Positions 1 through 60,922 of a stretch of 60,922 nucleotides of DNA are shown in pieces. Positions within the stretch are counted from its first letter, which is position 1; each line of letters starts with the position of its first letter. The DNA is from a bacterium (GTDB lineage Bacteria; Cyanobacteriota; Vampirovibrionia; Gastranaerophilales; Gastranaerophilaceae): assembly GCA_017403285.1 (NCBI GenBank), contig JAFQOI010000116.1, positions 1 to 60,922 of the forward strand, in the 5' to 3' direction. The position numbers were made by a program, and so were the translations under genes. The notes under the pieces were generated by a model. It was not told where the DNA came from and searched no databases. It was given only the letters and a program-made list of their open reading frames with translations.

Positions 1-240
1 ACCACCAGATAACCCTGATGAACATTTAGAATATTTTTTTGCTGCATTTCTAAAATTATTAAAAACAGCCATTTGAGTTTCACCTTGTAAAATTTCATTT
101 CTAATTTCAATTGCTTGTTGCTCTGTAGGAACAAGGATATGCATTGCATTAGCCGCTTTAATTTCAGCAGCATCAACTTTTGTAAAACCTAATGATAAAA
201 AAGCAAATAATACCATTAAAATTGAAAATAATTTTTTCAT
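1..240 (-). CDS. Parvulin-type (PpiC) peptidyl-prolyl isomerase, 3' part outside the window
   Basis: Partial gene; the first 80 codons are visible and it runs off the left edge. The start ATG (240) has an AAGGAGA ribosome site just upstream. Residues 1 to about 25 are a signal peptide (MKKLFSILMVLFAF, then a D-A-A/E cleavage region), so the product is exported. Residues 30-80 read as the start of a PpiC/rotamase domain: AMHILVPTEQQA, then a helix ending in AAKKYSKCSSG and L-S-G-G, the familiar parvulin motif before the catalytic core. It should help fold proteins in the periplasm or outer membrane. It is divergent from ilvD. The family call is firm from the motif; the exact subtype (PrsA, SurA or stand-alone) cannot be told from this piece. 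Confidence 0.8.
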   Translation of the reverse strand, partial: MKKLFSILMVLFAFLSLGFTKVDAAEIKAANAMHILVPTEQQAIEIRNEILQGETQMAVFNNFRNAAKKYSKCSSGLSGG

Positions 241-344
241 AAAAATCTCCTTTTTTATAATTAAACACCAAATATAAATTAAATCTATCAGAAAAACGAA
301 CTCTTTGGTAGAATAAATTTATAAATAGAAACAAGGAGAAGTTT

Positions 345-2009
345 ATGAGAAGTGACGAAATAAAAAAAGGTATTCAAAGAGCCCCTCATAGAGCGTTATT
401 ATACGGAACAGGGGTTAGTGAAAAGCAAATGAATAAAAGATTTATTGGGATTGCTAGCAGTTTTACAGACTTAGTCCCAGGACATGCCGGAATGAGAGAA
501 ATCGAAAGACAAATCGAAAAAGGAATTCACTCTGGGGGCGGTCAGGCTTTCATTTTTGGAGTACCAGCAATTTGTGATGGTATCGCTATGGGACATAGCG
601 GAATGAATTTTTCATTACCATCTCGTGATTTAATTGCAGATTGTGTAGAATCTGTAGCGCAAGCACATAAACTAGATGGTCTTGTACTTCTCACAAACTG
701 CGACAAAATAACGCCAGGTATGATTATGGCTGCTGCTAGGCTTGACATTCCTAGCATCATCGTGACAGTTGGACCAATGCTTGACGGAAAATGCCATAAC
801 AATACATTAACAATGATAAAGGGTACATTTGAAGCAATTGGTAAATTTTCAACTGGCGAAATTGATGAAAAAATGTTTAAAGAAATGGAAATAACATCTT
901 GCCCATCAGCAGGTGCTTGCCAAGGGTTATACACTGCTAACACAATGGCTTGTTTAACAGAAGTTATGGGTATGAGCCTTCCATATTGTGCTACTTCTGC
1001 GGCAGTTAGTGCAAAAACAAAACGTATTGCATTTGACTCAGGATTAGTCATCAATGAACTAATAGAAAAAGATATTCGCCCATCTGCGATATTAACTCGT
1101 GATGCAATTAGAAACGCAATAATTGCAGACTTAGCATTAGGTGGTTCTACAAATTCTATATTACACCTACTTGCAATTGCAAATGAAGCAGGTGTTGATG
1201 TTTCTCTAAAAGATTTTGAAGAACTAAGTTTCAAAGTTCCACAAATTATTAAATTAGACCCATCCGCAGCAAAAACCATGACAGATTTAGATAATGCAGG
1301 TGGTATCCCCGCAGTATTGAAAACTTTATATGGAAACATTCCAGAGATGAAAGATACTGTGGGTGTTTCAGGAATTAAATTATCAGAAATCGCATTAAGT
1401 GATATTTGGTGTGACAATGAAGTCATAAGACCCGTTTCTAATCCATTAACATCAAACCCAGGACTTGCGGTCTTACATGGAAATTTAGCACCAGATGGCG
1501 CTGTTGTTAAAATTTCTGGAGTTGAAAAAGAAGCCCTAACATTCACTGGAAAAGCAAAAACTTTTAATAGCGAAGAAGAAGCGATGGAAGCAATTATGAC
1601 TGACAAGGTAGTTGCTGGAGATGTTGTTGTTATTAGATACGAAGGACCAAAAGGTGGGCCGGGGATGAGAGAAATGCTTTCTCCAACATCTGCAATCGTA
1701 GGCAAAGGCTTAGGCAAACACGTTGCTTTAATAACAGATGGTAGATTTTCTGGAGGAACACGAGGTCTATGTATTGGGCATATTTGCCCAGAAGCACCAG
1801 CCGGTGGTATCATAGGAATTATTGAAGATGGTGATGAAATCTACATCAACATTCCTGAAAGAGAATTAACTTTAAGAGTAGATGAAGAAACTATTGCAAA
1901 AAGAAAAGCAAACTTCACTCCACTACCTACAAAAATTAAAAAAGGGTACTTAAAACGATATGCAACAGTCGTTTCATCATCAGACAAAGGTGCAGTAACG
2001 AGTATATAG
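345..2009 (+). CDS. ilvD: Dihydroxy-acid dehydratase
   Basis: Third common step of valine, isoleucine and leucine synthesis: dehydrates 2,3-dihydroxy-3-methyl(iso)valerate to the 2-keto acid, in the cytoplasm. 554 residues, usual length for the IlvD/Edd family. Visible signatures are [12 protein letters not shown] (about 76-87), [10 protein letters not shown] (117-126) with Cys119, and [17 protein letters not shown] (185-201) with Cys192. At residues 40-47 it has F-T-D-L-V-P-G-H, as in the E. coli enzyme (4Fe-4S), not the T-P-C-N of the 2Fe-2S class, so a 4Fe-4S cluster is inferred. The start ATG has AAGGAGAA 4 bases upstream. Other ilv genes lie 4-7 kb away on both strands. The 2-base gap to the next gene suggests co-transcription. 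Confidence 0.97.
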
Positions 2010-2011
2010 AT

Positions 2012-2704
2012 ATGTTTTTTAAAAAGAAAAAAGAAGAAATAACCCCAGTAGAAAAGAAATATGAAATAGTTTCTTTAGGCACTTATTGTATTTCTAGAAC
2101 AGTTTTAACACGTCAAAATTTAAAGCCCAAAAAAGTGCAGGGCGAATTATCCTGCCCTTTTGATTTGGTTATTCACAACCCAAAAAGAATAACGCATTAT
2201 ATAAAAACAGATTTTGATGGTTATTTTGATGATTTATATTTTAAAAAATATTCTAAATGTTTCCTAGATTTTAGGAATAAAGGTATTTGGAAAAAAGAAG
2301 ATGACACATGGTTTTTCCACGATAAAGACTGTAAAAAGGACGACAAAGATAAATTAATAAAAAGAGTTTCTTCCAGAATAGAAAACTTTAGAAAAATAAT
2401 GCAAAATGAAAAACCTATTATTTTTGTTCAAGCATTAAAAGAAGAAGAGGATATTGATAACCTTTATTCAGTTCTACGTGATATTAGAGGAAATAAGCCC
2501 TTTAAATTAGTTATTATCGATTTAAAAGATGTAGTAAAAAAAGAGTATTCAGATATTTCTATACTAAAAATTCCATTCCCAACACTACGTTACGAAAAAT
2601 ATTGGGACAGGAAAAAATACTATAACTCTAAGCAAGGAATTGCGTTTGAAAAACATTTTACTGAAATGGTTGAAACCGAAATTAAAAATTTTATGCAAAA
2701 TTAA
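2012..2704 (+). CDS. DUF1796-like putative papain-fold cysteine peptidase
   Basis: 230 residues. After a Lys-rich start the protein reads IVSLGTYCISRT (19-30) and later C-P-F-D-L-V-I-H-N; this S-L-G-x-x-C plus P-F-D pattern is the hallmark I remember for DUF1796 (papain-like cysteine peptidase family), with Cys26 as presumed nucleophile. No signal peptide or membrane segment is seen, so it is probably cytoplasmic. It lies 2 bases after ilvD, with no clear ribosome site of its own, so translation may be coupled to ilvD; the two have no obvious functional link. Such proteins often occur near polysaccharide genes in other bacteria, but not here. The family is likely, the activity is unproven. 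Confidence 0.6.
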   Translation: MFFKKKKEEITPVEKKYEIVSLGTYCISRTVLTRQNLKPKKVQGELSCPFDLVIHNPKRITHYIKTDFDGYFDDLYFKKYSKCFLDFRNKGIWKKEDDTWFFHDKDCKKDDKDKLIKRVSSRIENFRKIMQNEKPIIFVQALKEEEDIDNLYSVLRDIRGNKPFKLVIIDLKDVVKKEYSDISILKIPFPTLRYEKYWDRKKYYNSKQGIAFEKHFTEMVETEIKNFMQN

Positions 2705-2712
2705 ACAGTAAA

Positions 2713-2740
2713 AAAGAGGAGAGTTTAAACTCTCCTCTTT
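2713..2740. terminator. Bidirectional rho-independent terminator
   Basis: Perfect 28-base palindrome centred at 2726/2727: arms AAAGAGGAGAGTTT and AAACTCTCCTCTTT, with A-rich and T-rich flanks. It sits in the 44-base gap between the convergent ilvD operon and the autotransporter gene and can stop transcription from both sides. Confidence 0.85.
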
Positions 2741-2748
2741 CTATTATC

Positions 2749-5700
2749 CTATATGATTGGATTTTGTTTTGTACCTGCATTTACATATTTCTTTTCAGTT
2801 GGTTGTTGAACTTTTTCAACTTTTTTACCAAGTTGCCATCTAAAACCACCTTGGAAACCAACACCATCACGACCACCTGATGTTACAAATGCTTGTATAA
2901 ATCCAGTTAGTCTTTCGCCCCAAGTTTTTCTAACACCAACACCATATTTAGCATAAGGTTTTACACTTAATTCAGGCAATGCTGTATCATTGGCTTTGAA
3001 GTTAGCATCATTCAATGCATTCATAACAACGCTAACACCTGCGTATGGTTGCCATCCATTTGCTAGATTTCCAATAAATTTAACTCCTGGTTCAAATGTA
3101 AATGCGTGTAATGCATTTGAGTCAATTCTAACGTTAGCAGCATTTGTATAATCAAATGTATTAACCATAGAATAAGCCATCATTAAACTTGGCTGAATGA
3201 TGAATTTGCCATCTGCAAATTCATAGTTATAACCAGATTTTGATGCGATACCAGTCATTAGCATTGAGAAGTCTTCACTTCCAAACATTGTATCTGCTTC
3301 AGCGACATTAGCACCGATGTTAGCAGTTAATGCTGTAAAGAAGTTACCTTTATATGCCATACCAGTAACACCAAGTGTACCACCATTTTGGTAAATACTG
3401 TTACCTTGATATGCTTGGTGAGAACCATTATAACCAGCATAAATGTTGATTAAACCATCCCAACCATTTCCAAGTTCTAACAAACCTGATTCAAGACCAG
3501 CAAAAGAACCCCATGCAACATTTGATACTTTTGGTCCACCATCAAGTCTTACACTTTCAAAAGTACCATATGGATTAAACCAACCTGCTTTTTCTGCTTG
3601 CAATGCATATGGTTCTTGATATGGCAATACACTTTCTGTAACTGCGTATTTATTGGCATATTTCATTGCTTGACGTTGTTCTTTTGTCATCAACATATAC
3701 ATATCCATATTTCTGAATGCTTGATCGTATGTATTTAATTGATTTAAATAACCGCCCATATAAGCCGCAACAGAAGAAGCCATAACTGCAGGGTTGAAAT
3801 CATTATAACCATTACCAGTTGGATTATAATTTAACATTCCATTATTGCTAATTGAACCAGATAATCTTCTGATTGGAGTCATAACATCATTAACAACAGT
3901 ACCTGTTGTATCTATTCCAGCAGTAACTCCAGCATCTGTCAAACCAAGCAAATCATACAAATCTATTTCTACATTGTCAGATGTTGCACCAGTTGCAATC
4001 GAATTAATTTCAGAAATGATAACTCTTGAAGAAGTTCCTTTTAATGCAGAACCAATATCATCACCAGTACCATCATTCATATTAACATCAGCAGAAACTG
4101 TAATATCACTACCATCAGTAGTTATAATACCTTCAGCAAATTGGTCAATTTGATTATTAGTAGTATCTAATTTTGATTCATTTGTCAAGTGAATACCTTT
4201 AACACCAGAAATATCACTACCATCATTCAAATGAAGTGTTGAAGCATCAACAGTCATTGCTGCATTTTTAATTGCAGATTGAACATCAAGTGTACCACCA
4301 CCAGCAACATTCATATCAAATCCAGCGTCATTACCAGAAACACCAGATGCAAATGTTACTGATTTATCGGATCCAATATTAACATCTAAATCACTTGAAG
4401 CACCTTCCATGAATATATCGTTACTTCCTGTAGAATCTGTATTACCAGAAAGTAACATATCCTCATTTAGAGCATTAAGTGTTACATTTCCATTCGCATA
4501 TATAGCGCCACCAATACCATCAGCAGAGTTGTTTATAAAACTTGCATCAGTAATATCAACCGCAGATACACCAGAACCTAAGTCAGCGGCTTCATTATAT
4601 ATAGCACCACCATTACCACCAGATTTATTATTTTCAAATGTTACGCCTTTTAAAGCAACATTATCAGGAACTGATTGGCTATTATAGAATGCATTGTAAA
4701 TAGCACCACCATCACCAGCAGATTCATTGTTTTTAAATGTAGTATCAGAAATATCCAACTTACCATTTTGGTTATTGGCTTTTAGATTATCTCTTGTTGC
4801 AATAGCGCCACCATTATTTGCAGAATAGTTATTCTCAAAAACTGAATTTTTGACTTCTGTAACAGATGAAGCACCTAAAAATAATGCGGCACCACCATCA
4901 GTACATCCTGCAATTTCACCTGTAGCTTTATTGTTTTCAAATCTTGTATTATCAATTGTCATTCCTAATGATGACCAGTTACCGACAGCACCACCATCAC
5001 TCGCAATATTACCATCAAATAAACTATCCTTGATAGTTACGCTACTTTTACTCAATGTATAGTTTGCAATAGCACTTGTAGTAGCTGCTTCGTTTTCTTT
5101 AAATTCAGAAGATTCAATAAGAATATTACCACCAGTAATTTGAACAGCACCGCCCATATCAGTAGCACTATTTTTATTAAATGATGAGTTTTTAATTGTT
5201 AGGTCACTTTGAGCATATATAGCTCCACCATCAACAGCAGTATTTTCTGAGAAGGAAGAACCCGTAATATCTATATTTGAAGCATTGCCATTTTTATCTT
5301 TATCATTATGATTAAACAATGCACCACCTTGTGTTGCACTATTTCCTTCAAACGTAGAATTTGAAACTGAAGCACCACTATAGAAGTAATTGTCTATAGC
5401 ACCACCGGTGGTAGCTGCTTCATTGCCAGTAAAAGTTGAATTAGTTATATTCAAAATTCCAGCAGAGTTATCATTTTTTGTGTCATCTGGATTAGTAGAT
5501 TTTCTTGTACCAATAGCACCACCGGAAGTAGCAGAAGTATTATATTCAAAAATTACATTATCTAAAACAGCAATAGCACCTTCTGAACCAACAAATATTG
5601 CACCACCACCATCACCAGTTGGAGATGTTGCCTTATTAGCTCTAAATGTTGTATTTGTAATTTCTCCTTCGTTAAAAATACCAACACCACCGACATCAAG

Positions 5701-6192
5701 TGCTTCATTATATTCAAATAGAGAGCCATCTATATCAATTTTTGAAACACGATTCCCATTTAGGCTTGCATATTGATATACAGTTCCCCAATTTGCTTTG
5801 TTGTATCTAAAATCAGTATTATTTATATTAACCAAGCCATTTCTTACAGATACAGCAGAACCATCCGCCTCATTTGCAAGAATTTCATTATATTCAAACT
5901 TAGAATCTGAAATATTAACAATTTTATTTTTTGCATCAACAAATATAGCACCTCCGCTAGCACCAACACCTGTAGATGAATTTCTCAAATATTCAGAATC
6001 TGTAATATCTAAATTACCCTTAGCAAAAACAGCACCACCACTTTCAGTAGTTGTCAAATCAGAAACAACCTCAGAAATAATTGATTTTGATTCATCTGTT
6101 TCAACAACAAGCCTTTCAGCAGCGTTTGACTGTGTACTTATTGACATAGCAGAAAGCAATATGGCAAAAGCAAGCACTTGTTTCTTCTTCAT
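2749..6192 (-). CDS. Pmp-repeat autotransporter adhesin
   Basis: 1147 residues when started at the ATG at 6192, which has GGAGAG 5 bases upstream; the in-frame TTG at 6204 lies on the ribosome site itself and is rejected. Residues 1-24 are a signal peptide ending S-N-A-A. From about 50 to 600 there are roughly a dozen repeats pairing G-G-A-[IVL] with F-x-x-N (for example FEYNTSATSGGAI, FENNKSGGNGGAIYN), as in chlamydial polymorphic membrane proteins, a beta-helix passenger. The last ~260 residues (from WFNPYGTF) are alternating beta strands typical of an autotransporter barrel, ending G-G-F-R-W-Q-L. About 20 polar residues follow the last strand, so the usual terminal Phe is missing. Predicted surface-exposed adhesin, own promoter. 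Confidence 0.88.
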   Translation of the reverse strand: MKKKQVLAFAILLSAMSISTQSNAAERLVVETDESKSIISEVVSDLTTTESGGAVFAKGNLDITDSEYLRNSSTGVGASGGAIFVDAKNKIVNISDSKFEYNEILANEADGSAVSVRNGLVNINNTDFRYNKANWGTVYQYASLNGNRVSKIDIDGSLFEYNEALDVGGVGIFNEGEITNTTFRANKATSPTGDGGGAIFVGSEGAIAVLDNVIFEYNTSATSGGAIGTRKSTNPDDTKNDNSAGILNITNSTFTGNEAATTGGAIDNYFYSGASVSNSTFEGNSATQGGALFNHNDKDKNGNASNIDITGSSFSENTAVDGGAIYAQSDLTIKNSSFNKNSATDMGGAVQITGGNILIESSEFKENEAATTSAIANYTLSKSSVTIKDSLFDGNIASDGGAVGNWSSLGMTIDNTRFENNKATGEIAGCTDGGAALFLGASSVTEVKNSVFENNYSANNGGAIATRDNLKANNQNGKLDISDTTFKNNESAGDGGAIYNAFYNSQSVPDNVALKGVTFENNKSGGNGGAIYNEAADLGSGVSAVDITDASFINNSADGIGGAIYANGNVTLNALNEDMLLSGNTDSTGSNDIFMEGASSDLDVNIGSDKSVTFASGVSGNDAGFDMNVAGGGTLDVQSAIKNAAMTVDASTLHLNDGSDISGVKGIHLTNESKLDTTNNQIDQFAEGIITTDGSDITVSADVNMNDGTGDDIGSALKGTSSRVIISEINSIATGATSDNVEIDLYDLLGLTDAGVTAGIDTTGTVVNDVMTPIRRLSGSISNNGMLNYNPTGNGYNDFNPAVMASSVAAYMGGYLNQLNTYDQAFRNMDMYMLMTKEQRQAMKYANKYAVTESVLPYQEPYALQAEKAGWFNPYGTFESVRLDGGPKVSNVAWGSFAGLESGLLELGNGWDGLINIYAGYNGSHQAYQGNSIYQNGGTLGVTGMAYKGNFFTALTANIGANVAEADTMFGSEDFSMLMTGIASKSGYNYEFADGKFIIQPSLMMAYSMVNTFDYTNAANVRIDSNALHAFTFEPGVKFIGNLANGWQPYAGVSVVMNALNDANFKANDTALPELSVKPYAKYGVGVRKTWGERLTGFIQAFVTSGGRDGVGFQGGFRWQLGKKVEKVQQPTEKKYVNAGTKQNPII

Positions 6193-6248
6193 TTTTCTCT
6201 CCAATCTTAAATTTTATAAATCAAATATAACTATCTAATTCCATTGAT

Positions 6249-6276
6249 ATTATACTCTTAAAAAAAATAAAAACAA
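6249..6276 (-). promoter_or_regulatory. Promoter of the autotransporter gene
   Basis: On the minus strand: TTGTTT (-35, 6276-6271), 16-base spacer, TATAAT (-10, 6254-6249). It would start the mRNA near 6241, leaving a leader of about 50 bases before the ATG. Sequence match only. Confidence 0.6.
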
Positions 6277-6322
6277 ACTTTAAGGCTACAAAATATTCTC
6301 TTATTGTTTACATTTTTAACAT

Positions 6323-6361
6323 AAAAAAAAAGGAGGATTTTTTCAAATCCTCCTTTTTTTT
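6323..6361 (-). terminator. Rho-independent terminator of ilvC
   Basis: Stem GGAGGATTT / AAATCCTCC with a short loop, flanked by A8 and T8 runs. In the minus direction it follows the ilvC stop by about 10 bases and ends in a T run, so it terminates ilvC before the autotransporter promoter. Confidence 0.9.
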
Positions 6362-6371
6362 ATCTATTCAA

Positions 6372-7391
<1,020 letters not shown>

Positions 7392-7415
7392 TTATAATAA
7401 ATATAAGCTTCCCTA

Positions 7416-7444
7416 AGTGTAATCCTATAAAAAATAGTAGTCAA
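7416..7444 (-). promoter_or_regulatory. Promoter of ilvC
   Basis: Minus strand: TTGACT (-35, 7444-7439), exactly 17 bases, TACACT (-10, 7421-7416). Divergent from the ilvB promoter 22 bases away. I see no leader peptide rich in Ile/Val/Leu and no T-box in the short leaders of either gene. Confidence 0.6.
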
Positions 7445-7465
7445 TACAAAAAATTAACAAAAGAA

Positions 7466-7494
7466 TTGCACTAAATCTTTTATAATAGTAAAAT
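7466..7494 (+). promoter_or_regulatory. Promoter of ilvB-ilvN
   Basis: TTGCAC (-35, 7466-7471), 17 bases, TAAAAT (-10, 7489-7494); a second -10-like TATAAT overlaps at 7481-7486. It would give a leader of about 35 bases before the ATG at 7537. Confidence 0.55.
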
Positions 7495-7536
7495 CTTTAA
7501 TAAATTTATTTAAAATCAAGAAAAATGGAGAGAATT

Positions 7537-9270
7537 ATGACCGCCGAACAAACACTTAAAACAGAAAAAATGTCTGGTGCAAAAATATTCCTAGAATGTC
7601 TAAGAGAAGAAGGTGTAGACAAAATTTTTGGCTATCCTGGAGGCGTCATTCTCCACGTCTATGATGAACTATACAGTTGTGATTTTATAAAACACTACTT
7701 AGTAAGACATGAACAAGCAGCAGTTCATGCAGCAGAAGGTTATGCGCGAATTACAGGAAAACCTGGTGTTGTTCTTGTAACTTCTGGACCAGGTGCTTGT
7801 AATGCTATTACTGGCATTGCAAACGCATACTATGATAGTTATCCTCTTGTTGTATTTACAGGACAAGTAGATTCTAAACTTATAGGAAATGATGCATTCC
7901 AAGAAGCAGATATTGTTGGTATAACTCGTTCTTGTTGCAAACATAATTATTTAGTAAAAAACATTAGTGATTTACCAAGAGTAATAAAAGAATCATTCCA
8001 CATTGCCAAAACAGGAAAACCAGGGCCTGTTGTTGTTTCTTTGCCAAAAGATGTACTAACTTCAAAAATGGAATTCAAATATCCAGATAAAATTTCACTA
8101 CCTGGATACAATCCAAACTACGAAGGGCACCCTATCCAATGTAAAAAAGCATTAAAACTACTTTGCGAAGCAGAACGCCCAGCAATTATTTCTGGCGGTG
8201 GTGTAATTCACTCTGATGCTTGGAATGAAATAAGGGAACTTGCTAAAAAATTAAATATTCCTGTTGCAACAACTCTTATGGGAATTGGAACATTTCCACA
8301 AGATGAAGACCTTTCATTAGGTATGCTAGGGATGCATGGAAATTATTGGGCAAACCTTGCAATCAGCAATTGCGATGTTTTATTCGCTGTTGGTACAAGA
8401 TTTAACGACAGAATTACTGGCTGCCTAAAACGATTCTGTAAAGATGCTCAAGTAATTCACGTTGATATAGATCCTTGTTCTATTAGTAAAAACGTTCACG
8501 TTGATATTCCAATTGTAGGTGATGCAAAAAACGTATTAAATATAATGTTGAAAGAATTTGATACAGGGAAGTATACATACGAAGAACAATTTAGAAGAAT
8601 TTGGGTTGAACAAATTAATTCTTGGAAATCTAAAAAAGTCATAAAATCTGTTGACAGTTGCAAAATGAGCCCACAAACTGTAATCGAGCATATTTACAAC
8701 AAAACAAAAGACAAAAATCCAATTATTGCAACAGAAGTTGGTCAACACCAAATGTGGACTGCTCAGTTATATAAATTCAAAGAACCTCGCAAACTTGTAA
8801 CGTCTGGTGGACTTGGCACAATGGGATTTGGTTTCCCTGCTGCTATTGGCGCGCAAATTGCAGATAAAGACAGATTAGTATTCAATATCGCTGGTGATGG
8901 CAGTATACAAATGAACATACAAGAACTTATGACTTGTGTTGACTACAAAATCCCTGTTAAAATTGCCATCATTAACAATGGTTATTTAGGAATGGTTAGA
9001 CAATGGCAAGAAAAATTATTCAATAAACATTATTCTCAAACACCGATAACATCCCCTGATTATGTAAAATTAGCAGAGTCATATGGTATTTTAGGGATGA
9101 GAATAACTGAAGAATCACAAATTGATGAAGCACTTGATAAAGCAATTGCTTATGATGGTCCAGTAATAATGGATTTTGTCGTTGAACCTTTTGAAATGGT
9201 TTATCCTTGGGTTCTTGCAGGAAAACCTTTGAATGAAGTTTTAATGTCAAATAATGCTGAAGGAGAATAA
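7537..9270 (+). CDS. ilvB: Acetolactate synthase, large (catalytic) subunit
   Basis: First step of the pathway: ThDP- and FAD-dependent condensation of pyruvate with pyruvate or 2-ketobutyrate. The start is placed at ATG 7537 (577 residues) because GGAGAG lies 4 bases before it; the ATG at 7525 contains that ribosome site. Signatures: RHEQAAVHAAEGYAR with the ThDP-activating Glu near residue 60, TSGPGACNAITGIANAY, and the ThDP-binding G-D-G-S-I-Q-M-N ... N-N-G-Y-L-G-M-V-R-Q-W-Q. Followed after 2 bases by the regulatory subunit gene, so a two-gene operon. It lacks ordinary pyruvate-oxidase features, and the ilvN partner makes the biosynthetic role firm. Confidence 0.97.
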   Translation: MTAEQTLKTEKMSGAKIFLECLREEGVDKIFGYPGGVILHVYDELYSCDFIKHYLVRHEQAAVHAAEGYARITGKPGVVLVTSGPGACNAITGIANAYYDSYPLVVFTGQVDSKLIGNDAFQEADIVGITRSCCKHNYLVKNISDLPRVIKESFHIAKTGKPGPVVVSLPKDVLTSKMEFKYPDKISLPGYNPNYEGHPIQCKKALKLLCEAERPAIISGGGVIHSDAWNEIRELAKKLNIPVATTLMGIGTFPQDEDLSLGMLGMHGNYWANLAISNCDVLFAVGTRFNDRITGCLKRFCKDAQVIHVDIDPCSISKNVHVDIPIVGDAKNVLNIMLKEFDTGKYTYEEQFRRIWVEQINSWKSKKVIKSVDSCKMSPQTVIEHIYNKTKDKNPIIATEVGQHQMWTAQLYKFKEPRKLVTSGGLGTMGFGFPAAIGAQIADKDRLVFNIAGDGSIQMNIQELMTCVDYKIPVKIAIINNGYLGMVRQWQEKLFNKHYSQTPITSPDYVKLAESYGILGMRITEESQIDEALDKAIAYDGPVIMDFVVEPFEMVYPWVLAGKPLNEVLMSNNAEGE

Positions 9271-9272
9271 AA

Positions 9273-9776
9273 ATGAAACATACAATATCAGTACTAGTAA
9301 AAAATGAACCAGGGATACTTTCTTGTGTATGTGATTTATTCTCTACAAGAGGGTTTAACATCGAAAGTTTAACAGTAGCGGCAACTATTGATGAATCTTT
9401 TTCTAGAATAACAATTGTTACAACTGGAGATGAAGTAGTTATCGAACAAATTTGTAAACAATTAAACAGATTGATTAATACAATCAAAGTTGTTGAACTG
9501 CCAAAATCAGCAGAGAAATGTATAGATAGAGAATTAATTCTTTGTAAGGTAACAGCAAAAGATGATGCTCGTAGTGAAATCCTAAGAATTTCAGAAATCT
9601 TTGGAGCAAAAATTATTGATGTTTCTCCTGATACATACACACTTGAATATAGCGGTGATAGCAGACAAATCATGGCGATAATTGCACTTTTAAGACCTTT
9701 AGGCGTAAAAGAACTTGTTCGTTCTGGTATGGTTGCAATTACAAGAGAAAATCAGTTTATCAATATCAATAAATAA
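9273..9776 (+). CDS. ilvN: Acetolactate synthase, small (regulatory) subunit
   Basis: 167 residues, the IlvH/IlvN long-form length. The N-terminal ACT domain begins HTISVLVKNEPGILSCVCDLF and contains GFNIESLTVA, the loop that binds valine in relatives; the C-terminal half (from about 85) is the ALS_ss_C domain. It should confer feedback inhibition on IlvB. The ribosome site AAGGAGAA overlaps the end of ilvB (2-base gap), so translation is probably coupled. Its last 11 bases overlap the 3' end of the convergent ldcA. The symbol ilvH is also used for this family. Confidence 0.95.
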   Translation: MKHTISVLVKNEPGILSCVCDLFSTRGFNIESLTVAATIDESFSRITIVTTGDEVVIEQICKQLNRLINTIKVVELPKSAEKCIDRELILCKVTAKDDARSEILRISEIFGAKIIDVSPDTYTLEYSGDSRQIMAIIALLRPLGVKELVRSGMVAITRENQFININK

Positions 9777-10680
9777 TGTAATCTTCCAATATAGAGAAAA
9801 TACCTTGTTCACTGTCAAAGACACAACTAACTCCATAAGGAATTGTATCTTTTGTTTTATCATGTGTAATTTTAAATCCATCAGATACCGGTATTTTTAA
9901 TTCATTTGCTACTTCAAAAAATAGATTTTTTAGACTGTCTTTATCTTCAACATTTAGAAAATCACCGAAAATGATACCTTTAACATTTTTTCTTATCTTT
10001 TGAATATTAAAAAGTTGTGTTAATGCCTTATCTATTTTATAAACTGGCTCATTTAAATCTTCTAAAAACAAGATTATATCTTCATCTGGAACAAAATCAA
10101 CGCCACACAATGAAACAAGTGAAGACAAATTGCCACCCCATAAAATCCCCTTTGATTTTCCAGCAGAGTATAAACAGCCATTTTGCGACTTAAAATGTTT
10201 TTCACCTTTACTAAGCACATTAAAAAAACTTGTCTTAGTATAATCATTTATAAAAGAAGAAAAATCACCATTTGCCATTGGACTATGAAACGTAACTAAA
10301 CCACATTTTTTATACATCATCGCAAGCAAGATAGTAATATCAGAATAACCAGCAAAAATTTTTGGATTATTTTTTATAATATCCCAATTAATTTTATTTA
10401 TATGCCTTAAAGTACCATATCCACCTCTTGCACAAAGAATCGCATCTATTTCATCATTAGAAAAGAAACTATGTAATGCATCAACACAATCATCATCCGT
10501 TTTTCCGGACATATATCTATGAGACTCTTTACATGTATCAGAAATTACAACGTTATATCCTAATGAATTAAAAAACTTTTTTGCATTGTTAATTTTTGAA
10601 ATATCTTTTATCTGTCCAGAAACAGCCAAGATACCAATTGTATCACCTTTTTGTAATTTTTTAGGTTTTAATAGTTCCAT
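9766..10680 (-). CDS. ldcA: Muramoyltetrapeptide (LD-) carboxypeptidase, S66 family
   Basis: 304 residues. Removes the terminal D-Ala from the tetrapeptide of recycled murein. Signatures: KGDTIGILAVSG near the start, DAILCARGGYGTLR (79-92), and F-A-G-Y-S-D (109-114) with Ser113 as the presumed nucleophile; the C-terminal half has FLEDLNEP and HDKTKDTIPYG with the likely Glu and His partners. No signal peptide, as expected for the cytoplasmic enzyme of murein recycling. Monocistronic, convergent with ilvN (11-base overlap) and divergent from dnaX. Confidence 0.92.
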   Translation of the reverse strand: MELLKPKKLQKGDTIGILAVSGQIKDISKINNAKKFFNSLGYNVVISDTCKESHRYMSGKTDDDCVDALHSFFSNDEIDAILCARGGYGTLRHINKINWDIIKNNPKIFAGYSDITILLAMMYKKCGLVTFHSPMANGDFSSFINDYTKTSFFNVLSKGEKHFKSQNGCLYSAGKSKGILWGGNLSSLVSLCGVDFVPDEDIILFLEDLNEPVYKIDKALTQLFNIQKIRKNVKGIIFGDFLNVEDKDSLKNLFFEVANELKIPVSDGFKITHDKTKDTIPYGVSCVFDSEQGIFSILEDYIIY

Positions 10681-10726
10681 AGAAATCCTTTTTTAATATA
10701 TAATCATATTAACAGATGGAATATGA

Positions 10727-12565
10727 TTGGACAATCAATTGGAAACAAAATACATCCCTCTATATCGCAAATACAGACCACAAACATTCCATGACCTAAT
10801 AGGTCAAGAAAATATTGTACATGCTTTAAGCAATGCCATCAAACTTGATAGAATTGCGCATGCTTATTTGTTATGTGGACCAAGGGGAACAGGCAAAACA
10901 TCCTCTGCAAGAATATTAGCAAAATCTTTGAACTGCAAAGAAGGTCCAACATTAACACCTTGCGGAAAATGTCCTGCTTGCCTTGATATAATGAATTCTA
11001 TTCCTGTCGACGTAATAGAAATTGACGCAGCAAGTAATAGAAGTGTTGAGGATACGCAAGCAATACTTGAAAAAATTCAATATGTTCCTGTTAATGGCAA
11101 ATACAAAATATATGTTATCGACGAAGTTCATATGCTCTCTAACCATGCATTTAATGCGTTATTAAAAACGCTTGAAGAACCACCAGAAAACGTTATATTC
11201 ATTCTTGCCACAACTGAACCACACAAAGTTCTTGATACTATTATTTCTAGATGCCAAAGATTTGATTTTAGACGTATCACAACAGATGATATTGTTAATA
11301 GGCTTGAATATATTGCTGGCGAAGAAAAAATAAACATCTCTAAAGAAGCACTTTTTGCAATAGCAAAAAATTCTCAAGGAGGTATGCGTGATGCATTGGC
11401 ACTTCTCGACCAAATAAGTGTTATTGGTATTAACAAACAAATTGATACAAATGATATCAATGAAATTTTAGGAAAAATATCTTATGACACTCTAAGTGAT
11501 ATTACGGAATGCATCATCAATTCTGATTGCTCAAAATCAATATTAATGATTGACAATATATACGCAAAAGGTAATGAACCAGTACAAATCGTATCAAATT
11601 TAATCCAGTATTTTAGAGATGTAATGATTGTCAAAAATTGTACAGACAAAGAATTAATATTCTCTCTAACTCAAATAAATGAAGTTAATTACGAAAAAAC
11701 TAAAGCACAGTCAGAAAAGTTTTCTGTTGCTGAAATAATTCAAATAATAGATCGTCTTTCATATTACACAACTCAAATTAAAGACACTACAAACAAATAT
11801 TTATGGCTTGAATTGTGCATAATAGATTTAACAAACTACAAAAATCTTCCATCAAGCGATAACTTATTGAGAAGAATAGCAGAATTAGAAAAAAAAGTTG
11901 AAACAGGTAATTTTGAAGCAAGACCAATTACTGTAAACAAAGTAAAAGAATCTGAAATAAGTCCTGCATTAAACAAACAAGAACCCATAAAAAAGGAAGA
12001 ACTTACAGAGAAACCTGTACAACAAGAATCTCAACCAATAATGCAAGCGACAACTTCTACAAAAGCAATTGAAGAAAAACCCATTGAAACAAAAACTTCA
12101 TCTGATAGTTCAGACATTCACTCTTTATGGATTTCTATTTTGCAAAGTATCGAAAGCGCACCAACAAGAGCGTTCTATTCAAACCTTTCACAACCTATAG
12201 AAATATCTGAAAAACAAATCACAATTGCATTTAAAAAAGAAATGTTTGTTAAACAAGCAAGGGAGGGCAATAAAAAGGCCGCTCTTGCAGATGCTGTTTC
12301 AAGATATATGAATATTAAAAACCCAAATATTGAAATTATTTTAAACGATAATATTAACATTGAAAAAAAAACTGAAATAACACAAAAACCACAACCAAAA
12401 ACGAATGACGACGAACAAAATATAAGAAAACAAGAAGAAGAAGAATATCACGCTTACGTTGAATCAAAGAAACAAGAAGAAGAAAAACCTAAAATCTCAC
12501 AAGTAGATTCATCAAGCCAAGCGGCAATGGTCAAAAATTTATTTAATGGGAAATATATAGATTAA
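10727..12565 (+). CDS. dnaX: DNA polymerase III subunits gamma/tau (clamp loader)
   Basis: 612 residues. AAA+ ATPase that loads the sliding clamp. Residues 6-25 contain the conserved PLYRKYRPQTF; Walker A GPRGTGKTS 51-59; zinc-module cysteines 70, 79, 82 and 85; Walker B with D-E-V-H 132-135; sensor region T-T-E-P-H-K and S-R-C. The tail from about 400 is polar, low-complexity (Glu, Lys, Gln), then a small folded segment near 470-545 of tau type. The best start is TTG at 10727, with GATGGA about 8 bases upstream; the nearby ATG at 10723 is out of frame. I saw no obvious slippery run to make a separate gamma form. Its last 4 bases overlap the convergent next gene. Confidence 0.95.
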   Translation: MDNQLETKYIPLYRKYRPQTFHDLIGQENIVHALSNAIKLDRIAHAYLLCGPRGTGKTSSARILAKSLNCKEGPTLTPCGKCPACLDIMNSIPVDVIEIDAASNRSVEDTQAILEKIQYVPVNGKYKIYVIDEVHMLSNHAFNALLKTLEEPPENVIFILATTEPHKVLDTIISRCQRFDFRRITTDDIVNRLEYIAGEEKINISKEALFAIAKNSQGGMRDALALLDQISVIGINKQIDTNDINEILGKISYDTLSDITECIINSDCSKSILMIDNIYAKGNEPVQIVSNLIQYFRDVMIVKNCTDKELIFSLTQINEVNYEKTKAQSEKFSVAEIIQIIDRLSYYTTQIKDTTNKYLWLELCIIDLTNYKNLPSSDNLLRRIAELEKKVETGNFEARPITVNKVKESEISPALNKQEPIKKEELTEKPVQQESQPIMQATTSTKAIEEKPIETKTSSDSSDIHSLWISILQSIESAPTRAFYSNLSQPIEISEKQITIAFKKEMFVKQAREGNKKAALADAVSRYMNIKNPNIEIILNDNINIEKKTEITQKPQPKTNDDEQNIRKQEEEEYHAYVESKKQEEEKPKISQVDSSSQAAMVKNLFNGKYID

Positions 12566-13590
12566 TTTATTTTTAAATCTTTAACTAGTTTATTTACCAC
12601 TAATTCCCATGTTTTTGCATTTGGATGACCATCATAAACTGTATATTCTTTGTTAGTAACATCTTCTTTTAGTCGGTCTTTTATGTCATATATGATAAAT
12701 CCATCGGCTTCAAGTTCGCTCCACCTTGGCGTAATATAAGAATATGTACTGGCATCAATTTCATTAAACTTACTATCTGACAACAATAATGATGTAGGAT
12801 GTTTTATTATAATAAATTTTATATTAGGATATTTTCTTCGTATTTCGTTTCTAATTTCTTCAAAATACAATTTAACAACATCAAAATATTCATCATTATA
12901 TGAAGAAGAAAATACTCTTTTTGCAATCTCTTTTTCCTTATAATTTTTAAACATAGAAAATCTTGCAAATTGTATATTCCAAGGAGTTACTTCAACAAGA
13001 TGTCCTTGTGGATTTTTAGAGAAACTTAAATGAACATTAGTTCCAACTGCATACTTACTTCTAAATATACGATTTAAATGATCGGCAATGTAAATATAAA
13101 CAACATACTCTGGTTCAGTATCAATATTTTCATAAAAATCATTCTGCTTTGTTAGCCATAAGGCTTCAGCCATACCAAATCCAGAATACCCTCTATTATA
13201 AACTGTTCTATTGGTCTTTTTTGATAATTGTGCTTCAAAGGTTTCATTAGTACTTAAATGTATACCTTCAGCAAAAGAACAGCCCAAAACAACAATCGAT
13301 TTTTTATTTCCATTACCTTTAGACAATCTCTTTTCTGTTTTTAATTCAGTTTTATATTTTTCCCAAATCTTTTTAAAATGGTGTAATTGCAAGGAATAAT
13401 CAAGTGTAACTTGAGGAGAATTATATTCCTTTTGAGTATAATCTCCTCTTTCTTCAAGTCTTTGCCTATATCTAACTAAATTTTCTTTATATCTAAAAAA
13501 AGCAGACAAAAAATCAATAGAAATTAATAACAAAAATAATATTATAACGTTTACAACTATAATTTTAAAAAGAGATTTGCCCTTTTTCAT
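12562..13590 (-). CDS. Membrane-anchored SGNH-hydrolase-like protein
   Basis: 342 residues. One N-terminal membrane helix (about 8-30: FKIIVVNVIILFLLLISIDF), then a periplasmic or outer-face domain. The hydrolase part starts near residue 95 with IVVLGCSFAEG (G-x-S nucleophile block), continues with NRGYSGFG (Asn/Gly block), and ends with YDGHPNAKTW, giving the D-x-x-H pair of SGNH/GDSL esterases. All catalytic blocks look intact. It is downstream of smpB with a one-base gap. Members often add or remove acyl groups on envelope glycans; that role is inference. The substrate is unknown. Confidence 0.7.
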   Translation of the reverse strand: MKKGKSLFKIIVVNVIILFLLLISIDFLSAFFRYKENLVRYRQRLEERGDYTQKEYNSPQVTLDYSLQLHHFKKIWEKYKTELKTEKRLSKGNGNKKSIVVLGCSFAEGIHLSTNETFEAQLSKKTNRTVYNRGYSGFGMAEALWLTKQNDFYENIDTEPEYVVYIYIADHLNRIFRSKYAVGTNVHLSFSKNPQGHLVEVTPWNIQFARFSMFKNYKEKEIAKRVFSSSYNDEYFDVVKLYFEEIRNEIRRKYPNIKFIIIKHPTSLLLSDSKFNEIDASTYSYITPRWSELEADGFIIYDIKDRLKEDVTNKEYTVYDGHPNAKTWELVVNKLVKDLKIN

Positions 13591-13591
13591 A

Positions 13592-14044
13592 TCACATTTT
13601 TCTTTTTATATTTTGTTGAATTTCTCTATTTTGCGCTTTTTTAGCAAGATCATCTCTTTTATCATATATCTTTTTACCTTTTGCAAGCGCAATTTCAAGT
13701 TTAGCCCAGCCATTTTCTAAAAACAGTTCAATAGGAACAATTGTATAACCATCTTTTTTTATCTTACCAAGCATTTTTTCTATCTCTTTTTTATTCAAAA
13801 GAAGTTTTCTTGTTCTTTTTTCTTCGTGATTATACCTATTCCCTTGTTCATATGGACTAATATGACAATTGTATAAAAATGCCTCAAAATCATCAATTCG
13901 AACAAAACTATCTTTTAAATTTATTGCACCCCTGCGAATAGACTTAATTTCAGTCCCAGTTAAAACCATACCCGCAGTGTACTTATCGAATATGTGATAT
14001 TCGTGAAATGCTTTTCTATTTGTAGATACAATTTTCTTTCCCAT
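13592..14044 (-). CDS. smpB: SsrA-binding protein
   Basis: 150 residues, the standard size. Binds tmRNA and brings it to stalled ribosomes for trans-translation. Signatures: N-R-K-A-F-H-E-Y-H-I, GMVLTGTEIKSIRRGAINLKD, HISPYEQGNRYNHEEKRTRKLL, and the basic tail KGKKIYDKRDDLAKKAQNREI. It is followed by the SGNH-like gene with a one-base gap and preceded by a small unknown gene 21 bases upstream, so the three may share a transcript. The tmRNA gene itself is not in this window. Confidence 0.97.
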   Translation of the reverse strand: MGKKIVSTNRKAFHEYHIFDKYTAGMVLTGTEIKSIRRGAINLKDSFVRIDDFEAFLYNCHISPYEQGNRYNHEEKRTRKLLLNKKEIEKMLGKIKKDGYTIVPIELFLENGWAKLEIALAKGKKIYDKRDDLAKKAQNREIQQNIKRKM

Positions 14045-14065
14045 AGAAAGATTATAACACCATAA

Positions 14066-14377
14066 TTATCGCCTTAGCGAATTTTTTCTAATTTTTTCTA
14101 AAAGTTTAAAATAATAATCTATTTTATTTTCTTGAATTATTTCACTAATTTTTAATTCTGCTCTTTCGTAATAAGGTATATCTGATATCCCTGTAGTAAT
14201 TTCATAATCTCTGTATAGTTTTATTAAGGCATCTTTTAAAACATAAATTTTTTCTCTTTTGGATATTGTTTTATTTTTAATATATTCAATACAATTTGTC
14301 ATCATGCCCGTAAAATCAAATGTTTTATCGCAAGAACAATCATTTGAACTAACCAGTTTTAAATGCCTTTTTGCCAT
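14066..14377 (-). CDS. Small protein of unknown function
   Basis: 103 residues from the ATG at 14377, which has GGGGAA 5 bases upstream; upstream in-frame GTG (14401) and ATG (14389) starts lie on or before that ribosome site. Starts MAKRHLKLVSSNDCSCDK with a Cys-x-Cys near the N-terminus, then two long predicted helices, strongly charged. No signal or membrane segment. It precedes smpB on the same strand by 21 bases. Not recognised. Confidence 0.65.
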   Translation of the reverse strand: MAKRHLKLVSSNDCSCDKTFDFTGMMTNCIEYIKNKTISKREKIYVLKDALIKLYRDYEITTGISDIPYYERAELKISEIIQENKIDYYFKLLEKIRKNSLRR

Positions 14378-14527
14378 AAAATTCCCCATTAATTTTCTCA
14401 CTTTTTAATTCAATAACATGTAAAATATTAGTAAGGTAGTGCATTAAAATGTAGTCTGTTGTATAATATTCACAGTTGGAAGTTTCATGATATTATAATC
14501 ACTCACACCATAATACATAATATTGTA

Positions 14528-14560
14528 TTTTGGCGCAAGGATTATTACATTTTTGCGTAA
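14528..14560 (+). promoter_or_regulatory. Direct repeat, possible operator of the XRE regulator
   Basis: TTTTGGCGCAA at 14528-14538 and TTTTTGCGTAA at 14550-14560 match in 9 of 11 positions and are 22 bases apart, two helical turns. They lie just before the regulator start at 14584, where autoregulation would act. Sequence pattern only. Confidence 0.3.
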
Positions 14561-14583
14561 CAAAAGTTTAAATGGGAAAAATT

Positions 14584-15006
14584 ATGACTATAGGAAAAAG
14601 ATTAAAAGAGATTAAAAAAGAGTTAAAAATCACATCAAAAGAATTAGCAGATGAACTCGGTATTCCGGTAAGAACCATCGGAAGTTATGAACGTAACGAA
14701 GCGCAACCAGGACCAAAGTTTTTCAATAACATCCACGAAAAATACAATATTAACATTAACTGGTTTTTAACAGGGAAAGGAAATATGTTTGTATCAGAAA
14801 AAACAAGCGCTGACATCGGATATATTGCAAATTTACAAGAACGTCTAAATCTTTCTGAATCTGAAATAGATGGACTTATTGACCTTCTAGATTCTGAAGC
14901 AAGCCGTGAAATGGTATTTAAATTTATTGAAATCAAACGCGGAAACAAAGAAGCATTAGATAGCCTTATATACAATTTACAAGGAATAAAGGCCATATAC
15001 AGTTAA
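14584..15006 (+). CDS. XRE-family helix-turn-helix regulator
   Basis: 140 residues from ATG 14584 (M5 of the longer frame, which begins at 14572). Residues about 2-60 are a Cro/CI-type HTH: GKRLKEIKKELKITSKELAD, then LGIPVRTIGSYERNEAQPG (recognition helix), then FFNNIHEKYNININWFLTG, the ending typical of phage-repressor-like XRE proteins. The C-terminal 80 residues are helical with no peptidase (LexA/CI) motif, perhaps for dimerisation. It sits alone, divergent from the small smpB-side gene and ends one base before the convergent helicase. No phage genes are nearby, so it is probably a host regulator. Targets unknown. Confidence 0.88.
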   Translation: MTIGKRLKEIKKELKITSKELADELGIPVRTIGSYERNEAQPGPKFFNNIHEKYNININWFLTGKGNMFVSEKTSADIGYIANLQERLNLSESEIDGLIDLLDSEASREMVFKFIEIKRGNKEALDSLIYNLQGIKAIYS

Positions 15007-15007
15007 T

Positions 15008-17302
15008 TTACTCTTCGTTTACAGGCTCTTTAAGAATATTTGTTATAGCTTCTTTTGCTGACTGCTTAAGTTCTTCTGATACATTAGGCAATATCGTTAG
15101 TTGTCTTAAAACATCAACTGTGCGCTTAAATATTCTTACAATATCACCTTCTGACGAATCAACTTGTTTAGCAATATCTTCCCAAGGTGTTTCTAGTATC
15201 CATTGTTCAATAAGTGGTGAATAATATGAATTTATATACATTTCTGTATTAATATCGTAATCTCTTTGCAAAATCGCAATTTTTTTACGAATATCTTTTA
15301 TCTTATTTAATACTTTTCGAACATTTTTACTTATTGGGCTATTTGGATAAACCTCACATCTTAAATCTTCAGTAACCAATGCGCATATAACAGAAGCAAG
15401 TTCATACGGCGCAAGTTCATCCAAAAGTCCTTTTAAGATTATTTCGGACAAGAAAAGTTCATTTTCTGCACGAACCATGGAACAAGTTATACCACTTTCT
15501 GACGGATAACCATTTACTATATATCCAGTTTTTTCAAGTATTTCTTTATGCGCAATGAATTTATTCCAGTATATATCTTTTTGTTTTTCTATATTTTTAC
15601 AAACTTCTTTATACCTTTTTTCATATCTTGCAATAATTTCAAGATTTTTCATGTGTTTTTTATAACCACGACAAATCTCACAATTATATTTTTCCATTGC
15701 TTCTCTTATTGAACGAGTTTCAGCAGTATACTGAAGAACTTCTGGTGTGTCTTTTTTCCCCTTTTGCTTTGCTTGTTTAATAAGTGTTTTAGTTAATTTT
15801 CTATATGTAATATATTTTTCTTTCAACTTGTTGAATTGAATTAAATCTTCAGAAGTCAAACCAAATGGGCATTTTTCTGATTTCAATTTTGCAAGTGTCT
15901 GTTCGCAATGAATTTGATTAGCAATAATAGGTTTTAATCTATCGTTAGAAGAAAAATAGCCAAAACTTTTCAAAATAAGTTCTTTTGCTTGATCCAAATC
16001 TAGATTTTGAAGTAAATTAAGAACCATTGAATAACTTGGAGAAAACTGGCTTTCTAGCGGATTTGAACCACTTCTTACCAAATCTGCAACTTCTTCAGGA
16101 GATTGGAATTGTGTCCCCATGACAACAACATAACCAACCTTATCCATTCCTCTTCTACCTGCACGCCCTGACATTTGCAAAAATTCGTTTGCTGTTAGCA
16201 TTCTATGTCCGGAATCAGTACGTTTACTTACTGCTGATATAACTGTTGTTCTTGCAGGCATATTAATACCAGCAGCGAGGGTTTCAGTTGCAAAAACAAC
16301 TTTTATCAATCCTTTTTGAAAAAGTCTTTCAACCAATAATTTCCACGAAGGAAGTAATCCAGCATGATGAGAGGCAACACCATTATATAGGTATTCAAGA
16401 TTTTTATTATTCTCTAAATATGGATAATCCTTTAAAAACTCTTGGATCTCTACTCTTATTTGTTTTGCTTCTTCTTGAGTAATGAGTCTGATTTCAGAAC
16501 ATTTTTCCATATTTTCATCACATTTTTTTCTTGAAAAAGTGAAAAATATGGCAGGAAGCATTTCTTTTTTATGCAAAACATTTATAACATCTTTTACCGA
16601 ATTTTGTTTTTTTGCCTGACGAGAATGAAAATTAATCTTTTTTTCTGGTCTAATTTTTCGATTTAATTTTCCATCTGGAGTCAACAATGGCAAAATATCA
16701 AATGGCTTTGAAGAATCAAAATAGTAGTGACGCAAAGGAACTGGACGAAAATCAGTATATACATGTTCAGTTTTTGAATGAACTGTATTTATCCAATCAC
16801 AAAGTTGCTGCGAATTTGCAACCGTTGCACTAAGCGCAATTATTTGTACACTTTGAGGAGAATATATAATACTTTCTTCCCAAACTGTCCCTCTTTGCTC
16901 ATCATTCATATAATGAACTTCATCAAGAACGACATATTTTACATCACGCAAATTGTCTTTTAACGAACCAAAATTTGTGTTATAAAGCATATTCCTATAA
17001 ACTTCGGTTGTCATAACTACGATAGGTGCTTCTCGATTTATAGACGTATCACCAGTTAAAAGACCGACATTACCTTCTCCCCATTTTCTAGAAAAATCAT
17101 AAAATTTTTGATTAGAAAGTGCTTTAAGCGGAGTCGTATAAAAAAGCCTAGTATTTTCAGCAAGTGCTTTTTGAATTGCTGCTTCCGCTATACAAGTCTT
17201 ACCGGCACCTGTTGGCGCACATACAACTACGCTTTTTCCGTCATAAATACAGTTAACAGCTTCTTTTTGAAAATCATCTAATTCAAAATCAAATTTATAC
17301 AA
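15008..17302 (-). CDS. Ski2-like superfamily 2 RNA helicase
   Basis: 764 residues. ATP-dependent helicase of the Ski2/Mtr4 group, common in cyanobacteria and actinobacteria. Motifs in order: Q-like DDFQKEAVNCI (7-17), Walker A APTGAGKT (about 29-36), TTPLKALSNQKFYDF, TTEVYRN, D-E-V-H-Y, SATVANS, then domain 2 with SHHAGLLPSWK, FATETLAAGINMPARTTV and QMSGRAGRRGMD. The C-terminal 300 residues contain the DSHCT-type helical domain. The start is TTG (17302) with AAGGTG 6 bases upstream inside the end of aroF, so translation is coupled. Last gene of the clpP-ffh-aroF run. Likely role in RNA turnover. Confidence 0.9.
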   Translation of the reverse strand: MYKFDFELDDFQKEAVNCIYDGKSVVVCAPTGAGKTCIAEAAIQKALAENTRLFYTTPLKALSNQKFYDFSRKWGEGNVGLLTGDTSINREAPIVVMTTEVYRNMLYNTNFGSLKDNLRDVKYVVLDEVHYMNDEQRGTVWEESIIYSPQSVQIIALSATVANSQQLCDWINTVHSKTEHVYTDFRPVPLRHYYFDSSKPFDILPLLTPDGKLNRKIRPEKKINFHSRQAKKQNSVKDVINVLHKKEMLPAIFFTFSRKKCDENMEKCSEIRLITQEEAKQIRVEIQEFLKDYPYLENNKNLEYLYNGVASHHAGLLPSWKLLVERLFQKGLIKVVFATETLAAGINMPARTTVISAVSKRTDSGHRMLTANEFLQMSGRAGRRGMDKVGYVVVMGTQFQSPEEVADLVRSGSNPLESQFSPSYSMVLNLLQNLDLDQAKELILKSFGYFSSNDRLKPIIANQIHCEQTLAKLKSEKCPFGLTSEDLIQFNKLKEKYITYRKLTKTLIKQAKQKGKKDTPEVLQYTAETRSIREAMEKYNCEICRGYKKHMKNLEIIARYEKRYKEVCKNIEKQKDIYWNKFIAHKEILEKTGYIVNGYPSESGITCSMVRAENELFLSEIILKGLLDELAPYELASVICALVTEDLRCEVYPNSPISKNVRKVLNKIKDIRKKIAILQRDYDINTEMYINSYYSPLIEQWILETPWEDIAKQVDSSEGDIVRIFKRTVDVLRQLTILPNVSEELKQSAKEAITNILKEPVNEE

Positions 17303-17305
17303 TTT

Positions 17306-18349
17306 TTACACCTTAACTAAATGTTTATTATCGTAATCTATTCTACCTATGAGCTTATTTAAATTTTTTGCAACTTCTTTAAACATAGGGATTGAAAGAC
17401 TTTGAGCGCCATCTGAAGACGCATTTTCTGGATCGTGATGAACTTCAATCATTACACCATGAGCACCTACTATTAGCCCTGCTTTTGCCATAGGCTCTAT
17501 CAAATAACGTCTTCCTGTTCCATGGCTTGGGTCAACAATAACTGGCAAGTGAGAGTACTTTTTAATTACAGGAACAGATGCTATATCCATTGTATTTCTT
17601 GTCATTGTATTATCAACGCCTTTTATTCCACGTTCACATAAAATGACTTTTTCATTACCATTTGCCATAATATGTTCTGCTGCAAGTAAGAACTCTCTAA
17701 TTGATGCGGCTGCACCTCTTTTTAAAATAACTGGCTTATTACATTTTCCAACTGCATGCAAAAGCTTAAAATTTTGCATATTTCTTGCACCAATTTGAAT
17801 AATATCCGTATACTGACATACAAGCTCCAAATCTAATGTATCCATAAGTTCAGTTACAACTAATAAACCTGTTTTTTCTCTTGCTATAGCTAGATATTCT
17901 AACGCTTTTTCTTCTAAGCCTTGAAAATCATAAGGGGATGTCCTAGGTTTAAAAGCACCACCTCTTAAAAAATGACAACCCATTTCTTTTGCTGCTTCTG
18001 CAACTTTCAACAACCCATCCAAATCTTTTTCTACACAGCAAGGACCAACCATCAGTACTGGCTTTTCAAGTCCACCAATTCTTACACCATTTGAAAATTC
18101 AATAACAGTATCATCTTGTTTACACTCTCTAGATGCAAGTTTGTATGGTTCTTGGATTAATTTGACACTTCTTACCCCTTCATAAGACTGGAAGGAATGC
18201 GGCTCAACAAGTCTTTTATCACCAATTGCCGCAATAACAGTCATAACATCACCTTGATTTAATACTATTTTAAAGCCTTTATTTCTTAATGCTTTAACAA
18301 CTGTATCTATTTGCGCTTGTGTCGCCGAAGGCTCCATTATTATAATCAT
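17306..18349 (-). CDS. aroF: 3-Deoxy-7-phosphoheptulonate (DAHP) synthase, type I-beta with ferredoxin-like domain
   Basis: 347 residues. First step of the shikimate pathway (PEP plus erythrose 4-phosphate). Residues 1-70 are the ferredoxin-like regulatory domain found in the Thermotoga/Bacillus-type enzymes; the barrel follows from about 100 with LMVGPCCVEKDL, FLRGGAFKPRTSPY, QIGARNMQNFKLL, PVILKRG, LCERGIKG, and VDPSHGTGRR with metal and phosphate ligands. The N-terminal domain suggests feedback control by an aromatic end product. AGGGAGAA lies 6 bases before the ATG. In an operon between the nucleotidyltransferase (12-base gap) and the helicase. Confidence 0.95.
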   Translation of the reverse strand: MIIIMEPSATQAQIDTVVKALRNKGFKIVLNQGDVMTVIAAIGDKRLVEPHSFQSYEGVRSVKLIQEPYKLASRECKQDDTVIEFSNGVRIGGLEKPVLMVGPCCVEKDLDGLLKVAEAAKEMGCHFLRGGAFKPRTSPYDFQGLEEKALEYLAIAREKTGLLVVTELMDTLDLELVCQYTDIIQIGARNMQNFKLLHAVGKCNKPVILKRGAAASIREFLLAAEHIMANGNEKVILCERGIKGVDNTMTRNTMDIASVPVIKKYSHLPVIVDPSHGTGRRYLIEPMAKAGLIVGAHGVMIEVHHDPENASSDGAQSLSIPMFKEVAKNLNKLIGRIDYDNKHLVKV

Positions 18350-18361
18350 CGTATTTTCTCC

Positions 18362-19357
18362 CTATACAGACAATTCTGTTTTGTCTAATGTCTTTACTGT
18401 ATCTTTAAGATTATTTTCTACTATAATCCCATTTAGAACTATGGAATTTTCTATTGTTATTCCGTCTTTAACAGTTACATCACCCCATAATATCGAATTT
18501 ATAATTTTTACATTTTTTCCAATCACACAATTTTCGCCAAAAGAGCAATTGCCCTGTATAATAACCCCACTATTTTTGATAAGATTTTCTGTTCTATTAT
18601 ATTTCCCATCTATGGTATTTACTATAACAGGCTCATAATTTTTAATTTCGTGATTTATCAAATCAATATGCGATTTTTTATATTGTTCAATAGAGCCAAT
18701 ATCAGACCAGTAACCACTATGAACATAAGTATTTATTTTTTCATTTGAATTTAAAATTTCAGGAAATACATTCTTTGCAAAATCATAGAACGTATTTTCT
18801 GGAATAAAATCAAAAATATCATATCTAAAAATATAAATACCAGTATTTGCAAGATTTGATTTCGCTTCTTCAATTTTTGGTTTTTCTTGAAAACTTTCAA
18901 CTATCCCATTAGAATCTGTAACCACAATTCCATACATAGGAATTTTTTCTTCTTCAACAGACTGCAACACTATAGTAGCAATTGCACCAGATTTTTTATG
19001 AGACTCATAGGCATTTTTAATATCAACATCACTTAAACCATCACCAGACATAACAATAAAGTCATCGTCTTTAGAAAAGAACGATTGACACTTCTTAACC
19101 CCTCCGGCCGTCCCTGACAATTGTTCTTCTTTCACTAAGCATATATTTTGATTATAACGATAATGAAACGCCATATCCTCTGCTTTATAATATGTATTAG
19201 CAATAATATCTTTTATCCCAAAAGAAGCAAGATGCTCTACTATTATATCCATTGCTGGTTTATTAACAAGAGGGACCAAAGGTTTTGGCACAACATCAGA
19301 TAAAGCTCCTAATCTAGAGCCAACACCCGCTGCCATTATCATTGCTTTTTTCAACAT
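18362..19357 (-). CDS. NDP-sugar pyrophosphorylase (sugar-1-phosphate nucleotidyltransferase)
   Basis: 331 residues. N-terminal nucleotidyltransferase fold: MAAGVGSRLGALSDVVPKPL (8-27) with the nucleotide-binding G-x-G-x-R and catalytic Lys, SGTAGGVKKC, MSGDGLSDVD, and N-T-G-I-Y-I-F. From about 240 a left-handed beta-helix with hexapeptide repeats (NSGVIIQGNCSFGENCVIG). This layout fits mannose-1-phosphate guanylyl- or glucose-1-phosphate-type enzymes feeding polysaccharide or LPS synthesis; the exact sugar and nucleotide cannot be told. AAGGGGAA precedes the ATG. Between ffh and aroF on one transcript. Confidence 0.88.
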   Translation of the reverse strand: MLKKAMIMAAGVGSRLGALSDVVPKPLVPLVNKPAMDIIVEHLASFGIKDIIANTYYKAEDMAFHYRYNQNICLVKEEQLSGTAGGVKKCQSFFSKDDDFIVMSGDGLSDVDIKNAYESHKKSGAIATIVLQSVEEEKIPMYGIVVTDSNGIVESFQEKPKIEEAKSNLANTGIYIFRYDIFDFIPENTFYDFAKNVFPEILNSNEKINTYVHSGYWSDIGSIEQYKKSHIDLINHEIKNYEPVIVNTIDGKYNRTENLIKNSGVIIQGNCSFGENCVIGKNVKIINSILWGDVTVKDGITIENSIVLNGIIVENNLKDTVKTLDKTELSV

Positions 19358-19369
19358 ACTTTCCCCTTA

Positions 19370-20731
19370 TTAAAACGGAAATCTTCCACCTAGATTTTTA
19401 GGTATTTTCATCTTTCCACTTTTAACTTTTTTCTTAATATCAGAAAAACCTTTCATCATTTGACGCATTGAATCAAATTGAGAAATTATCTGATTTACTT
19501 CGTGTATTGGCATTCCACATCCAGCCGCAATCCTGCGTTTCCTAGACGTATTAATCAATGATGGTTTTGCTCTTTCTTCTGGAGTCATACTAGAAATGAA
19601 AGATTCAATTCTCTTCATTTGTTTTTCACCTTCAGACGCAATTAATTCCTTGTTTTCTCTATTAAGCCCAGGAATAGGAAGCATTCCCAAAATATTCTCT
19701 ACAGAACCGAACATCCTCATTTGCTTTTGCATCTTCAAAAAATCATTGTATGAAAACTCGGCTTTTTCCATTTTCTTTTCAAATTCTTTAGCCTGTTTTT
19801 CATCAAAAACTTCTTGCGCTTTTTCAACAAGAGTGACAATATCACCCATTCCAAGAATTCTATCTGCCATCCTCGAAGGATGAAAATCATCAAGAGCATC
19901 AAGTTTTTCACCAGTACCTGTTAACTTTATCGGCTTACCTGAAGAATGAACAACACTTAATGCCGCACCACCTCTAGAATCACCATCTAGTTTTGTAAGA
20001 ACAATACCAGTTATATCAAGTTGAAGATTAAAATTTTCCGCAACACTAACAGCCTGTTGCCCCAGCATAGAGTCAATAACTAATAATTTTTCTTGGGGAT
20101 GAAATGCTCTATCAATAAGCAATAATTCAGCCATCATAGCGTCATCTATTTGAAGTCTACCTGCAGTATCAATGATTACTACATTGTATCCATTTCCTTT
20201 TGCAAATTCGATAGCATCTGATACAATTTTTTGAACATTGGTAACCCCATCTTGAGAATAAACCACAGTATCAGTTTGTTGCCCCAGTGTTTTCAACTGA
20301 GTTATAGCAGCAGGTCTATACACATCAGCAGCAACAAGAAGTGGGTTTTTTCCCATCTTTTTTAATTTAACTGCCAATTTTGCAGCAGATGTTGTTTTAC
20401 CAGAACCTTGCAAACCCAACATCATTATCAAAGAAGGATGTCCATCTAAAACTAATGGGCTATTTTCATTTCCCAATATATTTACCAGTTCATCGTGAAC
20501 TATTTTAATGAACTGTTGAGATGGATTAACTCCATTTAAAACTTCTTCTCCTAATGCCTTTTCTTTAAGAGCAGTCATAAACAATTTAACCACTTTTAAA
20601 CTAACGTCAGCATCTAACAATGCACGTCTTACTTCTCTTAGGACATCGGAAATATTTTCCTCAGTCAAAGAGGTATTTCCTGAGGCTTTTTTTATTATAT
20701 CTTGAAGTTTTTCTGATAAATTATCAAACAT
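19370..20731 (-). CDS. ffh: Signal recognition particle GTPase Ffh
   Basis: 453 residues, standard length. Binds 4.5S RNA and signal sequences of nascent membrane proteins. N domain 1-90; G domain with GLQGSGKTT (106-114), DVYRPAAITQL, D-T-A-G-R, and T-K-L-D-G-D; M domain from about 300, Met-rich, with the RNA-binding SRKRRIAAGCG, where the usual S-G-S-G is C-G. No recognisable ribosome site before the ATG. It is 71 bases after the small FGA-motif gene and 12 bases before the nucleotidyltransferase. The 4.5S RNA gene was not seen. Confidence 0.97.
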   Translation of the reverse strand: MFDNLSEKLQDIIKKASGNTSLTEENISDVLREVRRALLDADVSLKVVKLFMTALKEKALGEEVLNGVNPSQQFIKIVHDELVNILGNENSPLVLDGHPSLIMMLGLQGSGKTTSAAKLAVKLKKMGKNPLLVAADVYRPAAITQLKTLGQQTDTVVYSQDGVTNVQKIVSDAIEFAKGNGYNVVIIDTAGRLQIDDAMMAELLLIDRAFHPQEKLLVIDSMLGQQAVSVAENFNLQLDITGIVLTKLDGDSRGGAALSVVHSSGKPIKLTGTGEKLDALDDFHPSRMADRILGMGDIVTLVEKAQEVFDEKQAKEFEKKMEKAEFSYNDFLKMQKQMRMFGSVENILGMLPIPGLNRENKELIASEGEKQMKRIESFISSMTPEERAKPSLINTSRKRRIAAGCGMPIHEVNQIISQFDSMRQMMKGFSDIKKKVKSGKMKIPKNLGGRFPF

Positions 20732-20802
20732 GATAGTCTAATTTTACTATAAAAACTCTCTTTTTGGCTTGTTTAACACAAATGTTTAAGAATATATAAG
20801 AA

Positions 20803-21219
20803 CTATTTTGTGAAGAATTTAACAAGATTATTCAACCAAGCTGAAAGTGATTCTGTATCTAATTGACCATCTTTCATTTTAATATCATAAGATACTGTAT
20901 TCACTGCTTTTGGAACAGGCAATGTTTCAAGTTTTTTAAATCTATCTTTATCAACAGGAGAATACAACAAGAATGTTTTATTTACATCAAAATCCCTACA
21001 ATCAACAAATAATTCGTCTTCTTTTGGAAGTTTACTTAGAGCTTTTTGAACTGGCTTGCTATCTAAATAATCATTTAATTGCAACAAAGGATCTCTTTTT
21101 GCTTTAATCGCAGCAATTTGCGGATTATAATATGAATTAATATCCTCATTTGTAACTTTACGCGCAAGTGTTGCGCCAAAAGCCTTTGTATATTGATTTC
21201 CGATTGATGATACTTTCAT
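20803..21219 (-). CDS. Small lineage-type protein with N-terminal F-G-A motif
   Basis: 138 residues, not recognised as a named family. Begins MKVSSIGNQYTKAFGATLAR: the short amphipathic start followed by F-G-A resembles the openings of the proteins at 23993-24598 and 24588-25541 (F-K-G). The rest is soluble and charged, with a conserved-looking ELFVDCRDFDVNKTFLLYSP centre that could be a small alpha/beta fold. No signal peptide. GAGGGAA precedes the ATG. It lies between clpP (15-base gap) and ffh, so it should be made together with proteostasis genes. Function unknown. Confidence 0.7.
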   Translation of the reverse strand: MKVSSIGNQYTKAFGATLARKVTNEDINSYYNPQIAAIKAKRDPLLQLNDYLDSKPVQKALSKLPKEDELFVDCRDFDVNKTFLLYSPVDKDRFKKLETLPVPKAVNTVSYDIKMKDGQLDTESLSAWLNNLVKFFTK

Positions 21220-21234
21220 ATTCCCTCTTTTCTG

Positions 21235-21825
21235 TTATATAACTTTATCGATTAAGCCATACTCTACTGCTTCAGCGGCAGACATATAATTATCTCTTTC
21301 AGTATCTGCATATATTTTTTCTATTGTTTGCCCAGTATGCTCAGACAATAAAGTATTTAATTCTTTTTTCATTCTTAAAATTTCTTTTGCTTCAAGTTCA
21401 ATATCTGTTGCTTGCCCTTGTGCTCCGCCTAAAGGTTGGTGAATCATAATTCTTGCACTTGGAAGTGCCATTCTTTTACCTTTTGTTCCAGCAGATAATA
21501 AAAACGCACCCATACTTGCAGCTTCGCCCAAACAAATTGTTGCCACATCTGCTCTAATATGCTTCATTGTGTCATAAATAGCCAGACCTGCCGTTATCAC
21601 ACCTCCAGGACTGTTTATATACATCATTATATCTTTTTCAGGATTTTCACTATCCAAAACCAATAACTGTGCCACTATTGAATTCGCCAGCTCATCATCA
21701 ATTTCTTCACCTAAAAATACAATTCTTTCTCTAAGTAATCTTGAAAAAATATCAAAAGATTTTTCCCCTCTTGATGATGCTTCAATTACTGTTGGTATAT
21801 AACTTAGTACATCTTGTCTATCCAT
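21235..21825 (-). CDS. clpP: ATP-dependent Clp protease proteolytic subunit
   Basis: 196 residues, standard length. Serine peptidase that forms the two-ring barrel used by ClpX/ClpA/ClpC. Catalytic triad visible: Ser104 in [11 protein letters not shown], His129 in [10 protein letters not shown], Asp178 in TERDNYMS; the oxyanion region is [15 protein letters not shown] lies 5 bases before the ATG. First gene of the run clpP / FGA protein / ffh / nucleotidyltransferase / aroF / helicase. No clpX next to it and no trigger factor gene, unlike many bacteria. Confidence 0.97.
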
Positions 21826-21848
21826 AAAAACCTCTATTCTATTACATT

Positions 21849-21877
21849 ATTATATCAAAACTGGGATATTTTACCAA
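21849..21877 (-). promoter_or_regulatory. Promoter of the clpP operon
   Basis: Minus strand: TTGGTA (-35, 21877-21872), exactly 17 bases, TATAAT (-10, 21854-21849); the mRNA would start near 21842, about 17 bases before the ATG. One of the best sigma-70-type matches in the window. Confidence 0.7.
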
Positions 21878-21899
21878 TATCTGATAAAATAGATATGAT

Positions 21900-22436
21900 A
21901 TGAATATGGATGCAGATTTAATTTCATTTGATTTTATGACAGATTTTAATGGTCTAAAAAGACATTATCCCACGGAATTTTATCCATCAGGGGTTTATGA
22001 TGGTGAAAAAAAAGAATACAAGTATGGTCCTGCATCAACAGAATACCCAAATCTTACTCTCCCTTGTAATTTGTACGACAATTTTGGTAATAAAATCTCC
22101 CACGGATACTATATGGTTGTATTATCTCAAGATATGAAAAATCTTGAACTATATCAAAGTAATCAACTAGTTGCAAAAGTGAAAGTTGTTAAACTTGTTG
22201 AAAAAATGTATACACAAGAAGAACTTGAAGAAGAAAATGAAATTATTGGAAGATTAAAAACCGCAATAGAAAAGAAAAAACTTCAAAAGTATAGAAAAGC
22301 AGAAGAGGATTTAATTGCTTTTAAAGAAAGGGCTAAAGCCGAATCTTTCGCTGAAATTTTTGATTCTGGTAAAGGTTACTACATTCTGAAATATAAATTT
22401 AACGGAAAATATGCAACTGGGATAATACAAAAATAA
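21900..22436 (+). CDS. Hypothetical protein with beta-rich head and coiled-coil middle
   Basis: 178 residues, not recognised. Residues 1-105 are rich in aromatic and beta-type stretches (FYPSGVYDGEKKEYKYGPAS, GYYMVVLSQDMKNLELYQSN); 108-150 is a charged helix likely to form a coiled coil; a short beta tail (KGYYILKYKFNGKYATG) ends it. No signal or membrane part. No ribosome site is seen; a TAAAAT at 21885-21890 would start an almost leaderless mRNA (inference). It lies 44 bases before the FlhA-C-like gene on the same strand, so the two may work together. Confidence 0.7.
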   Translation: MNMDADLISFDFMTDFNGLKRHYPTEFYPSGVYDGEKKEYKYGPASTEYPNLTLPCNLYDNFGNKISHGYYMVVLSQDMKNLELYQSNQLVAKVKVVKLVEKMYTQEELEEENEIIGRLKTAIEKKKLQKYRKAEEDLIAFKERAKAESFAEIFDSGKGYYILKYKFNGKYATGIIQK

Positions 22437-22480
22437 CAATATATGATATTATTAGTCTATCGGCAAAATGAGGATTTAAT

Positions 22481-23944
22481 ATGTATAGACCTACAAAAAA
22501 CATTTATACAATAAGAACTTCCCCTTTTAATGACAATGAAAAATTAGAAGCACTTCTAAATGAAATGTCAAATGATGGGTGGGATGTTTATTCAATCCAA
22601 GAAATAGAAAATGATGACGGTATTTTCTATAATTGCATATTCATAAAAGAAACCGAAAATGAAGATACTTCCTTTGATGAAACTTCTGATTTGTTAAATT
22701 TCAAATCTAGAATTGAACGTATAATAAATCCAGAACTTGACCCTTATGAAACTTGTGTTGATATTCAAAAGAAAATAAAAGAAAAAAGAATTAGAATGGC
22801 ACAAGTTAAAGCATTGATAGATGAAACATCAGAAGACGCTAGAACAATGCTAAATAATGAAATTTCAAAATTAATTGACGAAGTAGACGAACTAAAACGC
22901 CAATTGTCAAAAGTGATTACTCCAGATATTATGGAGAAAAAACTGGGCGAACAAAAAATCACACTCTCAATTTCTGAAGAACTTATTGATATTCTTGATA
23001 ATGATAATGAGTTTAATATTCTATCAAGGATAGTTTTAATAAGACAAAATTTAACAGATTCTCTAGGCTACATAATCCCTAAAATCAAGATTGAAATCGA
23101 TGATGCACTTGAAGAAAACGAATTTTCTATAAAAGTCAGAGGTATCACTGCATTCAAAGCAAAAGCATATAACTCTCACACTATGTTCTTCAAAGATGAA
23201 CTCAATATTGAAAAGTTGCCAAAAGATTCAATAGAAGAAATTGATCCTACAACAAATCTAAAAACATTATGGATTGATACAGAATTTGCAAAAGATTTCT
23301 GGGCAAAAGGATTTGATACTACTGACTATATTGCAAAAGTAATTGAACATACAGTTACTAAGTATATAGATGACCTTTTTGATTATTCTGACATCAATAG
23401 ATATATTGAAATTGTTGGAAATCAAAACCTATACTTAATAGAAAATATCATTCCAGACTATATCTCTGTTGCAGAATTAAAATATATCCTAACAAGCCTT
23501 ATAAAAGAAAAAGTTTCAATTAAAGATATCGTTTATATCTTTGAAAAAATAAATGATTTTTCTGACGAAACCGATAAAGAAGAACTTTTAGAAAGAATTA
23601 GAATTTCTTTAGCTAGACAAATATCAAATTCTTTGGCTGAGGAGGAAAGCAAAACAATTTATGCTTACGAATTATCCGAAAAAAGTTTGGAATCATTTGC
23701 CGGCGAAAAATCAGACGATGAAGTAATAAAAATCGAAAGCAACAAAATCGAAGAAGTAATAAAACATATAAAAGAAAAAGTGGCTAAATTCAGCCCCGAT
23801 TCAAAAGAAGTCGTTATCATAGCTCCAAGGAAAATTAGACATTTAATTTTCTTGATTCTTTCTCAAATGTTGCCAAACGTAAGGGTTGTTGCAAGAGAAG
23901 AACTAATCTTTGATTATCCACTTCAAATTATAAGCCGTATATAA
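22481..23944 (+). CDS. Soluble FlhA C-terminal (FHIPEP cytoplasmic) domain protein with DUF4177-like N-terminus
   Basis: 487 residues with no membrane helix. Residues 1-58 look like DUF4177 (KLEALLNEMSNDGWDVYSI, then a strand ending C-I-F-I-K-E). Residues 66-145 are a charged coiled coil. Residues about 155-487 follow the order of the FlhA/SctV cytoplasmic domain: LSRIVLIRQNLTDSLGYIIP (181-200), NEFSIKVRGITAFKAKAY (213-230), LWIDTEFAKD, VIEHTVTKYIDDLF, LIENIIPDYISVAEL, LIKEKVSIKDIVYIFEKIND, LERIRISLARQIS, VVIIAPRKIRHLIFLIL. In flagella this domain forms the nine-fold ring that receives export substrates. Here the eight membrane helices are replaced by a different N-terminus. GAGGA precedes the ATG. 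Family by remembered consensus; role unknown. Confidence 0.75.
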   Translation: MYRPTKNIYTIRTSPFNDNEKLEALLNEMSNDGWDVYSIQEIENDDGIFYNCIFIKETENEDTSFDETSDLLNFKSRIERIINPELDPYETCVDIQKKIKEKRIRMAQVKALIDETSEDARTMLNNEISKLIDEVDELKRQLSKVITPDIMEKKLGEQKITLSISEELIDILDNDNEFNILSRIVLIRQNLTDSLGYIIPKIKIEIDDALEENEFSIKVRGITAFKAKAYNSHTMFFKDELNIEKLPKDSIEEIDPTTNLKTLWIDTEFAKDFWAKGFDTTDYIAKVIEHTVTKYIDDLFDYSDINRYIEIVGNQNLYLIENIIPDYISVAELKYILTSLIKEKVSIKDIVYIFEKINDFSDETDKEELLERIRISLARQISNSLAEEESKTIYAYELSEKSLESFAGEKSDDEVIKIESNKIEEVIKHIKEKVAKFSPDSKEVVIIAPRKIRHLIFLILSQMLPNVRVVAREELIFDYPLQIISRI

Positions 23945-23946
23945 AC

Positions 23947-23978
23947 AAAAATGGAGGTAGGTGTCTACCTCCATTTTT
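23947..23978. terminator. Bidirectional rho-independent terminator
   Basis: Arms AAAAATGGAGGTAG (23947-23960) and CTACCTCCATTTTT (23965-23978), loop GTGT. It lies 3 bases after the FlhA-C-like gene and 15 before the end of the convergent membrane protein gene. Confidence 0.9.
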
Positions 23979-23992
23979 TAAAAGAACATTAT

Positions 23993-24598
23993 TTATTTTT
24001 TTGCTTCTGCTTTTTCAGCCCCTTTTTCTTTATTAAAGAATTTTGAACTCAATTTGTTAGCAAGTGGAGTAATTAATACAGGTCCTAAATATCTGTATAT
24101 CAAACCAAATACTACGATTGTTTTAAGTTTGCTCATTCCTGATTTGAATGCTTCAACATTTTCAATTTTACTGTAGAATTCCTTATGTTTATCCGCACTC
24201 ATAAAATTATCAGTGATTTTAGACACTGCTTTAGAAACTTTATCATCAAGCAAGTAAGCACCTGCTGCAGACACGCCTAATGTTAATGTATCGTTGATTA
24301 ACATTTGTGGTTTTTGTTCTTTGTCAATTTTCTTATTTCTTAAAGTATTTATCATATAAAAACCAGATAATAAAATACTTTCTGCCACCATCAAATGAGT
24401 AAATGTTTTATTTGAATTACTAAATTTATTAATAAGTTTTTGGAACCCATTTTTTGAAGCAACTTTAGAATAAAAATTAGAAAGTCCATTAACAACTGGC
24501 TCAGGTGTGAATCCTTTAAAAGAAGGCTGTGCTTGTTGTTTGTTTACCGAAGGATTTCTTCTTATATTATTGTTTGGAGTTATAGCACTAATTTGCAT
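23993..24598 (-). CDS. Small membrane protein with N-terminal F-K-G motif
   Basis: 201 residues from ATG 24598, which has a strong GGAGGTG site 6 bases upstream; longer frames ignore it. Begins MQISAITPNNNIRRN and reaches P-S-F-K-G near residue 27. Three hydrophobic segments: about 71-89 (HLMVAESILLSGFYMINTL), 104-119 and 163-182 (VVFGLIYRYLGPVLITPL). Its start overlaps the stop of the upstream gene by 11 bases (24588-24598), so translation is coupled. Both proteins share the layout F-K-G, V-A-E membrane segment, second membrane segment, amphipathic spacer, final membrane helix, which suggests distant paralogues. Not a named family to me. Confidence 0.75.
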   Translation of the reverse strand: MQISAITPNNNIRRNPSVNKQQAQPSFKGFTPEPVVNGLSNFYSKVASKNGFQKLINKFSNSNKTFTHLMVAESILLSGFYMINTLRNKKIDKEQKPQMLINDTLTLGVSAAGAYLLDDKVSKAVSKITDNFMSADKHKEFYSKIENVEAFKSGMSKLKTIVVFGLIYRYLGPVLITPLANKLSSKFFNKEKGAEKAEAKK

Positions 24599-25541
24599 TT
24601 TTTGACACCTCCGTAAAAGCATTAAATAATTCTTTTTCTTTATCAGTTTGGAATACGTTATAATTTAACATCACTTGAGGATTTTGCTCAGGAGCAACCG
24701 GTTTTTTGGCTGGTTTCTTTAATCCCAACATATTAAGAATTATTGGAACCATTGCAATTGTGATCATTGCTCTTATCGGCATAAACACTGGTTGGAACAA
24801 TTTAGTTAAAACATTTTTTGTAGTGTCTTTGTAATTATTTATAACTCTTTGTTCTTTTAACGCTTTTTGAATATCATCTAAAAACTCAGGTGCTTTTTCT
24901 GCTACCTTTTGAGTAAATGCCTTTTGAGATTCTGCACCTTTTTTAGCGAATGATTTTATGTCGATTTTGCCTGTATCTTTTATTAATTTTGAAACCCAAG
25001 ATACAAGTTCTTCATCAGCGTTTGTTTCTGTAAGTTTTTTAAGTGCCTCAATACCTTTATTTACAACTTCTTGAGATTTCGCTCTCATTTCAGAAGGCAT
25101 TTCAAATACTTTGTTTTCACCTGCTTTTTTAATTGCTGCTGCAATTGGAGTTCCGATGAGAGCAGTTGTGCCTAAACCAACAACACCAGATGAAACTGAC
25201 TTCGCTGCTTGGTATGAACATTTCTCTTTTTCCTGCTCAGTTCTTGCAGTAGCCATAATAGTTGCTGGTCTTAATCCGCAAGTAATAATTATTGCAAACA
25301 ACGCCTCTGCAACTAAAGGGTTACTTGATGCAAATGTTGCAATCTTGTGCAACATTGGAGCACCTCCCTTGAAACTCACACGACCATCAGAATTATTCCT
25401 GATGGTCGTGTTTATTTGATTTAAATTTTCTCGCTCTGCTCTGTTATGTTCGTACGCATTCCTTCTCTCTCTTGGCGCCGAACCTTTCGTGTTTTCCGCC
25501 CTAGTGTAACTATTAATAGGTTTTATAGAATTGACTAGCAT
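24588..25541 (-). CDS. Membrane protein with N-terminal F-K-G-G motif, partner of the next gene
   Basis: 317 residues. A basic, polar start (MLVNSIKPINSYTRAENT; many Arg/Asn) leads to R-V-S-F-K-G-G near residue 58. Hydrophobic segments follow at about 75-100 (VAEALFAIIITCGLRPATIM), 115-135 (SSGVVGLGTTALIGTPIAA) and 265-282 (MITIAMVPIILNML); between them lies a 120-residue charged helical region. No signal peptide. The codons just before F-K-G-G contain a 13-base-pair hairpin (25378-25411). First gene of a two-gene unit. I think the family is restricted to the Gastranaerophilales-like lineage; function unknown. Confidence 0.75.
   Translation of the reverse strand: MLVNSIKPINSYTRAENTKGSAPRERRNAYEHNRAERENLNQINTTIRNNSDGRVSFKGGAPMLHKIATFASSNPLVAEALFAIIITCGLRPATIMATARTEQEKEKCSYQAAKSVSSGVVGLGTTALIGTPIAAAIKKAGENKVFEMPSEMRAKSQEVVNKGIEALKKLTETNADEELVSWVSKLIKDTGKIDIKSFAKKGAESQKAFTQKVAEKAPEFLDDIQKALKEQRVINNYKDTTKNVLTKLFQPVFMPIRAMITIAMVPIILNMLGLKKPAKKPVAPEQNPQVMLNYNVFQTDKEKELFNAFTEVSKNAN
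25378..25411 (-). repeat. Intragenic inverted repeat
   Basis: ACACGACCATCAG (25378-25390) and CTGATGGTCGTGT (25399-25411) are perfect complements with an 8-base loop. It lies inside the coding region, over the codons for S-D-G-R-V just before the F-K-G-G motif. No T run follows on either strand, so it is not a standard terminator; it may shape or stabilise the mRNA. Confidence 0.6.
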
Positions 25542-25766
25542 AATTTCTTTCTACTACTTTCTACAAATTCTTCTACATTTATTCCAAAACTGCTAAAAAT
25601 AAAATTTGCTATTTGGAAGTCATAATCATAACAAAAAAATTCATGCTTTTTTTAACTATTTTTCTATTTCATTCCTTTTTCCTTATTCCATCTAACTTTC
25701 AACAATAAAATTTATCTTAAAAAAACTTAACAAAGCAATTTCATTATTTTTTTATTTTAAAACAAA
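25542..25766. other. AT-rich intergenic region without a gene
   Basis: About 225 bases, nearly all A and T, between the F-K-G-G membrane protein gene (start at 25541) and the aminopeptidase terminator. It should hold the promoter of the membrane protein pair, but several weak -10-like boxes compete and I cannot choose one. No ORF with a ribosome site, RNA gene or long dyad seen. Confidence 0.5.
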
Positions 25767-25796
25767 AAATCCAACAGCATTGATACTGTTGGATTT
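25767..25796 (-). terminator. Rho-independent terminator of the lpx-aminopeptidase operon
   Basis: Stem AAATCCAACAG (25767-25777) / CTGTTGGATTT (25786-25796), 8-base loop; on the minus strand it is followed by TTTTTTGTTTT. It lies 17 bases after the aminopeptidase stop. Confidence 0.9.
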
Positions 25797-25812
25797 CAAA
25801 CATTTTCATTTT

Positions 25813-26916
25813 TTATATTAAAAATTTCCCATCTTGATAAATTAGCACATCATCAGCATATAACATGCCACCATTTTTCATGTTTTTAATCAAATCCCAA
25901 TGAAGCCCTGAAACATTTTTCCCTCCTGTTTCAGGATAAGATGCACCAACTGCCATGTGAATTGAACCACCAATTTTTTCATCAAATAATATATTACCAG
26001 TTACATCTTGAACCATTTCATTGGTACCAATTGCTATTTCACCAACAAATCTAGAACCCTCATCCATATCAAGCATGCTAATTAAGAATTCTTCTCCTTT
26101 TTCTGCTTTTGCATCTACAACCTTACCATTTTCAAGGGTTAATAATACTTTTTGTGCTTCATTACCTCTATATATTTGAGGAAAATCAAAATATATTTGC
26201 CCATTTGCACTATCCTCTATAGGAGAAGTATAAACTTCACCATCTGGGAAATTATAATTTCCAGCACAACTTTTCCATATTCTACCTGATGTATTAAATG
26301 TAATATCTGTCTTATCACCGACAATTCTTATTTTTGATTTTGAATTAAGATACTCTGCTATTTTTTCTTGTTTTTCGCCTATTTCACGCCATTTAGAAAC
26401 CGGATCATCAAGATGAAGATAACAAGCCTTAATTAAAAACTCAGTATATTCATCCAATGACATTTTTGCTTCTTGAGCAAGTGCATTTGTTGGGAAATCG
26501 GCAATTACCCACTTAGCATCTTTTTCCGCAGATCTTTGCATCAAAAGTGCAGACAAATGTTTTGCCGCACTTGAGCGCTTTGCCATTTTCTTAGAATCAC
26601 TTCTCGCCATATTTTTTACGTTCAATGGTGCACCTATGGAAATCATATTTTTTGCTTGTTTATACTCGATTTCTGTCATAGGGTCAATGTATTCAAGTTG
26701 TTCATCTGTTGCGTTTTTTATAAAAACTTCACTTAAACCCTCAACTCCCATTCTAACAACAGGATGGCCACCTCTTAAAAGAACTTGTTTATATATCTCT
26801 TTAACAAGTGGTTGAGATTGATAAGAATCCGTTCTTATTATTGTAAGTTCACCTTTTTGGACATCTACAGAATATTCAACTAAAACCTTTGCGTATTTTT
26901 CCCACAAATTATTCAT
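25813..26916 (-). CDS. M29-family metallo-aminopeptidase (thermophilic aminopeptidase/AmpS type)
   Basis: 367 residues, the usual length. Dimetal peptidase that removes N-terminal residues in the cytoplasm. Landmarks: LVKEIYKQVLLRGGHPVVRM in the N-domain, FPDGEVYTSPIEDSANGQI (catalytic Glu block), FVGEIAIGTN (metal Glu), SIHMAVGASYPETGG and SGLHWDLIKNM with His/Asp ligands, and MLYADDVLIYQDGKFL at the end. Located 2 bases after lpxA on one transcript; the link to lipid A may be only positional. Ends before a clear terminator. Confidence 0.92.
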   Translation of the reverse strand: MNNLWEKYAKVLVEYSVDVQKGELTIIRTDSYQSQPLVKEIYKQVLLRGGHPVVRMGVEGLSEVFIKNATDEQLEYIDPMTEIEYKQAKNMISIGAPLNVKNMARSDSKKMAKRSSAAKHLSALLMQRSAEKDAKWVIADFPTNALAQEAKMSLDEYTEFLIKACYLHLDDPVSKWREIGEKQEKIAEYLNSKSKIRIVGDKTDITFNTSGRIWKSCAGNYNFPDGEVYTSPIEDSANGQIYFDFPQIYRGNEAQKVLLTLENGKVVDAKAEKGEEFLISMLDMDEGSRFVGEIAIGTNEMVQDVTGNILFDEKIGGSIHMAVGASYPETGGKNVSGLHWDLIKNMKNGGMLYADDVLIYQDGKFLI

Positions 26917-26918
26917 AT

Positions 26919-27722
26919 TTATTCCTCTTCACCAGATGAACTTCCATATCTTCCCAAATATATTCCCCTTTTAGAGGTTCTTATAAATTCTACTAAACGA
27001 ATGATATTTTTATCATTAGGATATTCTTCCTCGAGTTTATTTGCAACATTAGTTAAAGTCATCGTCCTTGACTGAATTAATCTATAAGCATTTCTAAGGT
27101 TTAACAATTCTTCCTTAGAAAATCCTCTACGTTTCAAACCAACAACATTTGCGCCATAAAGAGAGGCAGGATATCCACCTGCTTTTGCAAATGGAGGTAT
27201 ATCCATTCTTGCACCAGAGAAGCCAGAAACAATTGCATATTCGCCTATTCTTATATTTTGATGATATACGCTCATTCCACCTAAAAATGAACCTTTACAA
27301 ACATGCACATGACCACCTATTGTAGCAAGGTTTGCAAATATTACTTCATCTTCAACCACACAATTATGTGCAACGTGGCTTGACGCCATAAACAAGCATC
27401 TATCTCCAACTTTTGTAATAGCACCATCATCCCCAGCCGCACGATTAATTGTAACATATTCTTTAATCATACAATTTTTGCCAATAACAACTTTTGTTCT
27501 TTGCCCTTTATAGCTCAAATCTTGAGGAGGGGTTCCAATACTTGCAAATGGAGAAATAACAGTACCATCTCCTATTTCACAAAACTCAAGATATGCACTT
27601 GCCATTATTTTTACATTTTCACCAAGGACAACACCTTCTCCGATTACAACATTGGGTCCTATTTCACAACTTGCAGGAATAATTGCGTCTTCTGCAATAA
27701 TTGCTGTTTTATGAATTGCCAT
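26919..27722 (-). CDS. lpxA: Acyl-ACP--UDP-N-acetylglucosamine O-acyltransferase
   Basis: First step of lipid A synthesis, transferring a hydroxyacyl chain to UDP-GlcNAc. 267 residues from ATG 27722, which has AGGAGAA 5 bases upstream; the longer frame reaches back into fabZ. Left-handed beta-helix with hexapeptide repeats (ILPASCEIGPNVVIGEGVVLG-type turns), catalytic His region ASSHVAHNCVVED, NLATIGGHV, GGMSVYHQNIRIG and FSGARMDIPPFA; the C-terminal helices (KRRGFSKEELLNLRNAY) are those of LpxA. Gene order lpxD-lpxC-fabZ-lpxA; lpxB is not present here. Confidence 0.95.
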   Translation of the reverse strand: MAIHKTAIIAEDAIIPASCEIGPNVVIGEGVVLGENVKIMASAYLEFCEIGDGTVISPFASIGTPPQDLSYKGQRTKVVIGKNCMIKEYVTINRAAGDDGAITKVGDRCLFMASSHVAHNCVVEDEVIFANLATIGGHVHVCKGSFLGGMSVYHQNIRIGEYAIVSGFSGARMDIPPFAKAGGYPASLYGANVVGLKRRGFSKEELLNLRNAYRLIQSRTMTLTNVANKLEEEYPNDKNIIRLVEFIRTSKRGIYLGRYGSSSGEEE

Positions 27723-27738
27723 ATTTCTTCTCCTAAAT

Positions 27739-28206
27739 CTATTCATCTATAGCAGAAAACATTAAATCTGCTTCTGTAGCAACAACACCATCAACAGATG
27801 CTTTCGCATGTATCTTTATAATTGGTCCTTTTATTTTGGTAATCTCTGTTTCAATATCAAGTCTATCACCAGGAATAACTTGTTTTCTAAATCTTACACC
27901 ATCTATTCCTGCATATACAAACAATTTGCCTTTATATTGAGGAAGTGGAGCAAGAGTGCCAGCCGCCATTTGTGCCATTGCCTCTAATTGCAATACTCCT
28001 GGCATAATTGGATTTTCAGGAAAATGACCTTGGAAGAACTCTTCATTGATTGTGAGGTTTTTGTATCCCTTACAATATTTTCCTAAAACACATTCTGTCA
28101 CCCTATCTATTAAAACAAAAGGGTATCTATGTGGGATTAATTTCATTATCTGATTAATATCAAATGATAAAACTTCACCTTCATTATATTCTTTTAGTTC
28201 TGTCAT
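27739..28206 (-). CDS. fabZ: 3-Hydroxyacyl-ACP dehydratase FabZ
   Basis: 155 residues. Hot-dog fold dehydratase of fatty acid synthesis; competes with LpxA for hydroxyacyl-ACP. Signatures: IMKLIPHRYPFVLIDRV near 15-31 and the catalytic FFQGHFPENPIMPGVLQLEA (His and Glu). The ATG shares its A with the TAA of lpxC (TAATG), so translation is coupled and the ratio of the three enzymes fixed. Soluble, cytoplasmic. Confidence 0.97.
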   Translation of the reverse strand: MTELKEYNEGEVLSFDINQIMKLIPHRYPFVLIDRVTECVLGKYCKGYKNLTINEEFFQGHFPENPIMPGVLQLEAMAQMAAGTLAPLPQYKGKLFVYAGIDGVRFRKQVIPGDRLDIETEITKIKGPIIKIHAKASVDGVVATEADLMFSAIDE

Positions 28207-29012
28207 TATTCCTCCACTATAAATTTATCTTTTAATTCTTTCGCTACTATTGTATGAACAGTATGTCCTGCCTCTTTTACAATAATTTCAGCATTTGCAT
28301 TTAATATATTAAAGCCGGTCAGATAAAAATCCCCAATTAAATCAAGAATTTTATGTTTTATGGGTTCAAACTCTGACTTTAATTCTGCGGTATAACCATC
28401 TTCTGTAAGTCCTAGTGTATTTTCTATACTAACCCCTCTAGCATAACCCGCTCTTTGAAGCATTTCCAATTCGCTTAAATAACCAAATGTTCTCGCTTCA
28501 ATCACTTCATCAATATTTTCTGGATTTAAAACAATCCATCGATTTCTCAAATCTTTATGCTTAAAATTTACGCTATAAGTTACATTTAATTTATCCGATG
28601 GTAATACAATAAGATGTGTTTTCCCATTCAAATATGATATTGGCTCTTTTACGGATATTTTTTTTGTTTTTACATTTTCAATGCCCGCTTTTTTGAACGC
28701 ATCAACCCATTCTTTTGCACCTCCATTTAAGATAGGTAATTCAAAATGAGAAAGATATACATCTAAAGCATCTAAGCAACAAATACTACAAGCAGCCATA
28801 AAATGCTCAATTAACATTATTTTTATATCAGCATTTCCAATGACAGTGCAATGCTCAGTTGAAACAACATTATCAATTGTTGCTTCAACCATTTTTCCCA
28901 TAAAATGAAATCTTATACCTTTTTCATTTGAAGGACAAACTCTCGCTTCTGATTCTGCACCTGTCATTAGGGCAACCGATTTTAAAACAACTTCTCTACC
29001 TAATGTTCCCAT
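28206..29012 (-). CDS. lpxC: UDP-3-O-acyl-N-acetylglucosamine deacetylase
   Basis: 268 residues, somewhat short for the family (about 300). Zinc deacetylase, the committed step of lipid A synthesis. First domain: STEHCTVIGN and IMLIEHFMAAC with the zinc His; substrate loop LPILNGGAKEWVDAF; second domain: FEPIKHKILDLIGDFYLTG with further zinc His and Asp, and final catalytic His in EAGHTVHTIVAKEL. All key residues seem kept; the short length comes from trimmed loops. In cyanobacteria lpxC-fabZ-lpxA have the same order. One-base overlap with fabZ, 3-base gap from lpxD. Confidence 0.93.
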   Translation of the reverse strand: MGTLGREVVLKSVALMTGAESEARVCPSNEKGIRFHFMGKMVEATIDNVVSTEHCTVIGNADIKIMLIEHFMAACSICCLDALDVYLSHFELPILNGGAKEWVDAFKKAGIENVKTKKISVKEPISYLNGKTHLIVLPSDKLNVTYSVNFKHKDLRNRWIVLNPENIDEVIEARTFGYLSELEMLQRAGYARGVSIENTLGLTEDGYTAELKSEFEPIKHKILDLIGDFYLTGFNILNANAEIIVKEAGHTVHTIVAKELKDKFIVEE

Positions 29013-29015
29013 TTA

Positions 29016-30104
29016 TTATCCCTTAAATAAGTGTTCGTATTCTTTGAACTTATTAACCAAATCTTCTGCTTTTTGCATAGTCTTTAAATGTCTTATAAAT
29101 TCTTTTCTTGGAACTGCTGGAGCACCAATTAGAATTGATTTTGCTGGAAAACTCTTTGTTACACCTGCTTTTGCCATAAGAATTGAGTCATCGCCAATTT
29201 CAATATGATCAGCCATTCCAACTTGACCAGCAATAACAACTCTATCTCCAATTTTACAACTACCAGCAATACCAACTTGTGAAACAATCATACAGCCTTT
29301 TCCAATTTTACAATTGTGTCCAATTTGAACAAGGTTGTCTATTTTTGTTTGTTCTCCAATTACTGTATTTTCAATTGTTCCTTTGTCAATACAAGTATTT
29401 GCCCCAATTTCAACATCATCTTCTATTACAACCGAACCAATTGACGGAATTTTATATATTTTTTGATTTGTATTATCTTTTTTTACAGAACCTTCTTCTC
29501 TTGCATTTTCAACATTATTAGGATTTTCTGTAACAAAACTAAAACCATCTGCAGCAATACTCACAGAATGTTGCAATATAACTCTATTACCTATCTTTGC
29601 GTCATCGCCAATATTACATCCAGGGTGGAATAAACAATTTTCACCGACTTGAACATTTCTACCAAGATATACATTTGCTAATAATTTAGAATTTTTACCA
29701 ATAACAACATCTCTCGATATTACAACATTTGGTCCAATTGATACATTTTCACCAATTTTAGCAGTAGGGTGAATTGTGGCAGTCGGATGAATTCCTGCTG
29801 TAGATTCTGGAGGCATATAAAACAAATGTAATAATTTCATCATTGCCAATCTTGGACGTTCAGCTTCAATTGTTGAAACAAGTTCAGAAGAAACACCAAT
29901 TGGAACAAGTGCCGCTTTTGCTCTTGTCCTTGATAAGTTTTCTATTTCATCTTCATTCAAAGCAAGTGCCAAAGAATTTTCATCTGCCAATAAAGGAGGT
30001 GCTAATTTTGTAATTTTTACATCCTCTAATTTTGTCAACATTCCACCAACAATGGTTGATATTTCTTCAAGCGTATATGCCTTCATTGTATTTATATCCC
30101 TCAT
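29016..30104 (-). CDS. lpxD: UDP-3-O-acylglucosamine N-acyltransferase
   Basis: 362 residues. Third step of lipid A synthesis. The N-terminal uridine-binding domain ([13 protein letters not shown] ... AALVPIG) is followed by a long left-handed beta-helix ([20 protein letters not shown] and more) with the catalytic His block [15 protein letters not shown]-terminal helix from [10 protein letters not shown]. Start taken at 30104, where GAGG is 8 bases upstream; ATG 30086 (GAGGGA further upstream) is an alternative. First of four lpx/fab genes plus the aminopeptidase. Upstream 160 bases contain no ORF and should hold its promoter. Confidence 0.95.
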
Positions 30105-30264
30105 TTTATTAACCTCTTTCGTTTTCTTATTTTAATACGACAGGGGCAAAAACACAAATTAAAAATATATAAAGTTATCTAAGAACGTCTTTTTTAAACC
30201 ATTCACAACAAAACAGAAATATTGATTTTTGATTTATTACACCTCTATATTTAACTAATTTTAA

Positions 30265-30729
30265 TTATGAATTTTTCATTTTATCAATTATTGATGTAGT
30301 AGATTTCCCCTCAACAAAAGAAATAAATTCAATTCTACCTCCAGCTGCAATTATCCCTTTAGCTTCAGGAAGTGTTTCAACAGAATAGTCCGCCCCTTTT
30401 GTATGAACATCCGGTTTTATTTGTAATAACAAATTAATAGGAGAATCTTCATCAAAGAGAACAACATAATCAACGCTTTTAAGCGCGCTCAATACTTCTG
30501 CCCTATCGTTTTCATTATTAATGGGACGACTTTCACCTTTTATACTTTTGACTGATTTGTCAGAATTTAAAGCAACCACCAAAACATCACCAAAACTTTT
30601 TGCTTTTTCAAGATATCTAACGTGACCTACATGAAGGATATCAAAACAGCCATTCGTCGTAACAATTGTTTTTCCTTCTTTTTTTAGTTTATCCAATAAA
30701 TTATTAATTTCTGATTGTTTAATTAACAT
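30265..30729 (-). CDS. D-glycero-beta-D-manno-heptose 1-phosphate adenylyltransferase (RfaE2 type)
   Basis: 154 residues from ATG 30729 with GGAGAA 3 bases upstream. Cytidylyltransferase fold: TTNGCFDILHVGHVRYLEKA contains the H-x-G-H nucleotide motif; VVALNSDKSVKSIKG, RAEVLSALKSVDYVVLF, KGADYSVETLPEA and the closing FVEGKSTTSIIDKM (I-S-S-T-T-like block) follow. This matches the adenylyltransferase half of HldE, here a separate protein without the kinase half. It makes ADP-heptose for LPS core; a heptosyltransferase gene lies at 49146. A terminator sits just before its ribosome site. Confidence 0.88.
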   Translation of the reverse strand: MLIKQSEINNLLDKLKKEGKTIVTTNGCFDILHVGHVRYLEKAKSFGDVLVVALNSDKSVKSIKGESRPINNENDRAEVLSALKSVDYVVLFDEDSPINLLLQIKPDVHTKGADYSVETLPEAKGIIAAGGRIEFISFVEGKSTTSIIDKMKNS

Positions 30730-30745
30730 AATTTCTCCAAAAAAC

Positions 30746-30769
30746 GCGGGAACGCAATCTGGTTCCCGC
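30746..30769 (-). terminator. Terminator between the foldase lipoprotein and heptose genes
   Basis: Minus strand stem GCGGGAAC / GTTCCCGC with an 8-base loop, then GTTTTTT, which runs straight into the GGAGAA ribosome site of the next gene. It is G+C-rich in an A+T-rich setting and probably only partly stops the mfd-foldase transcript. Confidence 0.85.
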
Positions 30770-30782
30770 ATACACTCATATA

Positions 30783-31922
30783 CTATTTATTACTTTGTGG
30801 CTGTAATTCCGCCAATGCCTTTAATTCTGGATTTTTTTCAGCCTGTTCTTTTATTTTCTTTTGAATCTCATCTGGATTAAATGAACTATCAATATACTCG
30901 ATTTTTGCCTCTTTTCTTAAACTTGCAATTTTATTTTTTAGTATATCTACTTTGTCTTGACTTTCTAAGTAATTAATAATATCTTTTTTGCTTTGTTCAA
31001 AAGATAAAGTACCTGCTTCTTTTCTATCTGTAACCATAACGATATGGAAACCATAATCTGTTTTAATTACATTTGAAATGGTATTTGGAGCAAGTGAAAA
31101 CGCAGTGGATGAAAATGGTTCAACCATTTGTTCTTTTGAGAAGAAACCTAAATCGCCACCTTTTATTGCACTTACAGCATCATCTGAATTTTCTTTAGCA
31201 AGTTTTGCAAAGTCTTTTGGATTTTTCTTCAATTTTGCTTGAAGTTCTTTTGCTTTTTCAAATTTTTCTTCTAGTATTTCTTCAGCTTTATCTTTTGCAT
31301 CTTCATCAGATATTTCTTTTTCATCATTTTTGATTTGTTCTTCAATTTGTTTAAGATTGGCAGAAATCAAAATATGAGATGCTCTAACACTTTTTGGATA
31401 TTTAAATTTATCAATATTATCATTATAATATTTTTTCGCAATATCATCTCCAATTGACACCATAGCAATTGAATCAACATATTTTTTCATTTTTATTTCA
31501 TCTTGCAAATCTTTTTTGAAAGAGTCATAAGAAACCCCATTAAGTTTTAAAATTTGCATAAATTGGTCTTTTGAACCGAACTTAGAAATAACCTCTTTTT
31601 CCGCATTTTCAACTTCTTCTTTAGTTGCATCTATCTTTCTTTTGTCCATTTCATCATTTAATAGGGATTTAACAATCAATGAAGCAATAACTTGTTCTTT
31701 GAGCATCAAAACAAAAATGTTATCTGGATCTTTGTCCATATCAATTCCCATTTGTTCAAACATTTTATTTGAAGTAACCTCTTTAAATGCCTTATCAAAA
31801 TCTGCTTGAGTAACAACTGTGTCGTTAATTTTCATTACATGGTTGCCAGATTTTTTTACACTACAACCAGAAAAAACAAACATTGCTAATATCAACAATG
31901 ATATAACTTTTATTTTATTCAT
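30783..31922 (-). CDS. SurA/PrsA-like peptidyl-prolyl isomerase lipoprotein
   Basis: 379 residues from ATG 31922, with AAGGAGAA 4 bases upstream. Residues 1-19 are a lipoprotein signal with lipobox F-S-G-C, so it is anchored to a membrane facing the periplasm. Next comes a SurA-like N-terminal helical domain (MKINDTVVTQADFDKAF ... SLLNDEMDKRKI). The PpiC/parvulin core runs about 180-300: VRASHILISANL, DFAKLAKENSDD, GGDLGFFSKEQMVEPF, DYGFHIVMVTDR. An 80-residue charged helix is inserted in the core between the first strand and the rest. The C-terminal tail is Gln/Pro/Lys-rich. Expected to aid outer-membrane protein assembly. Downstream of mfd. Confidence 0.9.
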   Translation of the reverse strand: MNKIKVISLLILAMFVFSGCSVKKSGNHVMKINDTVVTQADFDKAFKEVTSNKMFEQMGIDMDKDPDNIFVLMLKEQVIASLIVKSLLNDEMDKRKIDATKEEVENAEKEVISKFGSKDQFMQILKLNGVSYDSFKKDLQDEIKMKKYVDSIAMVSIGDDIAKKYYNDNIDKFKYPKSVRASHILISANLKQIEEQIKNDEKEISDEDAKDKAEEILEEKFEKAKELQAKLKKNPKDFAKLAKENSDDAVSAIKGGDLGFFSKEQMVEPFSSTAFSLAPNTISNVIKTDYGFHIVMVTDRKEAGTLSFEQSKKDIINYLESQDKVDILKNKIASLRKEAKIEYIDSSFNPDEIQKKIKEQAEKNPELKALAELQPQSNK

Positions 31923-31942
31923 CTCTTTCTCCTTGGATAACA

Positions 31943-34900
31943 CTAACCTTTATTATTTGAATTGTAATTATATCCTATCTTCAATATATGATAAAATAAA
32001 TTAGACAGAATGTTAAACAATTCTTCAAATTTCAAGTAAGAACTCTTTATAAGAAGGATGCTTTGTCCGTCAGTACAAGTCTTTGGGGCAACAGTATATT
32101 TAATATATTTCGTAATATTTTTATCCAAATCTGACGATATTATATTCCACTCACCTTTTGAGAAATCGGTATAAATACGGATTGTTGCATCTGCTTCCCT
32201 AATCAAAGAAATACCAGCAAGCGTTGCTAATAACCTTAGATTTACAAGTTTAATTAAATTATCAACAGGTTCTGATAATTTTGAAAAACGGTCTTTCCAC
32301 TCCGCGGTAATTGCATCAAGTTCAGGAATAGATTTAACGTCTGCCAATCTTTTATACTCAATCATTTTTTGTTCCTTTGAACCAACCCACTCATCTGGAA
32401 TATATGCCGTCACATTAATATCAACAATTGCAGGCTTATGTTCAACTGGTTTTCCTTCTTGTATTTCAACAATTGCATCTTCTAACAACTGGCAATATGT
32501 ATCAAATCCAACATTAACCATTTGCCCATGTTGTTTTGTACCCAAAACATTACCAACCCCTCTTATTTCAATATCTCGCATTGCAATTTGATATCCACTA
32601 CCTAAAGTTGTAAATTCTTTTATGTACTGCAATCTTTTAACAGCATCAGATGTAAGGGTTTTTCCTGCATTATATAAACAATAACAAAACGCCTGCCTAT
32701 CAGTTCTGCCAACTCTACCTCTTATCTGATAAAGTTGTGCCAATCCAAATCTATCCGCATCATGAATTATCATTGTATTTGCATTAGGAACATCAAGCCC
32801 TGACTCAATAATTGTTGTGCACAACAGAACATCATATTCTTTATTTAAAAAATCGACCATTATACGTTCGAGTTGAGATTTATCCATTTGCCCATGTGCA
32901 ACAGCAAGTCTTATGTTCGGCATCATTGTTCTAAGTCCTGCTGCAAAATCATAAATGCTTTCCACTCTATTATAAAGATAAAAAACCTGACCTTCTCTTT
33001 CTAATTCGTAGTTTATTGCATTTTTTATAAGATTTTCTTTAAACTCCCCAACATAAGTTTTAATAGGAAGTCTATTTGTTGGAGCAGTATTAATTATGCT
33101 CATATCTTTTATACCAGACAATGACATATAAAGAGTTCTAGGAATTGGAGTCGCAGACATTGTAAGAATATCAATATTCTTCTTTAGTCGTTTTAATTTT
33201 TCCTTATCTTTTACTCCAAACTTATGTTCTTCATCAATTACAAGCAAACCTATGTCTTTAAACTTAATATCATCTTGAAGAAGTCTGTGAGTACCAACAA
33301 CAACATCAACCTCCCCAAGCAATAGTTTTTTTACTATTTCTTTTTGTTCTTTTGGCGTTTTAAATCGAGATAGCAATTCCACTTTAACAGGAAACGGTTT
33401 AAAACGTTCTGCAATAGTTTGATAATGCTGAAGTGCCAATATAGTTGTTGGAACGACTATCGCCGCTTGTTTTGAAGACATTACTGCCTTAAAAATTGCC
33501 CTTATTGCAACTTCGGTTTTACCAAAACCAACATCGCCACAAATAAGCCTATCCATTGGCTTGTCAGATTCCATATCTTCCTTCGTTTGAGCAATCGCTT
33601 TCATCTGGTCTGGTGTTTCAGTATATTCAAAAGAATCTTCCATTTCATATTGCCATATCGTATCAGGATCAAAAGCATAACCTTGTGAAATCTTACGAAG
33701 TGCATACAAATTTATTAAATCTTGAGCAACATCTTCTACTGCCTTTTTTACTCTTGATTTTGTTGTATTCCAATCACTTCCGCCCATTTTAGACAAAGAA
33801 GGTGCAATATTGCCAGAACCTCTGTATCGACACAGCATATTTATTTGTTCAGCAGGCATATGCAGTTTGTCTTTTCGGGCATATTCTATCGTTAAATAAT
33901 CTTTTTCTTCTCCATCAATTTCTTGTTTTGACAAACCCCTAAAAACGCCTATACCATGAACCATATGCACTATATAGTCGCCTTCTTTTATATCATTTAG
34001 ACTCTCAATAAAATCAAGATTTTCGCGTCTATAGTTGTATCTTCCTACTGTTATATCTTTTGAACGCTTATTAAAAAATTCTTTATCTGTAATAACAAGA
34101 CTCTTGCAATCTTCAATCAAACTGCCACCAAGAGATAAATTGTTTATTATGTGTACAGCCGTTTTATCACCATAATCTTCTGTTACTGGAATTTCATATT
34201 CTTTTAATATTTCTTCCACTCGATTTTTATAGTCAGTTGCCGCAATAACCGTATAATTTTCTTTTATCTTCTTTCCTATAAATTCTGCAATTGCATCACT
34301 TCCAGAGGAAAAATATGGAATTAATTCTGTTTTAAGTTCAATATTTATATCAAATTCTTCGGATATAAAATTATCAAAATATATTTTCAAATAAGAACTT
34401 ACACCAGTTAAAAATTCTTTTAAATTGTAATGATTTAGTTTTTTTAAAGGCAATGACATATTAGTTTGTAGATTCTCAAAATACAATTTTTCAAAGTTTT
34501 CGCACATTTGTTCATACTTTGATTTCAATTGAGTATAATCATCAAAAACAATAATATTATTCTCTTTTTTTAAAATCTTTAAAATTATTTCCAAATCAGA
34601 ATTAAAGCAAGTTTCAAAATACTCTATTCCTTCAAAATAGTCCTTATTTTTTAGAGATTCTACGACTTCAGAATATATCTCATCATTATCAGATTTTTCA
34701 ATTTTTTTATGAGAATTTTCATCAAGAATAAATTTGTAAACAGGAAGGATTTCAACAAAATCAGTCTTTTTTATACTTTTCTGATTTAAATTGTCAAAAA
34801 TACGAATATCAGTTACAGTATCTCCCCATAATTCAATTCGATATGGTTTTTCACTTAAAGGGAAAACGTCAATAATGTCGCCTCTAATACTAAATTCACC

Positions 34901-35398
34901 GACATCTGCAACTAATGTTTTTCTTTTATAGCCAAGTTTTACAAGATTTTTTGCAAACTCTTCAACATCAATTTCGTCATTTATTTTTATTTCAACTTTA
35001 TTTTTTTCAAAAAAATCATAATCTGGAAATTTTTCAAAAAGCGCCTTAATAGGAACAATTATTATTTTATAATCCTGCGCATTCCTTAAAATATGTACCT
35101 GTCGTGCATATTTGTACAAATTCTTAGAATTTGTATCATATATAGCCCCATCTTGATAAGGGAACAAAACTGTATTAGTTTCAAAAAGGATTTTTAAATC
35201 ATTTTGAAACTTAAGTGCATTTTGTTCTGTATCCGTAATAAAAATAATATTTTTAGAACTAAAAGACAAAAACTGCCCCAATAAAAATAATTTTGTACAA
35301 TTAGTAATACCTGATAAAGCAAAAGATGTATTCTTTTTTATCAAAGCACGAATTTTTTGAGAATATTCACAATTTAAATTTTTTATAAAATTCTGCAT
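31943..35398 (-). CDS. mfd: Transcription-repair coupling factor
   Basis: 1151 residues, standard for Mfd. Translocase that removes RNA polymerase stalled at DNA damage and recruits UvrA. Order seen: UvrB-homology N-terminus (QDGAIYDTNSKN; EFSIRGDIIDVFPLS), the RNA polymerase-interacting domain (GDYIVHMVHGIGVFRGL), helicase domain with Walker A GDVGFGKTEVA, D-E-E-H box LLVIDEEHKFG, SATPIPRTLYMSLSG, and domain 2 with TTIIESGLDVPNANTM and QIRGRVGRTDRQAFCY, plus the C-terminal D7. Starts without a clear ribosome site. Followed by the foldase lipoprotein, whose start lies 21 bases beyond its stop. Confidence 0.97.
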   Translation of the reverse strand: MQNFIKNLNCEYSQKIRALIKKNTSFALSGITNCTKLFLLGQFLSFSSKNIIFITDTEQNALKFQNDLKILFETNTVLFPYQDGAIYDTNSKNLYKYARQVHILRNAQDYKIIIVPIKALFEKFPDYDFFEKNKVEIKINDEIDVEEFAKNLVKLGYKRKTLVADVGEFSIRGDIIDVFPLSEKPYRIELWGDTVTDIRIFDNLNQKSIKKTDFVEILPVYKFILDENSHKKIEKSDNDEIYSEVVESLKNKDYFEGIEYFETCFNSDLEIILKILKKENNIIVFDDYTQLKSKYEQMCENFEKLYFENLQTNMSLPLKKLNHYNLKEFLTGVSSYLKIYFDNFISEEFDINIELKTELIPYFSSGSDAIAEFIGKKIKENYTVIAATDYKNRVEEILKEYEIPVTEDYGDKTAVHIINNLSLGGSLIEDCKSLVITDKEFFNKRSKDITVGRYNYRRENLDFIESLNDIKEGDYIVHMVHGIGVFRGLSKQEIDGEEKDYLTIEYARKDKLHMPAEQINMLCRYRGSGNIAPSLSKMGGSDWNTTKSRVKKAVEDVAQDLINLYALRKISQGYAFDPDTIWQYEMEDSFEYTETPDQMKAIAQTKEDMESDKPMDRLICGDVGFGKTEVAIRAIFKAVMSSKQAAIVVPTTILALQHYQTIAERFKPFPVKVELLSRFKTPKEQKEIVKKLLLGEVDVVVGTHRLLQDDIKFKDIGLLVIDEEHKFGVKDKEKLKRLKKNIDILTMSATPIPRTLYMSLSGIKDMSIINTAPTNRLPIKTYVGEFKENLIKNAINYELEREGQVFYLYNRVESIYDFAAGLRTMMPNIRLAVAHGQMDKSQLERIMVDFLNKEYDVLLCTTIIESGLDVPNANTMIIHDADRFGLAQLYQIRGRVGRTDRQAFCYCLYNAGKTLTSDAVKRLQYIKEFTTLGSGYQIAMRDIEIRGVGNVLGTKQHGQMVNVGFDTYCQLLEDAIVEIQEGKPVEHKPAIVDINVTAYIPDEWVGSKEQKMIEYKRLADVKSIPELDAITAEWKDRFSKLSEPVDNLIKLVNLRLLATLAGISLIREADATIRIYTDFSKGEWNIISSDLDKNITKYIKYTVAPKTCTDGQSILLIKSSYLKFEELFNILSNLFYHILKIGYNYNSNNKG

Positions 35399-35482
35399 AT
35401 AAACATTTTAAATCCACCATATGAATTATGCAAAGGCATAGTAAAAAATGTTTTAATTAGAATACAAAGGAGAGTTGTGGAG

Positions 35483-35926
35483 ATGAAAAAGAGTTTATTT
35501 ATTATAGCCGTAATATTTTTATTTAGTTCAAATGCAGTTTTAGCAAATGGAATGGTTTTTGACCCAACTGAATATTCAGCAGCAGATACAATTCCTGTTT
35601 CAAATACGGTATCAACTCCATCTTTAGCGCAAACTAGAGCAAATCAAAAAATTGAAAATAATATTCAAGAAAGCTCTAGCCTTTCTCAAGACGCTGTTTC
35701 TACAAATAATGGCAATTTTAATAATGCTCTTTTTGAACTTGATACCGCTCAAGTAAATATAAGAAATCAGTTATTAGAATACAAATCAAAATATCAAGAA
35801 GTTGATACTCAATATCAACTTATAAAAGAACAAAGAAAAGTATTAGGAAAACAAATTAAAGCAATTGAAAAAAGAATAAGCGCAATAGAAAAATCAAAAC
35901 AAAACATAAGAAAAAATATGATATAA
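35483..35926 (+). CDS. Secreted coiled-coil protein of unknown function
   Basis: 147 residues from ATG 35483 (AGGAGAG 8 bases upstream; GTG 35477 is the alternative). Residues 1-21 are a signal peptide (KKSLFIIAVIFLFSSNAVLA/N). Residues 22-75 are Ser/Thr/Asn-rich and probably flexible. Residues 78-147 form one long charged helix with heptad pattern (LDTAQVNIRNQLLEYKSKY, IEKRISAIEKSK), a coiled coil. It has its own terminator directly after, so it is transcribed alone. Could be a periplasmic spacer or OmpH-like protein, but no family is recognised. Confidence 0.75.
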   Translation: MKKSLFIIAVIFLFSSNAVLANGMVFDPTEYSAADTIPVSNTVSTPSLAQTRANQKIENNIQESSSLSQDAVSTNNGNFNNALFELDTAQVNIRNQLLEYKSKYQEVDTQYQLIKEQRKVLGKQIKAIEKRISAIEKSKQNIRKNMI

Positions 35927-35932
35927 TCACTT

Positions 35933-35957
35933 AAAAGACTCTTTAATAGAGTCTTTT
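35933..35957 (+). terminator. Terminator of the coiled-coil protein gene
   Basis: Stem AAAAGACTC (35933-35941) / GAGTCTTTT (35949-35957), 7-base loop, T-rich end. Lies 7 bases after the stop and 20 before the comEC start, so comEC may be reached only by read-through or by a promoter inside this short gap. Confidence 0.75.
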
Positions 35958-35976
35958 AATTTAAGGGAACATATAT

Positions 35977-38343
35977 ATGACAAAACAAACAAAAATCATC
36001 ATATTTTCTTGTTTATATATGTTCGGTATTTTAACTTTCTTTTCCAATTATTTATTGATTTTTTGTGTGATATTATTTGCAACTATTCTTGGACTAATGT
36101 ACAAAAATACATTTTCCCCAAAATTTTCAATTATATTATGCCTTATTTTTATTGTCGGTCTAATCAATTCGGCAATTCATATCAAATATTCTGACGATTT
36201 GACACCATATACGGATAGCAATTTAAAGCTATCCGCTAAAGTGCTTACTATTCCAACAAATGTTAATAAAGATAAAACAAAATTTTATGCAAAAGTACTA
36301 TCAATTTATACAGAACAAGGCAATATTGATATTAAAAATGCAAAAACATTAGTAACAATTAACGATACTGAATATAAATTTAAAAATATAAAAATAGGGG
36401 ATACTCTACTAATGGAAGGTTCATTAAAAAGCCCTCAAACAAGTAAAAATCCATCACAATTTAATTATGCAAAATATCTACAATTAAGAGATACTTTTTC
36501 TCTTTTTTATGTTGCTGAGAAGTGGAAAATATTAAGAAACGCAGATGATAATATCGGCAAACTTTTAGCAAAACTAAATGATACAAGAAGTAATATATTA
36601 AAAATTCACGCTAAAAATATCAAATCACCAATGATTGAAGTACTAGGTGGGATAATTTTTGGAGATGATGCGGTAAATCCTGATAATGAAACTAAAAAAT
36701 CATTTATCAATTCTGGGATTATTCATATACTCGCCGCATCAGGAATGAATGTAACTCTTATTTTTGGGATATGGTTTTTCTTTGCAAAAACACTTAGATT
36801 TAATTATAAGTTTTCTATTTTTTCAGGAATTTTATTAATTCTATTTTATACTTGTATGACCGGTTTTGGACCACCAATTATCAGATCGGCATTGATGCTC
36901 ACATTGATTTTGACAGGTAAACTAATAGACAGAAAAGCGCCAACGATGTCACTTTTATTTATGGTTGCTTTCATAATGCTACTATTCTCTCCACTTATGC
37001 TATTTGATATTGGATTTCAATTATCTTTTACTGTAACCTTTGCGCTAATTTTAACCGCACCACTTCTATCCCTTGAATTTAAACATAAATTCTTGAATTG
37101 CATACTTTGCGGAATAATGGTTCCTGTAATAGCACAATTCTTTGCTGCACCGCTTCAAATATTTTATTTTAATACTTTTACAATATATTCGGTTCTCGCG
37201 AATATTGCTATTATTCCCGTATTGAGCATAGTATCTTTTTTAGGTTTTATAAGTTCAATACTAGCAATGATACCTGTTATTTCTGAAAAAATCTGTTTTA
37301 TTGCAGATTATATACTTAATCCACTTCTTACTTATATTGTTAAAGTCGCAAATTTCTTCTCCAGCTTACCTTTTGCAATAATATATTTAAAAAAACCAAC
37401 AATTATTCAATTAATACTTTATTTCACAATTATCATATTAATCATTTGTATTTTAAGATTTAAACCCCTAATAAAACGTATATTATCAGTACTTGTAACT
37501 ATGTTTGTATTATTTATTTTAACTTTCATTCCCATTCAAAATAAAAACCCTGAAATTATTTTCTTTTCTGTAGATAATGCTGATGCAATACTTATAAAAT
37601 CACCAGAACAAGAATATTTTTTAATAGATAGTGGTAAATTACCATACAAATCCGCATCTTCTCAAGCAAAAAATGTAATAATTAAATATTTAACTGATAA
37701 AGGAATTAAAAATATAAATTCTTATATCATTACACATTTTGATTCAGACCACGCAGGTGGAACCATAGACTTATTTGAGAATTTAAAAATAAAAAATGTT
37801 TATATTTCAAATGACTATGAGGATACAAATCTTTCTAGCCAAATTCTTGAATACTTTAGTAGAAACAAGATAAATCCAATAATCATTTCACAAGAGAAAA
37901 CAATATACGACAACGAAAATTTTAAAATAAGTTTAACAAAAGCGACCAATGCTGAAATAAAAACTGAAAACCAAAAATCAATAATAACAAGTATAAGATT
38001 TAATTCTGAAACTGCACTATTTATGGGTGATGGCGACACAATTACTTATAACGCACTTCCAAATAGTTTTAAAGAAAATATTACCATCTTAAAATCTGGT
38101 CATCATGGGGCAAAAGACACAATCAATCCGGAAATGCTGAAAAATACAAAACTTACCATTATATCCACTGGCAAAAATATTTATAATCATCCAAACATAG
38201 AAACAATAAAATTACTGGAGGAGAACAATCAAACATTCTACAGAACAGATATGCACAACGCAATAAAAGTTGTTTTGAATGACAAAGAATTACAGAAATA
38301 TTGTTTTTCTCCATCTAAGAAAAAGTTTATTTTGCAAAACTAA
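35977..38343 (+). CDS. comEC: ComEC/Rec2 competence DNA-uptake channel
   Basis: 788 residues, full length. Polytopic inner-membrane protein that moves single-stranded DNA into the cell. N-terminus: two or three membrane helices, then a beta (OB/DUF4131) part around 75-170; the competence domain with about eight helices from 230 to 510 includes GIIHILAASGMNVTLIFGI and TGFGPPIIRSALMLTLIL; the C-terminal metallo-beta-lactamase-like domain (about 525-785) has THFDSDHAGG and LKSGHHGAKDT, so the metal-binding residues are intact. No other com genes are in the window. It shares 4 bases with the end of pdxA. Confidence 0.95.
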   Translation: MTKQTKIIIFSCLYMFGILTFFSNYLLIFCVILFATILGLMYKNTFSPKFSIILCLIFIVGLINSAIHIKYSDDLTPYTDSNLKLSAKVLTIPTNVNKDKTKFYAKVLSIYTEQGNIDIKNAKTLVTINDTEYKFKNIKIGDTLLMEGSLKSPQTSKNPSQFNYAKYLQLRDTFSLFYVAEKWKILRNADDNIGKLLAKLNDTRSNILKIHAKNIKSPMIEVLGGIIFGDDAVNPDNETKKSFINSGIIHILAASGMNVTLIFGIWFFFAKTLRFNYKFSIFSGILLILFYTCMTGFGPPIIRSALMLTLILTGKLIDRKAPTMSLLFMVAFIMLLFSPLMLFDIGFQLSFTVTFALILTAPLLSLEFKHKFLNCILCGIMVPVIAQFFAAPLQIFYFNTFTIYSVLANIAIIPVLSIVSFLGFISSILAMIPVISEKICFIADYILNPLLTYIVKVANFFSSLPFAIIYLKKPTIIQLILYFTIIILIICILRFKPLIKRILSVLVTMFVLFILTFIPIQNKNPEIIFFSVDNADAILIKSPEQEYFLIDSGKLPYKSASSQAKNVIIKYLTDKGIKNINSYIITHFDSDHAGGTIDLFENLKIKNVYISNDYEDTNLSSQILEYFSRNKINPIIISQEKTIYDNENFKISLTKATNAEIKTENQKSIITSIRFNSETALFMGDGDTITYNALPNSFKENITILKSGHHGAKDTINPEMLKNTKLTIISTGKNIYNHPNIETIKLLEENNQTFYRTDMHNAIKVVLNDKELQKYCFSPSKKKFILQN

Positions 38344-39281
38344 CTTTCTAGCGCCAGTTGTATAGCGGAAATCATACTATCAGCAATTGCAATGTTCTGT
38401 CCTGCAATATCAAAAGCAGTACCATGCGCAGGCGACGTTCTCAAAATATCAAGACCTATTGTTGTATTTACGCAAGTTGATTTTTCCATCAACTTTATTG
38501 GTATAAGCCCTTGATCATGATACATTGCAATATAACAATTATAATCGTATGCTCCATTATATGCATTCATAAATACAGTGTCAGAAGGGAATGGACCATC
38601 AACATTAATTCCACTAGAACGAAGATTTTCTATTGCTGGAATAATTTCATTGATTTCCTCTCTACCGAATATTCCATTTTCTCCACCATGAGGATTTAAA
38701 GAACATACAGCATACTTTGGTTCTTCAATTTTTATTTGTTTTGTCAAATATTTATCTAAATATTTGATTTTTTCAGATACATTTTCTTTGGTTATATATT
38801 GAGGTACATCACTTATTGCAATGTGTCTTGTTAATAAGTAAACAGAAAATTTTTCGCAAACAAACAACATTTCTGCATGTTGATTAGTATTTGCCAAATA
38901 TTGTTCCAAAATTTCAGTTTGACCAGAATAATTATGTCCAGCCATTTTTAAAGCATTTTTTGAAACTGGAGCAGTAACAATAGCATCAACTTGTTTGTTC
39001 TGAACAAGTTCGCAAGCCTTAACTAATGCTCTAAAAGCAAATTCTCCCGCTTCTTCTGTTTCTTCTCCAAGTTTTATATTTTTTCTATCAAAAGGAATTT
39101 CAATAATATCATATTGTTTCTCTAAATATAAATCATATTCCTCTTCGTAAAATTTTAAAATATCACTATTTGCAATAAGAATAACTTTTTCTTTTGGCAA
39201 ATCTAAAAAATTCAAGGCTTTTACTGTAATTTCAGGAGAAATCCCATTAGGATCTCCAAGAGTTATTGCTATTTTTTTCAT
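38340..39281 (-). CDS. pdxA: 4-Phosphohydroxy-L-threonine dehydrogenase family (PdxA)
   Basis: 313 residues. NAD-dependent oxidation and decarboxylation of 4-phosphohydroxy-threonine in pyridoxal phosphate synthesis, or of 4-phospho-threonate/erythronate in the PdxA2 branch. Signatures: ITLGDPNGISPEI at 7-19, AIVTAPVSKNALKMAGHNYSG-type block with metal His, PHGGENGIFG, MYHDQGLIPIK and GTAFDIAGQNIA. The start codon shares its A with the stop of the DUF1537 kinase gene (TAATG). That pairing is characteristic of the sugar-acid (PdxA2/DtnK-like) branch, so both functions remain open. Confidence 0.9.
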   Translation of the reverse strand: MKKIAITLGDPNGISPEITVKALNFLDLPKEKVILIANSDILKFYEEEYDLYLEKQYDIIEIPFDRKNIKLGEETEEAGEFAFRALVKACELVQNKQVDAIVTAPVSKNALKMAGHNYSGQTEILEQYLANTNQHAEMLFVCEKFSVYLLTRHIAISDVPQYITKENVSEKIKYLDKYLTKQIKIEEPKYAVCSLNPHGGENGIFGREEINEIIPAIENLRSSGINVDGPFPSDTVFMNAYNGAYDYNCYIAMYHDQGLIPIKLMEKSTCVNTTIGLDILRTSPAHGTAFDIAGQNIAIADSMISAIQLALES

Positions 39282-40591
39282 TATTTATCCTGTTCAAAAT
39301 ATTTAATTATATCAATCAATGCATTTTGAGTGCCAAAATTACCAGATTTTGTCACTATTAATTGACCTATATGATTAACGCCTAAAGGAATAGCAGGCGC
39401 AACCGTATCTAGTATTTGCATATTTTTACTTTCGATTGCACGACAACATTTGTATGAAGTTTCTCCACCAACAGTTATAAGGATTGCCTGTTTTTGTGCA
39501 ATTACAATTTTTGTAACCGCTGCTAAATAATCACAAATTTTGGATATAAATTTTTCCCTTGTAATTTCATTTTCAATCAACAATGATGTCAACGTTTCTG
39601 TATCTTCCATTAGTGTTGAAGAATGAACTATAACAGTATTATCACTTTTTAAATTGTTTATAACACGTTGTGCAACTTCATTATAATCATCAGAAAAAAT
39701 ATTTTCAGGTTTGATTGAAATAAAATAAGTATTATCAATACTATCACATTCTTGCAATCTTTTTATCTGAGAAGCAGTTAAATCAGTAGCACTACCAGAT
39801 ACAACGAATTTGGGAAGCAATGGTAATTCAAGTTTTTCTTCTTTTTTATCTTCTTTAATTTCTGCATGCCAGATTTTACTCAATGCCTGAGCAGCGCCAG
39901 CACTACCAGTTGGCAAAATATTATAATTACTTTTTGAAACTGCCAAAGAAATTTGTTCTAGGTCCGTTGTCGATACAGCATCAGCAACGATAAGTTTTTT
40001 ACCTTTAGAAACCAACTCATTTAACTTAGTTAAGATTGGACCTGCACCTTTCATAACAACATCAAGACTTATTAAGTCAACCAATTCAGCCTGCTCAGGT
40101 TCCAATTGATTTCTTAAAAGATTCAATATATTTGACTCTGTTATTGGGAAAGCCGGATCTCTTGAAACTTCTGTTCTTTGTAGCGGAATGCCTTTTACAA
40201 GTTGATAACCACCAATTGTTGTTCTGCCCTCATTAGGGAAAGCCGGAAATATAACAGCAGCATCATACTCAAGTGAATTCAATAAAGTGATTACTTCAAC
40301 ACCAATATTTCCCCTTAAAACAGAGTCTATTTTTTTATAAATATGCTCAAAGTTGTATTCCTTTAAAATACCATCTGCAACTTTTTTTACTTTTTCCATT
40401 GCAACTTCAGATGAAATATTTCTTGATTCTGTAGACATAGCAAAAACTTCAGTTTGAAGATTTTCATCAATTGAAATCTCTTCACCAAAAGAAACTTGAG
40501 TTTTACAACCTTGAATAAAAAACTGTAAAGACGTATCATTTGCCCCAGTTAAGTCATCAGCAATGACCGCTATATAATTTGATGTATTCAT
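39281..40591 (-). CDS. Four-carbon acid sugar kinase family protein (DUF1537)
   Basis: 436 residues. N-terminal domain starts YIAVIADDLTGANDTSLQF, the sugar-acid-binding signature; further blocks are YKKIDSVLRGNIG, AVIFPAFPNEGRTTIGGYQ; the C-terminal nucleotide domain has FVVSGSATDLTASQIKRL and TVGGETSYKCCRAI, near-matching the G-G-x-T-A motif. Characterised relatives (DtnK, LtnK, OtnK) phosphorylate threonate or erythronate. Coupled to pdxA by a one-base overlap, so the pair would turn a four-carbon acid into dihydroxyacetone phosphate plus CO2. It lies 8 bases after ssb on the same strand. Confidence 0.88.
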   Translation of the reverse strand: MNTSNYIAVIADDLTGANDTSLQFFIQGCKTQVSFGEEISIDENLQTEVFAMSTESRNISSEVAMEKVKKVADGILKEYNFEHIYKKIDSVLRGNIGVEVITLLNSLEYDAAVIFPAFPNEGRTTIGGYQLVKGIPLQRTEVSRDPAFPITESNILNLLRNQLEPEQAELVDLISLDVVMKGAGPILTKLNELVSKGKKLIVADAVSTTDLEQISLAVSKSNYNILPTGSAGAAQALSKIWHAEIKEDKKEEKLELPLLPKFVVSGSATDLTASQIKRLQECDSIDNTYFISIKPENIFSDDYNEVAQRVINNLKSDNTVIVHSSTLMEDTETLTSLLIENEITREKFISKICDYLAAVTKIVIAQKQAILITVGGETSYKCCRAIESKNMQILDTVAPAIPLGVNHIGQLIVTKSGNFGTQNALIDIIKYFEQDK

Positions 40592-40599
40592 ATAAAACC

Positions 40600-40923
40600 T
40601 TAGTTATCGCTTTTATTACCGAGAAGACGCATAGAATTTGCTCTAATTATAAAGCGTTCTCTTTGTTCGCCATCTTGTCCAGTCCATTTACTAGAAATAA
40701 GACGACCATCAACACAAACTTGACGACCTTTTTTTACATACTCACCAGCAATTTCTGCTGATTTATCCCATAATTCAATATTAAACCAGTCTGTAGTTTC
40801 AGATTTTGTTTTATAGTCCCATCTTGAAACAGCAACTGAAAAAGTTGTTTTTACTTTACCTGATTCAAAATATTTAACTTCTGGGTCTTGTCCTGCTCTG
40901 CCAACTATTACAACTGAATTCAT
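40600..40923 (-). CDS. ssb: Single-stranded DNA-binding protein, short cyanobacterial type
   Basis: 107 residues: essentially only the OB fold. Reads MNSVVIVGRAGQDPEVKYF, then DWFNIELWDKSAEIAGEYVKKG and a closing MRLLGNKSDN. This M-N-S-V-V-x-V-G-R-A-G-x-D-P-E-V-K-Y-F opening is what I know from cyanobacterial Ssb proteins. There is no glycine-rich linker and no acidic D-D-x-x-F tail, the docking site for repair proteins in most bacteria. It precedes the DUF1537 kinase and pdxA by 8 bases. A weak promoter (TTGTTA, 16 bases, TAGATT) lies upstream on the minus strand. Confidence 0.9.
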   Translation of the reverse strand: MNSVVIVGRAGQDPEVKYFESGKVKTTFSVAVSRWDYKTKSETTDWFNIELWDKSAEIAGEYVKKGRQVCVDGRLISSKWTGQDGEQRERFIIRANSMRLLGNKSDN

Positions 40924-41118
40924 ATTAATACCTTTTCTTTAATCTAGTATTGAATCTTGTTTTAACAAATATAAATCGAAATTATTCAACTACATGGAAA
41001 TTATAAGTAAAAATCTTATTTTTTGCAAAAAACTTTGAACCTGTATTAAGATTTTATAAATTATCAGAACATTACAAATAGACTGGTAATTGTATCATTA
41101 CAATACTAAATTACTAAC

Positions 41119-42531
41119 TTATTTATTGTTCCAACCATTTAACACAAATTCTATTGCTTCCTGTTTATTATTAACATCCCCAGAAATTTGTGCTTCTTTT
41201 AATTCCTTTATAATTTCACCCAAAATAGGACCTTGAGAAATATTTAATAATTCCATTATATCTGTACCATCAAGCAATTTTTCCAATGGTTGTATTTCAC
41301 TACGCATTTTTATATAGTTCTGCAATAAAAAAGTTAATCGTGAAATATTATCATTAACCATTTCATCTGTAACTTGCACACCTCTTGCAGAAAGCCTATC
41401 TGCCATTGCTAGAATTATTACATCAATAACATTATCTTCCATTTTTCTATAAAATCGCATATATGCTTTTTCATTAACATCAGGGGAACAAACCATACTA
41501 GATGGATAAATATGATATTTTATTAATGATTTTATGTAGTCTATTTGTTTATTAGAAAATTTTAAATTTTTGAGTATCGGAACAACAAGTTTTGAACCAA
41601 TCTCATCATGTTTAATAAATCTGTGTCGCCCTGTATCCTCTTCAATTGTCCAGCAAGATGGTTTCCCTATATCATGCAAAAATCCAGCCAACTTAAGAAA
41701 CGCTATCAACTTTACTGTCCCATATCTGTTTGAATCTAAATACTGCTTAATATCTTCATCTGCTTCTTCATATTTTTTTTGTATTTGAAAAACAGTCTCA
41801 ACAAGATGATGAAATAAATCCAGATGATGATGAGAATTTGGTGGAACTTTTTTCACATCTTCATAAATTGGAAAAAATTTTTCAATTAATCCCAAATCAT
41901 TCATTTTTAAAAGTGCTTGAGAGGTATAATTACCCTCAAAAAGTTTTAAAAGTTCGACATTGATACGCTCTTTTGCAGGTTCGTTTATTTTGTCTTTTAA
42001 TTTTTTTGTAATATCTTCCAGTTCTGGAACAATAGTAAAGCCTGTTTTTGCAAAAAATCTAAATATTCTAATTATTCGAAGCGGATCATCTTCAAAATTT
42101 TCGTCAGAAATCCCTCTAATTAATTTATTTTTTATATCATCTATCCCACCGATTAAATCAATAAATTTTTCTTCATTTATATCATATGCAATAGCATTAA
42201 TAGTCAAATCTCGTCTTTTTATATCTTTTTCAAAATTATTTTCAATAGGTTTTGTTATATCAATATAATTTATTTTATCTTCCATAACTAGCCTATATAT
42301 TGAATTTACAGAATCAAGTTCAATAAAATATGCATCTATTTTATCCGCCAAATCTTTTGCAAATAATTCTAATTCATCCTCGATAATAATTAAATCTCTA
42401 TCAACACTTTCTTTTTCCATCAAAACATCACGAACAAATCCACCAACAAGATATGCTCTATGATTTTTCAAATGAGGAATTAATAAATTTATAATTGGGT
42501 CTTTTTTTATTTTATCTATATATTTACGCAT
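41119..42531 (-). CDS. cca: CCA-adding tRNA nucleotidyltransferase / poly(A) polymerase family with HD domain
   Basis: 470 residues from ATG 42531 (GGGGTG just upstream). Class II nucleotidyltransferase: AYLVGGFVRDVLM (G-G-x-V-R-D) and D-R-D catalytic pair in the first 50 residues, then KRRDLTINAIAYD, PLRIIRIFRFFAKTG, and a C-terminal HD phosphohydrolase domain (HHHLDLFHHLVETVF, LAGFLHDIGKPSCW, KHDEIGS). It repairs and finishes the tRNA 3' end; the HD domain could act on 2',3'-cyclic phosphates. It overlaps the end of rsmE by 8 bases, hence coupled. In some lineages A- and CC-adding enzymes are split; which one this is cannot be told. Confidence 0.93.
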   Translation of the reverse strand: MRKYIDKIKKDPIINLLIPHLKNHRAYLVGGFVRDVLMEKESVDRDLIIIEDELELFAKDLADKIDAYFIELDSVNSIYRLVMEDKINYIDITKPIENNFEKDIKRRDLTINAIAYDINEEKFIDLIGGIDDIKNKLIRGISDENFEDDPLRIIRIFRFFAKTGFTIVPELEDITKKLKDKINEPAKERINVELLKLFEGNYTSQALLKMNDLGLIEKFFPIYEDVKKVPPNSHHHLDLFHHLVETVFQIQKKYEEADEDIKQYLDSNRYGTVKLIAFLKLAGFLHDIGKPSCWTIEEDTGRHRFIKHDEIGSKLVVPILKNLKFSNKQIDYIKSLIKYHIYPSSMVCSPDVNEKAYMRFYRKMEDNVIDVIILAMADRLSARGVQVTDEMVNDNISRLTFLLQNYIKMRSEIQPLEKLLDGTDIMELLNISQGPILGEIIKELKEAQISGDVNNKQEAIEFVLNGWNNK

Positions 42532-43255
42532 ATAACACCCCATTTACAACTGTTGTAAGTGCCGATACAAGTGCTGTATCTGCCCTATATATAAGATTTC
42601 CAAGAGTTATCAATGGGATGTTTTTTTCTTTAAAGAAAGAAAACTCATCCTCTGAAAAGCCACCTTCAGGCCCAATGATTATTAGGATACTACTATTTTT
42701 ATTTACCGGATTTTCTCTTATATATTCAAAGAAGTTTTTACCCGTATATTTCTCTGCAAACACAATAACATTGTCATAGTTTTTAATCACATCTTTTAAA
42801 TAAGACAAATCAAAAACCTTCGGAATATCTGCTCTTTCACATTGCTTTACAGATTCTAATGCAACTTTTTGCCATTTTTCAATTTTAGACTTTATAACAG
42901 ATTCTTTTACACTGCAATTATCAGTATATAAAGGAACAATACCCTTTACTCCAAGTTCAGTTGCTTTTTGAATACTGCTAATCTGTGCATCTGAATTTAA
43001 TACGCTTTGCGCTACAAATAAATTAATTGGTAATTTTCTTGTTGAAATATATTTTGCTTGTATTTCAACGCAAAAATCACTGGAATTAATCTCTTTTATT
43101 ATTGTCTCATACTGCATTTCATTTTCATCAAGAAACAATAATTTTTCACCAATTCTAGAGCGCATAACCTTAATGATATGTCTATATAAATCCTTATCAT
43201 CTATAACGATTGTATTTTGATTAATATTTTTTGTATTAATAAGAAAATGTGGCAT
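42524..43255 (-). CDS. rsmE: 16S rRNA (uracil-1498-N3)-methyltransferase
   Basis: 243 residues, the standard size. SPOUT-fold methyltransferase acting on 16S rRNA in the 30S subunit. N-terminal PUA-like part (DKDLYRHIIKVMRSRIGEKL), then KATELGVKGIVPLYTDNCSV, VALESVKQCERADIPKV, and the knot with IGPEGGFSEDEFSFF and TLGNLIYRADTALVSAL, the SAM-binding loops. First gene of a two-gene unit with cca. ATG without strong ribosome site. Confidence 0.95.
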   Translation of the reverse strand: MPHFLINTKNINQNTIVIDDKDLYRHIIKVMRSRIGEKLLFLDENEMQYETIIKEINSSDFCVEIQAKYISTRKLPINLFVAQSVLNSDAQISSIQKATELGVKGIVPLYTDNCSVKESVIKSKIEKWQKVALESVKQCERADIPKVFDLSYLKDVIKNYDNVIVFAEKYTGKNFFEYIRENPVNKNSSILIIIGPEGGFSEDEFSFFKEKNIPLITLGNLIYRADTALVSALTTVVNGVLYA

Positions 43256-43341
43256 AATATATTCCTAATCTAATTATACACAAAATTAGCAAATATTTTT
43301 TTTACACTTTTTTATTCAGTACAACTTAAAGGGAATAGTAA

Positions 43342-43770
43342 ATGATTACTTTTAATGAAAATTCAGCAAAAATTCCATTAAAAACAAAACTTACTGCACA
43401 TAAGGCGAAAAAAGATTTAAAAAAGCAAGGTTTTGACAATTTTCTTGTAAAAACAAACAACAACGGCGATATTGCAATTTTAGGATATAAAACACCAAAG
43501 TGTGATGAACTAGTTATTGCAAACATTATAAAAGCAGACGGCAAACAAACACTAAAAACATATCACTCGTTCCCTCAAACAGAAAAAGGGGCTCCATATG
43601 GAAAAATTATTGAAGTCTGGGATAAAGTCAAAGATTCTTTAATTTTTAACAAAAGAGTTACTGTACAATATAGAGATTCCAAAACCCCAGAAGTAATATC
43701 TACAATGTATTCTGATGCTAATTGTGATGATGGTGTTGTTATCATCAATAAATTCCCAGCACAAATATAA
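43342..43770 (+). CDS. Small soluble protein of unknown function
   Basis: 142 residues. AAAGGGAA lies about 7 bases before the ATG. Opens MITFNENSAKIPLKTKLTAH, followed by a mixed alpha/beta stretch (FDNFLVKTNNNGDIAILGYK; RVTVQYRDSKTPEV). No signal peptide, membrane helix or known motif. The short start is reminiscent of, but lacks, the F-K-G signature of the proteins near 24 kb. Upstream of fumarase by 75 bases; not recognised. Confidence 0.65.
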   Translation: MITFNENSAKIPLKTKLTAHKAKKDLKKQGFDNFLVKTNNNGDIAILGYKTPKCDELVIANIIKADGKQTLKTYHSFPQTEKGAPYGKIIEVWDKVKDSLIFNKRVTVQYRDSKTPEVISTMYSDANCDDGVVIINKFPAQI

Positions 43771-43845
43771 AACTCATTGCGAAATCATCTAGCATATTTT
43801 TTTAATCTTCTTTACAACAGAGGTTTGAAATTATATCATTTATAT

Positions 43846-45231
43846 ATGAGTAAAATTTCTATACAAACAATAGAAAATGCTGTTTACAAATTATGCTTCG
43901 AAGCAAATACTTGTCTAAATGACAGTGTATATTCAAAAATAGTGGAAGCATCTAAAGTCGCATCCTCACAAGAAACCAAAAACTTATTATTTGCGATACT
44001 AGAAAATGCAAAAATCGCGTACGAAAAAGAAATGCCCCTTTGTCAAGATACAGGACAAGTTATTGTATTTTTAGAAATCGGACAAGATATACAAATTAAA
44101 GGTGGCTATATTGAAACTGCAATAAATAAAGCAGTCGAAAATTGCTATAAAGAAAACTATTTTAGAAAATCAGTTGTAAAAAATGCAATTTCAAATAGAG
44201 AAAATACAAAAACGAATACCCCTGTAATTATTCATACAAAGATTATTGAAGGTGATAAATTAAATATAAAAGTTTTAATTAAAGGCGCAGGTTCTGAAAA
44301 TAAATCAAAACTTGAAATGATGTTGCCAACAGCAGAAGAAAATGAAATTATTTCAACAATAGGGGATTTAATTCTTTCTGCCGGAGAAAATGCTTGTCCC
44401 CCAATGTTTATCGGCATTGGAGTTGGTTTAACTGCTGATGGGGCAATGCTTCTTTCTAAACAAGCACTTATTAGTGATAACTTTAGCAATAAAGAAATTG
44501 AATTTGCAAAAAAAATAAAAGAATATGTCAATTCAAAAGCACCGAAAAAATACAAAAATTGCTTTGTCTTAGACATAAAATTATTAACAGGACAAACCCA
44601 TATTGCCTGTATGCCTATTGGAATAACAATAAATTGCCACTCTAATAGATTTTCAAGTTGTACTATCGAAAAAAATAAAGTTACTTATAGACACAAAATA
44701 CCTGATTTTCTTTGTCAAAATATAGAAAACACTAAAAAAAAAGAAATATATACAACCGATATAAAAAAAATAAAAGCGCTAAAAGAAAATGAAAATATTC
44801 TTCTCACAGGGGAAATATATGTTGCTAGGGATATGGCTCATAAAAAATTGGTTGAATTAATTAATTCCAAAAATGCATTACCTTTTGATATGAAAAACAA
44901 AATAATATTTTATGCTGGACCTTGTCCTGCAAAACCAAATGAAACAACAGGCTCTATTGGTCCAACAACGGCATCAAGAATGGATAAATATGCCGAAGTT
45001 TTATATAAAAATGGGCTAATTGCAACGATTGGAAAAGGCTCAAGAAGCAATAAAATAAAGGAAATAATAAAAGAAACAAACTCTAAATATTTTACTATTC
45101 AAGGCGGTATTGCCGCACTTCTAGCAAAGAAAATACAACAAAGTGAAATCATTGCTTTCGATGATTTGGGAGCAGAAGCCTTATATAAAATATATGTTGA
45201 GAAATTCCCAATCAAAGTAGAATTGGCATAA
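43846..45231 (+). CDS. Class I fumarate hydratase, alpha and beta parts fused
   Basis: 461 residues from ATG 43846 (the frame extends upstream only to a TTG without ribosome site). Converts fumarate and malate using a 4Fe-4S cluster, sensitive to oxygen. Alpha part 1-280: EMPLCQDTGQVIVFLEIG with the first cluster Cys, IKGAGSENKSKLEMM, ENACPPMFIGIGVG, LTGQTHIACMPIG. Beta part from about 300: TGEIYVARDMAHKKL, YAGPCPAKPNETTGSIGPTT, TIGKGSRSNKI, IQGGIAALL. Many anaerobes and archaea carry these as two genes; here they form one chain, as in FumA of enterobacteria but shorter. An anaerobic lifestyle fits. No terminator was seen right after it. Confidence 0.9.
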   Translation: MSKISIQTIENAVYKLCFEANTCLNDSVYSKIVEASKVASSQETKNLLFAILENAKIAYEKEMPLCQDTGQVIVFLEIGQDIQIKGGYIETAINKAVENCYKENYFRKSVVKNAISNRENTKTNTPVIIHTKIIEGDKLNIKVLIKGAGSENKSKLEMMLPTAEENEIISTIGDLILSAGENACPPMFIGIGVGLTADGAMLLSKQALISDNFSNKEIEFAKKIKEYVNSKAPKKYKNCFVLDIKLLTGQTHIACMPIGITINCHSNRFSSCTIEKNKVTYRHKIPDFLCQNIENTKKKEIYTTDIKKIKALKENENILLTGEIYVARDMAHKKLVELINSKNALPFDMKNKIIFYAGPCPAKPNETTGSIGPTTASRMDKYAEVLYKNGLIATIGKGSRSNKIKEIIKETNSKYFTIQGGIAALLAKKIQQSEIIAFDDLGAEALYKIYVEKFPIKVELA

Positions 45232-45467
45232 AAAATTATTTTGTAAAGTTTTGTTAAAGAATATATACTTTTTATCTACTTTTTAGCAATTTAGTATATA
45301 AAAAATACTTTATATAAATACGAGAGGCAAACATCAAAATACGAGATGTTAAGAGATAGAGAAACGATTACGACTACAGGATTTATGTCGAGAAACGAGT
45401 AACAATCGTACGCGTACAGCTTTTTATTAAAAATTTAGGCTAATCAATTTAAAATCATAATTACCAT

Positions 45468-45491
45468 ACTTACACTTACACTTACACTTAC
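45468..45491 (+). repeat. Hexanucleotide tandem repeat, four copies
   Basis: ACTTAC repeated four times without mismatch, followed by the related CTACTTACTTA. Lies in the single-stranded part of the candidate RNA. Short enough to vary by slippage. Confidence 0.8.
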
Positions 45492-45554
45492 CTACTTACT
45501 TATTTAAAACACGATGGATAGTAAAACAACTTTCTTTTACATTCCGAATTGTTT

Positions 45555-45581
45555 GGGACATGTCAATGTCCCTTTTTTTTT
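45555..45581 (+). terminator. Strong rho-independent terminator of the candidate RNA
   Basis: GGGACAT (45555-45561), loop GTCA, ATGTCCC (45566-45572), then nine T. Only 20 bases before the promoter of the following gene. Confidence 0.92.
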
Positions 45582-45600
45582 GCAAAATATTTTATCTGTT

Positions 45601-45629
45601 TTGACAACATATAGGCTGAATGATAGAAT
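45601..45629 (+). promoter_or_regulatory. Promoter of the Tat-type U32-like lipoprotein gene
   Basis: TTGACA (45601-45606), exactly 17 bases, TAGAAT (45624-45629). The mRNA would start near 45636, leaving a leader of about 23 bases with AGGA before the ATG at 45659. Consensus -35, one change in the -10. Confidence 0.75.
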
Positions 45630-45658
45630 TTTCCTAGTAGTTGTATAGGATATCCTTT

Positions 45659-46840
45659 ATGGACAGGCGTGAATTATTAAAATCAGGATTGTTAGTTGCA
45701 GGTGCTGCTGCAGTTGGACTTACTGGTTGTTCAAAAAGCAATCAAGAAGTTGTTGACTCTGAAATATCAACAAAAATGCCAAAACAAAAAGAAAAATTCA
45801 ATATTACAACTCCTCTTCCATTTAATCATGATCTTATTGATGAAATGGCAGATATGAACAATATTTATAAAAAATCTAAAATTACCACCTTATACAATAA
45901 CATTCCAAAACCACTAAACAGTGATTTTAATGATTTTTTTACCGTTTCAAGAGGATATAATGATAAAATCAAAACTTATGATGATTTTGCAAAATATTTT
46001 GGACACGCAAGAGATAAGGGATTTGAAATTGTATATGTATTAAATTCACCAAAATCTTTTTCTAAAGAAGATTATGAAAGTAGAAGAGATAAATTATATT
46101 CACAATTAGACTTTCTTCATGATATAGGTTGTAATCATCTTAGGATAGGGAACACTCAACTTTTATCAATAATAGCGAAATACAAACATAAGTTTAATGT
46201 ATCAGCATCAACTACATTTGAATTTCACAATACAAGACAATACATCAATTTATTCAAAAACTATCCATTCATAACTGGAATTGATATTTCTAGTGATGAA
46301 AATAGGAATTTTCCGTTTTTAAAAAACTTACACAAATTATTTCCAAATGTCACACTAGAAGTTCTTGTTAACGAACCTTGTATAATGGGGTGCCCAGCAA
46401 GAATGTCTCATACAATGTCAGATATATATATTTTTGAATGCGGAAAAATAAGAGATAATGTCTTGGATATGTGTCGAACGGCAAACATTTATCCTTGGAA
46501 TCTTTCATATTATCAAAATGTTGGAGTAAACTCTTTTAAAATTTCAAGTTGGCCATTAAGAGCAAATTTCAATTCTTTGTATTTCTTAAGAAACTATATG
46601 GATTGCATTGAAGGAGATATTGAAAAAAGTGAAATGAGTTTCCAATTCTTTGTAAACATGTTATTCCTAAGATACTCAAGATATAGTGAAGATGTAAAAG
46701 TAAGAGACATATTAAAATACTTACCAGACATAAGAAGATTCATAAAAAATGGCGACAAATGCGCTACTAGATGTGGTGTTGAATGCACTTATTGTGATGA
46801 ATGTGCGGACAAAATTAAAAAAATAATTGGTGAGAAATAG
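45659..46840 (+). CDS. Tat-exported lipoprotein of the peptidase U32-like family
   Basis: 393 residues from ATG 45659 (AGGA 8 bases upstream). Residues 1-24: D-R-R-E-L-L-K, a twin-arginine motif, a hydrophobic stretch, and lipobox L-T-G-C at 21-24, so export folded through Tat and lipid anchoring are predicted. The body is a TIM-barrel-like U32 fold: FDNIGCNHLRIGN-type strand near 160, VSASTTFEFHN, and the family core VLVNEPCIMGCPARMSH with two cysteines. The C-terminus has a cysteine cluster CATRCGVECTYCDECA. U32 relatives such as UbiU/UbiV hold a 4Fe-4S cluster through such cysteines. Known members are cytoplasmic, so an exported one is unusual. Function unknown. Confidence 0.7.
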   Translation: MDRRELLKSGLLVAGAAAVGLTGCSKSNQEVVDSEISTKMPKQKEKFNITTPLPFNHDLIDEMADMNNIYKKSKITTLYNNIPKPLNSDFNDFFTVSRGYNDKIKTYDDFAKYFGHARDKGFEIVYVLNSPKSFSKEDYESRRDKLYSQLDFLHDIGCNHLRIGNTQLLSIIAKYKHKFNVSASTTFEFHNTRQYINLFKNYPFITGIDISSDENRNFPFLKNLHKLFPNVTLEVLVNEPCIMGCPARMSHTMSDIYIFECGKIRDNVLDMCRTANIYPWNLSYYQNVGVNSFKISSWPLRANFNSLYFLRNYMDCIEGDIEKSEMSFQFFVNMLFLRYSRYSEDVKVRDILKYLPDIRRFIKNGDKCATRCGVECTYCDECADKIKKIIGEK

Positions 46841-46921
46841 CAATAACTACTCTTGTTATATGATGAAAGGCTATAAGTTTTTTATTATAATCTCATATAT
46901 CAGAATATAAAAAGGGGTAAA

Positions 46922-47179
46922 ATGCTTCCAATAGTTACACCGGAACAATCATCTCTATGTTTCGCAGAAATTTTTCAAGATGTTCATTCTTGGAGAAAAA
47001 AAATGATTCATTATATCAAGGATGAAAATCCGGAAATAAATCAAGCAATAATTGAAGCGGCACAAAGCACCGATTTGGATCCCAAGGCAGTTGCACTCGG
47101 AGCTTATATGACATACATTCTACTAGAAACCGCCATAAAAGAAGAACAAGGTCAATCCGTACTAACTCTTGACGATTAG
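46922..47179 (+). CDS. Small conserved-looking protein of unknown function
   Basis: 85 residues; AAAGGGG lies 5 bases before the ATG. Mostly helical (FAEIFQDVHSWRKKMIHYI; EINQAIIEAAQSTDLDPKA) with an acidic end. No signal, membrane or metal motif. It sits alone 81 bases after the U32-like gene and ends 2 bases before the end of the convergent GGDEF gene. A TATAAT-like box lies about 35 bases upstream. Not recognised. Confidence 0.65.
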   Translation: MLPIVTPEQSSLCFAEIFQDVHSWRKKMIHYIKDENPEINQAIIEAAQSTDLDPKAVALGAYMTYILLETAIKEEQGQSVLTLDD

Positions 47180-47181
47180 TT

Positions 47182-49095
47182 TTATCTGGTATTCTCGTTT
47201 TTTATAATATATACAAAATCTTTAACGAGTTGTTCATTCCATCGTTTGCCAGACTGTTCATTTATTATTTCAAGAACTTCATCAACCGTATATGCTTGTC
47301 TGTATGGTCTATCTTGTGTCATTGCATAAAATGAATCAACAAGCAAAACAATTTGAGATGTTATTGGAATATCTCCGCCTGACTTATTTTCAGGATATCC
47401 ATTTCCATCCCAATTTTCATGATGGCTTTCAATTATAGGAATAATATCTTGTATATTAGAAATTGGTTTTAATATTTCTCTTGCAGCAATTACTGGATGC
47501 TGTTTAATTATCAATCTTTCTTTTTCAGTCAATGGTTCCTTTTTGTTGAAAATTTCTTCAGGAATCATAATATTACCTATATCATACAAAAGAATAGCAA
47601 GTCGTAATTTGTTAATTTCTTCTGTAGACAAATCCAATCTCTTAGCAAGCATCACGGCCAAAATCAATTTAGATTTTGTAGTTCCAGTCTTGTACATTTG
47701 ATTATAGGTCTGAGAAAGCATATCCACAATGCTAGATAAAGTATCTTTTGAATTTTTATCAATATTTTTTATTGCATTGAGTTTTTCTTCAATAGCAGCA
47801 GCCAACTCATCACTAACTGGAATACGTTTTTTAACAAGTATATCAGTGAAGGTTTCTACCGCAATTTGTTGCCAATTGATTTCGCTATCTCGTTGAGCAA
47901 CTTGAACTTGGTTACGACCACTTATTTTCGCCTTATACATTGCTTGATCTGCCAGTTCAACAAGTTCATCAACCCTATCGGAATGTTCAAGAAAAGTAGC
48001 TACACCAATACTTGCCGTAATACCGCCGATGGTTTCAAGCTTTTGACTTTCAATTGCCTTTCTAATTCTTTCTGCAGCAATTTGTGCCCCTCTAGAATCA
48101 ATACCAGGAAGCATTAAATCAAATTCCTCGCCACCTAATCTTGCGGCAATATCAATAGAACGTGCTTCTGTTTTCAAAACATTTGCAATAGTTTTAATCG
48201 CCAAATCACCATATTGATGTCCATAAGTATCATTAATTTTCTTAAGAAAATCTAAGTCCATTGCAATAAGAGAAAATGGCTGTTTAAGACGCAATGATCT
48301 TTCTGCTTCTTTTATTATACTATCTTCGAAATATCGTCGATTATATAACCCTGTTAATGGATCTGTTATCGCTTGTTTTTGAACTTCCTCAAATAAATTT
48401 GCTACAACTATTGCCAACTCAATTTGATTTGCATATAACGTCAAGAAATTACTTTCAGTATCTGTAATATCGTTCCTATCTGACGTTACAAGTACACAAG
48501 CCTTATATTCACCCTGTTTCCCAACCAAAGGAACTATTGAAAATATTTTAGACTGTGTCATCATTGCATATTCTTCACACTGTTCAGGTGTAAGCGAAGG
48601 GAAAAACATACCAATAACACCACTTATATCAGGTGTTGAATATATTTGTTTTTCATTCATTGCTCTTGCAATAATAGAATTTCTTATATACGGAATTTTA
48701 TAGGTTTCACGACTAACACCCATTGCATCATACAATTTATCCACTTGAGAATTTGCAGAAACAGACATTGTTGAAAAATATGGTGAACTTGATTCTTCAT
48801 CCATAAGTTTCAAAATTGCAACGAAACGATAACCCATATCTTCGTGTAATATACTCACAATTTTATTTAGCATACTAGATAAAGGCTGGGATGAATTCAT
48901 CATTTCCCAAACACTATTTAATGTTAAAATTGTTTGATTTGCTTGTTCTAATTCCTTAGTTCTAGCTGCTATTTCTTCTTCCAGAACAATATTTTTAGCG
49001 TAAACCTCTGCAAGGTCCCTTCCTTTATTAGATATCGCCCCGTCAAGATTATTAATTTGTCCTAAAAAGTCCTTTAATCCAGAGAATATATTCAC
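47182..49095 (-). CDS. GAF-GGDEF-HD signalling protein (cyclic-di-GMP), HD motif altered
   Basis: 637 residues. N-terminal coiled coil (1-50), GAF sensor (about 60-230), GGDEF cyclase (about 245-405) with DPLTGLYNRRYFE, MDLDFLKKINDTYGHQ, inhibitory site R-S-I-D and active-site G-G-E-E-F, all intact; then an HD-GYP-like domain (about 470-635) with KQHPVIAAREIL, SHHENWDGNGYP and DSFYAMTQDRPYR. In the first HD block the usual L-L-H-D-I-G-K is L-L-Y-D-I-G-N, so the metal His is replaced by Tyr. It may make c-di-GMP and only bind, not cut it. No membrane helix: a soluble sensor. Start is GTG with no clear ribosome site. Confidence 0.9.
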   Translation of the reverse strand: MNIFSGLKDFLGQINNLDGAISNKGRDLAEVYAKNIVLEEEIAARTKELEQANQTILTLNSVWEMMNSSQPLSSMLNKIVSILHEDMGYRFVAILKLMDEESSSPYFSTMSVSANSQVDKLYDAMGVSRETYKIPYIRNSIIARAMNEKQIYSTPDISGVIGMFFPSLTPEQCEEYAMMTQSKIFSIVPLVGKQGEYKACVLVTSDRNDITDTESNFLTLYANQIELAIVVANLFEEVQKQAITDPLTGLYNRRYFEDSIIKEAERSLRLKQPFSLIAMDLDFLKKINDTYGHQYGDLAIKTIANVLKTEARSIDIAARLGGEEFDLMLPGIDSRGAQIAAERIRKAIESQKLETIGGITASIGVATFLEHSDRVDELVELADQAMYKAKISGRNQVQVAQRDSEINWQQIAVETFTDILVKKRIPVSDELAAAIEEKLNAIKNIDKNSKDTLSSIVDMLSQTYNQMYKTGTTKSKLILAVMLAKRLDLSTEEINKLRLAILLYDIGNIMIPEEIFNKKEPLTEKERLIIKQHPVIAAREILKPISNIQDIIPIIESHHENWDGNGYPENKSGGDIPITSQIVLLVDSFYAMTQDRPYRQAYTVDEVLEIINEQSGKRWNEQLVKDFVYIIKNENTR

Positions 49096-49145
49096 AAAAG
49101 TTTTATCCGATCACTAATTACAAATATTATATACCCGAATTTATT

Positions 49146-50213
49146 CTATTGTAAAACATTATTTACAATATTTATAATTTGCTCAGGCATAACGTTATAG
49201 ATACAAGACAATGGTGACACACCATTTCGGCACTGTCTTTTCATACAAGGGTGACAGTTTACATTAGGATACAAAGAATAATATTTATTACCATAAGGCG
49301 CGGTTCTTTTCGCCGAAGTCGCAAAAAACAATGTTATTATGTATGGATTAGAAACCGCCCAAGCAATATGAGCACTGCCAGAATCCGGACTTATTACCAT
49401 ATCTGAATTCGAATAAATATACACTAAATCTCCAAGATTAGTCATTCCAGACAAATCATAGATATTTCCATTATTTTCTACTCTGGATAAAATCTTATAT
49501 ATAAGTTCTTTCTCACGTTCTGCAGCAGTAATAACAATGTTATATTTTTCTTTTAAATCATTTAAGACATCTTGCCACCCCTGAACAGTCCAATGTTTAT
49601 TGTACCACGTTGTCGCCGGTGCAATAACTATCGTTTTTTTTGTTTTATCAAGATTTTGCATTATTTTTTTTATATTTGGCAAAATCTCTTTAGAAAGATC
49701 TGGGATTACAAATTCTGGATTAATATCTTTGCAACCAAGATATTTTGCAATATCAAGATTACGTTTTACAACATGATAATTAATATCAAAAGGCTTTCTT
49801 CCTGTTTTTATTACTTCATTCGCAAAAAAGCCAGAAAATTCTCTTCCCCCATCTAATGAAATTTTCCTTTTTGCTCCTGAAAGCCCCATTATAAAACTAC
49901 TTTTCAACAATTGTTGTACATCTATAACAACATCATATTTTTCTTTCCTTATCTTATTTATTATTTGGAAGTATTCAATAAAATTTGCTATCTTATTTTT
50001 ACTTTTATTCCACTTTCTTTTTGGGATTTCATAAACATTATTTATCAAAGGATTATTAATAATAAATTTAGATGCTTTATCTTCCACAACCCAATCCAAT
50101 TGTATATTTGGATATTGTTTCTTAAGAGCACGTGCCAAAGGCAATGTATGGATTGTATCACCCAATGCACTTAATCTAACTATTAACACCTTTTTAAAAT
50201 CAAATTGTTTCAT
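49146..50213 (-). CDS. LPS heptosyltransferase, glycosyltransferase family 9
   Basis: 355 residues from ATG 50213; the frame begins nine codons earlier. GT-B fold of the WaaC/WaaF/RfaQ group. N-domain: KVLIVRLSALGDTIHTLPLA, DWVVEDKASKFIINNPLI, YDVVIDVQQLLKSSFIMGLS. C-domain: IVIAPATTWYNKHWTVQGW, DLSGMTNLGDLVYIYSNSD and ISPDSGSAHIAWA, the nucleotide-sugar site. It likely adds heptose to the inner core of LPS at the cytoplasmic face; with the heptose-1-P adenylyltransferase at 30265 this supports a heptose-containing LPS. WaaC (heptosyltransferase I) is the most similar in feel but the exact acceptor is not clear. Single gene. Confidence 0.9.
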   Translation of the reverse strand: MKQFDFKKVLIVRLSALGDTIHTLPLARALKKQYPNIQLDWVVEDKASKFIINNPLINNVYEIPKRKWNKSKNKIANFIEYFQIINKIRKEKYDVVIDVQQLLKSSFIMGLSGAKRKISLDGGREFSGFFANEVIKTGRKPFDINYHVVKRNLDIAKYLGCKDINPEFVIPDLSKEILPNIKKIMQNLDKTKKTIVIAPATTWYNKHWTVQGWQDVLNDLKEKYNIVITAAEREKELIYKILSRVENNGNIYDLSGMTNLGDLVYIYSNSDMVISPDSGSAHIAWAVSNPYIITLFFATSAKRTAPYGNKYYSLYPNVNCHPCMKRQCRNGVSPLSCIYNVMPEQIINIVNNVLQ

Positions 50214-50377
50214 ATGATACAAGTATAACAAAAATTTCAATTAAAAATACAGTAATAGTTTATATTTTAATAAAGTTTTTAAACTTTTTGGGGGAATTAT
50301 TTCATGCAAAAATTTATTATTATAAGACAGTAAAGAAATGGTTAGACATCTGCATACACAATAGGAAAATTAAATTT

Positions 50378-50620
50378 ATGAACAAAAAACAAGCTGAAGA
50401 AATAAAAGAAGCTATACAAACTTGTAAATTGCGATTATTGACAATTAAACCACATTTAACAGATGAAAAAACTGCATTAAATGAATCTTTTAATAAACTT
50501 TTAATTGAAAAAGCAATACTAAGAGACAAATTAATGAGAAAAGATACTACTTTTATTGAGAAATTAGCGAAAAAAATAAAACCAAGAAAAAAAGAACTTA
50601 TTTGCGATTATTTCAACTAA
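50378..50620 (+). CDS. Small charged helical protein of unknown function
   Basis: 80 residues from ATG 50378 (AGGAAA about 9 bases upstream); the frame is open further upstream but without a ribosome site. One long helical run, rich in Lys and Glu (MNKKQAEEIKEAIQTCKLRL; RKDTTFIEKLAKKIKPRKKE). No other motif. It is convergent with fliR, 28 bases away, and has no terminator. A small coiled-coil or chaperone-like role for export is possible because of the neighbour, but nothing in the sequence proves it. Confidence 0.5.
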   Translation: MNKKQAEEIKEAIQTCKLRLLTIKPHLTDEKTALNESFNKLLIEKAILRDKLMRKDTTFIEKLAKKIKPRKKELICDYFN

Positions 50621-50648
50621 GTTTAATTTCTTTTTCTTTCCCTAAAAA

Positions 50649-51431
50649 TTAAAATATATTGGCAAAAGACAAGAAATAATCTTCAATAACATTAAGCATG
50701 TTTGGCATAATAAAGATTAAAACCAAAGCACCAAGTCCAGGTTTGAACATAAAGCTCATTTGGAATACTGGTATTTGCTGGGCAGTTCTATTAATAACAC
50801 CAAGAATAATATCTTGCCCTAATGTTGCAATAAGAACTGGAGAAGCAATTTGCAAACCAATATATAATACATTTGATGTTATTTTAACCAAATACGGCAT
50901 ATTTATAATTTCATCAAGGGGAACAGCGTGTGCATATACAGGAAATATTTCAAAACTTCTAATAAAAGCATTGAAAGTCCAATAAGCACCACCTATTTTC
51001 AAGAATAAAATAATTCCCAAAAGACCAAACAAACGCCCCATAACAGAAACTTGCGAAGAGGAAGAAGGATCCATAATTGTTGCGGAGTTAAGACCTTGTT
51101 GCATATTTATCATATCCCCACCTGCTTCTATCGCAAGTACAATACAATTTATAATAAAACCAATTATTGCCCCACATATAAAATTAACAATAATTGAATA
51201 CAACATTGAATTTTGACCTGTAGGCATCTCTGGTTTTAAGAACAGACATAATATAACAGTTAAAATAAGAGCAAATCCAGTTCTTGCAATAACTGGTATT
51301 TCTGTTCTTTTTAAGAAAGGTGCTGTTCTCATCAAACCAGCAACTCTTGCAAAAACAGGAATTCCTGCAGCTATTACGCCATTAATTTCTGGAAAATATT
51401 TAGGAAATTCTGTTAATATCGTATCAAGCAT
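50649..51431 (-). CDS. fliR: Flagellar export gate protein FliR (SctT family)
   Basis: 260 residues, normal length, with six to seven hydrophobic segments. Family signs: GIPVFARVAGLMRTAPFL, PVIARTGFALILTVIL, FNICGAIIGFI-like helix, GGDMINMQQGLNSATIMDP, and a helix-rich end (FMFKPGLGALVLIFIMPN). It forms the export pore with FliP5 and FliQ4. AGGGAAA precedes the ATG. Last of the set double-SpoA protein, FliO, FliP, FliQ, FliR; flhB, which often follows or fuses, is absent here. Confidence 0.93.
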   Translation of the reverse strand: MLDTILTEFPKYFPEINGVIAAGIPVFARVAGLMRTAPFLKRTEIPVIARTGFALILTVILCLFLKPEMPTGQNSMLYSIIVNFICGAIIGFIINCIVLAIEAGGDMINMQQGLNSATIMDPSSSSQVSVMGRLFGLLGIILFLKIGGAYWTFNAFIRSFEIFPVYAHAVPLDEIINMPYLVKITSNVLYIGLQIASPVLIATLGQDIILGVINRTAQQIPVFQMSFMFKPGLGALVLIFIMPNMLNVIEDYFLSFANIF

Positions 51432-51446
51432 TATTTTTCCCTAATA

Positions 51447-51947
51447 TTATCTTTGATTTTCCATTATTGTTTTTTGTTCCACAAGATTTGGTGTAGGAAC
51501 TTCGTTTATCTTATTTTTTAAAACACTAAATTTTTCTTTATCTTTATTTCCCATAGGTCTTGATGCGCTATTTAGAATAGTAGACATAGGAACCATATCT
51601 TTTTTATAATCTGTTTTCATCTCATCTATGAATGGCTTTGTATAGTTATAATAATCAGAAGAAAGAACAAACTCATCATTTTTAGGGATAACATTAAATG
51701 CAATCGACGCACCTTCTGTAAAAAAGTTTGTCAAAAGTTTAACATATCCAGCACCAAGTATTATTATAACCAAGAAAACAGCAAATATTTTTGGAGCTGC
51801 TGCAATTGTTTGTTCTTGCACCTGAGTTACTGCCTGAAGAATGCCAACAATAAGACCAATTGCTGCCGCAGTTAATACACAAGGCATTGCAATCATTAGC
51901 ATTGTAATTAGCCCTTTTGCCAAATATTCCATTAATACGCTTTCCAT
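51447..51947 (-). CDS. fliQ: Export gate protein FliQ (SctS family) with long C-terminal extension
   Basis: 166 residues from ATG 51947 (AAGGAT 6 bases upstream). Family core 1-80: two membrane helices (LITMLMIAMPCVLTAAAIGL; IFAVFLVIIILGAGYVKLL) and GILQAVTQVQEQT between them. FliQ is normally about 89 residues; here about 85 hydrophilic residues follow (FVLSSDYYNYTKPFIDEMK, many Lys/Asn), which I do not recognise. Frame and composition continue without break, so a sequencing fusion is unlikely. Start lies 11 bases after the fliP stop. Confidence 0.9.
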   Translation of the reverse strand: MESVLMEYLAKGLITMLMIAMPCVLTAAAIGLIVGILQAVTQVQEQTIAAAPKIFAVFLVIIILGAGYVKLLTNFFTEGASIAFNVIPKNDEFVLSSDYYNYTKPFIDEMKTDYKKDMVPMSTILNSASRPMGNKDKEKFSVLKNKINEVPTPNLVEQKTIMENQR

Positions 51948-51957
51948 AGCAAAATCC

Positions 51958-52599
51958 TTAGTTATAACTACCAACTAATCCATTTACAATAAGTCCCCAA
52001 CCGTCAACGGCAATAAATATAAGCAATTTAAACGGCAAAGAAATAATCGTTGGAGACAACATAAACATCCCCAGTGCGAGCAGTACATTCGCAACGACAA
52101 GATCTAGTACAATAAACGGAATAAAAATTATAAATCCAATTTGGAATGCAGTTTGAAGTTCGCTCAAAATATATGCTGGAGCAACTTCCCAAATTGTAAT
52201 ATCATCAACACTTTCAGGTGCTTCTTTTCTTGCCAACTGAACAAAGAAAGCCAAATCTTTTTCTCTTGTTTGTTTTAGCATAAACTCTTTTAGAGGCTTT
52301 GACCCTTCTGATATTGCAAGCACCATCGAGCCACTTTCTTGATAAGGTTTTGAACCAACTTCATACATTTGTTGAAAAACTGGCGCCATAGTATAAAAAG
52401 TTAATATCATTGAAAGCCCAACTAAAACTATTGCTGGTGGGATTTGTTGTGCACCCAGTGCTTGTTTTAATATACCAAATACAATCGCATATCTTAAAAA
52501 GCTCGTCATACAAACAAACATAAAAGGCAATAGTGAAAACATTGCCATTACTGCCAATAATTGAAGTACGGGACTTAAATCCTTTAATACTGTATCCAT
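51958..52599 (-). CDS. fliP: Flagellar export gate protein FliP (SctR family)
   Basis: 213 residues. Four membrane helices and the conserved MTSFLRYAIVFGILKQALG, AQQIPPAIVLVGLSMILTFY, then a 70-residue periplasmic part and LSELQTAFQIGFIIFIPFIVLDLVVAN-type helices with the closing MLSPTIISLPFKLLIF. No cleavable signal peptide, unlike FliP of enterobacteria, which starts about 30 residues earlier. AGAGG precedes the ATG, 3 bases after fliO. Core of the export channel. Confidence 0.95.
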   Translation of the reverse strand: MDTVLKDLSPVLQLLAVMAMFSLLPFMFVCMTSFLRYAIVFGILKQALGAQQIPPAIVLVGLSMILTFYTMAPVFQQMYEVGSKPYQESGSMVLAISEGSKPLKEFMLKQTREKDLAFFVQLARKEAPESVDDITIWEVAPAYILSELQTAFQIGFIIFIPFIVLDLVVANVLLALGMFMLSPTIISLPFKLLIFIAVDGWGLIVNGLVGSYN

Positions 52600-52602
52600 T
52601 TC

Positions 52603-52938
52603 TTACCTCTGGTCATTTGATGTTGTATATTGTAAATCTTGCGAATATTTTGTTGTTTTAATATCCAAATCATTTGTGTTTAAATTCAAATTTTCTAACT
52701 TAGAAAGCATTGTTGTACTGTTATTATCCCCTGCAATAAGAAATCGTTCTGTTCCAACATTTAATATATATATTGTCTTCGTTGGGGACAATTTCATTGC
52801 AGTTTCCACGCTTAGTATTTTTTTATCGTTCTTTTGCAAAGGCGTATAAATTGTTTTTTTATACACATACAACGCTAGGGCAATAAAACCAACCATTGCG
52901 AAAGTATAGATTATAAAATTAGCCAAGTATCCGTTCAT
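52603..52938 (-). CDS. fliO: FliO-like flagellar biosynthesis protein
   Basis: 111 residues: one N-terminal membrane helix (about 5-25, FIIYTFAMVGFIALALYVYK) and a small cytoplasmic beta domain (ILSVETAMKLSPTKTIYILNVGTERFLIAG), which matches the L-x-P-x-x-x-x-x-x-V-x-V-G-x-x-x-x-L-I-G pattern of FliO/FliZ. FliO assists assembly of the FliP ring and is typical of flagellar rather than injectisome systems. GAGGG upstream; 8 bases after the SpoA gene. Call rests on size, position and the one motif. Confidence 0.75.
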   Translation of the reverse strand: MNGYLANFIIYTFAMVGFIALALYVYKKTIYTPLQKNDKKILSVETAMKLSPTKTIYILNVGTERFLIAGDNNSTTMLSKLENLNLNTNDLDIKTTKYSQDLQYTTSNDQR

Positions 52939-52946
52939 AATACCCT

Positions 52947-54125
52947 CTATATACTTTCATCTTCTATTTCAAAATCTGAGTAATCAAAGTTTTCATCACC
53001 TTGTTTTGTTGCTTTTCTTGGCATTGCATCTGGAGCATCTTCTGCTTCTTGTTGAACACCATTTTTCGCAACTTTATCTGATTTCTTTGATGCTTCAGTT
53101 GCTTTATGTTTTTTTATGGTTTCAACACGAACTCCATACCTGTCATTCAAAATAACAAGTTCGCCTATTGCAACAACTTGATTTTCAACTCTTAGTTTGA
53201 TTTTATTGTTATAGACAGAACCTACATCAATAACCAAACCTTCAGAAATTTGTTTTAATTCGCCAAGAGTCAACTTGACATTATCAAATTCTGCAACTAC
53301 ATCAACAAGAATAGAATCCCACATATTTTGAGATTTAGTGCTTGTTTCTTCCATTTCATGGCCTCCGTTACTGTTAATGCTTATTATTAATGACGGATTA
53401 GGATTTATATTAAATCTTATTTCTTCTTCTTCCCATACAACCGACATTGTGTTTATATCACTATCATCTAGGACTATAATATCGCCAACTTCTATGTTCT
53501 TTATGTCTGTTAACGATATTTTAGTGCTACCTAGTTTAACTTTTAAAAGTGCTTTTGTTTTTCTAAAATCATTTATAGAAAATGTATCTTCTTTTTTTTC
53601 TAACTCTATTTCTGGAATCATATATTCTGGAATTCTAAATATAATCTTCCCAATATGATTATTTGAATTTCTTACAAAGAATGTAAAATTAAGATTACGA
53701 GAATTTTGTAAAATATGTTTTGTGGGATCTTTTTTATTAAGATTTGCCTGAATACCTTTATAAAGATATACAATATATGATTTTATAACTCCTGCTTCTA
53801 TATCAGTAAGTTTTGAAAGACTAAATTTTCCACTATTATTTCCTAATGCCTCATCTAAGAAAAATTCTGTAACTGAAGAAGATATTTTAACTTTAAAGTC
53901 TGATGATTTATTTATAGGAAGCGTATTAACAAAATATTCATCTCCATAGAAGAGAACATTTTCATCATAAGAAACCCCCATAAATCTTATAGAAAAAGGT
54001 CGTTGAAAGAATTTTTCACTACTTTCAACCAATTTTTTGTACAAATTAACATAAAACCATTGATATTTCTTGGAAATATCATTTTTTGTCAATGCATGTG
54101 TAATATTTTCTGTTAAATTCGTCAT
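52947..54125 (-). CDS. FliM/FliN-like switch protein with two SpoA domains
   Basis: 392 residues. The N-terminal 200 residues are FliM-middle-like in size but diverged. First SpoA domain about 190-245 (KTKALLKVKLGSTKISLTDI ... GDIIVLDD), second about 270-335 (ILVDVVAEFDNVKLTLGELK ... NQVVAIGELVILNDRYGVRV), the latter close to FliN. The tail is polar and acidic. The FliM CheY-binding N-terminal motif (E-I-D-A-L-L type) is absent. Two SpoA domains in one chain is the plan of injectisome SctQ/SpaO, yet the fliO next door points to a flagellum. AGGG precedes the ATG; first gene of the cluster. Confidence 0.82.
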   Translation of the reverse strand: MTNLTENITHALTKNDISKKYQWFYVNLYKKLVESSEKFFQRPFSIRFMGVSYDENVLFYGDEYFVNTLPINKSSDFKVKISSSVTEFFLDEALGNNSGKFSLSKLTDIEAGVIKSYIVYLYKGIQANLNKKDPTKHILQNSRNLNFTFFVRNSNNHIGKIIFRIPEYMIPEIELEKKEDTFSINDFRKTKALLKVKLGSTKISLTDIKNIEVGDIIVLDDSDINTMSVVWEEEEIRFNINPNPSLIISINSNGGHEMEETSTKSQNMWDSILVDVVAEFDNVKLTLGELKQISEGLVIDVGSVYNNKIKLRVENQVVAIGELVILNDRYGVRVETIKKHKATEASKKSDKVAKNGVQQEAEDAPDAMPRKATKQGDENFDYSDFEIEDESI

Positions 54126-54415
54126 TATATACCCTAATCTACCTCTAGGAATACAATATATTTTTTTACATGTATGAGCATCATATATTCGTTGTATTTT
54201 TTATAGTACTAATATCCCGAATGTTTTTACTATTTAAGGTTTTTTTCATGTATTTCAAGAAAAAAAAGAAAATCAATAATATGTATGATACGTCAAAGAG
54301 CATAATTCTATATACTAAACGGATAGATGTAATGTTTGTTTTTATAACAAATTCAAGGTGAACTGGTTCAAAACAAACAAATAAAGACCAAACACTAGAT
54401 ACAATGGGGAAATGT
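54126..54415. other. Intergenic region between the fli cluster and the methyltransferase
   Basis: About 280 AT-rich bases that should hold divergent promoters. Short overlapping open frames on both strands here have no ribosome site and code for low-complexity Phe/Ile-rich chains; I take them as chance. No RNA gene or long dyad was seen. Confidence 0.5.
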
Positions 54416-55288
54416 ATGGCAAGATTAAACAACACAAAAAGAAAGATACAAGAACAAAAACCAGATTTGCGAATCGTCAAAGAGGTAAAAACAAAACCTT
54501 ATAGCGATATTGATTTGAACAACTGGAAAGAATATAGCCATATAAAAACAGATACTTGGTGGGAATTTGAGTCAAGAGACAAATCACACGGACACTCAAA
54601 CGACTATCATGGCAATTATATCCCACAACTTGCTCAACAATTATATGAAAGATTTACGCAAAAAGGTGATATTGTTCTTGATATGTTTTTAGGTTCTGGA
54701 ACAAGCGCTATTGAAGCATTAAATATGGGAAGAAGATGCATTGGCGTCGAACTCAAACAGGAACAAGTTGATATTGTTAGCAACAAATTTTCTCAAAAAG
54801 AACTTGTCACAGATGCAAACATAATATGTTCAGACAGCGCATCTGATGAAGTAAAAGATAAAATTCAAGCTAGACTTGATGTAATGAGAAAAGATAAAGC
54901 ACAATTCTTAGTTCTTCATCCACCTTATGACGACATTATTAAATTTTCAGATAAGAAAGAAGATTTATCTAACTGCGCAACTACCGAAGAATTTTATGAA
55001 TTATTCAAAAAAGTTGCAAAAAACGGCTATGATATGCTTGAAAAAGGCAGATTTGCAGCATTAATTATTGGCGATAAATATGCAAATGGCGAGATTGTTC
55101 CTCTTGGTGCAGACTGTGCTGCAAAAATGAGAGAAATCGGATTTAAAATGAAAGCCGTTATAGTAAAAAATATGGAAGGCAATGAAAGAGCAAAAGGCAA
55201 AACTGCAAATCTCTGGAGATACAGAGCGCTTAATGGTGGATTCTACATCTTTAAACACGAGTATATTTATGTCTTCCAAAAAGTATAG
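54416..55288 (+). CDS. DNA methyltransferase (N4-cytosine/N6-adenine type) with HPPY motif
   Basis: 290 residues from ATG 54416 (GGGGA 5 bases upstream; ATG 54404 overlies that site). SAM-binding motif I is clear: VLDMFLGSGTSAIEALNMG with the acidic C-I-G-V-E after it, preceded by HGNYIPQLAQQLYERF. The catalytic motif IV block is LVLHPPYDDIIKF: H-P-P-Y instead of D/N/S-P-P-Y. Motif I comes before motif IV, unlike the beta class. No restriction endonuclease is adjacent, so it is an orphan enzyme or acts on another substrate. Followed by an overlapping small gene. Confidence 0.8.
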   Translation: MARLNNTKRKIQEQKPDLRIVKEVKTKPYSDIDLNNWKEYSHIKTDTWWEFESRDKSHGHSNDYHGNYIPQLAQQLYERFTQKGDIVLDMFLGSGTSAIEALNMGRRCIGVELKQEQVDIVSNKFSQKELVTDANIICSDSASDEVKDKIQARLDVMRKDKAQFLVLHPPYDDIIKFSDKKEDLSNCATTEEFYELFKKVAKNGYDMLEKGRFAALIIGDKYANGEIVPLGADCAAKMREIGFKMKAVIVKNMEGNERAKGKTANLWRYRALNGGFYIFKHEYIYVFQKV

Positions 55289-55454
55289 AAATATAAAAAA
55301 TGGCAACATATACGAAGTAATACGTGATGACGTTATTAATTGTACAAACGCAAATGATAACCAAAAAATGGTTTTGTATAGATGTGATGAATATCCGGAT
55401 TTACTTTTTGTTAGAGAGAAAAATGAATTTAATATAAAATTTATGGAAATATAA
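55269..55454 (+). CDS. DUF1653-like small protein
   Basis: 61 residues from ATG 55269, overlapping the end of the methyltransferase gene by 20 bases in another frame. Reads KYRNIKNGNIYEVIRDDVIN, then Q-K-M-V-L-Y-R-C and L-L-F-V-R-E-K-N-E-F, resembling DUF1653 (Y-R-H-x-K-G-x-x-Y-E-V, V-V-Y-R, W-V-R-P-x-x-x-F). A small SH3-like beta fold is expected. Translation is likely coupled to the methyltransferase. Ends just before a terminator, so the two form an operon. Confidence 0.6.
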   Translation: MSSKKYRNIKNGNIYEVIRDDVINCTNANDNQKMVLYRCDEYPDLLFVREKNEFNIKFMEI

Positions 55455-55457
55455 TAA

Positions 55458-55487
55458 AAAAACCCTCTGAATTTTCAGAGGGTTTTT
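55458..55487. terminator. Bidirectional rho-independent terminator
   Basis: AAAAACCCTCTGA (55458-55470), loop of 4, TCAGAGGGTTTTT (55475-55487). Lies between convergent genes and serves both. Confidence 0.92.
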
Positions 55488-55504
55488 CTTAGACTATTTA
55501 AGTA

Positions 55505-57667
55505 TTAACCACAACAATTGCATCCACACGCACATGCGTCTTTTAATGCTTCTTGTGCTTCTTTCATTCTAACTTTAATACGACCATCAACAGCGATTCC
55601 TTCACCTGTTTTTTCAGAAATCAACAATGGATTGATGTCTAATTCATCAATAAATTTAAAGTCAGTTACTAATTGAGATAATCTCAACAATGTTTCTTGG
55701 ATTTGATCCATTTGTGCAGGAGTTGTTCCTCTTGCACCTTGAAGAAGTTTGTATGCTTTGACTGATTTAATCATTTCATCAGCATCAATATCAGTTAAAG
55801 GAGCAATTCTAAATGTAACGTCTTTTAATGCTTCAACGAATACACCACCAAGACCAAACATCATCATTGGACCATATTGAGGATCTGTAGCAATACCACA
55901 AACCATTTCGCGATTACCTTTAACCATTTCTTGAATAATTACACCTTCTAAACCATCAATTAAACCTTTTTCAGTTAATTTAGCGATTAAGTCAGCATAT
56001 TCTGCTCTTAATTGTTCTTCTGATTGAATATTAACTCTTACACCGCCAACATCTGTTTTGTGAGATGTTGTTTTAGATGTCATCTTCATTACAACTGGAT
56101 ATCCAATTGAATTACCCAATTCAACCACTTCATTAACATTTGTAGCCAAGCCATATTTGCAAGCTCTGATGCCATATGCTTGAAGAACATCAATAGATTC
56201 CAATGTAGTTAATTGTTCTCTACCTTCGTCAATAGATTTTCTAATAATTTGAGCAACTTTATTTTTGTCAACATCATAGCAAGGAGCTTTTCCTACTGGT
56301 TTTGACATCCATTGTCTTTGTTCATCTAATCTCAAGAATACTTCTGCTGCTTCTTCTGCATACATAAAGAATGGCATATTAACATTCATATTAGAAATAT
56401 TGTTGAAGAAGTCATTTGTTGTCATAAACACACCAACTATTGGTTTTGTTGGATTTTTAGCTTTAATTTCCATTAATGCTTTTGCAACATCAATGTCTTT
56501 CAAGCCTAAGAATGGCAGATAAATAACCATAATCATATCAACATTTTCATCAGCAATAACTGTTTCTAATGTTTGTGTATAGTGTTCGATAGGTGCAGAT
56601 GCAATCATATCGATTGGATTTTTAACAGATGCTGCAGCAGGTAAGAAACTTCTTAATTTTGCTTTTGTTTCATCTGTAATAGGAGCCATTTGCATACCAT
56701 TTTCACAAATAGCATCTGTTGCCATAATACCAGGACCACCAGAGTTTGTGATAATAGCAACTCTGTTTCCTTGAGGGATTGGGCAGTTAGAAAATGCTTT
56801 TGCTGTTGCAAATAGATTTTTCAAAGAAAATTCTCTAATTACGCCTGATTGTTTCAATAAAGCAGCAGCCGCTTTATCAGCACCAGCCAATGAACCAGTG
56901 TGAGATGATGCAGCAGATGCACCAGCAGCACTTCTACCAGATTTTAATGCAATAATAGGTTTTTTCTTTGTAATTCTTGTTGCTAATTTTCTAAAATTAG
57001 CTGGATTTTGGATTGATTCCATATATAAAAGAATTTGTTTTACATCTTCATCATTTTCCCAATATTCCATCATTGTTTCAGCATTAACATCTGCTTGATT
57101 ACCGATAGAAACGAATTGAGCAAAACCAAGATTTAAGTCTTTTAAAATATTTAAAATACCGCCACCAAGTGCACCAGATTGAGAAACGAAACCGATATCA
57201 CCAGCAATTGGCAATGATTCAGCGAATGTAGCATCCATCATAACATCTGGATTAGTATTTAAAACACCTAAACAGTTAGGTCCTACACATCTCATACCAT
57301 ATTCTCTTACTTTTGCAAGTAGTTGTTTTTCCATTTCAGCACCTTCTGCACCAGTTTCTTTAAACCCTGCAGTAATAATACATAAACCTTTGATGCCTTT
57401 TCTATTACATTGGTCAATTGTATCTAATACAAATTTAGAATTAACAACTATAACGGCTAAATCTACTTCACCAGGAACTTCTTCAATAGAAGTATATGCT
57501 TGAAAACCTTCAATCATACCACCTTTGGGGTTAACAGGATAAATGTTACCTGCAAACTTGTAATCTCTTAATCTTTGCATGATTTCAGAGCCAATTGTTT
57601 TTTCTTTTGTTGAAGCACCAATAACAGCAATTGATTTTGGCTTCATAACTTTGTCAAGAACGTTCAT
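55505..57667 (-). CDS. ADP-forming acyl-CoA (acetyl-CoA) synthetase, fused alpha-beta chain
   Basis: 720 residues. Makes ATP from acyl-CoA, ADP and phosphate, common in anaerobes. CoA-binding domain 1-130 (SIAVIGASTKEKTIGSEIM; PVNPKGGMIEG; VGPNCLGVLNT), succinyl-CoA-ligase-like domain (FVSQSGALGGGILN; SSHTGSLAGADKAA with the phospho-His), then ATP-grasp from about 480 (YPVVMKMTSKTTSHKTDVGG; MVKGNREMVCGIATDPQYG; MMFGLGGVFVEALKD; DINPLLI). All key blocks are present. The chain ends in a cysteine-rich tail, C-A-C-G-C-N-C-C-G. In the anaerobic lifestyle inferred here it would couple acetate formation to ATP. Upstream on the same strand is a radical SAM gene. Confidence 0.93.
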   Translation of the reverse strand: MNVLDKVMKPKSIAVIGASTKEKTIGSEIMQRLRDYKFAGNIYPVNPKGGMIEGFQAYTSIEEVPGEVDLAVIVVNSKFVLDTIDQCNRKGIKGLCIITAGFKETGAEGAEMEKQLLAKVREYGMRCVGPNCLGVLNTNPDVMMDATFAESLPIAGDIGFVSQSGALGGGILNILKDLNLGFAQFVSIGNQADVNAETMMEYWENDEDVKQILLYMESIQNPANFRKLATRITKKKPIIALKSGRSAAGASAASSHTGSLAGADKAAAALLKQSGVIREFSLKNLFATAKAFSNCPIPQGNRVAIITNSGGPGIMATDAICENGMQMAPITDETKAKLRSFLPAAASVKNPIDMIASAPIEHYTQTLETVIADENVDMIMVIYLPFLGLKDIDVAKALMEIKAKNPTKPIVGVFMTTNDFFNNISNMNVNMPFFMYAEEAAEVFLRLDEQRQWMSKPVGKAPCYDVDKNKVAQIIRKSIDEGREQLTTLESIDVLQAYGIRACKYGLATNVNEVVELGNSIGYPVVMKMTSKTTSHKTDVGGVRVNIQSEEQLRAEYADLIAKLTEKGLIDGLEGVIIQEMVKGNREMVCGIATDPQYGPMMMFGLGGVFVEALKDVTFRIAPLTDIDADEMIKSVKAYKLLQGARGTTPAQMDQIQETLLRLSQLVTDFKFIDELDINPLLISEKTGEGIAVDGRIKVRMKEAQEALKDACACGCNCCG

Positions 57668-57707
57668 TTGTGTTTCCTTTCCTTTTATATGAACTCGTAT
57701 TACTTAA

Positions 57708-58331
57708 TTAATATCCATTTTCTATCCAAGGACGTTCTCTAAATTGAGCGCCCAAATCTTTTGTTATTTCAATACATCTTTGCATATCCACATCATAACC
57801 TTTGTAATTTGTCACAATAGTAGCAGTTGTACCAAAACCTTCAATTACTGCTTCTTTTATAAATTCTTTAACTGCAGTATACGCTCCTTCAATATTTGGA
57901 AGCGATATTTTATTATAAACTTCTTCTGATTCACCATTCAAACTAACTGAAAATTTATCAATCAAACCTTTTAACTCGGGGAGAACATTTCTTTTATAAA
58001 CCAAATTAGCATGCCCATTAGTATTAATTCTTATAATCGTTTCTGGATAATTCTTTTTAATATATGCTGCCACTTTTTTTATAATATCCAGTTTGAGCAT
58101 CGGCTCGCCATAACCACAAAAAACCACTTCGGAGGATAATTTATCCTTAATAGTTTCTAACTGGTCAATCACATCTTGGGCTTTGACGTTTTCGGTGTTT
58201 AAAAACAAATTAGCACCTACTACATCTTCTTTTATATTTCGGATACAGAACACACAATTATTTGTACAACTATTAGTTAAATTAATATAAACTTTACCTT
58301 CTAATGTATATACTAAGTTGTATTCTGACAT
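57708..58331 (-). CDS. TatD-associated-type radical SAM protein
   Basis: 207 residues, short. KVYINLTNSCTNNCVFCIR carries the 4Fe-4S cysteines 22, 26 and 29 (C-x3-C-x2-C); then VVFCGYGEPMLKLDII (SAM block), IRINTNGHANLV, and KFSVSLNGESEEVYNKISLP. This length and sequence match the family described next to tatD in many bacteria, though no tatD is here. AAGGTGG lies 7 bases before the ATG, and a good promoter is upstream. It probably starts the transcript that continues into the acyl-CoA synthetase (40-base gap). Substrate unknown. Confidence 0.85.
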   Translation of the reverse strand: MSEYNLVYTLEGKVYINLTNSCTNNCVFCIRNIKEDVVGANLFLNTENVKAQDVIDQLETIKDKLSSEVVFCGYGEPMLKLDIIKKVAAYIKKNYPETIIRINTNGHANLVYKRNVLPELKGLIDKFSVSLNGESEEVYNKISLPNIEGAYTAVKEFIKEAVIEGFGTTATIVTNYKGYDVDMQRCIEITKDLGAQFRERPWIENGY

Positions 58332-58356
58332 TTAAAAACCACCTTAACTTAATAAA

Positions 58357-58385
58357 ATTATGCTACAAAGAAGGTATGATAACAA
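58357..58385 (-). promoter_or_regulatory. Promoter of the radical SAM gene
   Basis: Minus strand: TTGTTA (-35, 58385-58380), exactly 17 bases, CATAAT (-10, 58362-58357). Start near 58350, about 19 bases before the ATG. Confidence 0.6.
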
Positions 58386-58489
58386 GCACTTTTTTTATCT
58401 TTTTTCGTTTTTATAAAAAAGGCAATTTTTTATGAGAAAAATACTTTATATAAAAGTAAGGTTAGATATATTTTTGGTAAGGAGTTTTT

Positions 58490-58753
58490 ATGAGCACAAC
58501 AGCACTCTCAGGTGGAAATATTGTTAGTCCTAACAAACCAGATTTTGGACCAAGTAACCCTTGGCTTCGACCATGTGATGATCCAGAAAATGGCGGAATA
58601 ACAGGAAATTCAGGAAAATATGACAAACCAATCATCGATGCTTGGGAAGAAAGACCCAAAATGATTGACCCAGAAACTGGAGAATGGGTTTATGTTGATG
58701 AATATATAAAAGAAGAAAGAGAAAAAGAGCATCCTGTATTCTACCTAGCATAA
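58490..58753 (+). CDS. Small orphan protein, Gly/Pro-rich with acidic end
   Basis: 87 residues; AAGGAG 6 bases before the ATG. Opens MSTTALSGGNIVSPNKPDFG, with F-G near residue 19, then Pro/Gly/Asn-rich coil and a short charged helix (GEWVYVDEYIKEEREKEHP). No signal, membrane or metal motif. It has its own terminator 20 bases after the stop and so is transcribed alone. The upstream AT-rich sequence AAAATACTTTATATAAA may be its promoter. Not recognised; likely lineage-specific. Confidence 0.75.
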   Translation: MSTTALSGGNIVSPNKPDFGPSNPWLRPCDDPENGGITGNSGKYDKPIIDAWEERPKMIDPETGEWVYVDEYIKEEREKEHPVFYLA

Positions 58754-58774
58754 TTAAATTTATCAATATAAATA

Positions 58775-58805
58775 CAAAAGAGATTAGATTTTCTAATCTC
58801 TTTTG
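58775..58805 (+). terminator. Terminator of the small orphan gene
   Basis: CAAAAGAGATTAGA (58775-58788), loop of 3, TCTAATCTCTTTTG (58792-58805). 14-base-pair stem, 21 bases after the stop. Confidence 0.85.
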
Positions 58806-58849
58806 TGTAAAACTTAGCCTAAATATCAGTTTTATGTTATAAAAAAAGT

Positions 58850-59368
58850 ATGATTGAAATACTTATTTTATACACGATAAAAAACAGAGAAAAAACCTTA
58901 TATACAATCCGCAAGGATATTTTTGAAGTTTTCGGTGCTTATACAAAACCAAGCATAGGCACTTTGCATCCTGCACTGAAAAGACTTTACAAAAATGGAG
59001 CAGTTACTTTATCTGAAAAATTTTCAGATGGTGGCAAGAAATCATCATATTATGGAATTTCAAAAAAAGGATTTGTTTGTTTTAAAGAATTATTTTTCTC
59101 TACAGCAAGTGACAATCCTTCATTATTTTATTCACAACTTCAAGTACGTTTTGCAACAATGGGCTTTTTAACTCTTGAAGACAGAAAAAAATTTATTGAA
59201 GAAACAAAAAGAAAAATAGAATTATATGCCATTGATATTCAAAACAAGCTCAATGATGAATTTTTAGAACTTGATTATTTCCAAAAGGAGATAATGAAAA
59301 AAACATTAGCAGAATTCAAATCTATTAACGACTATATGAACAAACTAAAGGTTGATTATGGCTGCTAA
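58850..59368 (+). CDS. PadR-family transcriptional regulator
   Basis: 172 residues. Winged helix 1-80: LILYTIKNREKTLYTIRKDI, TKPSIGTLHPALKRLYKNGAV (recognition helix) and the wing SSYYGISKKG, a typical PadR core. The C-terminal 90 residues form the dimerising helices (Vir_act_alpha type). The ATG follows a -10-like box by only a few bases and has no ribosome site, suggesting a leaderless message. Its end overlaps the next gene by 11 bases, so it probably controls, and is made with, the radical SAM protein. PadR proteins usually repress their own operon. Confidence 0.88.
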   Translation: MIEILILYTIKNREKTLYTIRKDIFEVFGAYTKPSIGTLHPALKRLYKNGAVTLSEKFSDGGKKSSYYGISKKGFVCFKELFFSTASDNPSLFYSQLQVRFATMGFLTLEDRKKFIEETKRKIELYAIDIQNKLNDEFLELDYFQKEIMKKTLAEFKSINDYMNKLKVDYGC

Positions 59369-60647
59369 AATTACTGCCATAGAAAAAAAATCAATTGCGG
59401 AAGAACTTGATATAAAAAAGGACTCCGTTCTTTTAAGCATAAATGGCATTAAATTAAAAGATTATATTGATTATCAATATATGACAATGGCAGAAGAAAT
59501 TGAATTTGAAATTCAAACGCCTGATGGTAAAATTGAATGTTTTGAAATAGAAAAAGATTTTGAAGAGGAACTAGGATTTATTTTTGAATCTGCGATATTT
59601 GATAAAATAAAATCATGCGCAAATAACTGTATTTTTTGTTTTGTCGATCAACAACCAGAAGGGCTTAGAGAATCCTTATACATAAAAGATGATGACTATC
59701 GTTTGTCTTATCTTCAAGGAACTTATGTAACCCTAACCAATTTAACGAAAAAAGATAAGGAAAGAATATCATCATTACATCTAGGACCATTATACATCTC
59801 TGTACACACAACAAACCCTGAATTAAGAGCGAAGATGCTAAAAAATAAACTTGCATCTAATATTCTAAAAGAACTTGATTTCTTAAAAGAAAATGATATT
59901 CCAATTCACACACAAGTCGTATTATGTCCTAATTATAACGACGGAAAAGAATTAGAAAGAACATTAAATGATTTATGGAAATATAAAAAAATCTTAGGTT
60001 CTATTGCAATTGTTCCTGTTGGAATAACAAAATACAGAAAAGGAAAATTAAAACAAGTTACAAAAGAAATTGCACTTGAAACTATTAATATAGTTGAAAA
60101 ATTCAATAAAAAAATTAAGAAAAATATAGCAAGCGTTTCTGATGAATTTTTCTTAATTGCCCAAATGCCTATTCCAGACAAAAAATATTATAATGGATAT
60201 TCACAACTTGAAGATGGTGTTGGGGCATTGAGATATTTGATTGATGATTTTAACAAAAGAATTAAAAAAGCACCAAAAACTGTCAACAAAAAAAAAGAAT
60301 ACACAATTGCCTGTTCAGTTAGTGCATCAAGTGCGTTTTTCTCTTTTGAAGAAGAACTCAATAAAATTGAAAATATTAATCTTCAAATTATACCGATAAA
60401 AAGTGAATTTTGGGGTAAAAATGTCAACGTTGCTGGTTTAATAACAGCAAATGACCTTATGAATCAGTTAAAAGGACATTGTTTTAAAAATGTAATTATC
60501 CCTTCAATTGTTCTTAGACCATATACGACTGAATTTTTAGATGGGTTAAAAGTTGAAGATGTTGAAAAACAATTAGGCATAAAACTTCATATTATAAAAG
60601 ACATATACAGTACAAAAGAATTATTTAGTTTGCTTTTCGAGAAATAA
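59358..60647 (+). CDS. DUF512 radical SAM protein with PDZ-like N-terminus
   Basis: 429 residues from ATG 59358 (AAAGG 6 bases upstream; TTG 59352 is less likely). Residues 1-75 are PDZ-like (KDSVLLSINGIKLKDYIDYQ). KSCANNCIFCFVDQQPEGLR gives the cluster cysteines (C-x3-C-x2-C). Then SYLQGTYVTLTNLTKKD, LYISVHTTNPELR, PIHTQVVLCPNYNDG, and DUF512 from about 270 (SDEFFLIAQMPIPDKKYYNGY; a repeat-like end IIPSIVLRPYTTEFLDG). Such proteins are widespread in clostridia and, under a cyanobacteria-specific oxidoreductase name, in cyanobacteria. Substrate unknown. Coupled to the PadR gene by overlap. Confidence 0.93.
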   Translation: MAAKITAIEKKSIAEELDIKKDSVLLSINGIKLKDYIDYQYMTMAEEIEFEIQTPDGKIECFEIEKDFEEELGFIFESAIFDKIKSCANNCIFCFVDQQPEGLRESLYIKDDDYRLSYLQGTYVTLTNLTKKDKERISSLHLGPLYISVHTTNPELRAKMLKNKLASNILKELDFLKENDIPIHTQVVLCPNYNDGKELERTLNDLWKYKKILGSIAIVPVGITKYRKGKLKQVTKEIALETINIVEKFNKKIKKNIASVSDEFFLIAQMPIPDKKYYNGYSQLEDGVGALRYLIDDFNKRIKKAPKTVNKKKEYTIACSVSASSAFFSFEEELNKIENINLQIIPIKSEFWGKNVNVAGLITANDLMNQLKGHCFKNVIIPSIVLRPYTTEFLDGLKVEDVEKQLGIKLHIIKDIYSTKELFSLLFEK

Positions 60648-60710
60648 ATACATAAATAATGTTATAGATAGTTAAATACAATATTTCTTTTCGCCCATAA
60701 CGAAATGAGC

Positions 60711-60802
60711 AATAAAATATTGATATACAACATCAAAGCGAGGACTGTTTGAGCCAACTTGTTGGCGAGTTCCGCAGCACGGGTATATCAATTAATTTTA
60801 TT
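60711..60802. repeat. Nested inverted-repeat element
   Basis: AATAAAATATTGATATAC (60711-60728) is an imperfect inverted copy of GTATATCAATTAATTTTATT (60783-60802). Between them lie GCCAAC/GTTGGC (60753-60758, 60761-60766) and flanking GGACT/AGTTCC halves. The centre is much richer in G+C than its surroundings and contains no ORF. It looks like a mobile small repeat (MITE/REP-like) or a structured RNA. Confidence 0.5.
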
Positions 60803-60834
60803 AGCGAATGTAGTTCTTGGCGAGAGTTTCTTTG

Positions 60835-60864
60835 GATACTTTCTTGTCGGTACAAGAAAGTATC
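60835..60864. repeat. Strong hairpin, 13 base pairs
   Basis: GATACTTTCTTGT (60835-60847), loop CGGT, ACAAGAAAGTATC (60852-60864). No T run follows, so it is not a standard terminator. Part of the gene-free end of the window after the radical SAM gene. Confidence 0.7.
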
Positions 60865-60894
60865 ATTATTAACTAAAAATTTATTTATTCTAAT

Positions 60895-60920
60895 GTACTT
60901 TTCTCATTGCAGAAAAGTAC
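60895..60920. repeat. Hairpin, 10 base pairs, at the window edge
   Basis: GTACTTTTCT (60895-60904), loop CATTGC, AGAAAAGTAC (60911-60920). Same style as the preceding hairpin: TACTTT...AAAGTA arms. What follows is outside the window. Confidence 0.65.
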
Positions 60921-60922
60921 CA

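Follow-up and report, generated by a model that had tools for sequence, protein, structure and literature searches.

The gene at positions 22481-23944 of the window, a 60,922-nt stretch of Gastranaerophilaceae DNA, encodes a membrane-free paralog of the cytoplasmic domain of FlhA/SctV (FlhA-C). The original prediction had described a soluble FlhA-C behind a DUF4177-like head and a coiled coil, and had considered this architecture undescribed. Profile searches and structural modelling confirmed the architecture, and the literature that we searched for truncated or soluble FlhA and for secretion in Gastranaerophilales, which included few subscription papers, held no description of such a paralog. 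Coordinates of this gene and of other features of the window are collected in Table 1.

Table 1. Features of the window discussed in the text (positions on the forward strand).
Feature	Position	Strand	Remarks
Soluble FlhA-C paralog, whole gene	22481..23944	+	487 aa, uninterrupted ORF
Head domain, residues about 5-58	22493..22654	+	beta-alpha-beta-beta, DUF4177-like fold, sequence score below Pfam cut-off
Coiled-coil helical hairpin, residues 88-145	22742..22915	+	helices 88-115 and 118-145 (model)
FlhA/SctV cytoplasmic domain D1-D4, residues 149-487	22925..23941	+	
D3 subdomain, residues 301-378, core KEKVSIKDIVYIFEKINDF	23381..23614	+	most conserved region among homologs
p178, 178-aa protein directly upstream of soluble gene	21900..22436	+	no Pfam or NCBIfam match
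fliR/sctT, probably Sys2	50649..51431	-	
fliQ/sctS	51447..51974	-	long C-terminal extension
fliP/sctR	51958..52599	-	FliP model over cut-off
fliO	52603..52938	-	
SctQ/FliM-FliN-like C-ring protein	52947..54125	-	SpoA (FliMN_C) domain

The reading frame is preceded by a GAGG a few bases 5' of its ATG. Its product matched the Pfam profile FHIPEP at 175.8 bits (E 2e-51, cut-off 29.1), with residues 141-475 aligned to profile positions 321-652 of 657, the cytoplasmic half only; nothing matched before position 321, where the membrane export-gate half of the profile lies. FHIPEP likewise matched all 30 homologs. The NCBIfam scores were 161.2 bits for FlhA and 87.4 bits for SctV, neither reaching the equivalog cut-off (772.1 and 692.3, respectively). 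About eight membrane helices would be expected in the N-terminal half of FHIPEP, and the soluble protein is predicted to have none: together with the late start of the profile match, its maximum 19-residue hydropathy of 1.3, against 3.1 for the full-length FlhA of the same genome, bears out the claim that the membrane helices are missing. An AlphaFold2 model built from 30 homologs (mean pLDDT 77) resolved three parts: residues 6-58 form the head, 88-145 a hairpin of two helices, and 149-487 an FlhA-C fold with four subdomains. The last of these overlaid FlhA-C and SctV-C structures with Z of 22-30 over about 290-337 residues, and the agreement with crystal structures, reaching Z about 30, upholds with the FHIPEP score the cytoplasmic-domain blocks that had been recognized from sequence.

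Assignment of the head proved less straightforward. Against DUF4177 (PF13783) it scored 13.5 bits, below the Pfam cut-off of 25, and matches among homologs were weak (14/30, best E 0.008). Modelled alone it reached pLDDT 88 as a beta-alpha-beta-beta fold, and the closest predicted viral structures include several with DUF4177/DUF1737 names (TM about 0.6-0.8, E over 0.001). The term DUF4177-like is therefore retained for the fold and given up for family membership. A match to the KCTD5 fold was set aside, its Z of 6.5 falling in the chance range for so small a domain. We also rejected the idea that the coiled coil is a fused FliJ, since the hairpin consists of two 28-residue helices and has no Pfam FliJ match; FliJ was also missing from the top structural matches of the protein, although such absence is no proof. 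Among homologs the N-terminal architecture is single and conserved.

We scanned one genome per species for homologs. Homologous ORFs were found at 80 loci in other species, with 39-85% identity, and they span the whole protein except in one case at a contig edge. The soluble form occurred in 54/57 Gastranaerophilales genomes, the three lacking it being 83-85% complete, and in every sampled genome of the window's family, f1 (52/52 and 85/85, the second sample containing the first). Sampled genomes of other orders of the class had full-length-type FlhA only and no soluble form; their FlhA matches start at profile residue 120 or later, and nearly all of those listed lie in frames of about 700 codons. 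Scores as high as those of the soluble form were confined to Gastranaerophilales in the phylum sample. Among sampled genomes, then, the paralog is near-universal in Gastranaerophilales and confined to that order, and forms with a different head may occur in other phyla. Two genomes of the same phylum but other families (G218, G230) contained up to seven FlhA-C matches each, and truncated FlhA forms may exist there.

Pairwise dN/dS of the soluble gene was 0.035-0.11, most pairs being near saturation at synonymous sites; a close pair gave 0.07. Such values indicate purifying selection. That nearly every member of the order retains the gene suggests a real role in or around protein export. An assembly error that cut away the membrane half, named in the original prediction as the case that would overturn it, or a decaying gene would account for the missing half and for nothing else; the 80 intact orthologs from independent assemblies, the dN/dS values and the conserved N-terminal architecture rule out a cut or pseudogene, and we give this explanation a negligible probability.

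We compared 18 soluble proteins with full-length relatives at functional positions, using Salmonella FlhA numbering. In Salmonella FlhA, Gly368 governs the open-close motion, and Asp456, Phe459 and Thr490 dock chaperones (PMC9431611, PMC8166844). Every full-length protein in the comparison has the hinge glycine of the GYXLI motif, Gly368, whereas 18/18 soluble proteins have Ser at this position. At the chaperone dimple, Phe459 is replaced by Thr or Ser in 16/18, the position of Thr490 mostly holds a charged residue, and Asp456 is retained in 17/18. Mean identity among the 30 homologs was highest in D3, at 66%, against 38% in D4. The protomers of SctV rings are held together by D3-D3 and D3-D1 contacts (PMC8223533), and CdsV is similar (PMC7584215). 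Conservation of D3 could be a sign of ring contacts, or it could instead reflect the fold.

These replacements bear on what the protein may do; the original prediction had suggested that it might be an accessory ring, hold export substrates in reserve or compete with the true gate. Sequence argues against its being a plain substitute for the chaperone-docking platform, because almost all members of the family have other residues in place of Phe459, Thr490 and Gly368 and because the window's genus lacks FliS and almost lacks flagellin (see below). Loss of the hinge glycine and of the dimple alongside a retained D1/D3 core would also suit a non-productive subunit, a regulator or decoy that, by binding FliH/FliI, FliJ or substrates or by capping the ring of FlhA2 (the FlhA of Sys2, see below), restrains export until a signal reaches the head or coiled coil. 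The small head, resembling stand-alone DUF4177/DUF1737 proteins, is in keeping with this. No conserved regulatory gene adjoined the soluble gene in the neighbourhoods examined, and the present evidence fits an accessory ring equally; we consider the regulator or decoy a credible minority reading.

Two export systems were distinguished in the order. Sys1 is a classical flagellum (FlhA E about 1e-263, FliF about 1e-55, many flagellins, FliS, FlgD) and Sys2 a divergent flagellum-derived system (FlhA E about 1e-215, FliF about 1e-33). With few exceptions, families f2-f7 have both. In the window's genus Sys2 FlhA and FliF are present, FliS and FlgD were absent from all 34 genomes searched, and a flagellin match was found in 2/34; this genus retains Sys2 only. 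Its Sys2 includes rod (FlgB, FlgC, FlgF/G-type), MS-ring (FliF), FliE and export-gate genes. In one near-complete genome (G014) the cluster comprises two FlgF/G-type genes, FlgB, FlgC, a lytic transglycosylase, FliE, FliF, a 331-aa protein, FliH, FlhA and FliI. This filament-less cluster (L123:2434-12788, on G014:C1), with the transglycosylase between flgC and fliE, possibly represents a separate export organelle. Uncharacterised proteins occupy the expected fliG place of the Sys2 cluster at L123:7504-8499, where the only match was a weak one to MgtE_N, and at G045:C1:34491-36021.

It had been correctly observed that the window holds fliO, fliP, fliQ and fliR and no full flhA. A genome-wide search located a full-length flhA on another contig (G000:C33:21137-23113), the only full-length FHIPEP of this genome, in tandem with a FliI/SctN-type ATPase and FliH; the genome also has one FlhB. 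Since the genus is without Sys1, the window's fliR-Q-P-O and SctQ/FliM-N-like genes (50649-54125) are most likely part of Sys2 and probably serve a filament-less flagellum-derived system. Such gene sets have been read as an incomplete, reduced or non-functional flagellum (Di Rienzi 2013, PMC3787301; Soo 2014, PMC4040986). The original interpretation thus stands for the architecture, while it missed the full-length FlhA elsewhere in the genome, the filament-less context of fliOPQR, and the status of the soluble gene as an order-wide marker.

In FlhA-C trees the soluble proteins formed one clade with support 100/100, pointing to a single origin. The clade grouped with Sys2 FlhA at support 90/69. 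The soluble profile scored Sys2 FlhA at about 230 bits and Sys1 FlhA at about 140, and identity to Sys2 FlhA exceeded that to Sys1 FlhA in every subdomain. The AU test did not reject grouping with Sys1 FlhA (p 0.134). Descent from Sys2 FlhA is therefore supported, not decisively. The soluble form has evolved much faster than Sys2 FlhA: across the order, mean identity in D3 was 50% for the former and 93% for the latter.

The soluble gene stands alone, and its neighbours vary between families; no Sys2 gene lay beside it in any neighbourhood examined, and no adjoining injectisome gene was seen. Directly upstream in the window, on the same strand and 44 bases away, is the gene for p178, which occurs in 31/34 genomes of the genus and adjoins the soluble gene at 34/80 loci, with weak partial matches in other families. 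Conserved in the genus, p178 may be a partner of the soluble protein. Farther away, positions 2749-6204 of the window encode a 1151-aa protein which, by eye, has many GGAI-type repeats and an autotransporter-barrel-like C-terminus, and is probably a surface protein.

Within family f7, one genus carries an operon of fliJ, a fliK-like gene, flgD and flgE downstream of the soluble gene. We dropped this operon as a link to Sys2: clear homologs of its FliJ and FlgD were confined to flagellated genomes, which assigns it to Sys1, and other neighbourhoods differ, leaving the adjacency only a lead. Together with the AU result, it is what speaks for service to the true flagellum, for example as an extra platform for hook or filament export. 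Such service is very unlikely given that the soluble form occurs in every sampled f1 genome, that the 34 genomes of the window's own genus lack FliS and FlgD, with 32 of them lacking flagellin as well, and that the residues of the flagellar-chaperone dimple are lost.

FlhA-C domains seem to have proliferated in the window's genus. A second FlhA-C-like type (G000:C159, L117:6921-8414; G014:C9, L126:6475-8001) has an N-terminal part of ~190 residues, a central hydrophobic stretch and then an FlhA-C without D4. Members of a third type (G000:C147, L118:2747-3388; L127, L166, L167) are soluble proteins of 213-265 aa that match parts of D1 and D3, without D2 and D4, and lie near the soluble gene in some genomes. 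In the fourth, very divergent type (L162:607-1860, L163:363-1625, L164:531-1811) a complete FlhA-C comes after a hydrophobic N-terminus of about two membrane helices.

Such proteins of other architectures, the solitary gene with its family-dependent neighbours, and the fast evolution relative to Sys2 FlhA would all agree with an exit from secretion, the FlhA-C scaffold being reused as a ring or adaptor in some other process. Every sampled genome with the soluble form also had a full-length (or fragmentary) FlhA match, and we hold such an exit to be rather unlikely.

We favour, at a probability of roughly 45%, a role as an accessory, non-canonical export ring or adaptor, probably derived from Sys2 FlhA. 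At the Sys2 gate the protein would still form or join a ring through D1 and D3, either as an accessory cytoplasmic ring or as a mixed subunit. Its head and coiled coil may have taken over from the lost chaperone dimple as the part that binds cargo or a partner. Having lost both hinge and dimple, the protein would serve as a passive platform, an adaptor or a regulator and not as a second gate. Consistent with this, the soluble form is kept in a genus that has lost Sys1; D3, the ring-contact subdomain in SctV, is its best-conserved part; and it is found throughout the order, under constraint and nearer in sequence to Sys2 FlhA. Against it, neighbours vary and none in the neighbourhoods examined is a Sys2 gene, a flagellar adjacency in one genus of f7 is to Sys1 genes, grouping with Sys1 FlhA survives the AU test, D3 may be conserved for its fold, and the window's fliOPQR is assigned to Sys2 through the absence of Sys1 from the genus. 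Other orders of the class with Sys2-like FlhA have no soluble form, so a Sys2-type system has no general need of it. A bolder version, in which a type III export machine has a second, dedicated soluble FlhA-family ring apart from the membrane gate, with its own recognition head, and evolved alongside a filament-less, flagellum-derived secretion organelle in these gut-dwelling cyanobacterial relatives, is possible but somewhat doubtful.

The cytoplasmic ring of FlhA is a docking station common to flagella and injectisomes, and to our knowledge it is known only as part of the membrane gate. An order-wide natural split of ring from gate makes it possible to ask which among ring building, chaperone docking and hinge motion are separable functions of FlhA-C. 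The paralog is, in addition, a marker of a second export system that has received little notice in the abundant gut Gastranaerophilales.

Compared with FlhA-C of known structure (PDB 3A5I, 3MIX, 3MYD, 6CH1-3), the soluble paralog has the same D1-D4 fold, as judged by Z of 27-30, at 18-24% identity, and conserves the positions Arg391, Trp465, Glu547, Asp553, Glu559 and Arg579. Unlike FlhA, it lacks the membrane gate half, has a new head and coiled coil in front, and differs at Gly368, Phe459 and Thr490 as described above. SctV-C of injectisomes (CdsV 6WA6, MxiA 4A5P, YscV 7QIJ) also shares the fold, with Z up to 30; unlike SctV, the paralog is soluble and nearer to FlhA in sequence (161 vs 87 bits). 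Its best-scoring full-length relatives are Sys2 FlhA proteins of the G000:C33:21137-23113 type, with 35-36% identity in D1 and D3; these are much better conserved and, unlike the paralog, have membrane helices, the hinge Gly and Tyr or Phe at the dimple (as does Sys1 FlhA at the last position). The small DUF4177/DUF1737 domains share with the head a GW[DE]L-type motif and probably the predicted beta-alpha-beta-beta fold, but they are mostly stand-alone proteins, and the head scores below their Pfam cut-off. FlhX of Campylobacterota is comparable in concept, being a truncated paralog of the FlhB cytoplasmic domain; it too has the cytoplasmic part of an export-gate protein free of the membrane, but it derives from FlhB and not from FlhA and has no head domain.
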